A stretch of 45,995 nucleotides of DNA. Origin: Oligoflexia bacterium (lineage in GTDB: Bacteria > Bdellovibrionota > UBA1018). The stretch spans positions 1-45,995 of the forward strand of contig JACMQW010000070.1 in assembly GCA_014376785.1 (NCBI GenBank). The letters run 5' to 3'. Position numbers and translations under genes: made by a program. Below are positions 1 through 45,995 of this stretch, one piece after another. Numbering within the stretch: the stretch's first letter is position 1; the number at the start of each line of letters is the position of its first letter. The notes under the pieces were generated by a model, which was not told the DNA's origin, ran no database searches, and was given only the letters and a program-made list of their open reading frames with translations.

Positions 1-603
1 AATGGATCGGTTTAAGTTCTTTTGGATGATCTGCGGAGTGATGATGTGGGTAGCCGAGTAGCGGTTCACGACGATCTGGACCATCTCTGGCGGGAAAAGG
101 AGTTCCGCGATTTTTCCAAGAATGCGTTTGGTTTGGTTGATCACGATGACATCTGCGGTGGTCACGACGAAAATCGCGGTCGCCGATTCCATGACCTTCA
201 TTGCGGAAGGATCCGTTCCTTGGCCGCAGTCCACGACGACGAAATTGAAGACGTTCGTGATGCCCTTCAAAAATCTTCCGAGCCCATCAAGATCGAGGTC
301 TCGGGCGATGATCGCGTCACGAGGCGCTCCGATATACGAATAGCCTTGAGCGGCGTTAATCATGAACGGTGCGAGCGCTTTAGGATCGAGCGGACCCGCA
401 GGCATTTTAGAAACATCCACAATCGACTTCTGCGGGTTTTGGCCGAGGATAATATTCTGATCCCCAAGCGCAGATAGATCGAGGTCAACGAGCAGAGGAC
501 GTTGTTTAAAATTTTGGAGATAAGCAATCGCCAGATTTGCTGCGAAAATCGACTTACCGACTCCGCCCTTTCCCCCGACTACCGCAATAATATGTCCTGC
601 CAT
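1..603 (-). CDS. cpaE: CpaE/TadZ-like MinD/ParA-family ATPase of the tad locus (3' end cut by the window)
   Basis: The reading frame is open from the ATG at 603 to the window edge, giving the first 201 residues. It begins with a deviant Walker A motif, GGKGGVGKS (residues 10-18). LLVDLDL and VVVDCG follow, as expected for a MinD/ParA fold. It lies 21 bases after the secretin gene and is probably co-transcribed with it. In the family, CpaE/TadZ proteins localise the Tad machine at the pole or membrane. The usual N-terminal receiver-like domain is missing, because the ATPase domain starts at residue 1. Assignment to CpaE/TadZ rather than a generic ParA rests mainly on context. The C-terminus is not visible. 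Confidence 0.85.
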   Translation of the reverse strand, partial: MAGHIIAVVGGKGGVGKSIFAANLAIAYLQNFKQRPLLVDLDLSALGDQNIILGQNPQKSIVDVSKMPAGPLDPKALAPFMINAAQGYSYIGAPRDAIIARDLDLDGLGRFLKGITNVFNFVVVDCGQGTDPSAMKVMESATAIFVVTTADVIVINQTKRILGKIAELLFPPEMVQIVVNRYSATHIITPQIIQKNLNRSI

Positions 604-624
604 AATGCCGCCAATCTGAAAATT

Positions 625-2373
625 CTATTTTTCGCTCGCCATTCCGCGCTTCACTCTGAAATTTCGTTTGAGATCTTCGGATCCTTCCGCCGCATCCTCG
701 ATGACCTGCGGAGTAACGAAGACGACAAACTGACCCTTCGTTTTGGAAAAATTTTTCGTCCGCTTTAAATTGAAAAGCGGAGAGGTGGCGCCGCCGGCGT
801 CACTCGAAAACTCACCATCACCGAACTTATCCTTGTTGAATCCGGTATTCACCGTGTTGCTGTCTAAACCACCGATCGCCGCGGATTCCCCGGACTTCAC
901 GTAGAGGTTTGTGCTCATGTTCTTCGTCGTGATGATGGGCTGTCCGCCCGAATAACCGATGAGGTTCGAATTATTCAGCGTGATCTGCACTTCGACTTCT
1001 TCGCCCTGTCCAAGTACCCTCGGGGTCATCTTCGCGCTCAGTCCGACTGGATTCTTAATCGGATTCACTTGGCCATTCGCGCCGACCGAATTCACGATGA
1101 TGTCGGTCTGATCCTGAAACGAACCCTCGGTGCCACTTTTCACAATAATGGTTCCCTGCTTCAGAATGCGGGCAAACCCGGCGTCCTGTGCACTCTGGAG
1201 TTTAGGAATCAGAGAGGAAAGCGTGGCGGTGAAAGAAGCCCCACCCGCTCCGGTTCCATTGGCGGTTTGCCCATAGCTGAGCGATGGCTCGGCGGTAAAA
1301 CCCGGCGTCCATGTAAATCCGAATCTGCGCGAATAATCTTTTGCGAGCTCCACGAAGTACACGGTCACGCGTACGAGCTTGTCTTGTTTCTTTGGTGGCT
1401 GAGGATTCAGAACGATAAAGTTATAAACATAGTCACGACGAGCGAGGCTGGTCGCGCTCGCGTCGTTGATCGCGAGCTGATTTCCGGGCCGAACTTCTGG
1501 GAAATAGAGCCTGGCGACTTGTTCGGAACGGCGGGCTTGATCGAGCTGATCGACCGTCCCTTCGAGAAAGAGTAACCCATTCACCACCCGAGTTTTCACG
1601 TTCGGTGCAAAGGTCGATAAGTCTTCCTGAATTTTTTTCGCTAGCGCCGTGAGCGCGAGCGGTGCAATTTTCGCAAGCACCAGAACCGAATCCGCGTAAG
1701 GCTTTTGGTTGGTGACCGCACGGAGTCTCGCATAATCATCCGGTACGAAGACTTCCCCATCGATGACGATGGTGGGTCCGACCACTTTTACTTCGAGTCC
1801 TTCGATATCGCGCAGTAACTCCCGAATTTCCCCTGCGCGTCGAAGCAAGTTTGTGGAAGTCACCGTCACATCGAAAATAATTTTGATCGTGCCTTCGCCG
1901 TCGCGAACCGTGACCGTCGTCTCCCCACCTTTTAAAGGCTTGAAAATCAGCTGGCGTCGTTGCTCGCCGATTTTTACGACGGTGACTGCAGAGATTTGGG
2001 TATTCCCCACTTGAATCGCTTGAGGACTGCTGTCGACGTCGAAATCGAGATCGACGACTTTATCTTCTCCGGTTGCGAGACGCACGGGCCTACGGTCAGC
2101 TTTTGCTTCCGAAATGTCTTTGGTGAATCGCGATTTACGGTGAGGCTCGCGGGCTTTGCGGGTTTTCGAGACGGGCTTGCCGGTCTCCACCGGAATCGGC
2201 TCGCCGCCGACAGACGGAAGGTCGCCTGCAGTGTTTCCTTCGCCCGTTGTTTCTGCGGTACCGAACGATTCATCCGGAGTGTCTTCACCGGCTGCGAACG
2301 CAGAATGCGAGTTCGAAATGGTGAGGCTCATCAAAACGGCTGAGGTTAAAAAATTCAGGCTTCGGTTCTTCAT
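625..2373 (-). CDS. cpaC: Tad pilus outer-membrane secretin CpaC/RcpA
   Basis: A 582-residue protein with a cleavable signal peptide (about residues 1-27, ending in SAFA). It should form the outer-membrane channel through which the Flp pilus leaves the cell. Residues of roughly 90-170 match the pilus-formation N-terminal region. Two BON-like segments follow (about 175-300), and the C-terminal part from about 335 has the beta-rich secretin character. Its start codon overlaps the end of the CpaB gene by 4 bases (ATGA type), so the two are translationally coupled. The order CpaB, CpaC, CpaE matches known tad/cpa loci. Length is a little above most CpaC proteins because of a Pro/Glu-rich linker after the signal peptide. 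Confidence 0.93.
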   Translation of the reverse strand: MKNRSLNFLTSAVLMSLTISNSHSAFAAGEDTPDESFGTAETTGEGNTAGDLPSVGGEPIPVETGKPVSKTRKAREPHRKSRFTKDISEAKADRRPVRLATGEDKVVDLDFDVDSSPQAIQVGNTQISAVTVVKIGEQRRQLIFKPLKGGETTVTVRDGEGTIKIIFDVTVTSTNLLRRAGEIRELLRDIEGLEVKVVGPTIVIDGEVFVPDDYARLRAVTNQKPYADSVLVLAKIAPLALTALAKKIQEDLSTFAPNVKTRVVNGLLFLEGTVDQLDQARRSEQVARLYFPEVRPGNQLAINDASATSLARRDYVYNFIVLNPQPPKKQDKLVRVTVYFVELAKDYSRRFGFTWTPGFTAEPSLSYGQTANGTGAGGASFTATLSSLIPKLQSAQDAGFARILKQGTIIVKSGTEGSFQDQTDIIVNSVGANGQVNPIKNPVGLSAKMTPRVLGQGEEVEVQITLNNSNLIGYSGGQPIITTKNMSTNLYVKSGESAAIGGLDSNTVNTGFNKDKFGDGEFSSDAGGATSPLFNLKRTKNFSKTKGQFVVFVTPQVIEDAAEGSEDLKRNFRVKRGMASEK

Positions 2374-3203
2374 CGCCGTTGTCCTGCAGTGTTTCGTTGG
2401 ACTCGACCGGCGTCCGCGCCTAAAATGTCGCTCATCATGGTCGATCCGAAATTTTTACGTTCGGTATCGTCGTTGTTTCTCAGCACGAGCGTAATCGCGC
2501 TATCGCCATTTCCATTCACAAGCGCGACCATCTGGGCCTGGTCGGGTTCGACTTCTAAAGTGACCGTATCGAAGGAGGTGTCTTCATTCAGAGAGCGGTA
2601 AGCCATTTTTTGGCCTTCCATCTCCAACTTCCGAGGAATGTTGTTGGTCACGTTCTGGCCTACTGAGAGCACGACCACATCTTGGAGGATGGTTTTAGAA
2701 ACTTTGTTTTCTTTGCCCCCACCCATATCGAGTACTGCGATCACATCCACGCGGTCTCCGGGCTTAATCAGCTTGGAAACGCTTGATTGGTTCGTCACAT
2801 TCATCGCGATCGCGCGACGTCCGGGCGCCACTTGCGGAGAAAGACCCGTGCGAATGCCCGGCTCCGTGATTTTATTGTAAGCGACCTGTTCGCCTTTTTT
2901 AATCGGTACGATCGCGACCGAACCGACGATCGATCGCAGACTCTTCACGGTCTCGTCATCTTGGGTCGCTTTTTCAAAAAAGATCGCTGCCGGCTCCCGA
3001 AAAGTCTTCGGGATCGCCTCGAGTGCGAGCATGTCTTCGGTGATCGTTTGACTCTCTTTGATGTCGAGTTTAGCCTTCACCACTAAGACGGTCGTTCCGT
3101 AGCGTTTTTGGGCACGTTCTTCGACGTCGCTGACCCAACTGGAAACGAGGAAGACAGAGAGCAGCGCGATTAAAATCGCCATCGTCATTGCACGATTATT
3201 CAT
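2370..3203 (-). CDS. cpaB: Flp pilus assembly protein CpaB/RcpC (SAF domain)
   Basis: A 277-residue protein with one N-terminal membrane anchor (about residues 7-23) followed by a periplasmic SAF-like domain (about 39-105). The C-terminal part has the ARVDVIAVLD-type motif seen here as GDRVDVIAVLDMGGG, typical of the RcpC/CpaB family. In known Tad systems it works with the secretin in the periplasm and affects pilus stability. It overlaps the TadE-like gene upstream and the secretin gene downstream by 4 bases each, so it sits in one tightly coupled operon. The last 30 residues are polar and not conserved in character. Confidence 0.92.
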   Translation of the reverse strand: MNNRAMTMAILIALLSVFLVSSWVSDVEERAQKRYGTTVLVVKAKLDIKESQTITEDMLALEAIPKTFREPAAIFFEKATQDDETVKSLRSIVGSVAIVPIKKGEQVAYNKITEPGIRTGLSPQVAPGRRAIAMNVTNQSSVSKLIKPGDRVDVIAVLDMGGGKENKVSKTILQDVVVLSVGQNVTNNIPRKLEMEGQKMAYRSLNEDTSFDTVTLEVEPDQAQMVALVNGNGDSAITLVLRNNDDTERKNFGSTMMSDILGADAGRVQRNTAGQRR

Positions 3204-3757
3204 TGGTCTTGCCCCCTACAAAAATCAAACACGGTTTTTTCGCCGATATTTTCTGCACTCGCGACCACGACGCCCTGAGGAGTGACCACCACGTTCGTTT
3301 GGGTACAGAGGGCAACCGTAGTGCGAATGCGGACTTTCGAGCGATCTTCGGGCTGGGCTTGAGCGGGTCCTTCCGAAGCCGCCGCACCGGTATCTCGAGC
3401 GACCACTTGGGTGACCGCGACCGCAGTCCCGCCAGTATCATCCACAGGCTGGTCAGCCATCCCGATCACCATACGGTTGAATCCTGTTTTGATGAATTGG
3501 TCTTCAGCGCTTCCTTCTTTTCGGAAAGACAGACGCGGGTAATAAGGACTGTTGAATGTGAGCCAGGTGGCCTGTTCACGAGCATAGCGTTGGTTCACGA
3601 TCGACATCTGAATCGCCGTATTTGTGCGCACCATGACCACAATTAATCCGAGGAGAATCGGCAGCATGAAAATAAACTCGAGCACGCTCTGTCCGCGCTC
3701 ATTTGCGAAGACCACGTCTACTCGATTGTTTTTCCCTGCCCTATCCCTAGCAGCCAT
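3200..3757 (-). CDS. TadE/TadG-like minor pilin
   Basis: A 185-residue protein with the prepilin-type signature GQSVLEF near the N-terminus: Gly22 followed five residues later by Glu27. A hydrophobic helix follows (about 28-45). TadE/TadG-like pseudopilins are cleaved by the TadV peptidase at such sites and are needed for pilus assembly. The rest is a polar, probably periplasmic domain with two cysteines near the C-terminus. It overlaps the previous pilin gene by 11 bases and cpaB by 4. The family assignment is by motif and context; whether it is TadE-like or TadF-like cannot be decided. Confidence 0.85.
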   Translation of the reverse strand: MAARDRAGKNNRVDVVFANERGQSVLEFIFMLPILLGLIVVMVRTNTAIQMSIVNQRYAREQATWLTFNSPYYPRLSFRKEGSAEDQFIKTGFNRMVIGMADQPVDDTGGTAVAVTQVVARDTGAAASEGPAQAQPEDRSKVRIRTTVALCTQTNVVVTPQGVVVASAENIGEKTVFDFCRGQDQ

Positions 3758-4367
3758 TGTCGATTTGTCCTTTCATCTGACCCATGGTGGAGAGGCACTC
3801 CTGATAGGAAGGATCTCGTCCAAGCCAACTTTCGCTCGTCAAAATCGCCTGCCCCTTCGCCGCGGTCGGTGCCGATCCCGGTCTACCAATGGGTAAAACG
3901 AAAAGACGGCTCCTAAATGTGTATCGGACTCCCTGCATCCAACTTAAGTCGTAATTCCCAGGATCAAATCCAGGCCCCCCCCCGATCGACGCCCCTTTGA
4001 CGGTGTCATCTTCTCCGCCCTGGCCGACCGCGATCATCGGAAAGCGGTCGTCATTCGACGCCGTTCCCCTCTTCACCATCCGAGTGAGCACGAGCTTCGC
4101 ACGGTCTTCTTGGTCTGCGCGAGTGGGGCCGGCCGAAAGGTAAGCGCGCGCTGACATAAACGTGGCGTATTGGACGAAATTTCCCCAGGAAAGAATCAGC
4201 GCGAGTTGGATGAAGAAAAAAAGCAGTCCAAACACAAGCACGATCGAAAGTGCAAATTCGATCAAAGACTGGCCCGATTCTGACTGGGCACCGCGCAAAA
4301 TCGATCTTTTCCCGCGGAAATCTCGATGCGGAACACCTGAACTTCTCTTTTTAGATCTGCGAAACAT
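3747..4367 (-). CDS. TadE-like minor pilin
   Basis: A 206-residue protein with a basic N-terminus, then the prepilin-type motif GQSLIEF (Gly32, Glu37) and a strongly hydrophobic helix (about 38-60). This is the classic TadE/TadG layout, with the remainder on the periplasmic side. A C-terminal pair of cysteines is visible (residues near 193 and 206). The gene follows the third Flp-type pilin after an 84-base gap and overlaps the next minor pilin gene by 11 bases. The ATG at 4367 has a purine-rich GAGAGGAGAGA stretch just upstream as a ribosome binding site. Confidence 0.86.
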   Translation of the reverse strand: MFRRSKKRSSGVPHRDFRGKRSILRGAQSESGQSLIEFALSIVLVFGLLFFFIQLALILSWGNFVQYATFMSARAYLSAGPTRADQEDRAKLVLTRMVKRGTASNDDRFPMIAVGQGGEDDTVKGASIGGGPGFDPGNYDLSWMQGVRYTFRSRLFVLPIGRPGSAPTAAKGQAILTSESWLGRDPSYQECLSTMGQMKGQIDNGC

Positions 4368-4451
4368 CCGTCTCTCCTCTCTCAGGCATCCAGCCCGTGA
4401 TCTGCTCTCGAACAGTCCTTTTCTGAATTACTTTCTGAATTACTTTCTGAA

Positions 4452-4736
4452 TTAGTGAGGATTAATAAAAAGTTTAATCTTCCCACCACTCAGAATACGC
4501 GGATGATTTTCAGGCGTTCCTTCGTCGAACCCTTTTGCTTTCGCGTTTCCGTATTTATAAACGTTTGCGTAAGACCCCACGATCGGACCCGCCAGACGCT
4601 CGGCGAGTTTGCCTTTTTCAATCGCGACCATCAGTCCCATGTAAATAAAGACCACGATCGAGAGAATTAGCACGTACTCGATCACGGCTTGTCCAGACTC
4701 CGGCTGAAAATTTCGACGCGCTCTTCTCAGCTCCAT
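4452..4736 (-). CDS. Flp-type pilin-like protein (third copy)
   Basis: A 94-residue protein starting at the ATG at 4736. The frame is open further upstream, but that part lies inside the peptidase gene and is unlikely to be used. The motif GQAVIEY (Gly15, Glu20) and the helix YVLILSIVVFIYMGLMVAI are Flp/TadE-like. Unlike a normal short Flp pilin, it carries about 50 polar residues after the helix. It is probably a minor or pseudo-pilin. It overlaps the end of the peptidase gene by 10 bases, which supports translational coupling. Confidence 0.8.
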   Translation of the reverse strand: MELRRARRNFQPESGQAVIEYVLILSIVVFIYMGLMVAIEKGKLAERLAGPIVGSYANVYKYGNAKAKGFDEGTPENHPRILSGGKIKLFINPH

Positions 4737-5329
4737 AAACTGATCCCCCAGCGAGTGAGCGGATTTCCAAACCAAAGCCAAACTGCAGCCACTGCAATCG
4801 AAATCCCAAACGGCATCTTCAAACGAGCATCCGCGACTGGAAATTCGGTTTCTAATCCCGGGGTCACAGCCGTGAGTAGAAAGCGGTAAAACTTCCGAAT
4901 AAAGGGCTTCATGCGACCCGTGACGAACAGAATGCAAATGGCCAGGGCTCCGCCAACTAGGATCGACAGAAGAGCCAGATCGAGAGAAAAAGTAAGGGGC
5001 TTTTGACCGACCACTCCCGCTGCTCCCGAAAGCGCGCTAAACGCCATGAGGAGTTTCACATCTCCCGCTCCCAACATTCCTGCGAACCAAAGAATGCCGA
5101 AAAGAGCGAAGGCGATTAAGATTCCCAGAGCACCATAGAAAAATCCGACCGGGCCGTTCATGAAAAAAGAAAGCCCGAGACCAAAGGCCATCGCAGGCAA
5201 CGTCAGCCAATTATAAATTTTGCGCGAACGAAAGTCCGTGAATGAAGCTGCGACCGCGACGATCGCGATCCAGGCCCCGATCCACTCGGCTTCAGTTAGG
5301 CGGGTGAGGAAATCAGTTTTGGTAGACAG
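4727..5329 (-). CDS. tadV: Prepilin peptidase TadV/CpaA (A24 family), probable CTG start
   Basis: A polytopic membrane aspartic peptidase that trims Flp prepilins. The two catalytic aspartates are visible: Asp32 in SFTDFRSRKI and Asp90 in GAGDVKLL (GxGD motif). The second is followed by several membrane helices. No ATG, GTG or TTG exists upstream of the first catalytic motif. The first such codon (TTG at 5200) would delete it. The frame stays open to 5380, and a CTG at 5329 is preceded by GGGAGG with about 10 bases spacing, so it is taken as the start (200 residues). It overlaps the second Flp gene by 17 bases. A start at an ATC codon, or a sequencing frameshift, is less likely but possible. 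Confidence 0.85.
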   Translation of the reverse strand: MSTKTDFLTRLTEAEWIGAWIAIVAVAASFTDFRSRKIYNWLTLPAMAFGLGLSFFMNGPVGFFYGALGILIAFALFGILWFAGMLGAGDVKLLMAFSALSGAAGVVGQKPLTFSLDLALLSILVGGALAICILFVTGRMKPFIRKFYRFLLTAVTPGLETEFPVADARLKMPFGISIAVAAVWLWFGNPLTRWGISLWS

Positions 5330-5573
5330 AAAGCGGAGCCCTCCCGGTTTTGAGGTCTTTCTCGAGCTGACCGCCGAGCTTTAAGACCCCACCATCCAGA
5401 GCTTTAAGGATACCACGAGCGAGAAGTCCCGCTCCTACAACTGTGACACTGAGTAAGAGAATGTATTCGATGACGCCTTGGCCGCCTTCATCGTCAAGAA
5501 ACGCACGCATGAATTGAGAAAGGAGAGACCGGATTCTCCGCTCCCCCGTTTTTCTCGATTTCGATTCGCTCAT
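5313..5573 (-). CDS. Flp-family pilin (second copy)
   Basis: An 86-residue pilin with a basic leader, the cleavage motif GQGVIEY (Gly31, Glu36) and a hydrophobic helix (about 37-55). A longer-than-usual tail ends in SVYQN. Flp pilins are the major fibre subunits of Tad pili after cleavage by TadV. It follows the first Flp gene after 8 bases and precedes the peptidase gene, which it overlaps. Which of the three Flp-like proteins is the main subunit cannot be told from sequence. Confidence 0.88.
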   Translation of the reverse strand: MSESKSRKTGERRIRSLLSQFMRAFLDDEGGQGVIEYILLLSVTVVGAGLLARGILKALDGGVLKLGGQLEKDLKTGRAPLSVYQN

Positions 5574-5581
5574 CGAAGTCC

Positions 5582-5773
5582 TTACATCTGATCGAATTTG
5601 CCGAGGTCATCTCCGAGTTTATCCACTCGATTTGAGATGAGCTTCCCGACCTGATCTTTGAACTTCATGGCGATCATCACCACAACGGCCAGAATCAAGA
5701 TGTACTCCGTCGTACTCTGACCTGTTTCGTCGCGGAAGAACCGCTCTAAGCTCTGTTTCAGGCGTTGTTTCAT
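5582..5773 (-). CDS. flp: Flp-family pilin (first gene of the operon, likely major subunit)
   Basis: A 63-residue protein of typical Flp size. It has a short basic leader, the cleavage motif GQSTTEYILIL (Gly18, Glu23) and a hydrophobic helix, then a short amphipathic tail. It is the first gene after the promoter at 5846-5875 and has a good ribosome binding site (GGAGAGGATT before the ATG). Position and size make it the best candidate for the major pilin; this is inference from other tad loci. Confidence 0.88.
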   Translation of the reverse strand: MKQRLKQSLERFFRDETGQSTTEYILILAVVVMIAMKFKDQVGKLISNRVDKLGDDLGKFDQM

Positions 5774-5845
5774 AATTCGTAATCCTCTCCGAAGGACCTA
5801 TCGGTCAGACGTCCGAGAATGATGAGGACCTTTCCCTCTCTTCTC

Positions 5846-5875
5846 ATTCTAACTAATGTTGATCTATTTAGTCAA
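5846..5875 (-). promoter_or_regulatory. Sigma70-type promoter of the flp operon, with a dyad over the -35 box
   Basis: Read on the minus strand, TTGACT (5875-5870) and TAGAAT (5851-5846) are separated by 18 bases, about 70 bases before the first flp gene. The -35 box is the start of an imperfect dyad, GTTGA-N9-TCAAC (5876-5858). This could bind a regulator that would compete with RNA polymerase. Confidence 0.7.
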
Positions 5876-5919
5876 CTACCTTAAGAAGAAGCGCCCCCGG
5901 CTAACCCTTTGATTTTACT

Positions 5920-6651
5920 CTAAAATCTCAGGAAGGCGAAAGTCGAATTGTCCGAGAACGTCCGTGCTCGAAGGAATTCTTCCGGATCAAACGCTGGAGA
6001 CTCAAGCTGCAAGCGCTGGAGTTCATCTCGGATCTCAGCTCGTACCCCATCCGTTTGGAGGAGCAACCAATCTCCGCTTCGAATTCGAAATTCGACCACT
6101 TCGGGCTCGAGGTCTTCGGTCATACCCATCGCCATCAGAGGAATCGCCTCGTCCGGCCGAGGGTCGACCGAAAAAGGATCGACCAACCGGGCGTAAGTTC
6201 TCGGAGCGACGAGTTCGGTAGCCAACCCCTCTCGCATGAGCCAAGCGGAACACCCGCCGATATTTGCTAAAGCAAAAAGATCCTCGTCGAGAAAAGCAGC
6301 GAGAACAGACGAGCCTCCGCGAAAATTCGCGGTCTTTGAAACGTTGTGCTCGAAAACTTTTCGATTCGCATGAATGAGGGCATTAAAAAGGACGTTGCCG
6401 GCCAAAGAATAATAGCGTCTGAGCACAAACGGCAGCGTGGCATCGTGGTCTCCCGCTTCTTTTTCCAAAAATCCGAGAACGGATTCACAAGCGACTTTCG
6501 ACGCTCGTCCGCCCGCGTCCCCCCCGCCGAATCCATCGGCAATAACAAAAAGACCGCGCTCTTTTTTTGCGAGAATGAAATCCTCCTGCAAAGGGTGATC
6601 GCCTTGCGTGGAAAAAAGCGTCAGTGATCGAAGAACCGGTGATCTACTCAT
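5920..6651 (-). CDS. PP2C-family protein serine/threonine phosphatase
   Basis: A 243-residue soluble PP2C/PPM phosphatase. Metal-binding aspartate motifs are visible in order: QED (22-24), ADGFGG (39-44), QTDG (199-202) and SDNST (233-237). The usual GDSR motif reads GGCSAW (132-137), so its Asp is lost. The family removes phosphate from Ser/Thr of proteins. The gene overlaps the preceding FHA gene by 8 bases and is the last of a six-gene run beginning with tadC. The likely job is to reverse phosphorylation read by the three FHA proteins encoded just before it. No partner kinase is in the window. Confidence 0.88.
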   Translation of the reverse strand: MSRSPVLRSLTLFSTQGDHPLQEDFILAKKERGLFVIADGFGGGDAGGRASKVACESVLGFLEKEAGDHDATLPFVLRRYYSLAGNVLFNALIHANRKVFEHNVSKTANFRGGSSVLAAFLDEDLFALANIGGCSAWLMREGLATELVAPRTYARLVDPFSVDPRPDEAIPLMAMGMTEDLEPEVVEFRIRSGDWLLLQTDGVRAEIRDELQRLQLESPAFDPEEFLRARTFSDNSTFAFLRF

Positions 6652-9028
6652 GAGGAGCTTCTTCCGTCTTATCGGATTTGAAGTTGAGGTAAGATTGCAT
6701 TTTTCTCTGCGCGCGTTGGTAATAGAGACTGCCTTCGGGGGCCATTTTTAAGATAGCCGAAAAGCGGTCGTGCGCAGTGGTGAAATCACTGTAGCTCTCC
6801 GCGATCACCGCTTCGGTATAGAGAATCTTTGCCCGCTCAGTCAGAATGTCACGGATCCTCTCCATGCCCGCCCACCCGAGGGGATGGGTCGGATCCACTT
6901 CGGTTGCCAATTGGAATTCTTTGAAAGCAGCCGCAAGGTCCGCCGCTTGCTCGAGTTCTTTTGCCTTCACCAGGTGAGGCTCACGAAGATCCCGAATCGA
7001 ATCTTTGCACGTCTGGATCATGGTCCCTGCTTTTCGTAAAAGCACGGAATCGATCGACCCCAGTTCGGCTACTTTTCGGTAGATATCAATCGCCTGACGA
7101 AATTTTCCTGCCTTATGAAGTTCGAATCCTTCATTGTAGGTATCCCACGCGCGCTTATCGATCTCTTGCTGAACGAGCCGCTCTTGCTCGACGCGAGCAC
7201 GCTCTTCGAGCCAAGCTTCGATTTCAGTCTTCCAGCCAGAGACCGAGGCATTATCCGGATCAATCGCTAAAATTTCGCTGAAGGATTCTTTGGCCTGTTC
7301 GTATTTCTTGGCCGTCATGAAGCCTCGAGTCTGCTTCTCCAGATCCAGGATATGCGCTTTTAATTTGGCTTCTTCTTCTTTGCGTTTGGCTTCTTCTTCG
7401 ATGGCGTCCTTACGACGCTTCCCTTCCTGAGCGTAACGTTCGATTTCTTTGGCTTGGCTGTAATCCGGAAGGATCGGATAAACGCGAGTCTGAACCTCAT
7501 AGATGGCTTTGTCGAAATCTTGCTGCCGCAGAAAGTCCGTCGCTTTCCGAACCGCTTCGTCGATTTGAGCCTTTTTCTCAGGCGTTAGAGCATCATAATC
7601 AGGCGAAACGGAAGGACGCTTCTCCGTATTTTTCTTCACGGTCGCGACCTTGGCTTTCGGCTTCTCTACTAATCCGAGTTCATCTTCGAAGTACCAGCTC
7701 AAAAATAAACCCACGACCAATACAACCAGGATCTTCTGGATCGGTTTCAGGGTTTTAAAGTTTCGGACGTACTTTTCGTAAACCGCTCCAAGCCCCTTTC
7801 GGGCCGGTGGGGTAGGCTGTCCTTCAGAAGGAGGGAAGCTGGTCTTTACGGTGGCCGAATCAGTTTTAAGATCGAGTGAAGGTGCCTCAGTCGAGAGGGG
7901 TGAAACGGAAGTAAACGCCGCTTCGGTTGGAATCGAGACGGACTCCACTGGTAGGAATTGGTCTTTCTTTTTTTCGTATTCTCCGTTTAAAGCGACAAAA
8001 CGGATCTCGACATCGCCCACTCTTAAAAGGTCGTCATGCGAAAGTTCGACGTCCGTGACACTCCGGCCATTTAAGTAGGTTCCGTTGGAAGACCCGAGAT
8101 CTTTTACGCGGTAGCGATTTCCTACTCGAACAATGGATGTATTCTTTCGTGACGACTTCTTATCGTGGAGGACGATGTCGCATTCACGACCCCGGCCTAA
8201 TGTGATTTCATCTTTGATCAGATCAAAAGAATCCACATTCGCGAGACCGTCCGAAATTTCCAGCCGTGCCTCGACAAATGACTTCAGAATGTTCGTGGCA
8301 GCGTCTTCATCAATCGGAATGGGCGAAATCTCTTCAACGAGATCCGGACTCGAACCATCCAGTCCTCCATCGAATCCGATATTGAGCTCAGGCAGCACTT
8401 CCTCTTCAACGGTCGAAGGGCGATCAAAGAAATTCGTGCCTGGATCTGCGGACTCACTTTCCGCAGTACTAGTATCCCCGAGAATCGGCTGCGCTAACTC
8501 CGGCGCACTTTCCGCACCCTCGACTGTGAGCTCAGAGTTCAGGCTGAGTCCGCTAAAGGCACTTTCCCCAAGGGGGGAAGTCGGACGATCACTCGGGAGA
8601 GGATCGGCTTTTTGCATTTCAAAATCCGGAATCATGAGTGTCGCGTCGTTCTCATTCGGAACGGAAACCGGAGCGGGCGCAGCCTCTCGGACGACCTCCC
8701 GAATGACTTCCCGAACCACTTCTCGCACAGTTTCTTTCTTAGCTTCCAAACTCATTCGAAAGGGACCGATTTCGACGACGTCTCCTTCTTTTAGCAGAGC
8801 CCGCGTGCACTCGACCCCATTCAACCGAATCGGGGCAAAGTCGCTTTGTTTTTCAATCTGCACTCCTTCTGAAGTTTTGCGAATCAGGGCGTGTCTTCTC
8901 GAAACAGCCCGGTCCTCGAGCCGAACGACATTTCCCTCACCACGACCGACTGAGATCTCGGTATCCAATGATTGGGAGCGAACATTTTCGCCTTCGCGGG
9001 TGATTAAAAGCACGGGGGCTGCGCTCAT
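6644..9028 (-). CDS. Membrane protein with two FHA domains and a TPR-like C-terminal half
   Basis: A 794-residue protein. FHA domain 1 spans about 26-95 (GRGEGN and SRRH present, but the GSSNGT loop reads KQSDFAP). A VREVVREVIREVVREA repeat (101-116) and a long acidic linker follow. FHA domain 2 spans about 274-348 (GRGREC and GSSNGTYLNG present, but the conserved His of SxxH is replaced by Asn). One membrane helix lies at about 432-447. The C-terminal half, about 490-794, has TPR-like helical repeats and a charged coiled coil (about 535-565). FHA domains bind phosphothreonine peptides. The C-terminal half should be periplasmic. It overlaps its upstream and downstream neighbours, so all are one operon. 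The exact partner is unknown. Confidence 0.88.
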   Translation of the reverse strand: MSAAPVLLITREGENVRSQSLDTEISVGRGEGNVVRLEDRAVSRRHALIRKTSEGVQIEKQSDFAPIRLNGVECTRALLKEGDVVEIGPFRMSLEAKKETVREVVREVIREVVREAAPAPVSVPNENDATLMIPDFEMQKADPLPSDRPTSPLGESAFSGLSLNSELTVEGAESAPELAQPILGDTSTAESESADPGTNFFDRPSTVEEEVLPELNIGFDGGLDGSSPDLVEEISPIPIDEDAATNILKSFVEARLEISDGLANVDSFDLIKDEITLGRGRECDIVLHDKKSSRKNTSIVRVGNRYRVKDLGSSNGTYLNGRSVTDVELSHDDLLRVGDVEIRFVALNGEYEKKKDQFLPVESVSIPTEAAFTSVSPLSTEAPSLDLKTDSATVKTSFPPSEGQPTPPARKGLGAVYEKYVRNFKTLKPIQKILVVLVVGLFLSWYFEDELGLVEKPKAKVATVKKNTEKRPSVSPDYDALTPEKKAQIDEAVRKATDFLRQQDFDKAIYEVQTRVYPILPDYSQAKEIERYAQEGKRRKDAIEEEAKRKEEEAKLKAHILDLEKQTRGFMTAKKYEQAKESFSEILAIDPDNASVSGWKTEIEAWLEERARVEQERLVQQEIDKRAWDTYNEGFELHKAGKFRQAIDIYRKVAELGSIDSVLLRKAGTMIQTCKDSIRDLREPHLVKAKELEQAADLAAAFKEFQLATEVDPTHPLGWAGMERIRDILTERAKILYTEAVIAESYSDFTTAHDRFSAILKMAPEGSLYYQRAQRKMQSYLNFKSDKTEEAPHE

Positions 9029-10080
9029 GAGCGGCCTCCCCCTTTCTGTGCTCGACCCAGTACGATTTTCAACTGGTCTTTCGCCTCAGTGAAGGCTGGA
9101 TTTTCCGGATCTCGAAGTAAAAGGCGCTGAACGGCTTCAAAATGCGCCCGAGCGGTTTTCAACTTACCCGCATCGAGGTCGCGTCGACCTCGTTCTAAAT
9201 GTTGGCGAACTTCGATTTCAATCGCTTGATCGGACTGCTGCAGATAGCTGCGAGCAAGTCCATGGGCAGGACTGATTTGGAGTGCGGTTTCGAACTGTAC
9301 TCTCGCCCGAAGGTAATTTTTTTCTCTAAACTCACGGAATCCAGCTTGAAAGAAAGTTTCCGCGCTATTTAAAGCGCTCGTCATCGGCATCGCGGGTAGG
9401 TAGGAAGCGAGGTCGCGCTCGGCGTCTTTTTTATCGGCTGATTTATCTCCCACTTTCGCCGTCGGAGAGCCCGTTTTCTTCGAAGCATCATCGAGAAACA
9501 GCCAGAGCCCCATCAGGACCACTGCGCCGATGAGGATTTTTTTGCGCTTCTCTGCGGATCCAGAATTTCCACCCGCCGCTGCGCCCATTCCGGCTACTCC
9601 GGCTAAGCCGCTGAAATCGGCAGAAGGCACTTCACGCGCGACGCTTGCTTTAGGGGCTGCAACCGCAACCTCACGACCCGCTAAATATTCTGCAGGTAGA
9701 TTTTTTGCGGGGGTGTGTAGAAACTTCGTGCCCGACTCATCGGTAACGAATTCGAAGGCCGTCTCACCCACGGTAATGATGTCGCCCGCGTTTAAATCGG
9801 CCTCACGGGTGACCTTTCCATTCCAAATCACCCCGTTCTGACTTCCCAAATCTTTGAGTCGCCAGGTTCCCGAGGGAAGTCGTGCGAGCTCTGCGTGCCG
9901 ACGGGAAGCGCGCAAATCCGCAAACACGACATCATTTTCATCGCCTCTTCCGAGGGTGGCTTTTTCAGCCATCAAAACAAACAGACTCCCGCGATCGTGA
10001 CCGTGCACGACCTTAAGCCTCGCCCGTTCGCCGGGCTGCTTCGGAGTTTTCCACTGCTTAAATCGGAGTGCGGTAGACAT
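9025..10080 (-). CDS. FHA-domain membrane protein with TPR-like tail
   Basis: About 351 residues from the ATG at 10080; a TTG at 10095 would add five residues and lies nearer to the GGAGG at the end of the previous gene. The FHA domain (about residues 42-112) keeps all hallmark motifs: GRGDEN, SRRH, GSQNG and WNG. A Gly/Ala-rich linker leads to one membrane helix (about 180-196), then TPR-like helical repeats to the end. Same architecture as the larger FHA protein that follows, with a 4-base overlap. It is likely to read a phosphothreonine signal in the cytoplasm and pass it across the inner membrane to the pilus machinery; this role is inferred. Confidence 0.87.
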   Translation of the reverse strand: MSTALRFKQWKTPKQPGERARLKVVHGHDRGSLFVLMAEKATLGRGDENDVVFADLRASRRHAELARLPSGTWRLKDLGSQNGVIWNGKVTREADLNAGDIITVGETAFEFVTDESGTKFLHTPAKNLPAEYLAGREVAVAAPKASVAREVPSADFSGLAGVAGMGAAAGGNSGSAEKRKKILIGAVVLMGLWLFLDDASKKTGSPTAKVGDKSADKKDAERDLASYLPAMPMTSALNSAETFFQAGFREFREKNYLRARVQFETALQISPAHGLARSYLQQSDQAIEIEVRQHLERGRRDLDAGKLKTARAHFEAVQRLLLRDPENPAFTEAKDQLKIVLGRAQKGGGRS

Positions 10081-10104
10081 TTTTTTAGGCGACAAAAGGG
10101 TCGC

Positions 10105-11733
10105 TTAGTCCTCCTTCCGAATGAGGTTGAAAACAAAGCACTTCGGATCTCCGAAATGACCAAATGAGACCACCTGCATTTGAAACGGCATCCCGGAGAA
10201 TTCGAAATCCTCACTGGCTCCATCCGTTCCAGGCGAAGCGCGTTCGCAAAGCTCGCTGACCAGGCCACTGAATGCCTGATCTCGAACCACTCCTGCGAGC
10301 GGTTGACCTTCGCTTGATTCCAGTCGAACTCCTGTGATCTCTTCGAAAATGGAGTTCATGAAAAGGACTCTGCGATCTTCATCCAGCACCGCAACTCCGC
10401 TTTTGGAGACTGAACCGATTGAACGAAGTGGCGCCAGTAAATCATTCGCGCTCAAGGCACCTGCGACGACTGCACCGCCCGCCCCTCGGTCATCCCCTCT
10501 CGGAACACGCTTCAATGCGGAATCAACCACGTCCCAGAGTGAATCGATTTCACTGAAATGCACGGAGGATTTAAAATCCATGGATTCGCCACGTAAAACT
10601 TGATCGATCTTGCGGTTCATCTCTTGAAAAGGGCGAATCGTGATTCGGTAAATCAGGTAAAAAATGAATAATCCAATCGCAATCGAAAGCACGAGAGTAT
10701 GGGAATAGACCAGCCAGAGCTCCGAGCCGTCAGCAGAGGCCGTAGAAGTGTCGACGCTCACAATGGCCATCGCCACCGTGTGATTTTTTCCCTGCGCCGG
10801 GTTTAAGACTTGGATGGGTTCGATTGCCACGATCGTGTTCGAATCTGATTTCGTGACCAGCCCATCTTGCTTTCCATCATTGAAAAGTTTTCGTGCCCTC
10901 ACTGCAGTGAGGGCTTCGGAACCGACGTCAAAATAACGACCGGCTTTATCCGCGGGTGCGAGGATTTTGTTATCGAGATCGACGATCGTAACGACGCGCA
11001 CGCCCCACGCTTTTCCGAAACTGCCCAGATCGAGCTTCGATTCTGCGTTCGCGGCGAGGTAGCCCGTATTTCTTTCCGCGAGCTCATGGGCCATGACTTT
11101 AGCGCGCTGGGACACTTCGCGCTCGATGGCTTTCTCTTGCTGAGACATCAACGGCGAGAGTGACACAAAAAGGTTTAGAACGAGGTACAGACCAAACAAA
11201 GATCCGATGACCACTCGCCATTCGAATCGTTCGTTAAAACCCAGAAAATACGGAAGCACGGTTCGATCGAAATGAAATTTAAACTTCCCGATGATGTCTT
11301 TTGGCATGGGAGCCGACTCCGGCTCTGGCGCGTGCGGAACTTCGGCTGAGTCGTGGGAATACGAGTGGGAGTTCGGTAGTTGACCGGGAAACGCGACCGC
11401 GTTTGACGGTATGGCGGGCGCAGTTACGAGAGATTGGTCGGTGAGTTCGAACACGAATTCACCCACACTGATTCGGTCTCCCGTATGGAGGCTCTTTTTC
11501 GAGGCTAAACGGCCGTTTACGAAAGTGCCATTCGAAGATCCTTGATCCTCTAAAGCCACTCCCGACTGATTAATGACGAGCACACAATGCTTTTTAGAAA
11601 CATTCGTCGAATGTAAAACGATTTCATTGCCCGAATGACGTCCGATAGAAAACGATCCCGTTCCGACGGCGAACGTGGAACCGCGCGCGGGTTGCGCGTG
11701 CGGAGGTCCAGCGATGACCGTTAACCGAAACAT
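10105..11733 (-). CDS. FHA-domain membrane sensor with periplasmic loop and PAS domain, no kinase domain
   Basis: A 542-residue protein starting at the ATG at 11733 (GGAG seven bases upstream). Domains in order are: an FHA domain (about 25-99, with GRHSGN, SKKH, GSSNGTFVNG); membrane helix 1 (about 173-193); a periplasmic sensor-like segment of about 150 residues; membrane helix 2 (about 342-364); a HAMP-like linker; and a C-terminal PAS domain (about 444-539). It looks like a histidine kinase or chemoreceptor that has an FHA input and no output enzyme. The start overlaps the DUF192 gene by 13 bases. It may couple an envelope signal to phosphoprotein binding. The ligand is not predictable. 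Confidence 0.87.
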   Translation of the reverse strand: MFRLTVIAGPPHAQPARGSTFAVGTGSFSIGRHSGNEIVLHSTNVSKKHCVLVINQSGVALEDQGSSNGTFVNGRLASKKSLHTGDRISVGEFVFELTDQSLVTAPAIPSNAVAFPGQLPNSHSYSHDSAEVPHAPEPESAPMPKDIIGKFKFHFDRTVLPYFLGFNERFEWRVVIGSLFGLYLVLNLFVSLSPLMSQQEKAIEREVSQRAKVMAHELAERNTGYLAANAESKLDLGSFGKAWGVRVVTIVDLDNKILAPADKAGRYFDVGSEALTAVRARKLFNDGKQDGLVTKSDSNTIVAIEPIQVLNPAQGKNHTVAMAIVSVDTSTASADGSELWLVYSHTLVLSIAIGLFIFYLIYRITIRPFQEMNRKIDQVLRGESMDFKSSVHFSEIDSLWDVVDSALKRVPRGDDRGAGGAVVAGALSANDLLAPLRSIGSVSKSGVAVLDEDRRVLFMNSIFEEITGVRLESSEGQPLAGVVRDQAFSGLVSELCERASPGTDGASEDFEFSGMPFQMQVVSFGHFGDPKCFVFNLIRKED

Positions 11734-12089
11734 AATTCGTCTCCTACGAGAATTCCGAGTCGCTCGATACTTCCCACTGGAAGTTCCAACGTTCCACTTG
11801 CCTGAAGGTCCGTGATCGGAAGGAATTTCCATGGCCGCGCTCCTGCACGAACCGAGGTAACGACATTCCGTTCATTCAAAAAAACCACGTCGATCGGAAT
11901 CGACATGCACCACATGTGGATGCTCGAGCAGCGAGGGAAGAAGATTCCCTCTCCCACATCTGCTCGCGTCTTTCCGATCCAACCGCGAAGCCGACTGAAA
12001 TAGGACTCCGCGATAATGCACTTATCGGAAATTATCCTGTGATCTTTTAGGTTTATGAGTCGAATCATTCGAATCCTATTTTTCGTCAT
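11721..12089 (-). CDS. DUF192 family protein
   Basis: A 122-residue protein with DUF192 features: GWIGKTRADVGEGIFFPRC, IHMWCMSIPIDVVFLN and the VRAGARPW segment. DUF192 proteins are small, beta-rich and of unknown function. The start at 12089 lies 14 bases after tadC; an internal Met at 12068 is an alternative. It sits between tadC and the FHA sensor gene and overlaps the latter, so it belongs to the tad locus by transcription. There is no signal peptide, so it is probably cytoplasmic here. Confidence 0.85.
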   Translation of the reverse strand: MTKNRIRMIRLINLKDHRIISDKCIIAESYFSRLRGWIGKTRADVGEGIFFPRCSSIHMWCMSIPIDVVFLNERNVVTSVRAGARPWKFLPITDLQASGTLELPVGSIERLGILVGDELCFG

Positions 12090-12103
12090 GGAATTAGCGG
12101 CCG

Positions 12104-13027
12104 TTAGAGGCCGCCGCCTTTCATAAACCCAAGAATAAACGGCCCTGCGACCATCAAAATCACCGCGGGCAACAAAAACATGACACTTGGTAGGAGGACT
12201 TTTGAAGCGGCTTTTGCTCCTTCCTTCTCTGCACGGAGAAGGCGCTCGGAACGAATTTGTTCAGATTGTTGGCGCAAGATTTTTCCAATTGATGCCCCCA
12301 TCTGATCGGCAGAGATCAGAATAGCCACGAAGCTATTCACTTCAGTCATTCCGATGCGATTCGACATTTCACGAAGGGCTTCTGCACGAGAAGAACCCAC
12401 TTTAATTTCGCGAAGCATTTGCCCGAGTTCCTCAATAAGGGGGCTCTGGGCGGCTTTATCGACCACTTTTTGAATGGCACCGATGAAATCGAGTCCCGCT
12501 TCGGTCGAGAGAGAAAGTAAATCCACGACGAAAGGCATCGATCTTAAAATTTGTTTTTGACGTTTCGTAATCAGTCCATTGACCCAAAAGTCTGGGTAAA
12601 AGAAGCCTGCGATTCCGGTACCGAGAATGGTGATGAGCGAGAGGTCTAAAAAGCCCATGGCATTCAGAACGAGCCCCACGACCGGGAAAAAGAAGATCAA
12701 AAAACATTTATAAGCGATGAACTCATCTGGAGTGAGCTCCTCGCGAAGCCCTGCGGTGATGAGCTTCCGCCGATAGTCGATTCGACGATTCTCCCAGAGC
12801 TTCTTCCCTCGAACCATCGGCACGACGTACTGAGTGAAGAAGGGTCGCGTTGTTTGGACCAGTTTTGACGAAGACTTCCGGTTTCGAAGGTCAGCCAAAT
12901 TTTCTTGGGCAGCGCTTCGCTCCTCCTCAGAAAGCAGCATGCGCGACACGAGGTATACGGCCAGAAAGACCGCCAAATACCCGGCGTAAAGCACTAAATC
13001 GCGATCACTGCCTGAAAGAAGGGACAT
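12104..13027 (-). CDS. tadC: Tad pilus inner-membrane platform protein TadC (type II secretion F family)
   Basis: A 307-residue protein with membrane helices near the N-terminus (about 12-30), at about 110-150 and at the C-terminus (about 275-302). The cytoplasmic T2SSF domain lies between them (LPFVVDLL-like segment MPFVVDLLSLSTEAG and the REMSNRIG region). TadB and TadC form the inner-membrane platform on which the TadA motor acts. The start at 13027 has GGAG close upstream. It is the first gene of the FHA/PP2C operon and is separated from the pilin operon by about 6 kb. TadB is not next to it, which is unusual, since the two are normally neighbours. Confidence 0.9.
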   Translation of the reverse strand: MSLLSGSDRDLVLYAGYLAVFLAVYLVSRMLLSEEERSAAQENLADLRNRKSSSKLVQTTRPFFTQYVVPMVRGKKLWENRRIDYRRKLITAGLREELTPDEFIAYKCFLIFFFPVVGLVLNAMGFLDLSLITILGTGIAGFFYPDFWVNGLITKRQKQILRSMPFVVDLLSLSTEAGLDFIGAIQKVVDKAAQSPLIEELGQMLREIKVGSSRAEALREMSNRIGMTEVNSFVAILISADQMGASIGKILRQQSEQIRSERLLRAEKEGAKAASKVLLPSVMFLLPAVILMVAGPFILGFMKGGGL

Positions 13028-13094
13028 ATCTCCGGTACTCTCCAGACTTCTCTTCGGATAGACTAGGACACACCTTGAACCTTGAGTTTAACGC

Positions 13095-13916
13095 ATGACG
13101 AGAAAATTAAGGAGTGTCCTAAAGGACACCTGCATGGATACAGCTCGACTCTTTCGGGACGCGGAAATCCCCTCCGCCGCCTCTTCGCTTGCGTATACGA
13201 CGATCCTCTCGATCATCCCCCTCCTGGCCGTCTCCTTTTCCATCTTCAAGGCCTTCGGTGGTCTGGAAAAACTCTACGGAACAATCGAGCCGTTCATTTT
13301 CGAAAACCTAGCCGAAGGTTCTGATGAAAAAACACTCGCCCTCGTTCGGACCTTCGTGGGGAACATTCACGCCGGAACCCTGGGAGTAACCGGGATGATT
13401 GGTTTGATGTTCACCAGCATGTCGATGCTCGCCAGCGTCGAAAAATCGATTAATAAAATTTGGCAAACAAAACTCAGCCGATCTTTTTTCCACCGAATCA
13501 CCGGGTACTGGTTCTTCATCACCCTCGGTCCCCTCGCTTTATCCATCGTCATCGGCGTGGCTACGGCACTGGATCTTCCGCTTTCAAAGGTGCTGCCATC
13601 CGGAACTCCGTTCTTAGTCATTTTGGTCGCACTTTTTTACTGCCTCTACGCTTACGTTCCCCATCAGCGCGTGGACCGGAAGGCTGCGCTCATCGCATCA
13701 ATCGGTACATCGCTCACTTGGATTCTAGCGAAAGTCGGATACGGTCTCTACGTCCGTAAAGTTGTCAGTTACGATAAAATTTATGGAAGCTTAGGCGCCA
13801 TTCCGATTTTCCTGGTTTGGATTTATGTCGCGTGGCTTGTGATTCTTACCGGCGCGGCATTTTCCGCCTCGCTCCAAAACCGTTTCTCAGAACCTGAGTC
13901 AGAGGAAAAAAAATAA
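13095..13916 (+). CDS. YihY/BrkB-family inner-membrane protein
   Basis: A 273-residue protein with about six hydrophobic segments and the family pattern SAASSLAYTTILSIIPLL near the N-terminus and YGSLGAIPIFLVWIYVAW near the C-terminus. The family was once called RNase BN by mistake; its function is not settled. The ATG at 13095 has no ribosome binding site. The in-frame ATG at 13134 has AAGGAC nine bases upstream and would give 260 residues. The gene is divergent from tadC and ends one base before the next gene. Confidence 0.88.
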   Translation: MTRKLRSVLKDTCMDTARLFRDAEIPSAASSLAYTTILSIIPLLAVSFSIFKAFGGLEKLYGTIEPFIFENLAEGSDEKTLALVRTFVGNIHAGTLGVTGMIGLMFTSMSMLASVEKSINKIWQTKLSRSFFHRITGYWFFITLGPLALSIVIGVATALDLPLSKVLPSGTPFLVILVALFYCLYAYVPHQRVDRKAALIASIGTSLTWILAKVGYGLYVRKVVSYDKIYGSLGAIPIFLVWIYVAWLVILTGAAFSASLQNRFSEPESEEKK

Positions 13917-13917
13917 T

Positions 13918-14670
13918 ATGAAATTCACTCGAAAAATAGTCGCACTTGCCATCTGCCTGGGCTGCCTTTTCTCTTCTGATCTCTGGGCTGCGTCTCCGAA
14001 ATCCGCGTTGCTTTGGAACTCATGGTACACAATGACCGTGAATGGAAAGATTCCGTACGGCTACTACAATGACCGAGTGGAGCGTAAAGATGGAAAAATC
14101 GCCTACCAAAATCAACTGTGGAAAAAAGAAGAAGGCTTCATCAATGAAGAACGCGTGGTTTCTTTCGGAAAAGATGACGATGCTCTGACGCCGCTTCTTT
14201 TTAACTTTCTCGGCACTTACCGAAACACCGAACTGTCGATCGATGGGACATTTTCCGGTACGAAGCTAAAAGTGAAGTCTCGAAAGAAAAATGAGGCTCT
14301 GCCTGCGATTGAAACCACGGTTCCGACTAAAGCGTTCCTATCCACCTTGTTTCAGGCTTGGCTCGGTAAAAATTTATCGAACTTGAAACTTGGTCACGAG
14401 ACCTCGTTTACCACTCTTTTTGAAGACTCACTCGATTCGCGCTACGCCTCTGTGCACGGCAGCGTCACTCTTGAAAAAGACGATGCACTCGCTCTGAAAA
14501 ACGGATCCAAGAAACTGGCGGTGGACTTAGGTGGGGTGAAAAGCACGTGGTACGTGAAGAGTTCGGGCGAAGCGATTCGAATCGAAAAGCCTGATCAGCA
14601 TCTCGTGATTGAAAAAAAATCTGAAGACGAAGCTCGCCGATTTCTCACTCCACGGACCGACGGCATTTAA
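13918..14670 (+). CDS. Exported protein of unknown function
   Basis: A 250-residue protein with a clear signal peptide (hydrophobic core about 8-20, cleavage near LWAA at about 25). The rest is soluble and beta-rich, with no cysteines after the signal, and I recognise no family. The C-terminal stretch GGVKSTWYVKSSGEAIRIE resembles beta-barrel or beta-propeller-like envelope domains only in a general way. It starts one base after the YihY gene and ends eight bases before the permease gene, so it is probably co-transcribed with both. A periplasmic role linked to the permeases is possible. Confidence 0.75.
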   Translation: MKFTRKIVALAICLGCLFSSDLWAASPKSALLWNSWYTMTVNGKIPYGYYNDRVERKDGKIAYQNQLWKKEEGFINEERVVSFGKDDDALTPLLFNFLGTYRNTELSIDGTFSGTKLKVKSRKKNEALPAIETTVPTKAFLSTLFQAWLGKNLSNLKLGHETSFTTLFEDSLDSRYASVHGSVTLEKDDALALKNGSKKLAVDLGGVKSTWYVKSSGEAIRIEKPDQHLVIEKKSEDEARRFLTPRTDGI

Positions 14671-14678
14671 ACCTCGCG

Positions 14679-15605
14679 ATGCTTGTCCGAGCTTTGCGTC
14701 GATTCGGCGCTATTCTCCTCCTTCTGATAGTCCTCTTCTTATCGGTTAAGGTCGTCATTCGGACTCTGCCCGGCGATCCCGTTGATGCATTGCTTGCGGA
14801 AACTGGCGCAAACATCGATCCCGAAATTCTCAGAAAATCACTCGGGCTGGACGAACCCTATCTCGTCGCAAGCTTTCACCAACTCCGTCGGCTGATTGGG
14901 TCCTTTGATTTTGGTCGGTCGATTTTGCTGAAAGAACCCATCACTCCCCTGATTTTGAAGCGGGGGATTTCGTCGTTCATCTTAGGCCTGACGGCGATCA
15001 CGATTGCTCTGAGCTTTTCTCTTTTCTTTGCTTTCTTGACCGAACTTTCCGGTCGCGGGCGTCCGGCACTCCGGCGAATCTTAGGTGCTGCCTCCGCCCT
15101 TTCCATCGCTCTGCCGACCGCCTGGATCGGACCGATCTTAGGCCTTTTTCTCGCGGTGAAGTTCGGTTGGTTCCATTTAACCGGTGGGCTTGCGCTTCCC
15201 GCTCTAACGCTTGCTCTCTCGCTGTCCGGATTTTGGTTGCGGGTTTTTCACGAGACGTTGGTTGAAGAATCATGTTCCGATTTTGCGCGAACGGCACGTG
15301 CGAAAGGATTACCCGAAAGAAAAATTCTTTGGAAACATGTCTTTCTGCCCTCCGCTGGACCTTTCGTCGCTTATCTGGGATCGCAGACAGGATTTCTATT
15401 CGCAGGTGCGGTTATTACGGAATCGCTTTTTGATCGCCCGGGCCTCGGATCCCTTTTAGTCGAGTCTATTTTTCGACGGGATTACCCGGTGATCGAAGCT
15501 GTCCTGATCACGTCGTCGGCGTTGATCTTAATGGGCACTTTTTTAGGCGACTTCGCGCAGGAGGCCTTGAATCCGAGACTCCGGTTGCGAAGGAATGACG
15601 AATGA
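14679..15605 (+). CDS. Dpp/Opp-type ABC transporter permease (DppB-like)
   Basis: A 308-residue inner-membrane protein with about six helices. Family marks are LPGDPVDAL near residue 29, the SFDFGRSI segment (about 75) and the EAA-type cytoplasmic loop near FARTARAKGLPERKILWKHV (about 203-222). The C-terminal FDRPGLGSLLVESIFRRDYPV is also typical. It forms the channel with the next gene product, which it overlaps by 4 bases. The substrate is probably peptides, by family only. No ATPase or binding protein gene lies nearby. Confidence 0.92.
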   Translation: MLVRALRRFGAILLLLIVLFLSVKVVIRTLPGDPVDALLAETGANIDPEILRKSLGLDEPYLVASFHQLRRLIGSFDFGRSILLKEPITPLILKRGISSFILGLTAITIALSFSLFFAFLTELSGRGRPALRRILGAASALSIALPTAWIGPILGLFLAVKFGWFHLTGGLALPALTLALSLSGFWLRVFHETLVEESCSDFARTARAKGLPERKILWKHVFLPSAGPFVAYLGSQTGFLFAGAVITESLFDRPGLGSLLVESIFRRDYPVIEAVLITSSALILMGTFLGDFAQEALNPRLRLRRNDE

Positions 15606-16387
15606 CGGGGAAGCGCCTCTCCATTTTTTGGTTTTTTCTGCTGGGAATCTGGCTTGTGGTAGCTCGAGTGGATAGAATGCACCTCGAACACTTGCTAGAG
15701 CCGTCGCATTTTTCATTGAACCCCTTGCAACTCACGCTTGGGACGGATGCTTTCGGACGAAATCTCTTTCATGCGCTTGGGGTGGCGATGCAGAGAACCC
15801 TCTTCTTTGCTTCGATCACCACCGTCCTCGCAGTCGGAGTGGGACTGATTGCTGGAACCGGACTCGGCATGTCGGAGGGTAACACTCGTTTTATGGGCGA
15901 GCGATTGCTCGATTTCGCGCTCGCCTTTCCGGCCATCCTTCTGGCACTCGCGATTCAAGCACTCGTCGGGACGGGTTGGCTCACCCTGGGGTTTGCCGTT
16001 TCGTTTGGTCTCTTTCCAAGTGTGGTGCGTTTCGTGTCGACGCGCGCGCGGGAAGTCGCCGTTCGCGAATACGTCGCGGCGGCTCGAGCATTGGGTGGGA
16101 ATCACTTTTCCATTTTTTGGCGTCATTACCGCCCTGAACTCTTTTCCTACCTTCGATTGAAAGCTCCCTCCCTCTTCGCCCAAGCGATTCTCCTAGAGGC
16201 CACGCTTTCGTTTTTAAATCTCGGGGTCTCCCCCGGTGTCATTTCCTGGGGATCGATGCTCGGCCAAGCGAAGGACTATTTGGTCGAGGCTCCTCACATC
16301 GCTTGGTGCGTCGGCATTCCGCTGGTCCTGACACTCCTCTCTCTTCAAACCGGCTTCGACTTTAGGAAGAGAGAGTCGGTTTTTTGA
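15602..16387 (+). CDS. Dpp/Opp-type ABC transporter permease (DppC-like), short C-terminus
   Basis: A 261-residue permease, second half of the channel. It shows LGTDAFGRNLFHALG (about 42-56), the hallmark of DppC-type permeases, and the cytoplasmic loop VREYVAAARALGGNHFSIFW (about 158-177). The usual end with a DPRL-type tail is replaced by FDFRKRESVF, and the protein is about 30 residues shorter than typical family members. It overlaps the DppB-like gene by 4 bases. The final helix is still present, so it may be functional. Confidence 0.9.
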   Translation: MTGKRLSIFWFFLLGIWLVVARVDRMHLEHLLEPSHFSLNPLQLTLGTDAFGRNLFHALGVAMQRTLFFASITTVLAVGVGLIAGTGLGMSEGNTRFMGERLLDFALAFPAILLALAIQALVGTGWLTLGFAVSFGLFPSVVRFVSTRAREVAVREYVAAARALGGNHFSIFWRHYRPELFSYLRLKAPSLFAQAILLEATLSFLNLGVSPGVISWGSMLGQAKDYLVEAPHIAWCVGIPLVLTLLSLQTGFDFRKRESVF

Positions 16388-16438
16388 CTCCCTAGCTCCG
16401 GTCTTTTCGCAACCAAATCCATTTGCTAGCATGGATGA

Positions 16439-17524
16439 ATGTCATCCATCGATCACGCGAAAGAACTCCTCGGCGAAATTTTCATCATGGGATTCAACGG
16501 GACTGAACTCTCAGACGATACCGCCGCTTTCCTCTCGCAAGCGCGAATCGGGGGAGTCATTTTATTCGGACCTAATTTCGAAGACCCCAAGCAAGTAGCC
16601 ACTTTAATCAACCAAGTGCAGGATTGCCGAGCGGGGGATCTTCCGCTTTGGGTGTCCGTGGATCACGAAGGCGGGAAAGTTCAGAGATTCCGAACCGGTT
16701 TCACGCGCTTACCAGAAGCATCGGAAATAGGTCGCTCAGATTCACCTAAACTCCTTTTTGAACTTTCAGAAATGATAGCAGCAGAGCTGAAAGCCGTCGG
16801 TGTGAGTGTGAATTTCGCGCCAGTCGCAGACATTCACTCGAATCCGGGAAATCCGGTGATCGGAAACCGGGCTTTTAGCTCGAGCGAAGAAGTGGTCTCG
16901 AAAATGGTTTCCGCTTATGTGCGCGGTCACCTTACCGGTGGCGTCCAGCCTTGCGTGAAGCACTTTCCGGGGCACGGGGACACTCACGTGGATTCTCATT
17001 TCGCACTTCCTAAAGTGATCGGTCAAATCGAAGCATTGCGAGACCGTGAATTTCGTCCTTTCACAAAAGCTTTTAAATCGGGTTGCCGCTGGCTGATGAC
17101 AGCGCATGTATTAAACCCGAACTTAGATGCGGTTTATCCAGCTACCCTCTCGAAACGGATTCTGAAGGACATCCTGCGGGAGGAAATGCGGTACACCGGA
17201 ATCATCGTCTCGGATGACATGGAAATGAAAGCGATCACCGCACACTACGGTGCCGAAGAAGCTCCTCGTTTGGCGATCGATGCCGGATGCGATCTTCTCA
17301 TCTACCGTACGGAAGCGGCCACTCGCCACGCTTACACGTCTTTAATGAAGGCGCTAGAAGAAGGTCGGTTAAATCCGGACCGTGTGATTGACGCTGCGGA
17401 AATATCGATGGAGATGAAGCGCGAAACTCTGTTTCCCTACTTCCCAGTAGACGAAACCAGAGTTTCTGAAAAGGTCGGACTCCCCGCTACCGCGAGCTGG
17501 TTAAAAGAAAACTTTTCGGCTTAA
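16439..17524 (+). CDS. nagZ: Beta-N-acetylhexosaminidase NagZ (glycoside hydrolase family 3)
   Basis: A 361-residue GH3 enzyme with the NagZ-specific loop KHFPGHGDTHVDSH (174-187), which supplies His179 and Asp181. The catalytic nucleophile is Asp259 in SDDMEM. NagZ removes GlcNAc from muropeptides in the cytoplasm during peptidoglycan recycling. No signal peptide is seen, which fits a cytosolic enzyme. The start at 16439 is in frame; two nearby ATGs at 16431 and 16435 are in other frames. The gene follows the permease pair after 51 bases. If those permeases carry muropeptides, the neighbourhood would make a recycling set, but this is inference. Confidence 0.93.
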   Translation: MSSIDHAKELLGEIFIMGFNGTELSDDTAAFLSQARIGGVILFGPNFEDPKQVATLINQVQDCRAGDLPLWVSVDHEGGKVQRFRTGFTRLPEASEIGRSDSPKLLFELSEMIAAELKAVGVSVNFAPVADIHSNPGNPVIGNRAFSSSEEVVSKMVSAYVRGHLTGGVQPCVKHFPGHGDTHVDSHFALPKVIGQIEALRDREFRPFTKAFKSGCRWLMTAHVLNPNLDAVYPATLSKRILKDILREEMRYTGIIVSDDMEMKAITAHYGAEEAPRLAIDAGCDLLIYRTEAATRHAYTSLMKALEEGRLNPDRVIDAAEISMEMKRETLFPYFPVDETRVSEKVGLPATASWLKENFSA

Positions 17525-17570
17525 ATTTCTTTAATTTTGAGCGCTCACCCGCTTTAGTGAGAGAGGGCGA

Positions 17571-17591
17571 ACCTCCCAGGTCGGGAGTTTT
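17571..17591 (+). terminator. Possible weak intrinsic terminator after nagZ
   Basis: A short stem CTCCC/GGGAG (17573-17577 with 17583-17587) around a five-base loop is followed by TTTT. The stem is only five pairs, so this is a tentative call. Confidence 0.3.
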
Positions 17592-17678
17592 GGGACACTC
17601 CGCTTGGCCCGAGACTTGGATTCATTAGTTTCGTCGATAACGACAAACTTAACTCATCCATCCATAAGGAGACTTCCC

Positions 17679-17993
17679 ATGAATAACCAAAACACTCAGC
17701 CAAACGCAGGAAATGCTAAAAACGTGAACACTCAGCCTGGAATGAAGAGCGACTCTTCTCTCCAAGACACCATCATGAAGCAGATTCATGAGCTGGGTGA
17801 TTCGCTTGAGCGCGCTGGCGAAAAAGTGGAAAAATCTGGCTGGAGCACGATCGGTCAAGCCATTTCGAGCTTAGGTGATAAGCTTGAGCATTTAAATCAA
17901 GGTGGCGTTAAAGGCGCAAAAGACACCATGGGCAAAACCGATTCTAAAGTGGACGCATCTGCTAAGACCAATGGAAATCGTTCGGCCTACTAA
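17679..17993 (+). CDS. Small hydrophilic protein of unknown function
   Basis: A 104-residue protein starting at the ATG at 17679, which has a strong AAGGAG site nine bases upstream. The frame is open 25 codons further up but without a good start signal. The protein is rich in Gln, Asn, Lys, Ser and Gly and has no cysteine or membrane helix. A central amphipathic helix (about residues 32-76) is predicted from the pattern LQDTIMKQIHELGDSLERAG. It is monocistronic, with a terminator about 120 bases downstream. The composition resembles stress-associated hydrophilic proteins, but I cannot assign a family. Confidence 0.75.
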   Translation: MNNQNTQPNAGNAKNVNTQPGMKSDSSLQDTIMKQIHELGDSLERAGEKVEKSGWSTIGQAISSLGDKLEHLNQGGVKGAKDTMGKTDSKVDASAKTNGNRSAY

Positions 17994-18111
17994 CTCTGAC
18001 TCCTCTCGCCGAAGTGCGATTCGAGGTCATCTTCGGTCATTGTCTCTAGGGACGCTACCGAACGAATTTGGAGAACCCGCAAGGGCTTAAAAAAGTAGAT
18101 CGAAACGACGA

Positions 18112-18152
18112 AAGCCCGGCACCCCTAAACAAGGAGCCGGGCTTTGTTTTTT
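18112..18152 (+). terminator. Intrinsic terminator after the small hydrophilic protein
   Basis: Stem AAGCCCGGC/GCCGGGCTT (18112-18120 with 18136-18144), 15-base loop, then TGTTTTTT. It lies between convergent genes, but the T-tract favours the plus strand. Confidence 0.85.
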
Positions 18153-18159
18153 GGGATTT

Positions 18160-19812
18160 TTAAAATCCAGAATATTCTTGGTACTCTCCGAAGACCGAAC
18201 GCAAAGTGTCTGATATTTCACCGAGCGTTGCTCCCGACTTTGCCGCTTCTCGGATCAAACCCATCGCATTGGCGTCCCCGTTTACGCCATCTCTGAGCGC
18301 TCGGATGCGGGATTCTACTTCCACGGCGTTCCGTTTGATCCTCCAGCTTTTAATCCTCTCGTGAGCACCCACTTCGAGAGATGTGGACACCCGGAGCAAC
18401 TCAATCGGAGCACCTTTGGTCTGATCTTCAAAACAGTTTACTCCGACGACCTTAATCCGACCATCGTCGATTGCCCTCTGGTCTGAATAAGCAGAGTTTA
18501 AAATTTCGTTCTGGATCCAGCCGCTCTCTACGCATTTCACCGTGCCGCCTAGGCGATCGATTTCCCCTAAATACTTCATGCAACGTTCTTCGAGGTCTGA
18601 AGTCAGATTCTCAACGAAGTAACTTCCCGCGAGTGGATCCACGGTCTGCGTGACGTTCGTTTCATGAGCGATCACCTGCTGCGTGCGCAGTGCGAGTCGC
18701 GCAGACGACTCAGTAGGCAATGCTAACGCCTCGTCGAGCGAATTCGTATGAAGCGACTGCGTCCCACCCAATACCGATGAAAGGGCCTGGATAGCCACAC
18801 GGACCACATTATTCATCGGTTGTTGGGCAGTCAGAGTGGATCCTGCGGTCTGCGAGTGAAAACGAAGCATCCATGAACGTGGGTCTTTTGCTTGAAAACG
18901 TTCACGCATAATTTTCGCCCAGATTCTGCGGGCCGCTCGAAATTTCGCAATCTCTTCAAAAAAGTCGGAGTGGACGTTAAAGAAAAAAGAAAGCTGCCCT
19001 GCGAATTCATCTACTGGAAGTCCTCGCGCGACGGCTGCTTCGACATACGCAATGGCATTTGCAAACGTAAAGGCCAGTTCTTGAACCGCATTCGATCCCG
19101 CCTCACGAATATGATAGCCGGAGATCGAAATCGGATTCCACTTCGGCATCTCACGAGAGCACCATTCAAACATGTCAGTGGTGAGACGAAGCGCGCCTTT
19201 CGCCGGATAAATGTAGTTTCCACGAGCGACGTACTCTTTCAAAACGTCATTTTGGACCGTTCCGCGAAGCTCTTTCAGCGAACCCCCATTCTCCTCAGCC
19301 ACACACCCGTAAAAAGAGAGGAGGATGGCGGCAGTTGCGTTGATGGTCATGGAGGTCGAAACCTGCGCAAGGTCGATGCCCTTCATCAGCGTGCGCATGT
19401 CATCCAGAGTTGCAATCGAAACGCCGACCTTCCCAACTTCGCCTTTAGAGCGCACATGATCAGGATCGAAACCAAGTTGGGTCGGAAGATCAAAGGCAAC
19501 CGAAAGACCCATGACTCCTTGAGAAAGGAGGTAGTGGTAACGCCGATTCGATTCTTCGGCGGTTCCGAAACCTGCGTATTGGCGCATGGTCCAGAGGCGT
19601 CCGCGGTACATGTCTTTCTGCACACCGCGGGTGAAGGGATACTTGCCAGCTTCACCGAGAAATTCCATTTCGGGAGTCTTACTTGCGAAGCCCTTAGCCA
19701 TGTCGGCAGGCAAATCGCTGGACCAGTAAGTCTCCTTCACAGTAATTCCAGAGCGGGTCGCAAAACTTTTCGGCACTGTATTTTTAACAGTTGAATCTTT
19801 TACTTTAGCCAT
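18160..19812 (-). CDS. Methylmalonyl-CoA mutase-type catalytic subunit, no B12-binding domain
   Basis: About 550 residues, the length of a catalytic (large) subunit alone. The TIM-barrel substrate motifs are clear: YPFTRGVQKDMYRGRLWTMR (about 58-77), RQYAGFGTAEESN and ISGYHIREAGS with the active-site His. The family interconverts methylmalonyl-CoA and succinyl-CoA with adenosylcobalamin. No C-terminal B12-binding domain is present and no separate small subunit is in the window. The ATG at 19812 (AAGGA six bases upstream) is preferred over the one at 19818. The gene ends the carboxylase operon. Other acyl-CoA mutases of this family (for example isobutyryl-CoA mutase) cannot be excluded, but the propionyl-CoA carboxylase context favours methylmalonyl-CoA. 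Confidence 0.9.
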   Translation of the reverse strand: MAKVKDSTVKNTVPKSFATRSGITVKETYWSSDLPADMAKGFASKTPEMEFLGEAGKYPFTRGVQKDMYRGRLWTMRQYAGFGTAEESNRRYHYLLSQGVMGLSVAFDLPTQLGFDPDHVRSKGEVGKVGVSIATLDDMRTLMKGIDLAQVSTSMTINATAAILLSFYGCVAEENGGSLKELRGTVQNDVLKEYVARGNYIYPAKGALRLTTDMFEWCSREMPKWNPISISGYHIREAGSNAVQELAFTFANAIAYVEAAVARGLPVDEFAGQLSFFFNVHSDFFEEIAKFRAARRIWAKIMRERFQAKDPRSWMLRFHSQTAGSTLTAQQPMNNVVRVAIQALSSVLGGTQSLHTNSLDEALALPTESSARLALRTQQVIAHETNVTQTVDPLAGSYFVENLTSDLEERCMKYLGEIDRLGGTVKCVESGWIQNEILNSAYSDQRAIDDGRIKVVGVNCFEDQTKGAPIELLRVSTSLEVGAHERIKSWRIKRNAVEVESRIRALRDGVNGDANAMGLIREAAKSGATLGEISDTLRSVFGEYQEYSGF

Positions 19813-19892
19813 GAACATTCCTTTTTCGCCGGATGCTTTTACGAGGGAGCTCGAAGAGCTTTCAGTCTGCAGAATTGGTTTTCACGAATGAC

Positions 19893-20420
19893 CTAGACGA
19901 TGAGCATGAGATCCGCACCACTCTCGACCGCCTGGCCTTCGGTGATTTTGACCGCCTCGATTTTTCCGGAACTGAGCGCCCGGATTTCGTTTTCCATTTT
20001 CATGGCTTCCATCACGAGGAGAGGTTGATCTTTCAAAACCTCGTCGCCAGTCTTCACCAAGATGCGCATGATTTTTCCAGGCATTTGAGCGCGAACGCGC
20101 GTAGATTTCTTAACGCCATTTGCACCTGCGCCCGCCAACGCCTCTCCCGCTCCGCGGAATCGAAGGCCCGAGTAGGAGCGGTCTCCACCGCGTTCGGAGA
20201 TTCTAAACTGCAGGCCCGCGGCTGGGTCATCCATCTCTCCGAAAAGGTCGAAGCCTAGCGTCTTCCCCTCGAATTCGATCCAAAGTCCGTCGGCATCTCG
20301 CTTCCAAGCCACTGCCATCCGCTTACCGTCAACTTCGACTTCGCCACTCCCAGCGGCACCCACCGGAGGTTTCAGCCATCGGATCTTCTTGCTTCCCACT
20401 TCACCCTTTAATGCACTCAT
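19893..20420 (-). CDS. Biotin carboxyl carrier subunit (BT-like region plus biotinyl domain)
   Basis: A 175-residue protein. The C-terminal biotinyl domain carries the canonical MEAMKMEN motif with biotinyl-lysine 141. The N-terminal ~100 residues are beta-rich and probably correspond to the BT domain that joins biotin carboxylase and carrier in fused propionyl-CoA carboxylase alpha chains. The ATG overlaps the stop of the biotin carboxylase gene (ATGA), so this looks like a fused alpha chain split into two genes. An upstream in-frame start at 20456 would lie inside the carboxylase gene and is rejected. Confidence 0.9.
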   Translation of the reverse strand: MSALKGEVGSKKIRWLKPPVGAAGSGEVEVDGKRMAVAWKRDADGLWIEFEGKTLGFDLFGEMDDPAAGLQFRISERGGDRSYSGLRFRGAGEALAGAGANGVKKSTRVRAQMPGKIMRILVKTGDEVLKDQPLLVMEAMKMENEIRALSSGKIEAVKITEGQAVESGADLMLIV

Positions 20421-22030
20421 GAGCGAACCCCTTCGCGGCGACTGATGATTTTCCACGGACTCGAATCATTCGCACTCCCAGTCGTAGAAGCGGGCTCTCC
20501 AAGCACCGATTGCTCAAGCAGAAGTTGGTGGAGGGAAATCGCAACGGCTTCTTCCACCGTTAACTGCTTCGCCGTTTCTTCCTGACTCATGACCTCAGTG
20601 AGATCCTTGTTCCTCGCAATCAAGTCCGTGGCGGTGTCCCCCGCCAATACGTCGGGATGTCGAACCAGTTTCCGCAAAAAATCTAAGTTCGTCTTGAGAG
20701 ATCCTTTTTTCGATCCATCGCGCTTTTTCGGGGGTTCTACTCGTGTTTCATCGAGAGCAACTCGCATGCGGCCGATCGCTTCTTCACGGGTCTGGCCCCA
20801 CACGGAAATTTTCGCAATCATCGGATCGTAGTGCATCGACACTTCCCCGGCTTCCGTAATCGCCGTATCGACCCGCACGAACGGGCCCGTCGGGAAATGA
20901 ATCCGAGCAACCGCCCCTGGCGCAGGAAGAAAGTTCGTCGGATCTTCCGCGTAGAGCCGCACTTCGACGGAAGCCCCTTTTCGATCGGGTGTCTCAAGCG
21001 CTTTCCCGCCGAATGTGAGTTCGCCGGTGGCCAGCAGGAGTTGCATCGAAACCAAATCGCAACCGGTCACCCACTCGGTCACGGGATGTTCGACCTGAAG
21101 TCGAGTGTTCATCTCGAGGAAGTAGAAATTTCCCTCGCTATCGACGATGAATTCCAGGGTCCCCGCACCGGCATAGTTCACATTCTCTGCGATCTTGATC
21201 GCGGCCTCGAACATGGCATGCCGAGTTTTCGGATGGGTGTTCAATATCGGCGCAGGAGTTTCTTCCCAAACTTTCTGGTGACGACGCTGAATCGAGCATT
21301 CGCGTTCTCCGAGGTGAATGGCTTTCCCTTTGCCATCACCGAAAACTTGAATCTCAACGTGGTGAGGTTCGAGGATGAGTTTTTCGACATACATCGAACC
21401 ATCGCCGAAGGCACTGAGAGACTCGCGCGACGCTGCATCGAATGCGGAGACGATTTCCTTTTCAGAATCTACCCTTCGCATTCCTTTGCCGCCACCACCG
21501 GCCGCTGCTTTGTGCAAGATCGGATAACCGATTTTCTCCGCAAAGCGCGCAGCTTCCTCGCCGTTTTTTACGGCTCCCGGGGACCCGGGAACTCGCGGCA
21601 ACCCAAGTTCGTCGATCGTTCGCCGAGCAGTGATTTTATCGCCCATCAGGCGCATGCTTTCGGCGGAGGGACCGACGAAAGTGATTCCCGCCTCTCGACA
21701 GGCGTCGGCAAAGTGAGGGCGTTCAGAAAGAAATCCATATCCCGGATGAATGTACTTCGCACCGGCGAGCTTCGCGGCGTTTAAGACCTTCTCGACATTT
21801 AAGTAAGACTCTTTCGGCTCGGCAGCACCGATGAAAAAAGCTTGGTCGCAGTACCGAACGTGCTCTCCGAACCGATCCGCTTCGGAATAAACCGCGACGG
21901 TAGGAAAACCGAGCGCCTTTGCCGTGCGCGCAATCCGGATGGCAATTTCGCCTCGGTTCGCGATCAGTACCGGCTCACGATTTTTAAGAGATGGATTCAC
22001 GATGGATGGGGTCACAGTAGTTTTTTTCAA
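20417..22030 (-). CDS. Biotin carboxylase subunit of an acyl-CoA (propionyl-CoA) carboxylase
   Basis: A 537-residue ATP-grasp enzyme. It starts with the biotin-carboxylase motif [18 protein letters not shown] (about 24-41). The Gly-rich ATP loop [12 protein letters not shown] lies near 185, and [18 protein letters not shown] carries catalytic residues near 310. It carboxylates the biotin of the carrier encoded next. It is about 80 residues longer than AccC because of a C-terminal helical extension. The start overlaps the carboxyltransferase gene by 4 bases. Together with the mutase this predicts propionyl-CoA as the substrate, though acetyl-CoA or methylcrotonyl-CoA cannot be ruled out. Confidence 0.9.
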
Positions 22031-23586
22031 AGGGGGATATTTCCATGTTTGCGGGATGGGCCACGTTCACGTTTGCCCTCGAGGGTGCGTAGGCTCGTAA
22101 TGAGGCGTCTCCGGGTGTCGGTCGGATGAATCACCTCATCGATGTAGCCAAGTTCGGCTGCCTTGTAAGGATTCGCAAACGTTCGACGGTAGAGATCGAC
22201 CAACCTCGCCCTTTCTTCGACGACGGTGCCGGCTTTTTCTGCTGCAGCGATTTCCTTTCGATAGAGGATGTTGATCGCGCCTTCCGGTCCCATCACCGCA
22301 ATCTCGGCCGTCGGATATGCGAAGTTAAAGTCTGCTCGGATGTGTTTCGATGCCATCACGTCGTACGCTCCACCATAAGCTTTCCGAGTGATCACCGTGA
22401 GCTTAGGAACCGTCGCCTCTGCGAATGCGTAAAGCAGCTTCGCGCCGTGCTTGATGATCCCGCCGTATTCTTGCTGCGTTCCCGGCAGAAATCCAGGAAC
22501 GTCGACGAATGTGATGAGGGGGATGTTAAACGAATCACAAAACCGCACGAACCGTGCGCCTTTAACACTCGCATCGATGTCGAGGCACCCGGCGAGGTGA
22601 CTCGGTTGGTTACCCACGATGCCGACCGTTTTCCCCGCTAACCGAGCAAATCCGATGACGAGGTTTTTTGCATATCCCGCATGGACTTCGAAAAACAGGC
22701 CGTCGTCGATAACCGAGCGAAGGATTCCGAGCATGTCGTAAGGTTTGTTTGCGCTGTCCGGGAGAACACTTTCGATCTCCGGACAAAGCCGGTCTGCTGG
22801 ATCAGCCGTTGATGACTTCGGCGGGAGGTCGAGGTTATTCGCGGGAAGATAAGCAAGCAATTCGCGCACGGATTTCAGACACTCTTGCTCGGATGGCAGC
22901 ACGAAGTGAGTGACTCCGCTTTTTTCGGAATGCGTTTCCGCACCGCCGAGTGCTTCTTTTGTGACATCTTCGTGAGTCACAGTTTTAATGACGTCCGGGC
23001 CGGTGACGAAGAGGTAGGACGAACCTTCCACCATGAAAATAAAGTCGGTGATGGCGGGACTGTAAACCGCGCCTCCGGCGCAGGGCCCGAGGATCACCGA
23101 AATTTGGGGGATCACTCCCGAGGCTTGCGTGTTACGCCAAAAAATTTCCGCGTAGCCTCCGAGTGATTCGACGCCTTCTTGGATGCGGGCTCCACCGGAG
23201 TCGTTCAAGCCCACGATGGGTGCTCCGGCCTTCACTGCGAGGTCCATCACTTTGCAGATTTTCGTCGCATGCGCACCGGAGAGCGAGCCGCCGAAAACTG
23301 TAAAGTCTTGGGAGAATACGAAGATCGTGCGGCCATGAACGGTTCCGTATCCGGTCACCACTCCGTCGCCCAGGAACTTCTGGTTTTGCATGTCGAAGTC
23401 CGTGCAGCGGTGTTGAACAAATTGATCAAGTTCGACAAACGATCCCGGATCCAGCAGAAGTTCGAGTCGCTCACGCGCCGTGAGTTTCCCCGAGGCGTGT
23501 TGTTTGGCGATCCGCTCTTCGCCCCCCCCGAGTTCCGAAAGGCGTTTCCGTTCATTCAATTCCGCAAGCTTCGTTTGAAAAGGCAT
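22027..23586 (-). CDS. pccB: Acyl-CoA (propionyl-CoA) carboxylase carboxyltransferase subunit
   Basis: A 519-residue carboxyltransferase of the PccB type, with two crotonase-like halves. Characteristic segments are [21 protein letters not shown]-like (about 122-141) and the oxyanion region [12 protein letters not shown] (about 163-174). The second half contains [20 protein letters not shown] and [12 protein letters not shown]. It moves the carboxyl group from biotin to propionyl-CoA. It is the first gene of a four-gene operon. No ribosome binding site is seen before the ATG; a TATTTT sits seven bases upstream, so a very short leader is conceivable. Confidence 0.93.
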
Positions 23587-23748
23587 AGGCGAGAAAATAG
23601 CGACATCCTGCTCGCATTCCTACCCTTTTCCGCGGTCCTCACACCGAAAATGCGCGTCGCACAAAGCCAGCTAAAACAGGCACCGCCACATCTTCTTTCC
23701 GCAAGTTCTCACTCCAAGTGTAACGGATTCGCGGTAAACTGGGAGCAG

Positions 23749-24384
23749 ATGCAGATCATTCCCTCGCGTTTCATTCTTTCGGCGCTCCTCCTCCTTTTTG
23801 CAACAAGCGCCCAAGCGCTGCCGTTTTCATTTGAGTTTGGCGCTTCCGCGGCCACAGTCACGAATCCATCGCCGTTGTTTGAAGCGCTGGGAAAAGCCCC
23901 TTCGGGTTCGGCATCCTCGCTTTTTTCGATGCCTGCGACCTTGGCTTTGCAGCTCCAAAACTCCCAACACGGACTTCTTTTCGCGGTCGCCCTGCAGGAG
24001 CGTTACCTGAGTGGAAAAACGGGAGCTGGAGAAGATTTTTCCGTCCTCACGCTGAGCCCGATGTTTCGCGTCGAGTTCTGGATGCTGGTTTTTGGCGTGG
24101 GCTATTCCCCATTCGCTTTTCAAAACCTCGTTTTAAAATCGGCTCCGGCAGTGAAATCCAGCCTAACCTTAGAAGCACAGGTCCTTTTTCCGATTACGAA
24201 TGAAATTGATTTCGGGCTGTCTGCGGCAAGGCAGACCTTTCAAACCGATTTTGGCCGAGGGCCAGACCCCGCAAATCAGTATGGAGCTTTTTTTCGGCTA
24301 AATTTTGGCTTGAGTGCGGCTGATTCCACAGCACGACAACAATTCAAAGGGTGGCGATACCCGCTCGGTCGTCCGTACCGATAG
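23749..24384 (+). CDS. Exported, probably outer-membrane beta-barrel-like protein
   Basis: A 211-residue protein starting at the ATG at 23749, which has GGGAG five bases upstream. The frame is open much further upstream, but that part is antisense to pccB. A signal peptide is clear (hydrophobic core about 8-18, cleavage after AQA near 23). The mature part alternates polar and hydrophobic residues with many aromatics and ends in an Arg/Tyr-rich tail, which suggests a small barrel or a surface beta protein. No family is recognised. It ends in a shared terminator with the convergent sigma54 activator. Confidence 0.72.
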   Translation: MQIIPSRFILSALLLLFATSAQALPFSFEFGASAATVTNPSPLFEALGKAPSGSASSLFSMPATLALQLQNSQHGLLFAVALQERYLSGKTGAGEDFSVLTLSPMFRVEFWMLVFGVGYSPFAFQNLVLKSAPAVKSSLTLEAQVLFPITNEIDFGLSAARQTFQTDFGRGPDPANQYGAFFRLNFGLSAADSTARQQFKGWRYPLGRPYR

Positions 24385-24395
24385 CCGTCACGTTT

Positions 24396-24439
24396 AAAAA
24401 AGAGGAAGGCTCCAAACGACGAATCGTTTGGAGCCTTCC
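24396..24439 (-). terminator. Strong intrinsic terminator after the sigma54 activator gene
   Basis: A perfect 16-pair stem (24404-24419 with 24424-24439) around a four-base loop. On the minus strand it is followed by TCTTTTTT. It lies between convergent genes and could also stop the plus-strand transcript. Confidence 0.9.
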
Positions 24440-24460
24440 CTGAGTTTGAGTAACGGAAGA

Positions 24461-26074
24461 TTAGGCTACTTCGCCGTTGGAGCTTCCATTTGCAGCGGCG
24501 GCGGCCGCAGCGGCTTGGCGCATGAGTTTTCGCTTATCTAGACCGTACTTTTCGACTTTCATGATTAGCCCCGCGCGTGAAATGCCGAGTTCTTTCGCAA
24601 GACGGGATTTATTCCATCCCGTACGCTTCAGGCCTTCTTTGATCATGACCATCTCGAGTTCTTCGAGCGCATCCTTTAATTTCCCTGCGACGCGCACGCC
24701 TTGAACCTTAGAGTTCTCCCCGTGGTCCCGAATCCGGGTCGACAAAAGCTCTGGTCCAACCATTTTATCGTCCCCGGCGAGCACGATGACTCGTTCACAC
24801 TCGTTCTCAAGCTCTCGAATGTTCCCCGGCCATGGATAGTCGTAAAACTTTTCCATGGATCGTTTCGCGAGTTGCTTGAGCGGAATGTCTTTTTCTTTGC
24901 AACCGCGCGCGATGAAGTGGTCGATCAGAACGGGAATGTCTTCTTTACGGTCCCGAAGCGGAGGCACCACCAGATTAATCACGTTAATCCGGTAATAAAG
25001 ATCTTCGCGGAACGTTCCGTCTTCGATCATTGCTTTCAAATCTTTGTTCGTGGCGGCAAGCACTCGGACATCGACTTTTTTCTGATCCGTCGATCCGACG
25101 GGAGTGAGTGTTCCCTCTTGGAGGACTCGGAGCAACTTCACTTGCATGGTCGGGCTCATATCCCCGATCTCATCGAGGAAGAGCGTTCCGCGGTGGGCGA
25201 CTTCGAAAAGACCTTTCTTATCCCGAACCGCGCCGGTGAAGGATCCTTTCGAATGTCCGAAGAGTTCACTGTCGAGCAAGTTTTCGTTGAAGGCCGAGCA
25301 GTTCACCGTAACGAACGCATTGTCTTTCCGAGTGGAATTATAGTGCACGGCTTTTGCGATGAGTTCTTTACCGGTTCCGTTCTCCCCGTTGATGAGGATG
25401 GTGGATTCCGACGTCTTGATTTTTTCCAGAAGTCCGTAGAGCTCTTGCATCGGTTTTGATTTACCGATCATGTTTCCGTAGCTGTAACGGTTTCCAATTT
25501 CATTGGTCAAAGCATCGATGCGTTCTTGGCGACTGGCAATTTCCGTGTGGTAGGTGACGATTTCTTCCGACACAAGGTCGACCAGTTCGGCTAAGTATTT
25601 TCGTTCGCCATCGCTGAGTACGCGAAGTTTACTAAACGCTTGATCAAAAGCGTTCCAATCCGCTCCCCATCCTTCAAGCAAAGTCTTTGCTTGGGCTTTT
25701 TCAGCCGGATCTACTTGGTGGTCGAGGTAGCAAAATGCGTAGACCGTTCCGTAAAAATCATTTCCGTGCGCGACTCGCGAAACGATGACTTGCTCGAAAC
25801 CCGACGGGCCCTTCGCCACGAATGCTTTTTTGTTCGACTTGAGCGCGGCTTCGTTCATTTCAGATACGTGTTTGAAGAAGCGCTCGCGCGTCTTTTCGCG
25901 CACATACTCTGCCGCGAGTGGATTCTTCCATTCCCGCTGGCGGTCGGTCGGGTCAAAGTTTCGGATCACTCCCCGCTCGTCGACGAAAAACACTTCCGTC
26001 GAAAACCACTGAGTCAGGATCGACTGCAATTTCCGAATGACATGGATGTGCTTTAACTCTTCCCAATTAATCAT
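24461..26074 (-). CDS. Sigma54-dependent transcriptional activator with a PAS/GAF-like N-terminal sensor
   Basis: A 537-residue activator. The N-terminal ~150 residues look PAS- or PocR-like (WFSTEVFFVDERGVIRNFDP, about 23-42). A helical linker leads to the AAA+ domain (about 198-425). That domain has Walker A GENGTGKE (230-237), the sigma54-contact loop GSFTGA (277-282, one change from GAFTGA) and Walker B GTLFLDEIG (296-304). A Fis-type helix-turn-helix follows (about 471-515: NKSRLAKELGISRAGLIMKV). An Ala-tract ends the protein. There is no receiver domain, so it is probably controlled by a ligand. GAGGAG precedes the ATG. Its target promoters could not be found by eye. Confidence 0.93.
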   Translation of the reverse strand: MINWEELKHIHVIRKLQSILTQWFSTEVFFVDERGVIRNFDPTDRQREWKNPLAAEYVREKTRERFFKHVSEMNEAALKSNKKAFVAKGPSGFEQVIVSRVAHGNDFYGTVYAFCYLDHQVDPAEKAQAKTLLEGWGADWNAFDQAFSKLRVLSDGERKYLAELVDLVSEEIVTYHTEIASRQERIDALTNEIGNRYSYGNMIGKSKPMQELYGLLEKIKTSESTILINGENGTGKELIAKAVHYNSTRKDNAFVTVNCSAFNENLLDSELFGHSKGSFTGAVRDKKGLFEVAHRGTLFLDEIGDMSPTMQVKLLRVLQEGTLTPVGSTDQKKVDVRVLAATNKDLKAMIEDGTFREDLYYRINVINLVVPPLRDRKEDIPVLIDHFIARGCKEKDIPLKQLAKRSMEKFYDYPWPGNIRELENECERVIVLAGDDKMVGPELLSTRIRDHGENSKVQGVRVAGKLKDALEELEMVMIKEGLKRTGWNKSRLAKELGISRAGLIMKVEKYGLDKRKLMRQAAAAAAAANGSSNGEVA

Positions 26075-26286
26075 CGTCTGCTCCTCGCCGGTCGGCGCTC
26101 AGGAATGATGACACTCATCCCTAAGAGGCTTATCGGAGCTTTTCGATCAACTTTTAGGCGAATTTGTAAATAATCTGGTCGAAACAAAATCTGTCTAGAA
26201 TTCGTACAGTTACGTTTATGAGCAATTGTTAAATCCTTGGACCCCGTGGCGGAGCTGAACGCCCGGACCTTTCTTTGCCGAAACTG

Positions 26287-26886
26287 CTATTGCCCCGGAA
26301 CATGACCTTCCCGGCTGAGGGTTTCGATTCCTTGAAGCGCGTGTTCGCCCCAGTTTCCACTCCACTCCTGCGCCCCGATCCACTTCGCCGCGATCTTTCC
26401 CTCGCGCGTAATGAGATAAGTCTCTGGAAACTGATAGCTCCCGAAGGAATCAGAAACTTTCGCTTCGCTATCGAGAACGGACGTGACGCCTTCGGGAAGC
26501 GCACTCTCAGGAAGAATGCTGTGAGCTTTTGCCCAATCAGGATCCTGACTGACCAGTAACCAATGAATTTTTCGACCACTTTTATCTTTCGGGAGACGTT
26601 TGGCGGCTTTCAAGATCTCCGCGATTTCTGGAATGCAGGGTGGGCACCAAGCGGCCCAAAAATGGACCACCAAAACTTCGTCTTTCCAGTCTGATGTTTT
26701 GATTTGAGCACCGTCCGATTTCGGCAGCTGAATGGACGGCATCGGCTTCAAACCATCATCGCCCGCGCCACTTCGAGAACCACTCCAGCCACCATTGAAA
26801 TTGATCCACGCCACGGTTCCCAAGACGATTGTGAGCAGAGCGACAATGAAATAATGCGGCTTACGCGAGCGGGAGCGATCATTCAT
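26287..26886 (-). CDS. Membrane-anchored thioredoxin-like protein (TlpA/ResA family)
   Basis: A 199-residue protein with an N-terminal membrane anchor (about 13-29) and a periplasmic thioredoxin fold. It holds the redox motif WCPPC (80-84) and the cis-proline region FPETYLITREG (about 153-163). The family reduces disulfides in the periplasm, often for cytochrome c maturation. No such genes are near, so the partner is open. The C-terminal tail (GIETLSREGHVPGQ) is short and polar. It is divergent from the HNH gene. Confidence 0.9.
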   Translation of the reverse strand: MNDRSRSRKPHYFIVALLTIVLGTVAWINFNGGWSGSRSGAGDDGLKPMPSIQLPKSDGAQIKTSDWKDEVLVVHFWAAWCPPCIPEIAEILKAAKRLPKDKSGRKIHWLLVSQDPDWAKAHSILPESALPEGVTSVLDSEAKVSDSFGSYQFPETYLITREGKIAAKWIGAQEWSGNWGEHALQGIETLSREGHVPGQ

Positions 26887-26981
26887 AGGGAGATGCTAAC
26901 AGGAGGAGTCGAAGTTCGCAGCGCCATTTATATGACACCCATCCCCACCACCGACTCATACAGCAGCCCAACTGCACCGAT

Positions 26982-27011
26982 TTGCGATTTATTACAGTTT
27001 ACTACTATAAT
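26982..27011 (+). promoter_or_regulatory. Sigma70-type promoter placing the transcription start at the HNH start codon
   Basis: TTGCGA (26982-26987) and a perfect TATAAT (27006-27011) are 18 bases apart. The expected start site, seven bases after the -10 box, coincides with the ATG at 27018, so the mRNA should be leaderless. No ribosome binding site precedes that ATG. Confidence 0.75.
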
Positions 27012-27017
27012 TAAAGA

Positions 27018-27572
27018 ATGAGTCATGCGCTCGTTTTAAACGCTAGTTTTGAACCGCTGCAGATCGTGACCTGGCAAAGGGCTTTGCAGCTCCTCTTTCT
27101 CGGTAAAGTCGAAGTCATCGAAGAATCTGAAACAGAAGTGCGCACGGTGCGGATGACCATTCGCGTGCCGGCGGTGCTTCGGTTGCTGGAATTTATTCCT
27201 CTCAAAAAACGAAAACAAATCGTTCGATTCTCACGCACGAACATTTTTATTCGCGACCAGCACCGTTGTCAGTATTGCGGAAATCGTTTTCCGAAAATGC
27301 ACCTCACCATGGATCACGTAAAACCCGTGGTGCAGGGCGGAGAGAAGAGCTGGGAAAATATCGTCACAGCATGCAAGCCCTGTAATCAGAGAAAAGGTGG
27401 GCGCACGCCTCATCAAGCGAAAATGGCTTTGAAAAGAAATCCTTCTCGGCCGAATTGGCTCCCTGCGACGGCGATTCGATTGACGGTTTCGCGGACCCCG
27501 GAGCATTGGAAACTCTATCTGGACCTGCTGCGTGACGAAAGCGATGACAAAGCGCCTGGCGATTCGTCCTAA
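27018..27572 (+). CDS. HNH endonuclease family protein
   Basis: A 184-residue protein. The N-terminal half opens with VLNASFEPLQIVTWQRA, typical of the stand-alone HNH family found in many bacterial genomes. The C-terminal half is the HNH zinc fold: CQYC (84-87), the catalytic DH (99-100), Asn114 and CKPCN (119-123). Enzymes of this type cut DNA and need a divalent metal; the biological role of this chromosomal family is not known. The promoter at 26982-27011 suggests a leaderless mRNA. The sigma-factor gene starts 55 bases downstream. Confidence 0.92.
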   Translation: MSHALVLNASFEPLQIVTWQRALQLLFLGKVEVIEESETEVRTVRMTIRVPAVLRLLEFIPLKKRKQIVRFSRTNIFIRDQHRCQYCGNRFPKMHLTMDHVKPVVQGGEKSWENIVTACKPCNQRKGGRTPHQAKMALKRNPSRPNWLPATAIRLTVSRTPEHWKLYLDLLRDESDDKAPGDSS

Positions 27573-27627
27573 CCGACGTTAGAATCGGGAGGTGGCGTGG
27601 TCCCCCTTCAAACGAAAAACTCCTAAA

Positions 27628-28146
27628 ATGTCCAAGCGTCCCCTGCGCCAAAAAGCGCCGGGCGATGTCTGGATGAAACGCATCATTAGCACTTACGGGG
27701 ATCTTCTCTATGATCTTTGTCAGAGCATGCTCTGGAGTCCGGCCGACGCGCCCGATGCTTATCGCTCTATTTTGCGCACGCTGGGCAGGCGTCCGAAAGC
27801 GGAGCGTTTCCTGAAGTACGAGCGTTCGTGGATCTTGCAAATCGCGTTTAATGAGCTTCGCGGGATGAAAAAGCGCAGTCCTCGCCTGCTCACTCCGGCC
27901 GAACAAGTGATGCTCGACTCGAACCCTGACCCGAAGGCGCGGTTGAGATTTTTTGACTCCTACTTCCATCGGCTTCCGATCGAATCCCAATTACTTCTAC
28001 TTTTACGCGATAAATACGGACTGCCCGTTTCCGAGGTCGCGTCAGTTCTCCAAATTCCCGAACCGAGCGCGAGGCTGCAGCGTCTCCAGGCTCTCCGACT
28101 GATGGAGTCTTGGATCTACGGAGGTGCGCTTGGAACAAACTCCTAA
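27628..28146 (+). CDS. ECF-like RNA polymerase sigma factor
   Basis: About 172 residues from the ATG at 27628; a GTG at 27592 would add 12 residues but has its GGGAG directly adjacent. The N-terminal part (about 15-70) fits a region 2 fold (YGDLLYDLCQSMLWSPADAPDAYRS-like helices). The C-terminal part (about 113-160) is a region 4 helix-turn-helix: LPIESQLLLLLRDKYGLPVSEVASVLQIPE. The next gene, a membrane protein of anti-sigma layout, starts one base after its stop, which supports a sigma/anti-sigma pair. Confidence 0.82.
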   Translation: MSKRPLRQKAPGDVWMKRIISTYGDLLYDLCQSMLWSPADAPDAYRSILRTLGRRPKAERFLKYERSWILQIAFNELRGMKKRSPRLLTPAEQVMLDSNPDPKARLRFFDSYFHRLPIESQLLLLLRDKYGLPVSEVASVLQIPEPSARLQRLQALRLMESWIYGGALGTNS

Positions 28147-28147
28147 A

Positions 28148-29020
28148 ATGGACGACTTTGAAGCGAGCAATAAAATGCTCGACGCAATCGATGGCATTCT
28201 ATCGCCTAAGATGGCGCGCGCATTCGAAGCGCACTTAGCCGAAAGTGAGGAAAGCCGAGATCGTCTCACGAGATTAAGAGAATTGCTCTCGGTTCTCCAT
28301 TCCCAACCGCGCGCGACGATGCCGCTCGACCTGCGCGAACGACCGCTGTCATTTCCAATTTGGAGACTGCGCCGCTTTTTTGCGAATCCGCGGGCGGTGT
28401 GGAAACAGCTTCCGGTGGCCGCGCGGCTTTTGATCGAAGGGGTCAGCATCGCAGCCGTGGTCGTGGTGGGAATTAAACTTGGCCCGGTCGCTCGTGATCT
28501 CTATGAACGCAGGATGGAGCAGCGTCTTCAAACGATGATTGCAGCTGAAGATCTATCCTCCGGTAATGTCCCGATGGCCCGGGGTATTCAGAGCGACAGT
28601 GAAGTCAGTGATGAAGTGGGCAATAGCGAAGGCGGAGAAAACGAGACAGAAGTCGACACTTCAGCGGGCGTGGACGTGGATTCCGATGTCCAAGTGGGTC
28701 GAGGAGAAATCTGGCGTTTCAATCTAAAAACGGACGCGCCTGCTTTGGTTAGAAACCAAATTCTGAAGGCGCTCCGTGAGGCAGGTCTGCCCGAGACGAC
28801 TCCCGGGATTGGAGGAGTGGAAGCTCCGGGCGGAATTCAGTTCGATTTGATTGTCCCACAGGCCTTGATTCCAAGCTTAAAAGTAACGCTCGAAAAACTA
28901 GCGGGAACTCCGAGCGAAAATCTGCCCTTCAGCGAAACTTTCACGTGGTATAAGAACCGTTCAAAAAAACCCATCCCAAATGGCACGAGCCGAATGGTGA
29001 TTTGGCTTTCTCAGATTTAA
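28148..29020 (+). CDS. Putative membrane anti-sigma factor
   Basis: About 290 residues from the ATG at 28148; a GTG at 28124 is the alternative. The N-terminal cytoplasmic part (about 1-80) has the helical layout of an anti-sigma domain (AFEAHLAESEESRDRLTRLRELL) but lacks the zinc-binding HxxxCxxC. One membrane helix follows (about 96-116). The rest would be periplasmic: a long acidic Ser/Glu/Val-rich linker and then a folded domain (about 190-290). The assignment rests on layout and on the coupled sigma gene, not on a recognised domain. Confidence 0.68.
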   Translation: MDDFEASNKMLDAIDGILSPKMARAFEAHLAESEESRDRLTRLRELLSVLHSQPRATMPLDLRERPLSFPIWRLRRFFANPRAVWKQLPVAARLLIEGVSIAAVVVVGIKLGPVARDLYERRMEQRLQTMIAAEDLSSGNVPMARGIQSDSEVSDEVGNSEGGENETEVDTSAGVDVDSDVQVGRGEIWRFNLKTDAPALVRNQILKALREAGLPETTPGIGGVEAPGGIQFDLIVPQALIPSLKVTLEKLAGTPSENLPFSETFTWYKNRSKKPIPNGTSRMVIWLSQI

Positions 29021-29040
29021 GATCTCGCTGACCAGCCGAT

Positions 29041-29193
29041 AAACTGAGGAACTGAGGAACTAAAATCGGCGATCACGCTTTTTTAGCTGATTCGCCTGAT
29101 CATCCTTGTGCAACGATTAGCCCCGCTGTTTGAACACGGTCGGCTTGACCCCTCGAAAAAAATATTCCAATCGCCGTTTTAGCTGAGTCGCCT
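29041..29193. repeat. Short direct repeats in the intergenic region after the anti-sigma gene
   Basis: The 171-base gap holds no gene. It has a small tandem repeat (AACTGAGG twice, 29042-29057). It also has a 17-base direct repeat TTTTAGCTGAkTCGCCT at 29081-29097 and 29177-29193 with one mismatch. The second copy runs into the stop codon of the following minus-strand gene. Confidence 0.6.
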
Positions 29194-30523
29194 ATTTCGT
29201 CGATTCGTCGGTGTCTTTGAAAAGTTCGTGGATGTCGTATCTGATGTATCGGGAATTCTTCATTTCCGGCGGCAACTTCACCGTCTCATCATCCTCGTAA
29301 ATCCGGTATTTACCGGCAGGATTTCTCACTGTGCCCCCGATATTCACGTCGCGGTTGGTGAGCTCGGTGTTTTCCGGAGCCGCAGTGAATCCCGGGTTCG
29401 GAGCCACTTTCGGATCTTTCTTCGGTGCGGCCGCCGGTTTCCGAGCGGAAGATTTCGCATCTTTTTCGAGATCTCCGGCGAGGGTAGAATTAAACAGGGA
29501 ACGGGCTTGGGTAAAAGCATCGTAACTCACCTGATCTTCTTTTTTAACCCGCCCAGGTGAGACGGTCCGATTTTCCGGCGCCGAAATCGTTTTGTCTTTC
29601 GCGTAAGCTTCGATGGAGGCGCGCGACTTTTCATAGAGTGCGGAGGCTGCCTTATCAGTCTGCTCCACTCCGCCTTCATTTCGATTCACCATGTGTAAGT
29701 GGGATTTGCCCTTTTCTTCGCCGTAGGGATTTGCGTCGAACGTTTCTTTTCGAAACTCGAGCGTTCTCGCCCGAGGATTCGTTAGCACAAGTTCTTGGCT
29801 CCATTTTCTAACGTCGTCCGGAGAATACTTTCCACCGCGGGGTTGCAGGTTGCCCTGGAGATAAGTCGTTTCCAGATCTTTCAAGGTGGGGACTTCAGGC
29901 AGATAGGCTGGCTGATCCGCTCCGGTTTGAAAAACAAGCGCTTCGCCTTCTGCTGTGCCGTCGATCTTCCGACCATGAACCAGGCGAGCGATGGAATCTT
30001 CATTGCGTCCGATGGCTTGACGAATTTCAAGAAGCCCGACTCTTTGAAAATCTTTGTACCTCTTGAAACAGGATTCGACCTCCTCACTCGCATTTGCACA
30101 AAATCCGCCAAGCGCGGTACGAGCGGCACCTTCTTTACCGGTCTGAATGGACAGGTCGATGAGTTTAATTTTTTTCAGCAAGTAGACGGCTTGAAGCGTG
30201 AGGTTTTCATTTGCACGGCTGTACCGACAACTCAACCCGCATGCCACTTCACCCGGAAGGTCGGCGCTACTGAGTGGGGCAGGTTTTTTAAAGGGCAGTT
30301 GGCTTTCTCCGACTGACGTGGACCTCGAGATCTGACTTTCCTCTGCCCAAACTGGGGCGACGGCGGAGTAAAACGTCACGATGACTGCGAATAAAAAGCC
30401 GTGCGCGTTTTTGAGAGCGGCCTGCTCCCGATGTAATGAGGTTAATTTTAATGGTGAGTGTGCCGCGCCCGCCCCGTTCCGGCGCAATTGCTCTATCAGA
30501 ATTTGCTTCACCGTGAACTTCAT
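29192..30523 (-). CDS. Exported protein of unknown function
   Basis: A 443-residue protein from the ATG at 30523 (AGG four bases upstream; a GTG at 30556 would add 11 residues). The hydrophobic export segment GFLFAVIVTFYSAVAPVWA lies unusually far in (about 42-60), giving an extended N-region. The mature part is polar, with four cysteines in two groups (CGLSC near 94 and CANASEEVESC near 140). Lys/Ala/Pro-rich linkers follow (about 350-380), and a final segment reads YRIYEDDETVKLPPEMK. No family is recognised. It is monocistronic, with short repeats on both flanks. Confidence 0.72.
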   Translation of the reverse strand: MKFTVKQILIEQLRRNGAGAAHSPLKLTSLHREQAALKNAHGFLFAVIVTFYSAVAPVWAEESQISRSTSVGESQLPFKKPAPLSSADLPGEVACGLSCRYSRANENLTLQAVYLLKKIKLIDLSIQTGKEGAARTALGGFCANASEEVESCFKRYKDFQRVGLLEIRQAIGRNEDSIARLVHGRKIDGTAEGEALVFQTGADQPAYLPEVPTLKDLETTYLQGNLQPRGGKYSPDDVRKWSQELVLTNPRARTLEFRKETFDANPYGEEKGKSHLHMVNRNEGGVEQTDKAASALYEKSRASIEAYAKDKTISAPENRTVSPGRVKKEDQVSYDAFTQARSLFNSTLAGDLEKDAKSSARKPAAAPKKDPKVAPNPGFTAAPENTELTNRDVNIGGTVRNPAGKYRIYEDDETVKLPPEMKNSRYIRYDIHELFKDTDESTK

Positions 30524-30828
30524 AGTGCCTGTTCGGCTTTTAATGGAAGATTCCACACCTTCTTAAAGAAGCAATTTCCAAGCCCGGGGATCGCCTAAGA
30601 GACAAATGGTCCATTCCCTATGATTACCCTTTATTTACTAGGACTAGTGGCACTGGAGGCCGCTGCGTGCCTAAAAAAGGCGCCTAAATGGAGGACAGGT
30701 TCCCATCAACTGACCTTCAGCGCTCGTGTCAGGAATGACCCTCCTGCCGAAGAGATTTTTCACCCAAAATTGGGTTTTATGTATTCAAATACTCAACCCA
30801 ATTCAAGGTGAACTCTGAACTCTGAACT
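30524..30828. other. Intergenic region without a gene
   Basis: About 300 bases with no supported gene. It contains a perfect palindrome CTTCTTAAAGAAG (30559-30571) close to the start of the exported-protein gene. It also has a 6-2-6 hairpin ACCCAA-AA-TTGGGT (30762-30775), whose right arm can alternatively pair with AACCCAATT (30795-30803). A small tandem repeat (GAACTCT twice, 30811-30824) follows. A 63-codon frame (30620-30811) has no start signal or family. Confidence 0.6.
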
Positions 30829-30865
30829 AAAAAAGGCCTTGCTCGAAATTCGAGCAAGGCCTTTT
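30829..30865 (-). terminator. Intrinsic terminator of the ribosomal protein cluster
   Basis: A perfect 15-pair stem (30831-30845 with 30851-30865) around a five-base loop. On the minus strand it continues into TTTTTT. It lies 16 bases after the rplQ stop codon. Confidence 0.92.
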
Positions 30866-30881
30866 CAATTCGAGGAAAAAA

Positions 30882-31499
30882 TTAAGCTTCTTTCTTCGTA
30901 GACTTTTTAGCGGCTGGTTTTTTAGCAGAATCCACTTTTGGAGCTTTTGCTACTTTTGCTGGCTTAGCTGCCTTTGGTTCCTTAGGAGCCTTGGCCGCTT
31001 TTACTTTTTTCTCGCCGGTCGACTTCGTTTGTTTTCCGAACATCTTACGGAAACGAGCGAATGGATCTGCGGCAACGGCTGGCGCAGCCGCTGCTTCACC
31101 TTCGACCACAGGCTTTACTTTTTTCTTTTTATCAACGATCACGCCGTCCACCAATTGGAGAACTGCCATCTCAGCAGCATCTCCCCATCGACGGTCGGAA
31201 AGCTTCAGAACCCGGGTGTAACCACCTGCGCGAGTTTTGTAGCGAGGCGCTAACTCATTGAAAAGTTTAGCCACGATTTCGTTGTCACGCGTACGATCAA
31301 AAGCTAAACGGCGGGAAGCCGGGGTGCCTTTTTTCGCCAACGTGATCAAACGGTCAACCACACGGCGAATTTCTTTCGCCTTCTGGATCGTCGTCGTGAT
31401 TTGTTCGTGCGTGATTACCGCGTTCGCCATGTTCTTGAACATTGCTTTGCGGTGGGAGGTATTTCGGCCGAATTTACGGCCATCTACTGCATGTCTCAT
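30882..31499 (-). CDS. rplQ: 50S ribosomal protein L17 with a long basic C-terminal tail
   Basis: A 205-residue protein. The first ~125 residues are standard L17 ([20 protein letters not shown] at the N-terminus), which lines the peptide exit tunnel region of the large subunit. About 80 further residues are Lys/Ala/Pro-rich with repeated KAPK/KAAK units, making it far longer than the ~127 residues of E. coli L17. It is the last gene of the cluster, 18 bases after rpoA. The tail probably contacts rRNA or is disordered. Confidence 0.97.
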
Positions 31500-31517
31500 A
31501 ATTCTTCACTTTCCTGA

Positions 31518-32606
31518 TTAATCTTCGATGTCGTCGGTATCGTCTTCAAAATCGTCGCCCGCTTCGCGGTCGCTCATGATTTTGCTCTCATCAACATCCG
31601 AATCGGCTGGTTTAGGCGGCTGGCTAGGAGTGACGAAGCCGTCAAGCTTCATCCCCAGGCTAAGGCCCATTTCAGAGAGGATATCTTTGATTTCGTTCAA
31701 TGACTTCCTTCCGAAGTTCTTCGTCTTCAGCATTTCTGCTTCAGTCTTCTGCACGAGTTCGTAGATGTATTTGATATTTGCGTTTTGGAGACAATTTGCA
31801 GAACGAACGGATAACTCCAGCTCTTCAACCGAACGGTAAAGGTTCGGATTAAACTGAGGCTGGCCCTTCACTTCTTCCATGGCAGTCGGCTCTTCTTCTT
31901 CTTCGAAATTCAAGAAGATCGAAAGTTGATCTTTTAGAATTTTCGAAGCGAGGCCAACTGCGTCTTCTGGCTTCACAGAGCCATCACTCCAGAGTTCGAG
32001 AGTAAGTTTGTCGTAATCGGTACGCTGACCCACGCGGGACTGAGTGACCGTGTAGTTTACTCGACGGATCGGCGAGAAGAACGAATCGATTGCGATCCAG
32101 CCAACTCCCATATCGTCCGTTTTATTGGACTCGGCTGCGACGTAGCCGCGACCGCGCTTCACGCGAATCTCAGCTTTAACTTTTCCACCCTTACCGATCG
32201 TAGCGATGTGCTGATCAGGATTCAAGACTTCAACGTTGTCGCTCGTGATGATGTCCGAGGCTTTCACTTCACAAGGACCGACTTTATCGATCGTAACGGT
32301 TGACTCTTCGGAGTGAAGCTTGAAACGAACTTCTTTTAAGTTCAGGATTATTTCAGCGACATCTTCAGTGACATCTGGAACCGCGGTGAATTCGTGAAGT
32401 ACCCCATCCATCTTAATAGCCGTTACAGCTGCACCTTGAAGGGAAGAAAGAAGCACTCGGCGTAAAGAATTTCCGAGGGTCAAGCCATAACCACGTTCAA
32501 GCGGCTTAGCGATAAATTTTCCATAACCTGAGGTCAATGATTCTTTATCAAGATCGAGGGACTTCGGCTTGATCAGATCGCGCCAATTTTTTTCTAGATT
32601 TCCCAT
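31518..32606 (-). CDS. rpoA: DNA-directed RNA polymerase alpha subunit
   Basis: A 362-residue protein. The N-terminal dimerisation domain (about 1-235) has [21 protein letters not shown] near 37-57. The C-terminal domain (about 265-335) has the helix-hairpin-helix [18 protein letters not shown], which binds UP elements and activators. It exceeds the 329-residue E. coli protein by a C-terminal acidic tail rich in Asp and Glu. It sits between rpsD and rplQ as in the alpha operon, after a 123-base gap that holds no gene. Confidence 0.97.
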
Positions 32607-32729
32607 TTATTCCATTCCTGCCTTCTACCCCTCGCTGAACTTCTTGTTACAGCAATGCGGAGCTTTAAGGTGAAGAGGAGTGCCGAGAGAACATCCTGTT
32701 TTCCCGGCAACCTCAGTGATTGTTTTAGA

Positions 32730-33356
32730 TTACTTCGAGTAAAGCTCGACCACCATCCGCTCGTTCATTTGAGCGGTAACGTCGTCGCGAACCGGAAGAT
32801 CGCGAACGCGGGCTTTAAAAGCATTGGTATCGAGTTCAAGCCACTGTGGAATCTCGCGGCGTTTCACGCTTTCGAGCGCTCCGCCAATCCGAGCCGTGCT
32901 CCGGCTAGATTCTTTCACTTCGACCATGTCGCCCTTATCGATGAGATACGACGGGATGTTCACGAGTTTTCCATTAATGTGGAAATGCCCGTGACGGACG
33001 AGCTGACGAGCTTCCGAACGTGAGTTAGCGAAGCCTGAGCGATAAACTACGTTATCGAGACGGCGCTCCAACATGGAAACCAGGTGGTTACCCGTGATGC
33101 CCTTCATATGACTCGCTTTTTCAAACAGTCCGCGGAATTGACCTTCAAGCAATCCATAAATACGCTTAATCTTCTGCTTCTCACGAAGCTGAAGTCCGTA
33201 CTCAGAGAATTTGATCCGTCCTTGACCGTGCTGGCCAGGTGGATACCCACGACGTTCAAAAGAACATTTTTCAGTAAAGCAGCGATCGCCCTTCAAGAAG
33301 AGCTTTTGATTTTCGCGGCGGCAGAGACGACAAACAGAACCAGTATAACGTGCCAT
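32730..33356 (-). CDS. rpsD: 30S ribosomal protein S4 (zinc-binding form)
   Basis: A 208-residue small-subunit assembly protein. Four cysteines near the N-terminus (9, 12, 26, 31) mark the zinc-binding C+ form. The S4 RNA-binding domain lies at about 95-155 ([20 protein letters not shown]). It starts the 16S 5' domain assembly and in many bacteria represses the alpha operon. It lies 17 bases after rpsK. Confidence 0.97.
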
Positions 33357-33373
33357 GATCTTTAAACCTCTTC

Positions 33374-33823
33374 TTAGACGCGGCGGCGCTTAGGCGGACG
33401 GCAACCGTTGTGGGGGATCGGAGTGACGTCTTCAATGGACATCACGCGAATACCTGCAGACGAAATCGCACGAAGTGCGGATTCGCGGCCAGCACCTGGG
33501 CCAGAAACAAATACCGAACAAGAGCGCATTCCGCTTTCGGCCGCTTTACGTGCCGCATCTTCAGCCGCAACCTGAGCTGCGAATGGAGTATTTTTACGGG
33601 AACCGCGGAATCCTTTTCCACCGGCGCTTGCCCAGCAGATTGTATTTCCCATTGGGTCCGTAATCGTAACGATCGTATTATTGAAAGACGAGAGGACGTA
33701 CACGTTTCCATTAACGGATCCGCGCTTGCCCTTTTTGATTTTTTTCACGCCCGCATCTGCTGCGGTTTCCGTGGTACCGGCGGTCGACTTTTCAGTCTTT
33801 GCTTCGGTTTTAGTTTCACTCAT
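33374..33823 (-). CDS. rpsK: 30S ribosomal protein S11 with N-terminal extension
   Basis: A 149-residue protein. The S11 core begins near residue 35 ([20 protein letters not shown]) and ends in the typical basic [10 protein letters not shown]. The first ~34 residues are a Thr/Lys/Glu-rich extension starting [13 protein letters not shown]11 forms part of the small-subunit platform near the E site. It lies between rpsM and rpsD as in the alpha operon. Confidence 0.97.
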
Positions 33824-33880
33824 TGCTTATTACTCCAGTGAATTAAATGGGGTGTTTATGGTCTGTATTAAATTCAGCGA

Positions 33881-34264
33881 TTACTTCATCGCTTTAACGG
33901 ATTTTTTACCTGCAATAGCGACTGCAGGCCCCTTACGCGTACGAGCGTTCGAGTGAGTCCGTTGACCACGAACCGGAAGGCCTTTGCGATGGCGCTGGCC
34001 GCGGTAAGTACCGAGATCAACCAGGCGTTTAATGCTCAAAGAAATTTCGCGACGAAGGTCACCTTCGACACGATAATCCTGCTCAAGCAATTCGCGAATT
34101 TTTTGAACTTCTGTTTCGGTTAGTTCATCCGTTTTTTTAGAAGCATCTACGCCGGCGCTTTTGCAGATCTTCTTGGCAGTCGGTTGTCCGACACCAAAAA
34201 TATACGTAAGCGCAATTTCGACTCTTTTGTTCCGAGGTAAATCAACACCAGAAATACGTGCCAT
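33881..34264 (-). CDS. rpsM: 30S ribosomal protein S13
   Basis: A 127-residue protein beginning [20 protein letters not shown], as expected for S13, with the [20 protein letters not shown] motif near the C-terminus. It sits in the head of the small subunit and contacts the large subunit and P-site tRNA. It starts 16 bases after rpmJ. Confidence 0.97.
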
Positions 34265-34280
34265 TCTCTATAACCTTCCC

Positions 34281-34394
34281 TTATCCCTGACGCTGCTTGT
34301 GACGTGGGTTCGTGCAAATCACGCGAACCACTCCGGCACGGCGGATGATCTTACATTTTTCACAAATCTTTTTAACTGAAGCGCGAACTTTCAT
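34281..34394 (-). CDS. rpmJ: 50S ribosomal protein L36 (zinc-binding form)
   Basis: A 37-residue protein that is easily missed because of its size. It starts [15 protein letters not shown] and has Cys11, Cys14, Cys27 and His32, the zinc ligands of the C+ form. A strong AGAGGAG site precedes the ATG at 34394. L36 organises rRNA late in large-subunit assembly. It heads the alpha-operon genes, after a 351-base gap from adk. Confidence 0.95.
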
Positions 34395-34745
34395 GAACTT
34401 CTCCTCTTTCCAGCCCAAGTTGAGCCTTCAGATCTTTACACCAGGGAATGCCCAGCTTCATCGATCGTTAAGTTTTTGCCTTCGCTGGACAAAAACCCCT
34501 ATTTCACACGGCGGGGAATGCGCTCAAGATGAGAACACCATCTACCGTGAACTTGATTCAGGGTCCGCACCGAAATGGATCGGACACTCTCAATCATGTA
34601 ACCAAAAGTTTCCCGTTTCTAACCTTAGACGCCCTAGGACTTCAACCCTAGAGTGACAACTCGAGCAGGATTTCTAGCTTTTAACTGCACACGCCCCCTA
34701 GGTCAGTGCAGTTTTGGGCTAACAATCAATCGAAGGGGACCTGCT
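34395..34745 (-). other. Untranslated region between adk and rpmJ with several hairpins
   Basis: About 350 bases without a gene, where infA (and sometimes map) is often found. Read on the minus strand, it contains an 8-pair stem (34683-34690 with 34706-34713) and a CTAGG/CCTAG stem near 34633-34650. A weak promoter-like pair also occurs (TTGAAG, 18 bases, TAGAAA). It could hold the promoter and an S4-type control leader of the alpha operon; this is inference. Confidence 0.45.
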
Positions 34746-35393
34746 CTACGCAATACCGAGGGCATCGTGTACAGAGACATCTACCGCTGCCATGGAAACG
34801 CTCGCATCGATAGCGCGGAGTTTCCCTTGCTCGGAATAAAAGCGCACCAACGGTGCCGTCAATTCATGGTAAACTTTCAGGCGCTTCTGGATCACAGACT
34901 CCTGATCATCCGCTCGCTGAATCACATCTGAACCGCAGACATCACAAATTCCAGACACTTGCGGGGGTGAAGTATGAATGTGGTAAAGAGTGCCGCACTT
35001 GGAGCAAGTCCTCCTACCGCTCAGACGCCCCAAAAGCTCAGAATCCTTGATCTGGAACTCCACAACCACATCTACTGAAAGGTTTCGAGCGGCGAGCATG
35101 ACATCCAAGGACTTAGCCTGCGGTAACGTCCTCGGGAAACCGTCCAGTATAAAACCTGACCTACAGTCAGGCTCCTGGATTCGCTCAGCAATCATCCCAA
35201 CGACGACTAAGTCCGGCACCAAATGGCCCTGATCCATGTACTTCTTAGCTTCCATTCCAAGCGCAGACCCCTTGGAAATACTTGCTCGAAGCATATCCCC
35301 CGTTGAGAGCTGCGGCCAAGACCGATGCGACATGAGCCTTTTAGCCTGAGTACCTTTGCCGGAGCCCGGCGGACCCAGAAAAATCAGAATCAT
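34746..35393 (-). CDS. adk: Adenylate kinase with zinc-binding lid
   Basis: A 215-residue enzyme that converts ATP and AMP to two ADP. The P-loop GPPGSGKG lies at residues 7-14, and the AMP-binding GFILDGFPRT near 80-89. The long-type LID carries four cysteines (130, 133, 150, 153), which bind zinc structurally. It overlaps secY by 4 bases, the common secY-adk arrangement. Confidence 0.97.
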   Translation of the reverse strand: MILIFLGPPGSGKGTQAKRLMSHRSWPQLSTGDMLRASISKGSALGMEAKKYMDQGHLVPDLVVVGMIAERIQEPDCRSGFILDGFPRTLPQAKSLDVMLAARNLSVDVVVEFQIKDSELLGRLSGRRTCSKCGTLYHIHTSPPQVSGICDVCGSDVIQRADDQESVIQKRLKVYHELTAPLVRFYSEQGKLRAIDASVSMAAVDVSVHDALGIA

Positions 35394-36694
35394 GTGTAGG
35401 CCGTTCTGCCTTTCAAACGCGTGTGCTTCATAAAGCCTTCATAATTGCGGGTCAGCAAGAAAGTCTCGATTTGAGCAACCGTATCCAGTGCGACACCCAC
35501 CAAGATGAGAACACTGGTGCCACCGAAATAAAACGGCACTTTCAAAGCCTGAGTAAAAATGGTCGGAAGCACGCAGATCATTGCAATGTACACGGCGCCC
35601 CCGAGGGTGATCCGTCCCAGCACGTAATCGATGTACTGTGCGGTCGCATCCCCGGGACGAATGCCCGGAATGAATCCACCATTCTTTTTTAAATTCTCGG
35701 CCACGTCGTCCGTTTTAAAAACAACCGCGGTATAAAAATAGGCGAAGAAAATAATCAATGAAACGAAAGCAATCTCATACAACATCGCTCCGGGTGTGAG
35801 TTGCTGAGTCACCTTCTGTAACCACTGAACATGGGAAAATGCGGCAAATGTGGCTGGAAACATCAGGAGTGAAGAAGCGAAAATAGGTGGAATAACCCCC
35901 GAAACGTTCACTTTAAGAGGAAGAAACGTGTTTTGCCCGCCATAAACTTTTCGACCAATTACGCGTTTTGCGTACTGAATCGGAATCCGGCGTGCTCCGC
36001 GTTCCACGAAAATAATCGCGAAAAACGTCACCATAATGATTGCTAAAATAATGATGATTTTGAAAAAGCTAAGTTCTCCAGACCGATAAAGGGAGAAAGC
36101 GCTACCGATACCGCTTGGGATCCTGGCAGCAATTCCGGCGTAAATCAGCACAGACGTACCGTTACCGATACCTCGTTCCGACATCTGCTCACCGATCCAC
36201 ATCAAGAAGAGTGTACCCGCAGTGAGGGTGATTACGGTCATCAACACAAAACTTGTTCCAGGGTTTAATACGACCGCTGGATTTTGGTAATTCTGGAGTT
36301 GGGTCGCAATTCCTGTTCCTTGAATAATAGATAACAGCACAGCGCCATAACGGGTGTACTGGGTTATTTTTTTCCGACCTTGCTCGCCTTCCTTCTGGAG
36401 CTCGGCAAAATAAGGCACAACCACCGTTAAAAGCTGAAAAATGATGGAAGAAGAAATGTAGGGCATGATCCCGAGTGCAAACACTGAGAATCTCTCGAGC
36501 GCGCCTCCTGAGAAAAGATTGAAGAAACCAAAAATAGTTCCTTGCATGCTTTCGAAAACTTGCTTCAGAGCCGCCCCATCTACACCCGGAGTCGGAACGT
36601 GCACTCCAAGTCTGTAGATTGCGAGCATCGCTACCGTGAAAAGAATGCGTTTTCTTAGTTCTTCAATTTTAATGAGCCCAGCAATTGCGGACAT
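35390..36694 (-). CDS. secY: Preprotein translocase channel subunit SecY
   Basis: A 434-residue protein starting at the ATG at 36694 (GAGGAAC upstream); the frame is open 30 codons further, but that part is non-coding and includes a hairpin. Ten hydrophobic segments are seen. The cytoplasmic loops GEQMSERGIGNGTSVLIYAGI and NVSGVIPPIFASSLL (plug and gate regions) are characteristic. SecY is the pore for most exported proteins. It follows rplO after a 115-base gap. Confidence 0.97.
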   Translation of the reverse strand: MSAIAGLIKIEELRKRILFTVAMLAIYRLGVHVPTPGVDGAALKQVFESMQGTIFGFFNLFSGGALERFSVFALGIMPYISSSIIFQLLTVVVPYFAELQKEGEQGRKKITQYTRYGAVLLSIIQGTGIATQLQNYQNPAVVLNPGTSFVLMTVITLTAGTLFLMWIGEQMSERGIGNGTSVLIYAGIAARIPSGIGSAFSLYRSGELSFFKIIIILAIIMVTFFAIIFVERGARRIPIQYAKRVIGRKVYGGQNTFLPLKVNVSGVIPPIFASSLLMFPATFAAFSHVQWLQKVTQQLTPGAMLYEIAFVSLIIFFAYFYTAVVFKTDDVAENLKKNGGFIPGIRPGDATAQYIDYVLGRITLGGAVYIAMICVLPTIFTQALKVPFYFGGTSVLILVGVALDTVAQIETFLLTRNYEGFMKHTRLKGRTAYT

Positions 36695-36730
36695 GCTCGA
36701 GTTCCTCTGATTTTCTATAATAGGGGCATG

Positions 36731-36773
36731 AAAAAGGTCTGGACGATCCCACATTGGGACACGGCCAGACCTT
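36731..36773 (-). terminator. Terminator-like hairpin between rplO and secY
   Basis: On the minus strand, AAGGTCTGG (36773-36765) pairs with CCAGACCTT (36742-36734) around an inner GTCCC/GGGAT-type stem, and TTTTT follows at once (36735-36731). It may act as an attenuator or an RNA processing site inside the operon. Confidence 0.6.
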
Positions 36774-36809
36774 CTTACTATCACCTGAACTTAATTGAAG
36801 ACGAAAGAC

Positions 36810-37304
36810 TTATTTTGCCGCTTTCGACTTCTTAACTGGCTTCTTTCCTTCAGGAATTGGAATTAATTCCACTTTTCCGCCAGCCTTGGTAATTTTTTCA
36901 GCTGCGGCACCGGAAACGCGTTGCGCTCTCACAGTGTATGCTTGAGTTACTTCACCCGTAGCAAGAATCGTCAGTCGATCATGACGACCTTTCACAATTC
37001 CCGCCTCCAAGAGAGACTCCATGGAGATTTCCTTGATTGAACTATCTAGCTTTGAAAGTTCCGAAAGATTCACGACGGCATTCGAACGACGATGGATGTT
37101 GGTGAATCCCTTTTTTGGAATTCGGCGATACAAAGGCATTTGACCGCCTTCGAAGCCAGGGCGAACATGCCCGCCGGAACGAGCAAGCTGACCTTTATCC
37201 CCTTTACCGGAAGTTTGTCCGAGACCTGATCCGGATCCACGTCCAAGACGCTTGCGCTTTTGAGTTGCTCCGGGATGGGCTTTAATCGTGTTTAATCTTA
37301 ACAT
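36810..37304 (-). CDS. rplO: 50S ribosomal protein L15
   Basis: A 164-residue protein starting MLRLNTIKAHPGATQKRKRL, with the Gly-rich GRGSGSGLGQTSGKGDKGQ region (about 22-40) typical of L15. It ends with about 15 Lys/Ala-rich residues beyond the usual core. L15 helps build the central large-subunit rRNA. It is followed by the hairpin at 36731-36773. Confidence 0.97.
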   Translation of the reverse strand: MLRLNTIKAHPGATQKRKRLGRGSGSGLGQTSGKGDKGQLARSGGHVRPGFEGGQMPLYRRIPKKGFTNIHRRSNAVVNLSELSKLDSSIKEISMESLLEAGIVKGRHDRLTILATGEVTQAYTVRAQRVSGAAAEKITKAGGKVELIPIPEGKKPVKKSKAAK

Positions 37305-37377
37305 AATGCATTTCCTTTATTGCTAACGCTTGGATTCATAAAAAATCCGTACTCGCAGTTCTAGTTTCAGCGAACGA

Positions 37378-37623
37378 CTAACGCGTTTCTGAAACGATTT
37401 CTACTAAATGGAGCACTTTCTTGATCATTCCGCGGATTGCGGAAGTATTTTCAAGCGTTACCACTTGCTCACGGCGTTTCAGACCCAAGCCAGCAACGCA
37501 TGCTCGCTGATTAGGCGGACAAGCAATCGTGCCTTTAGCAAGACGGATCGTAATGGTCCGTTTGGCTCCAGCTGCTTTTTTAGGCTTGGCAGAAACTGCC
37601 GTTTTTTTGGTTTCAGTAGCCAT
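37378..37623 (-). CDS. rpmD: 50S ribosomal protein L30 with N-terminal extension
   Basis: An 81-residue protein. L30 proper (about 59 residues) starts near residue 22 (RTITIRLAKGTIACPPNQRA). The preceding ~21 residues are Lys/Ala-rich and begin MATETKKTA, almost the same as the start of S17 in this cluster. It lies between rpsE and rplO. Confidence 0.95.
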   Translation of the reverse strand: MATETKKTAVSAKPKKAAGAKRTITIRLAKGTIACPPNQRACVAGLGLKRREQVVTLENTSAIRGMIKKVLHLVEIVSETR

Positions 37624-37637
37624 GACGATTTCCTATC

Positions 37638-38147
37638 TTATTCCAAAATTTCAGCAACGGTCTTGCCGCGAGCTGCAGCGATTTCGCTGAATTGGCGAAG
37701 TTGTTTTAGAGCATCGAACGTCGCACGAACCACATTGTGTGGATTGTCGCGCTTGATCGACTTCGTAAGAATGTTTTGAATTCCGGCGACTTCCAGAATG
37801 GCCCGAATCGACGAACTCGCAATGATTCCAGTTCCTTCTGGAGCTGGCTTCATAAGGACGCGACTTGCGCCCCATTGTCCGACTACTTCATGAGGAATCG
37901 ATGTACCGGTCATGGAGACCTTCATCAAATTCTTCTTTGCTTGTTTGCCAGCTTTTTTGATCGCTTCAGGAACTTCGCCTGCTTTTCCGAGTCCGACTCC
38001 GACTTGACCTTTTTTATCGCCCACAACCACAATTGCAGCGAAGCTAAAGCGGCGTCCGCCTTTTACAACTTTCGCGCAACGGTTAATATGGATGACTTTA
38101 TCTTCAAATTCGGATTCTTCGCGGTTCGTTTGTTGACCGAATGCCAT
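37638..38147 (-). CDS. rpsE: 30S ribosomal protein S5
   Basis: A 169-residue protein with the S5 N-terminal double-stranded-RNA-binding fold ([20 protein letters not shown], about 28-47) and C-terminal domain with GGSSxR-like [16 protein letters not shown] (about 108-123). S5 is important for decoding accuracy. It lies 14 bases before rpmD. Confidence 0.97.
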
Positions 38148-38172
38148 TAGAATTTCTCCGTTATCTTTGCTG

Positions 38173-38550
38173 TTAGAACTTCAGTCCACCTTCACGAGCG
38201 CCATCGGCAAGAGCCTTGATGCGTCCGTGATAGAGGTAACCGCTGCGATCGAAAACAATCGAGTTGATTTTTTTTGCCAAGGCCTTTTTAGCCAGAAGAT
38301 TTCCAACCGCTTTAGCACCTTCAGCGCTGCTTGGGGACTTTGCGTTCAAGCCTTCGTCAAGTGTGGAGGCAGAAACTAACGTTACGCCCTTCACATCGTC
38401 AACTAGTTGCGCGTACATATTCGAATTTGAACGAAACACAGAGAGACGTGGTTGCTCAGATGTCCCTTCCATTTTCGCACGAATGCGTTTTTTGCGCTTG
38501 AAGCGGATCTGCTGTTTGTTACTCGTCGTCCGACGGATCTTAGTAGCCAT
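38173..38550 (-). CDS. rplR: 50S ribosomal protein L18
   Basis: A 125-residue protein with L18 features: RPRLSVFRS-like [20 protein letters not shown] (about 32-51) and the C-terminal [25 protein letters not shown]18 binds 5S rRNA together with L5. The order rplF-rplR-rpsE is standard. Confidence 0.97.
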
Positions 38551-38588
38551 AATTCTTCACCTTACTTCTGACTTTTCAGCTTGATAGC

Positions 38589-39134
38589 TTACTTAGCGCC
38601 AGCAGCCTTACCCTGCTTACGGATAATTTTCTCGTTCGTGTATTTGATTCCCTTACCTTGATAAGGCTCAGGCGGACGGAAACCACGAATTTTTGCGGCA
38701 ACCATTCCGAGAAGTTCCTTATCCGCTCCATTGAGAACCAGATGAGTATTCCCTTCGACTTTTCCCGCGATTCCAGTAGGAAGCGTGAAATCAATCGGAT
38801 GCGAAAACCCAACGTTCAAGGTTAGGACTTGACCTTTGGCTGTCGCGCGATAACCGACACCAACGATGTCTAGTTCTTTCGTGAAGCCAGTCGAAACTCC
38901 GTGAACCATGTTATGAATCAGAGTCCGAGTCAATCCATGAAGCGCAGGCGCTTTAATGGAGAGTTCAGGCTGTGGAGTCACAACCACTTGGTCTTTATCT
39001 ACAGTAGCCGTTACACCTCGGGGCAATTGGTGAGAAAGCTTACCTTTCGGCCCTTCGACTTTCACCAGACCATCGGCAATCGAAACTTTGATACCCGCAG
39101 CAATTTTAATGGGTTGTTTACCTACGCGTGACAT
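38589..39134 (-). CDS. rplF: 50S ribosomal protein L6
   Basis: A 181-residue protein starting MSRVGKQPIKI at 39134; an 11-codon longer frame would run into rpsH. The C-terminal PPEPYQGKGIKYTNEKIIRK motif (about 152-171) is typical. L6 lies near the factor-binding site. Its start codon is one base after the rpsH stop. Confidence 0.97.
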   Translation of the reverse strand: MSRVGKQPIKIAAGIKVSIADGLVKVEGPKGKLSHQLPRGVTATVDKDQVVVTPQPELSIKAPALHGLTRTLIHNMVHGVSTGFTKELDIVGVGYRATAKGQVLTLNVGFSHPIDFTLPTGIAGKVEGNTHLVLNGADKELLGMVAAKIRGFRPPEPYQGKGIKYTNEKIIRKQGKAAGAK

Positions 39135-39135
39135 C

Positions 39136-39531
39136 TTACCAAACCTCGCAAAGAATCTCGCCGCCAATTTTTGCCTGCCGAGCTTTCGAACCGGTCATGA
39201 CTCCTTTAGAAGTCGAAACGATTGCGATACCGGCGCCGCTTAACGGACGTGGAAAGGATTCATAACCTGAATAACGACGAAGTCCAGGTCTTGAGATGCG
39301 GCGAATGCCACGAATCACGGGTGAACCTTCCTCTGCGTATTTCAGATAAATTTTAATTACTGGAATACCTTCGTCTCGGGATAGGCGGAAGTTTTTTACA
39401 TAACCTTCCTCTTTCAATACCCGAACAATGTTAGCCTTAACACGTGAAGCCGGAATTTCGACTTTTTCATGTCCTTCGGCTGTGGCATTCCGAATTCTCG
39501 TTAGAAGATCTGCAATCGGATCGGTCATCAT
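39136..39531 (-). CDS. rpsH: 30S ribosomal protein S8
   Basis: A 131-residue protein beginning MTDPIADLLTRIRNA after an extra Met (starts at 39531 or 39528), with the C-terminal STSKGVMTGSKARQ motif. S8 binds the central domain of 16S rRNA and represses the spc operon in E. coli. It follows rplE after only 18 bases, with no rpsN in between. Confidence 0.97.
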   Translation of the reverse strand: MMTDPIADLLTRIRNATAEGHEKVEIPASRVKANIVRVLKEEGYVKNFRLSRDEGIPVIKIYLKYAEEGSPVIRGIRRISRPGLRRYSGYESFPRPLSGAGIAIVSTSKGVMTGSKARQAKIGGEILCEVW

Positions 39532-39549
39532 AATTTCAATCTCCGATAA

Positions 39550-40251
39550 TTACTTTTTGAATGGCATGCCGAGCTCCGAGAGGAGGGCACGCGCTTTATC
39601 GTTGTTAGGTGACGTCGTCGTAATCGTGATCGTCATACCGCGAAGTTTTTCTACTTTATCGTAGTTAATCTCCGGGAAAATGATCTGTTCACGCAGACCT
39701 AGGCTGTAATTGCCTCGTCCATCAAAAGACTTGGTACTTAGACCCTTAAAGTCACGAACGCGAGGCAAAGCGACGTTGATCAAGCGATCTAAAAACTCGT
39801 ACATCCGAGCACGGCGCAGGGTAACCATCACACCCACGGCATTTCCTTCACGGACTTTGAAGGAAGCAATCGCTTTACGAGACCGAGTCAGTACCGGTTT
39901 TTGACCAGTAATTGCAGTAATTTCGTCCAGCGCGCTGTCCAAAACCTTCGGGTTTGCCACCGCGTCTTTAATTGCGCAATTAATGACAATTTTCGAAAGG
40001 CGGGGAATGCCCATCGGATTTTTGTCGTTAAATAACTTCATCAAAGCCGGGATTGCTTCTTTTTTGTAAAGCAGCTCAAGCCGAGGTGCGGCTTCTCCAG
40101 AAACTTTCGTTTCACCAACTGCAGCTAAGCGGACGCCTTGAGCAGACTCGCCCGCGCCTTTTTTCTTCTTGCCTTCGCCAGCTTTTTTATTTTTTTCAGC
40201 CTTTGCAGCTTTTTCAGCCGCATCAGGTTTCTTATCGTTTTCGTTAGCCAC
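39550..40251 (-). CDS. rplE: 50S ribosomal protein L5 with a long N-terminal extension
   Basis: A 233-residue protein, about 54 longer than E. coli L5. The core begins near residue 56 ([20 protein letters not shown]) and shows the typical [16 protein letters not shown]. The extension is Lys/Ala/Glu-rich and has no KOW motif, so it is not a fused L24. L5 carries 5S rRNA and contacts P-site tRNA. It lies 69 bases after rplN; the usual rplX gene between them is absent. Confidence 0.97.
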
Positions 40252-40320
40252 TGTTCTTTTCCTCTCTCACTGAGACCACGAAGACCCGAAATGGGTATTC
40301 GCTTGCAGCTTCCTCTCCCC

Positions 40321-40689
40321 TTATAAAACTTCGGGAGCGAGGGAGATGATTTTTGTAAATTGTTTTGCCCGGAGTTCACGAGCCACTGGCCCGAAAATAC
40401 GAGTCCCAATCGGTTCATTTTGAGCATTGATCAAAACAGCCGAATTCGTGTCGAACCGAATGTAACTTCCGTCATTTCGGTTCGTCTCTTTACGGGTTCG
40501 AACGATAACGGCTTTTAAAACGTCACCTTTCTTAACCTTACCATTTGGAACTGCCTCTTTTACGGTGACGACAATAACATCGCCAAGGGTTGCATACCGG
40601 CGGCGAGTACCGCCGAGAACTTTAATGCACATCACGGAGCGAGCTCCGGAGTTGTCAGCAACATCAAGTCTAGTTGTATTCTGAATCAT
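40321..40689 (-). CDS. rplN: 50S ribosomal protein L14
   Basis: A 122-residue protein starting [20 protein letters not shown], as in nearly all L14 proteins, and ending with [20 protein letters not shown]14 is at the subunit interface. Normal length with no tail, unlike many neighbours. Confidence 0.98.
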
Positions 40690-40708
40690 ACTAGTTGCCT
40701 TTCCGAGA

Positions 40709-41101
40709 TTAGACGTTCACGTCGGCCGTTTGAATGGCACGACGGACGATCTTTTGAAGGGCCCAACGCTTTTCGCGACTGAGCGGGCGACTTTCGATAA
40801 TCGTTACGATATCGCCCATTTTTGCGTCGTTTTTCTCATCATGAGCTTTGAACTTGTGGGATTTCGAAACGTACTTTTGGTAAAGCCCGTGACGAACCCG
40901 TCGCTCAATTTGGACAACAATGGTTTTTTGCATTCTATTGCTCACAACCGTTCCAACAAGTTCTTTTCGGCGCTGAAGCCCTTTAACCACAGGCGCTGCT
41001 ACTTTTGCAGGAGCGTCGGCAGAAACGGACTTTGCCGATTTCGATGCTTTCGGAGCTTTTTCGGCTTTCGGAGCTGCTTTTTTCTTCGTTTCGGTAGCCA
41101 T
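40709..41101 (-). CDS. rpsQ: 30S ribosomal protein S17 with N-terminal extension
   Basis: A 130-residue protein. The S17 core (about 84 residues) begins near residue 42 ([20 protein letters not shown]). The first ~41 residues are Lys/Ala/Pro-rich and start MATETKKKA, shared with L30. S17 binds the 5' domain of 16S rRNA. It lies 19 bases before rplN. Confidence 0.97.
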
Positions 41102-41104
41102 GAT

Positions 41105-41308
41105 TTACTTCTTCCCTTTTGCCTGCGTTTGCAAAGTCTTCACGCGAGCGAGCTCTTTTCTGAGCCGCCAGATCATTGCAGAATCCGCCAGCTGCCCGGT
41201 GACTTTTTTCATGCGCGTATCGAAGAGATTCTTCTCGAGATCACGGGTCTTTGAGACCAGTTCTGTCGCGGAGAGGTTCTTCAAATCTTTCATCGCTTTT
41301 TTCGCCAT
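41105..41308 (-). CDS. rpmC: 50S ribosomal protein L29
   Basis: A 67-residue helical protein with the L29 pattern LRKELARVKTLQTQ near the C-terminus. It surrounds the exit tunnel near L23. It lies between rplP and rpsQ, three bases before the latter. Confidence 0.95.
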   Translation of the reverse strand: MAKKAMKDLKNLSATELVSKTRDLEKNLFDTRMKKVTGQLADSAMIWRLRKELARVKTLQTQAKGKK

Positions 41309-41325
41309 AATATCTCCAACCCGGC

Positions 41326-41817
41326 CTAATTCGCCGAAGCGGACGAAGCCGCTTTTTTCTCACGTTTTACAACGCGAGCTTTTTCAAGTGTGTCCATCGC
41401 AAGCTTTTCAGACGTTTTGGAAATTGCCTTGCAATGGATTGGAAATTTATGCTGTGCGAGGCGAAGCGCTTCAAAAGCTTCGGCTTGCGTCACGCCATTC
41501 ATTTCAAAAATGATACGGCCCGGCTTGATCACAGAAACCCACTCTTCTACGTTCCCTTTACCGGAACCCATTCGGGTCTCAGCAGCTTTTTTTGTGACGG
41601 GCTTGTCCGGAAAAATCCGAATCCAAATTTGTCCGCCACGTTTAATCGACCGGGTCATCGCGATTCGGGCTGCTTCTAATTGACGAGCAGTAATCCGACC
41701 ACACTCAGTAGCCTGAAGACCGAAGTCACCGAAATGAAGGGTACCGCCACGGTCTGCACGACCGCGCATTTTCCCTTTTGCAACCTTACGCCATTTAACT
41801 CTTTTAGGAGATAGCAT
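41326..41817 (-). CDS. rplP: 50S ribosomal protein L16
   Basis: A 163-residue protein starting [20 protein letters not shown], with typical [20 protein letters not shown] (about 64-83) and [12 protein letters not shown]. About 25 residues longer than E. coli L16 because of a C-terminal Lys/Ala-rich tail. L16 helps place A-site tRNA. Confidence 0.97.
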
Positions 41818-41848
41818 GGCTCATCCACCTTTCTCTATGCCAAGACGC

Positions 41849-42535
41849 TTACGCGTCTTGGGCGGCTGCGGCGAGAGCTTTTGCTTCGACTGCAGCCAGT
41901 TTCTTCAAGGTTTGTGCCTCACCGAGGTAAACCCAAGCCTTCACTCCGATCATGCCGTACGTCGTAGCAGCAGTCGCAGTGCCATAATCAATGTTCGCGC
42001 GGAGCGTATGAAGAGGGACGGAATCTTCGCTGTACCACTCGGTACGTGCGATCTCCGCTCCACCCAGACGACCTGAAACGCGAATTTTAATCCCTTTAAT
42101 GCCGTGCTTGAAAGCAGCGGTCATCGCTTTTTTCATTGCACGTCGAAATGCCACTCGTTTTTCAAGCTGGGCAGCAACGCTTTCAGCAATCAACGTTGCA
42201 TTCGCCTCGGGCTTCTTCACTTCTACAATGTTCAAAAAAACTTCGTTTTTCGAAAGTTTTTGAACTTCGGCTTTCAGTTGCTCAACGCCAGCGCCTTTTT
42301 TGCCGATTACGATACCCGGACGTGCCGTGTGAACGTTAATCTTCACTTTATTCGCTGCGCGTTCAATTTCAATTCGCGCGATACCTGCTGCGTAGAGCTT
42401 CCCTTTTAGGAAGGTACGAAGCTTCATATCTTCGGCGAGCAATGCCGCGAAGTCGCGCTTATTTGCATACCAACGGCTGTCCCATGAACGGGTAATGCCG
42501 AGGCGGAATCCAATTGGATTTACTTTCTGACCCAT
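41849..42535 (-). CDS. rpsC: 30S ribosomal protein S3
   Basis: A 228-residue protein starting [20 protein letters not shown]. The KH domain with [11 protein letters not shown] is near 78-88, and the C-terminal domain has [21 protein letters not shown]3 forms part of the mRNA entry channel. It lies 31 bases before rplP. Confidence 0.98.
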
Positions 42536-42538
42536 CGT

Positions 42539-42871
42539 TTAGATCCTTTCAGCGAGGAGGACGCTGATTTGGGAAGTTCTTTTCAAAATTGGAGAAGCCG
42601 AACCCTTTGCGCGGGGACGGAAACGCTTCAAAGTTGCGCCAGCACCAACAAGCAATGTTTTCACATAGAGCTTGTCGACATCAACGGTCTGCTTTTGTGA
42701 AGCGTTTGCTACCGCGCTCTTAAGAAGAGTCGACAGCACACCCGCCGTACGTTTCGCAGGCGAAAACCGGAGGTAGTTCAACGCGAAGTTGATGTCTTTC
42801 CCGCGGACTTCGTCAGCGATAGCGCCGACTTTCCGAGGAGTGATTCGAACTGAAGTCACTTTTGCTTTCAT
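42539..42871 (-). CDS. rplV: 50S ribosomal protein L22
   Basis: A 110-residue protein with VRITPRKVGAIADEVRGKD near the N-terminus and RFRPRAKGSASPILKRTSQI near the C-terminus, both typical of L22. Its loop lines the exit tunnel. Three bases separate it from rpsC. Confidence 0.97.
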   Translation of the reverse strand: MKAKVTSVRITPRKVGAIADEVRGKDINFALNYLRFSPAKRTAGVLSTLLKSAVANASQKQTVDVDKLYVKTLLVGAGATLKRFRPRAKGSASPILKRTSQISVLLAERI

Positions 42872-42889
42872 TTTTCGATCTCCTCTTCC

Positions 42890-43216
42890 TTACTTCTTAG
42901 CGCCAGCCGGAGCTGCAGCTGCGGGCTTAGATGCCGCATCAGCAGAGGCCTTTTTGTCACCCGGTGTGTGACCATGGAAAGTGCGTGTGGCAGCGAATTC
43001 GCCAAGCTTATGCCCTACCATGTTTTCTGTCACGTACACTGGGATGAACTTTCTGCCGTTATGCACAGCAAAAGTCAATCCAACGAAATCAGGTAAAATC
43101 GTCGAACGGCGAGACCAGGTTTTGATTACTTTACGGTCAGAAGCTTTCTTTGCTTCTAGAACCTTGTGTTCCAAGTGGTAGTCCACATAGGGACCTTTTC
43201 TAATTGAACGAGCCAC
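42890..43216 (-). CDS. rpsS: 30S ribosomal protein S19 with C-terminal extension
   Basis: A 108-residue protein starting [19 protein letters not shown], with [20 protein letters not shown] (about 68-87). The ~20 residues after the normal end are Ala/Pro/Lys-rich. S19 is in the head of the small subunit next to S13. Confidence 0.97.
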
Positions 43217-43240
43217 AGTCGATCTCCTTAGTGAGAAGCG

Positions 43241-44074
43241 TTATTTACGCCGCTTAACGATAAATGCGTCAGTGCGCTTGTTATTACGCGTTTTATAACC
43301 CTTCGTCGGGACACCCCACGGAGTACGTGGATGGCCACCGCCGGAACTTTTACCTTCACCACCACCATGTGGGTGATCGATCGGGTTCATGGAAACACCG
43401 CGGTTAGTCGGGCGAACGCCCAACCAACGCATGCGCCCAGCTTTTCCGAGAGCAATGTTTTCATGTTCCGTGTTCGAAAGCTGCCCAATAGAAGCGCGGC
43501 AACGAGAGTGAATCAATCGAACTTCACCAGACGGCATTTTTACTTGGCAGTAAACACCTTCTTTAGCCATCAGCTGGGCAAAATTACCAGCAGCGCGTGA
43601 AAGTTTCCCGCCCTTGCCTGGTTCAATTTCCAGATTATGAATAAAGGTACCGACTGGAATGTTCGATAGGACGAGGTTGTTCGCAGGCTTGATATCCGCT
43701 GAGTCTGAAGAAATGACCTTATCACCGACCTTCAAATTCAAAGGAGCCAGAATATATCGCTTTTCGCCATCTGCGTAATTCAGCAATGCGATGTAAGCGG
43801 TGCGGTTAGGATCATATTCTAAGGAAGAAACCGTTGCAGGAATCTCACGCTTATCCCGAAGGAAATCAATCACTCGGTATTTGCGCTTGTGTCCGCCGCC
43901 CACATGGCGAACGGTCATTTTCCCGAAATTGTTACGACCACCGGATTTCGTCAGACTCGCGAAAAGCGATGCTGGTTTTTTCGGCTGGTCTTTTTTCGGA
44001 GTCAGGATCGAAAAATCCGCAACCGTTTTATAACGATTCGATGGAGTTGTTGGCTTAAACGTTTTTACGGCCAT
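43241..44074 (-). CDS. rplB: 50S ribosomal protein L2
   Basis: A 277-residue protein with the RNA-binding region [17 protein letters not shown] (about 55-71) and the peptidyl-transferase-associated [18 protein letters not shown] (about 225-242), which includes the essential His. Normal length. Confidence 0.98.
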
Positions 44075-44085
44075 GGCTCACTCCC

Positions 44086-44376
44086 TTACTGGTTTTGGAA
44101 GAAGTCGATTTTTTGTCCCTCAGCTAGGCTGACAATCGCTTTCTTCCAGTTCGTGCGTTTAACGGTCGATTTAGCGAGACGCTTCACTTTACCGTGCATA
44201 ATCATGGTCCGCACTTCGCGGACATTCACTTTAAACAACTGCTGAACTGCATCGCGAATTTCGTGCTTGTTCGACTTTGCATCGACCTCAAACACATACT
44301 TACCGGCAAGTTCTGACATTGCAGTGGTTTTTTCGCTGATGATAGGACGCTTAATAACTTCGTATATGTTACGCAT
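44086..44376 (-). CDS. rplW: 50S ribosomal protein L23
   Basis: A 96-residue protein with YEVIKRPIISEKTTAM near the N-terminus and KVNVREVRTMIMHGKVKRL in the middle. It is the docking site for trigger factor and SRP at the tunnel exit. Nine bases after rplD. Confidence 0.97.
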   Translation of the reverse strand: MRNIYEVIKRPIISEKTTAMSELAGKYVFEVDAKSNKHEIRDAVQQLFKVNVREVRTMIMHGKVKRLAKSTVKRTNWKKAIVSLAEGQKIDFFQNQ

Positions 44377-44385
44377 CGTTACTCC

Positions 44386-45015
44386 TTACGCCTCCGTCGA
44401 AAGACGAGCGGTGATTGCAGCCGCTGCTCTCTTCGTAACAAAGATCCACTCGTGGCGGACGATGTCGTAAACGTTAAGACCCTCCGTCCGAAGAACGCGA
44501 ATCCTTGGAACGTTACGGCCGGACAATTCGAGGTTTTCATTGCGCTCATCAACGATGAGAACTTTCTCGAGTTTGAAATCATTTTTCATCATCTCGGCAA
44601 AAACTTTCGTCTTCGGAGCCGAAAAGGTGAATTCATCAATGATCATGAAGCGCTTCGCTTTCACTCGATCCGAAAGTGCCGAACGCAGAGCTCCGCGCAT
44701 CATTTCTTTCGGGGTCGCTTGCTCATATGAACGTGGCTGCGGTCCGAAGTTCTGACCTCCGCCGACGTTCAGTGAAGAACGAGTCGAACCTTGACGAGCA
44801 CTACCGGTACCTTTTTGTTTGAAAGGTTTTTTACCGCCGCCGCGTACTTCTGATTTCGTCTTCGTTTTCGCGGTGCCTTGGCGGCGATTCGCGAGCTGAG
44901 CCTTGATCACTTGGTGAACAAGAGGATAGTTCACGTCTACAGCGAAAACCGCTGCATCCAGATCCATCGTCCCGACCTTTTTATTCTGTTGGCTTACAAT
45001 ATCCATGGTTGGCAT
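44386..45015 (-). CDS. rplD: 50S ribosomal protein L4
   Basis: A 209-residue protein with the exit-tunnel loop region KPFKQKGTGSARQGSTRSSL (about 73-92) and VFAVDVNYPLVHQVIKAQLA near the N-terminus. L4 lines the tunnel and in E. coli also represses the S10 operon. It lies 18 bases after rplC. Confidence 0.97.
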   Translation of the reverse strand: MPTMDIVSQQNKKVGTMDLDAAVFAVDVNYPLVHQVIKAQLANRRQGTAKTKTKSEVRGGGKKPFKQKGTGSARQGSTRSSLNVGGGQNFGPQPRSYEQATPKEMMRGALRSALSDRVKAKRFMIIDEFTFSAPKTKVFAEMMKNDFKLEKVLIVDERNENLELSGRNVPRIRVLRTEGLNVYDIVRHEWIFVTKRAAAAITARLSTEA

Positions 45016-45033
45016 CGTATTACTCCCCGTCCC

Positions 45034-45795
45034 TTACTTCCGAGCCTTGTTCGCTGCGCGAATCATCGGCTTGATGGCCTTACGAATCGCAACGATACCG
45101 CTCTTAGATCCAGGTACGGAACCGTTCACCAGAATCATGCCGTTTTCGGCATCGACTTTGACGACCATTACGTTCTGGACGGTGACTTGCACGTTACCCA
45201 TTTGACCGGGCATTTTTTTGTTTTTGAAACACTTCGCAGGATCGGCACGGTTACCGATCGATCCGAGGGACCGAGTGGTGACCGAGTTCCCGTGAGATGC
45301 CGCGCTTCCAGCCATGTGGTAGCGCTTCACTCCGCCTTGAAATCCCTTACCCTTGGAGACTGCGATCAGGTCGACGAGGTCGCCCTCTTTGACGAACTCG
45401 GTGTTGAGCTCGTTACCAATCGCGAATCCATCCATTTTCGAGGTGGCTGGCAGACGAAATTCTTTCGTGTAGTAAAATCCTCCGGTGACTCCAGCTTTTT
45501 TAAAGTGGCCGAGTTCTGGTTTGGTGGTGGATTTTGCTTTCCGCTCTAACAAGCTGACTTGTAGGGCGTTATAGCCTTCTTTTGCTTTCGTCTTCACCTG
45601 GGTGATGACGTTTGCGCGTAGATCGATCACAGTGACCGCCAACAAAGAACCATCTGAGGTGTAAACCTGGGTCATCCCAGCTTTCACACCGAAAAGCCCG
45701 CCACGACCAAGGTCAAACTTTACAGACTGACCCTTGCCCGAAGCAGCGACGCTGTTCGTGTTCTCTGGAGTCGTCGTTTCAATATTTTCCGACAT
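45034..45795 (-). CDS. rplC: 50S ribosomal protein L3
   Basis: A 253-residue protein starting at the ATG at 45795 (purine-rich AGAGAGTGAG upstream); a GTG three codons earlier is less likely. The L3 core begins near residue 30 (GLFGVKAGMTQVYTSDGSLL), preceded by an Asn/Thr/Ser-rich extension. The motif KGKGFQGGVKRYHMAG (about 147-162) is diagnostic. L3 starts large-subunit assembly. Confidence 0.97.
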   Translation of the reverse strand: MSENIETTTPENTNSVAASGKGQSVKFDLGRGGLFGVKAGMTQVYTSDGSLLAVTVIDLRANVITQVKTKAKEGYNALQVSLLERKAKSTTKPELGHFKKAGVTGGFYYTKEFRLPATSKMDGFAIGNELNTEFVKEGDLVDLIAVSKGKGFQGGVKRYHMAGSAASHGNSVTTRSLGSIGNRADPAKCFKNKKMPGQMGNVQVTVQNVMVVKVDAENGMILVNGSVPGSKSGIVAIRKAIKPMIRAANKARK

Positions 45796-45995
45796 GGAAC
45801 TCACTCTCTTCGAACGTCAAAAAGGATTTCGCCCCATCCTGGGTCCAATCACATTTGCAGACGCGTTAAAAAATAGGACATTAGTCATATTTCGACTCTC
45901 ACAGCATCACCGGGAAGCTACTGTCTCTGGAAAAACCAGAAAAAGCCGCCGGATGCTTTCATGGAGCCTATCGAGGTAACTACTACTTCAGCTGG
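45796..45995 (-). other. Leader or intergenic sequence before rplC; no rpsJ
   Basis: The 200 bases upstream of rplC show no S10 C-terminus in any frame and no other gene. A small hairpin TCTGG-AAAAA-CCAGA (45926-45940) is present. No convincing promoter was seen. It may be the leader of the cluster, or the space after another gene beyond the window. Confidence 0.4.

Follow-up and report, generated by a model that had tools for sequence, protein, structure and literature searches.

Gene content of the locus

The analysed window, 45,995 nucleotides that form the start of contig C40 in a 3.2-Mb draft genome of an Oligoflexia bacterium, contains a run of genes that all lie on the minus strand and proceed leftward from position 13027. 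The run opens with tadC (12104..13027), which encodes the T2SSF inner-membrane platform protein (Pfam T2SSF, E-value of 8e-15). It continues with a DUF192 gene (11721..12089; Pfam E-value of 4e-14), three genes for FHA proteins, a gene for a PP2C-like protein and a set of flp and cpa genes. The DUF192 gene was present in the covered loci, sitting between tadC and the FHA genes as a steady member of the block.

The first FHA gene (10105..11733) encodes a protein of about 542 aa with an FHA domain (11461..11649), a transmembrane helix, a periplasmic Cache-like domain, a second transmembrane helix and a PAS domain. The start at 11733, as given in an earlier note on this DNA, is better than the start of the longest ORF at 11832, as Met34 of that ORF is the conserved start. 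Two TPR proteins with a transmembrane helix follow: a Bd0473-like protein with one FHA domain (9025..10095), and a Bd0474-like protein with two (6644..9028), whose FHA-1 and FHA-2 domains are encoded at 8765..8956 and 8015..8206. The Bd0475-like, PP2C-like gene (5920..6651) is the last of the block. Pfam FHA matched the three FHA proteins with E-values of 4e-17, 5e-15 and 8e-25, the last representing two copies, and PP2C_2 matched with an E-value of 3e-7. The PAS match (E-value of 1e-4) was just under the PAS cut-off, and TPR matches were weak but repeated. The four genes that the earlier note had placed here on the minus strand, three for FHA proteins and one for a PP2C-fold protein, are thus backed by Pfam.

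Further to the left, two flp-type prepilin genes were recognised from sequence, one with homologues in relatives (5582..5773) and one at 5313..5573 (EGGQGVIEYILLLS). Next are genes for a CpaA-type prepilin peptidase (4727..5305; Peptidase_A24, E-value of 4e-14) and a further pilin-like protein (4452..4736; GQAVIEYVLILS), the latter identified from its sequence and from the loci of relatives. Two TadE-like minor pilins follow, the first with a TadE E-value of 9e-5 (3747..4367) and the second with a weak match (E-value of 0.08; 3200..3757), and then cpaB/rcpC (2370..3203; RcpC, E-value of 7e-25), the secretin gene cpaC (625..2373; Secretin, E-value of 2e-12) and cpaE (1..603), which is cut by the contig end.

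The remaining tad genes are on contig C33, which overlaps C40 and on which the cpaE reading frame extends into cpaF, with tadB next (locus L045). Across the family, cpaE (TadZ) is fused in frame to cpaF (TadA) in a single ORF of about 715-725 aa (window 1-603; L045 4872-6749), and both the CbiA and the T2SSE domain lie within it. Directly downstream of tadB in the same genome is an ORF with RHS-repeat/DUF6531 content (L045 2156-3925). A pilT-like ATPase gene (L008) was considered as the tad ATPase and rejected, as it encodes a PilT protein and the tad CpaF is located on C33. Contig C44 (L011) carries a second, short CpaF-like ATPase gene and a secretin-like gene, which suggests another pilus or secretion locus in the genome.

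Conservation of the block and its coupling to tad genes

Searching 35 genomes of the family for the PP2C-like protein gave strong matches in about 31, and 26 neighbourhoods were read. Within contig limits, all 26 loci kept the order DUF192, FHA-PAS, FHA-TPR, 2FHA-TPR, PP2C and flp/cpa. TadC alone served as an independent bait in named genomes and retrieved 80 contigs. Nearly all Bdellovibrionota contigs that extended past TadC had DUF192 and the three FHA genes next. The gene order that the earlier note had proposed to look for in relatives was, within contig limits, recovered in full in the family and as the TadC/FHA order beyond it, and this recurrence indicates that the arrangement is not due to chance.

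In four genomes (G299-G302; loci L088, L092, L105 and L106), tadC is parted from the FHA block. These loci were considered as counter-examples and rejected, since in all four genomes the block lies elsewhere, beside the flp-cpa operon. A convergent gene of about 190 aa comes next after the lone tadC in at least three of the four. Within family f15, the block adjoins TadC, and flp-cpa genes were not within the fetched stretch beyond the block. Among the loci read, the block was never found lacking both TadC and flp-cpa as neighbours. The earlier note had named FHA and PP2C genes far from any tad locus as an observation that would speak against it; the block instead follows the tad genes both ways, always occurring with tadC, flp-cpa or both.

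We conclude that the module is genuine and conserved phylum-wide, with the four-gene block locked to Tad/Kil-type pilus genes throughout the Bdellovibrio group. This coupling suggests that the timing of pilus assembly or action is set by a phospho-signal whose kinase is encoded at another locus.

FHA domains as predicted phosphothreonine readers

Of the four FHA domains, three have a nearly invariant set of phosphothreonine (pThr) pocket residues. FHA-PAS proteins kept the pocket (G-R, S, H and N-G) in 24/24 sequences. The residues G64, R65, S79, H82, N101, G102 and T103 (numbered on the longest ORF) were invariant in 12 rows across families, where few other positions of the protein are. The pocket was also kept in 25/25 FHA-TPR proteins, apart from one NG change, and in FHA-2 of all 26 double-FHA proteins, where GR, S and SxNG are retained and the His is often Asn. 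The one degenerate FHA domain of the block is FHA-1 of the double-FHA protein, which retains GR and SRxH and has lost the NG loop, with SxFAPxxxNG in its place. Median identity of the FHA proteins to the members of this locus is otherwise 36-41%. The near-invariant pocket, read from these alignments, is a new point. It also means that an intact pThr pocket in an FHA protein, a feature of the threonine pathway of type VI secretion systems (T6SS), is present here. The earlier note's idea of a pThr-reading module tied to the Tad locus, with single membrane helices and TPR parts, is accordingly supported.

The AlphaFold model of the FHA-PAS protein had a pLDDT of 74.5, with a WalK model as its best full-length Foldseek match, in addition to the FHA domains of GarA and OdhI. 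The Pfam model for the YscD cytoplasmic domain also matches all three FHA proteins. Assignment of the FHA parts to the SctD/YscD ring proteins was rejected because they retain the pThr pocket and fall far short of the NCBIfam SctD cut-off.

The linker between FHA-1 and FHA-2 is unconserved except for a threonine located 31-36 residues ahead of the FHA-2 GR (T245 here; codon 8294..8296). It is preceded by acidic residues and followed two positions later by a hydrophobic residue (acidic-x-T-x-hydrophobic). The motif occurs in 26/26 family proteins and 27/31 others, where shuffled linkers gave expectations of 1.8 and 3.0, respectively. By sequence, the best PDB matches of FHA-2 are to GarA. In GarA, OdhI and the Bdellovibrio protein DgcB, the FHA domain binds the protein's own N-terminal peptide (PMC6733907). 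The block resembles these proteins, as far as its sequence tells, in having a conserved acidic-motif threonine in a flexible segment on the N-terminal side of an FHA domain. It differs in that FHA-2 is part of a membrane protein that also has a TPR arm in the periplasm. With this self-peptide binding as a precedent, we read T245 as a candidate FHA ligand. As a candidate phosphosite, it is among the most defensible of the new points.

Decay of the metal site in the PP2C-like protein

AlphaFold predicted a confident PP2C fold for the PP2C-like protein (pLDDT of 90.8), and its best Foldseek matches include tPphA, PstP and the T6SS phosphatase PppA. With a sequence profile, the best PDB match was 2y09, a tPphA entry that has VGA for the wild-type VGD; the protein studied here has VGxC, which is the same kind of change. 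The third-metal Asp of the GDS motif was found in 0/26 family members, 0/10 f15 members and 0/6 slot orthologues. The remaining ligands are eroded to different degrees in the family, with E23 and D39 each present in 25/26, D201 in 19/26 and D234 in 16/26. The M1/M2 ligands (E, D, D, D) occur all together in 14/26 members, including the protein of this locus, and most f15 members likewise retain E23, D39, D201 and D234. One lineage has a 226-aa protein in the PP2C slot with no ligand left, which is still homologous to the PP2C-like protein (hhalign probability 96.8).

As a control, we aligned seven PP2C-cNMP paralogues from the family in the same way, and we also compared three canonical non-tad PP2Cs. 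The GDS Asp was kept in 7/7 and 3/3 of these, respectively, and the paralogues had their other ligands nearly throughout. An alignment artefact was thus rejected as the source of the metal-site loss. In studied PP2Cs, mutating the metal-coordinating Asp residues, including that of the third metal, abolishes activity, and all three metals were considered essential (PMC3375153). A recent review records disagreement over whether the third metal is strictly needed (PMC12088040). Since E23, D39, D201 and D234 are retained here and in most f15 members, the PP2C-like protein may have residual phosphatase activity. The loss of the GDS Asp in every member tested, together with the erosion of the other ligands in many, makes a T6SS-like kinase/phosphatase pair unlikely as a conserved mechanism.

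Against this decay stands an invariant threonine loop. The loop D-x-[DE]-x-T-x-P-[FLY] (residues 67-78; 6418..6453, with F as the last motif position in this locus and T72 encoded at 6436-6438) was found in 26/26 family and 10/10 f15 members, in 4/4 f11/f18 members with looser acidic spacing and in the 6/6 metal-free slot orthologues. L176 is the sole exception among the tad members. The loop is absent from the equivalent place in the PP2C-cNMP paralogues and the canonical non-tad PP2Cs. Its AlphaFold confidence is lower than that of the fold (pLDDT of about 70). FHA recognition is known to involve a hydrophobic residue at +3 (PMC6733907), and the presence of such a residue in the T72 loop makes phosphorylated T72 (pThr72) a plausible FHA ligand. 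The loop may also have a structural role. The combination of metal-site decay and an invariant threonine loop is, like T245, one of the most defensible new points from these comparisons.

The PP2C-like protein has a median identity of 52%, versus 36-41% for its FHA neighbours. It thus evolves more slowly than they do, which argues that it is under selection and not a relic. On sequence grounds it is probably a pseudophosphatase rather than a dedicated eraser. Literature searches on PP2C proteins in connection with Bdellovibrio pili, and on pseudophosphatases in connection with FHA proteins and secretion systems, found nothing. In one genome of family f1 (G009), the PP2C-like protein (L042) is the most diverged of the family, and the genome has 16 Pkinase matches, versus 1-7 in its relatives.

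A candidate kinase outside the locus

No Pkinase match was found at the locus; the three Pkinase genes of the genome lie on other contigs, in line with one of the two options of the earlier note, a kinase encoded elsewhere. Pkinase genes were detected in 35/35 family genomes, several of which have just one. The best candidate writer, likewise among the most defensible new points, is a 670-aa membrane-type kinase on contig C34 that adjoins mpl. It has an intact kinase domain and C-terminal repeats that appear PEGA-like when judged by eye, not by Pfam. Relatives of this kinase with 41-68% identity were present in 13/13 loci examined, several of them from single-kinase genomes, and were located beside mpl in nine.

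At an E-value of 1e-40, a relative was detected in 42/46 genomes of a sample of the phylum, some of which do not have the block. At the same threshold, none was found in G118 and G132, both of which have the PP2C-like protein (G132 also has the FHA genes, at L176). Co-inheritance of the kinase as a partner of the block was not a discriminating test, as such kA-type kinases occur also where the block is absent, and the PEGA-like kinase is a candidate only.

Comparison with described systems

The block corresponds to Bd0470-Bd0475 of B. bacteriovorus, with Bd0475 in the PP2C-like slot by gene order. According to PMC6561027, Bd0470 is TadC, and a Bd0474 transposon mutant attaches to prey and neither kills nor rounds it. 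Bd0474 is described in PMC12034629 as a protein that binds Bd0075 and has a pair of FHA domains and a TPR domain outside the cytoplasm; a contact between Bd0473 and Bd0475 is predicted there. The two loci are alike, as far as these papers describe Bd0470-Bd0475, in TadC, the FHA proteins, the double-FHA-TM-TPR architecture of Bd0474 and a protein in the PP2C slot, which in B. bacteriovorus is the hypothetical protein Bd0475. The f15 loci have the same arrangement; the locus studied here differs in that the block is joined to the flp-cpa operon. The relevant passages of PMC6561027 and PMC12034629 contain no description of Bd0475 as PP2C-like.

This match means that FHA proteins at a Tad/Kil locus have already been published. 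In the passages of PMC8460266 on this subject, FHA proteins are reported at the Myxococcus Kil/Tad locus and related systems in Bradymonadales and Bdellovibrio, and a role in contact signalling is proposed. Neither the presence of such proteins at Kil/Tad loci nor the idea of a contact-signalling cascade is thus new (PMC8460266, PMC6561027). Compared with Kil as described in passages of PMC8460266 and PMC12075869, the locus shares the Tad core genes (CpaF, TadB, TadC, CpaB, secretin and Flp) and several FHA proteins encoded with them. It differs in the ATPase: KilF has an N-terminal FHA domain according to these passages, whereas CpaF is here fused to CpaE and has no FHA domain, with no FHA match on contig C33. 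As the N-terminal FHA domain of KilF is a Myxococcus trait, its absence bears on membership of a Myxococcus-like subtype. A PP2C-like protein is not mentioned in the passages on the Kil system in PMC8460266 and PMC12075869.

The T6SS pathway of PpkA, PppA and Fha (PMC3953482, PMC5995506) likewise has FHA proteins and a PP2C-fold protein at a machine used in contact. In contrast to that pathway, the block is without a linked kinase, the metal site of its PP2C-like protein is eroded, and its FHA proteins are anchored in the membrane and carry TPR or sensor parts. The TagF and PppA domains of A. tumefaciens exert a repression that leaves TssL phosphorylation unchanged (PMC3953482, PMC5995506), so a PP2C-fold partner can act without erasing. 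Variants of the type VII secretion system (T7SS) also have FHA parts of the secretion machine with kinase, phosphatase or pseudokinase partners (PMC11217815). T7SSf, for example, has a PPM phosphatase and no kinase was found there. The machine is a different one and its FHA domain is borne by the ATPase; the pairing of an FHA part with a pseudoenzyme is a parallel (PMC11217815).

A proposed assembly switch and its alternatives

In the most likely model, to which we give an even chance, the block is a pThr-reading assembly switch of a Kil-type Tad pilus, with a pseudophosphatase partner and an outside kinase. Gene order, fold, pocket conservation, metal-site loss and threonine-motif conservation are read from sequence, whereas phosphorylation, the partners bound, the identity of the kinase and any effect on the pilus are inferred. 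A membrane Ser/Thr kinase from elsewhere, with the PEGA-like kinase next to mpl as the best candidate, would phosphorylate T245 ahead of FHA-2 and possibly also the exposed-loop residue T72 of the PP2C-like protein, both of them conserved threonines of the block. The pThr peptides would be bound by FHA domains, within or between proteins. Binding would alter the contacts of the membrane-anchored TPR arms and the Cache/PAS sensor with TadC and the pilus platform, and so license the pilus to assemble or act when prey is touched. The PP2C-like protein would mainly be a docked pseudophosphatase, serving as FHA ligand or scaffold, and the likelier eraser would be a housekeeping PP2C-cNMP enzyme.

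Such a switch bears on how predatory bacteria turn on a contact-killing pilus when they touch prey, for which a signalling cascade was proposed earlier. Our analysis supplies three candidate readers, one candidate kinase and two exact threonines, and the equivalents of T245 and T72 are addressable in the genetically tractable predator B. bacteriovorus. It also implies that annotation as a PP2C phosphatase is no sufficient ground to take the gene for the off-switch.

A bolder version makes the pseudophosphatase itself the phosphorylated ligand, which would be a novel type of control device. A distant sensor kinase would phosphorylate the T72 loop on a dead PP2C fold, which would have lost its active site and retained its phosphosite, and reading of this loop by the membrane FHA-TPR proteins would license the predation pilus; we consider this rather unlikely. 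The opposite reading, close to that of the earlier note, is a classic T6SS-like circuit of kinase, FHA protein and phosphatase, in which an active PP2C-like enzyme erases the FHA ligands and resets the pilus. The PP2C fold with PstP, tPphA and PppA among its best matches, the four ligands kept here, in 13 further members of the family and in the majority of f15 members, and the conserved operon with the FHA genes are in line with it. However, none of the members tested has the GDS Asp that canonical paralogues retain, D201 and D234 are each missing from part of the family, one lineage is ligand-free, and mutation of metal-binding Asp abolishes activity in studied PP2Cs (PMC3375153). We therefore regard this circuit as unlikely. 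Of the control circuit that the earlier note had drawn, pThr readers tied to Tad and a kinase elsewhere are supported, and the phosphatase arm is not supported as drawn; that reading was right on the readers and the absent kinase and probably wrong on the phosphatase.

The FHA domains might instead act as a phosphorylation-independent scaffold, like those of SctD/YscD in type III and EssC in type VII secretion, and form a membrane collar around TadC. The match of the YscD model to all three proteins would fit such a collar, for which the TPR arms are suited, and the pseudoenzyme partner resembles the pairing of the EssB pseudokinase with the EssC FHA domain (PMC11217815). In EssC, however, the pThr pocket is lost (PMC11217815), whereas here the pocket residues G, R, S, H and N are the most conserved positions of divergent proteins and FHA-1 alone is degenerate; we see some possibility in the scaffold, on the doubtful side. 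It is very improbable, finally, that these are independent signalling genes that merely share an operon with tad genes and serve another process. The f15 loci, whose flp-cpa genes were not within the stretch read beyond the block, would be compatible with this, but the block was always beside TadC or flp-cpa in the loci read, and mutants of Bd0474 and of TadC (Bd0470) are both predation-defective (PMC6561027).
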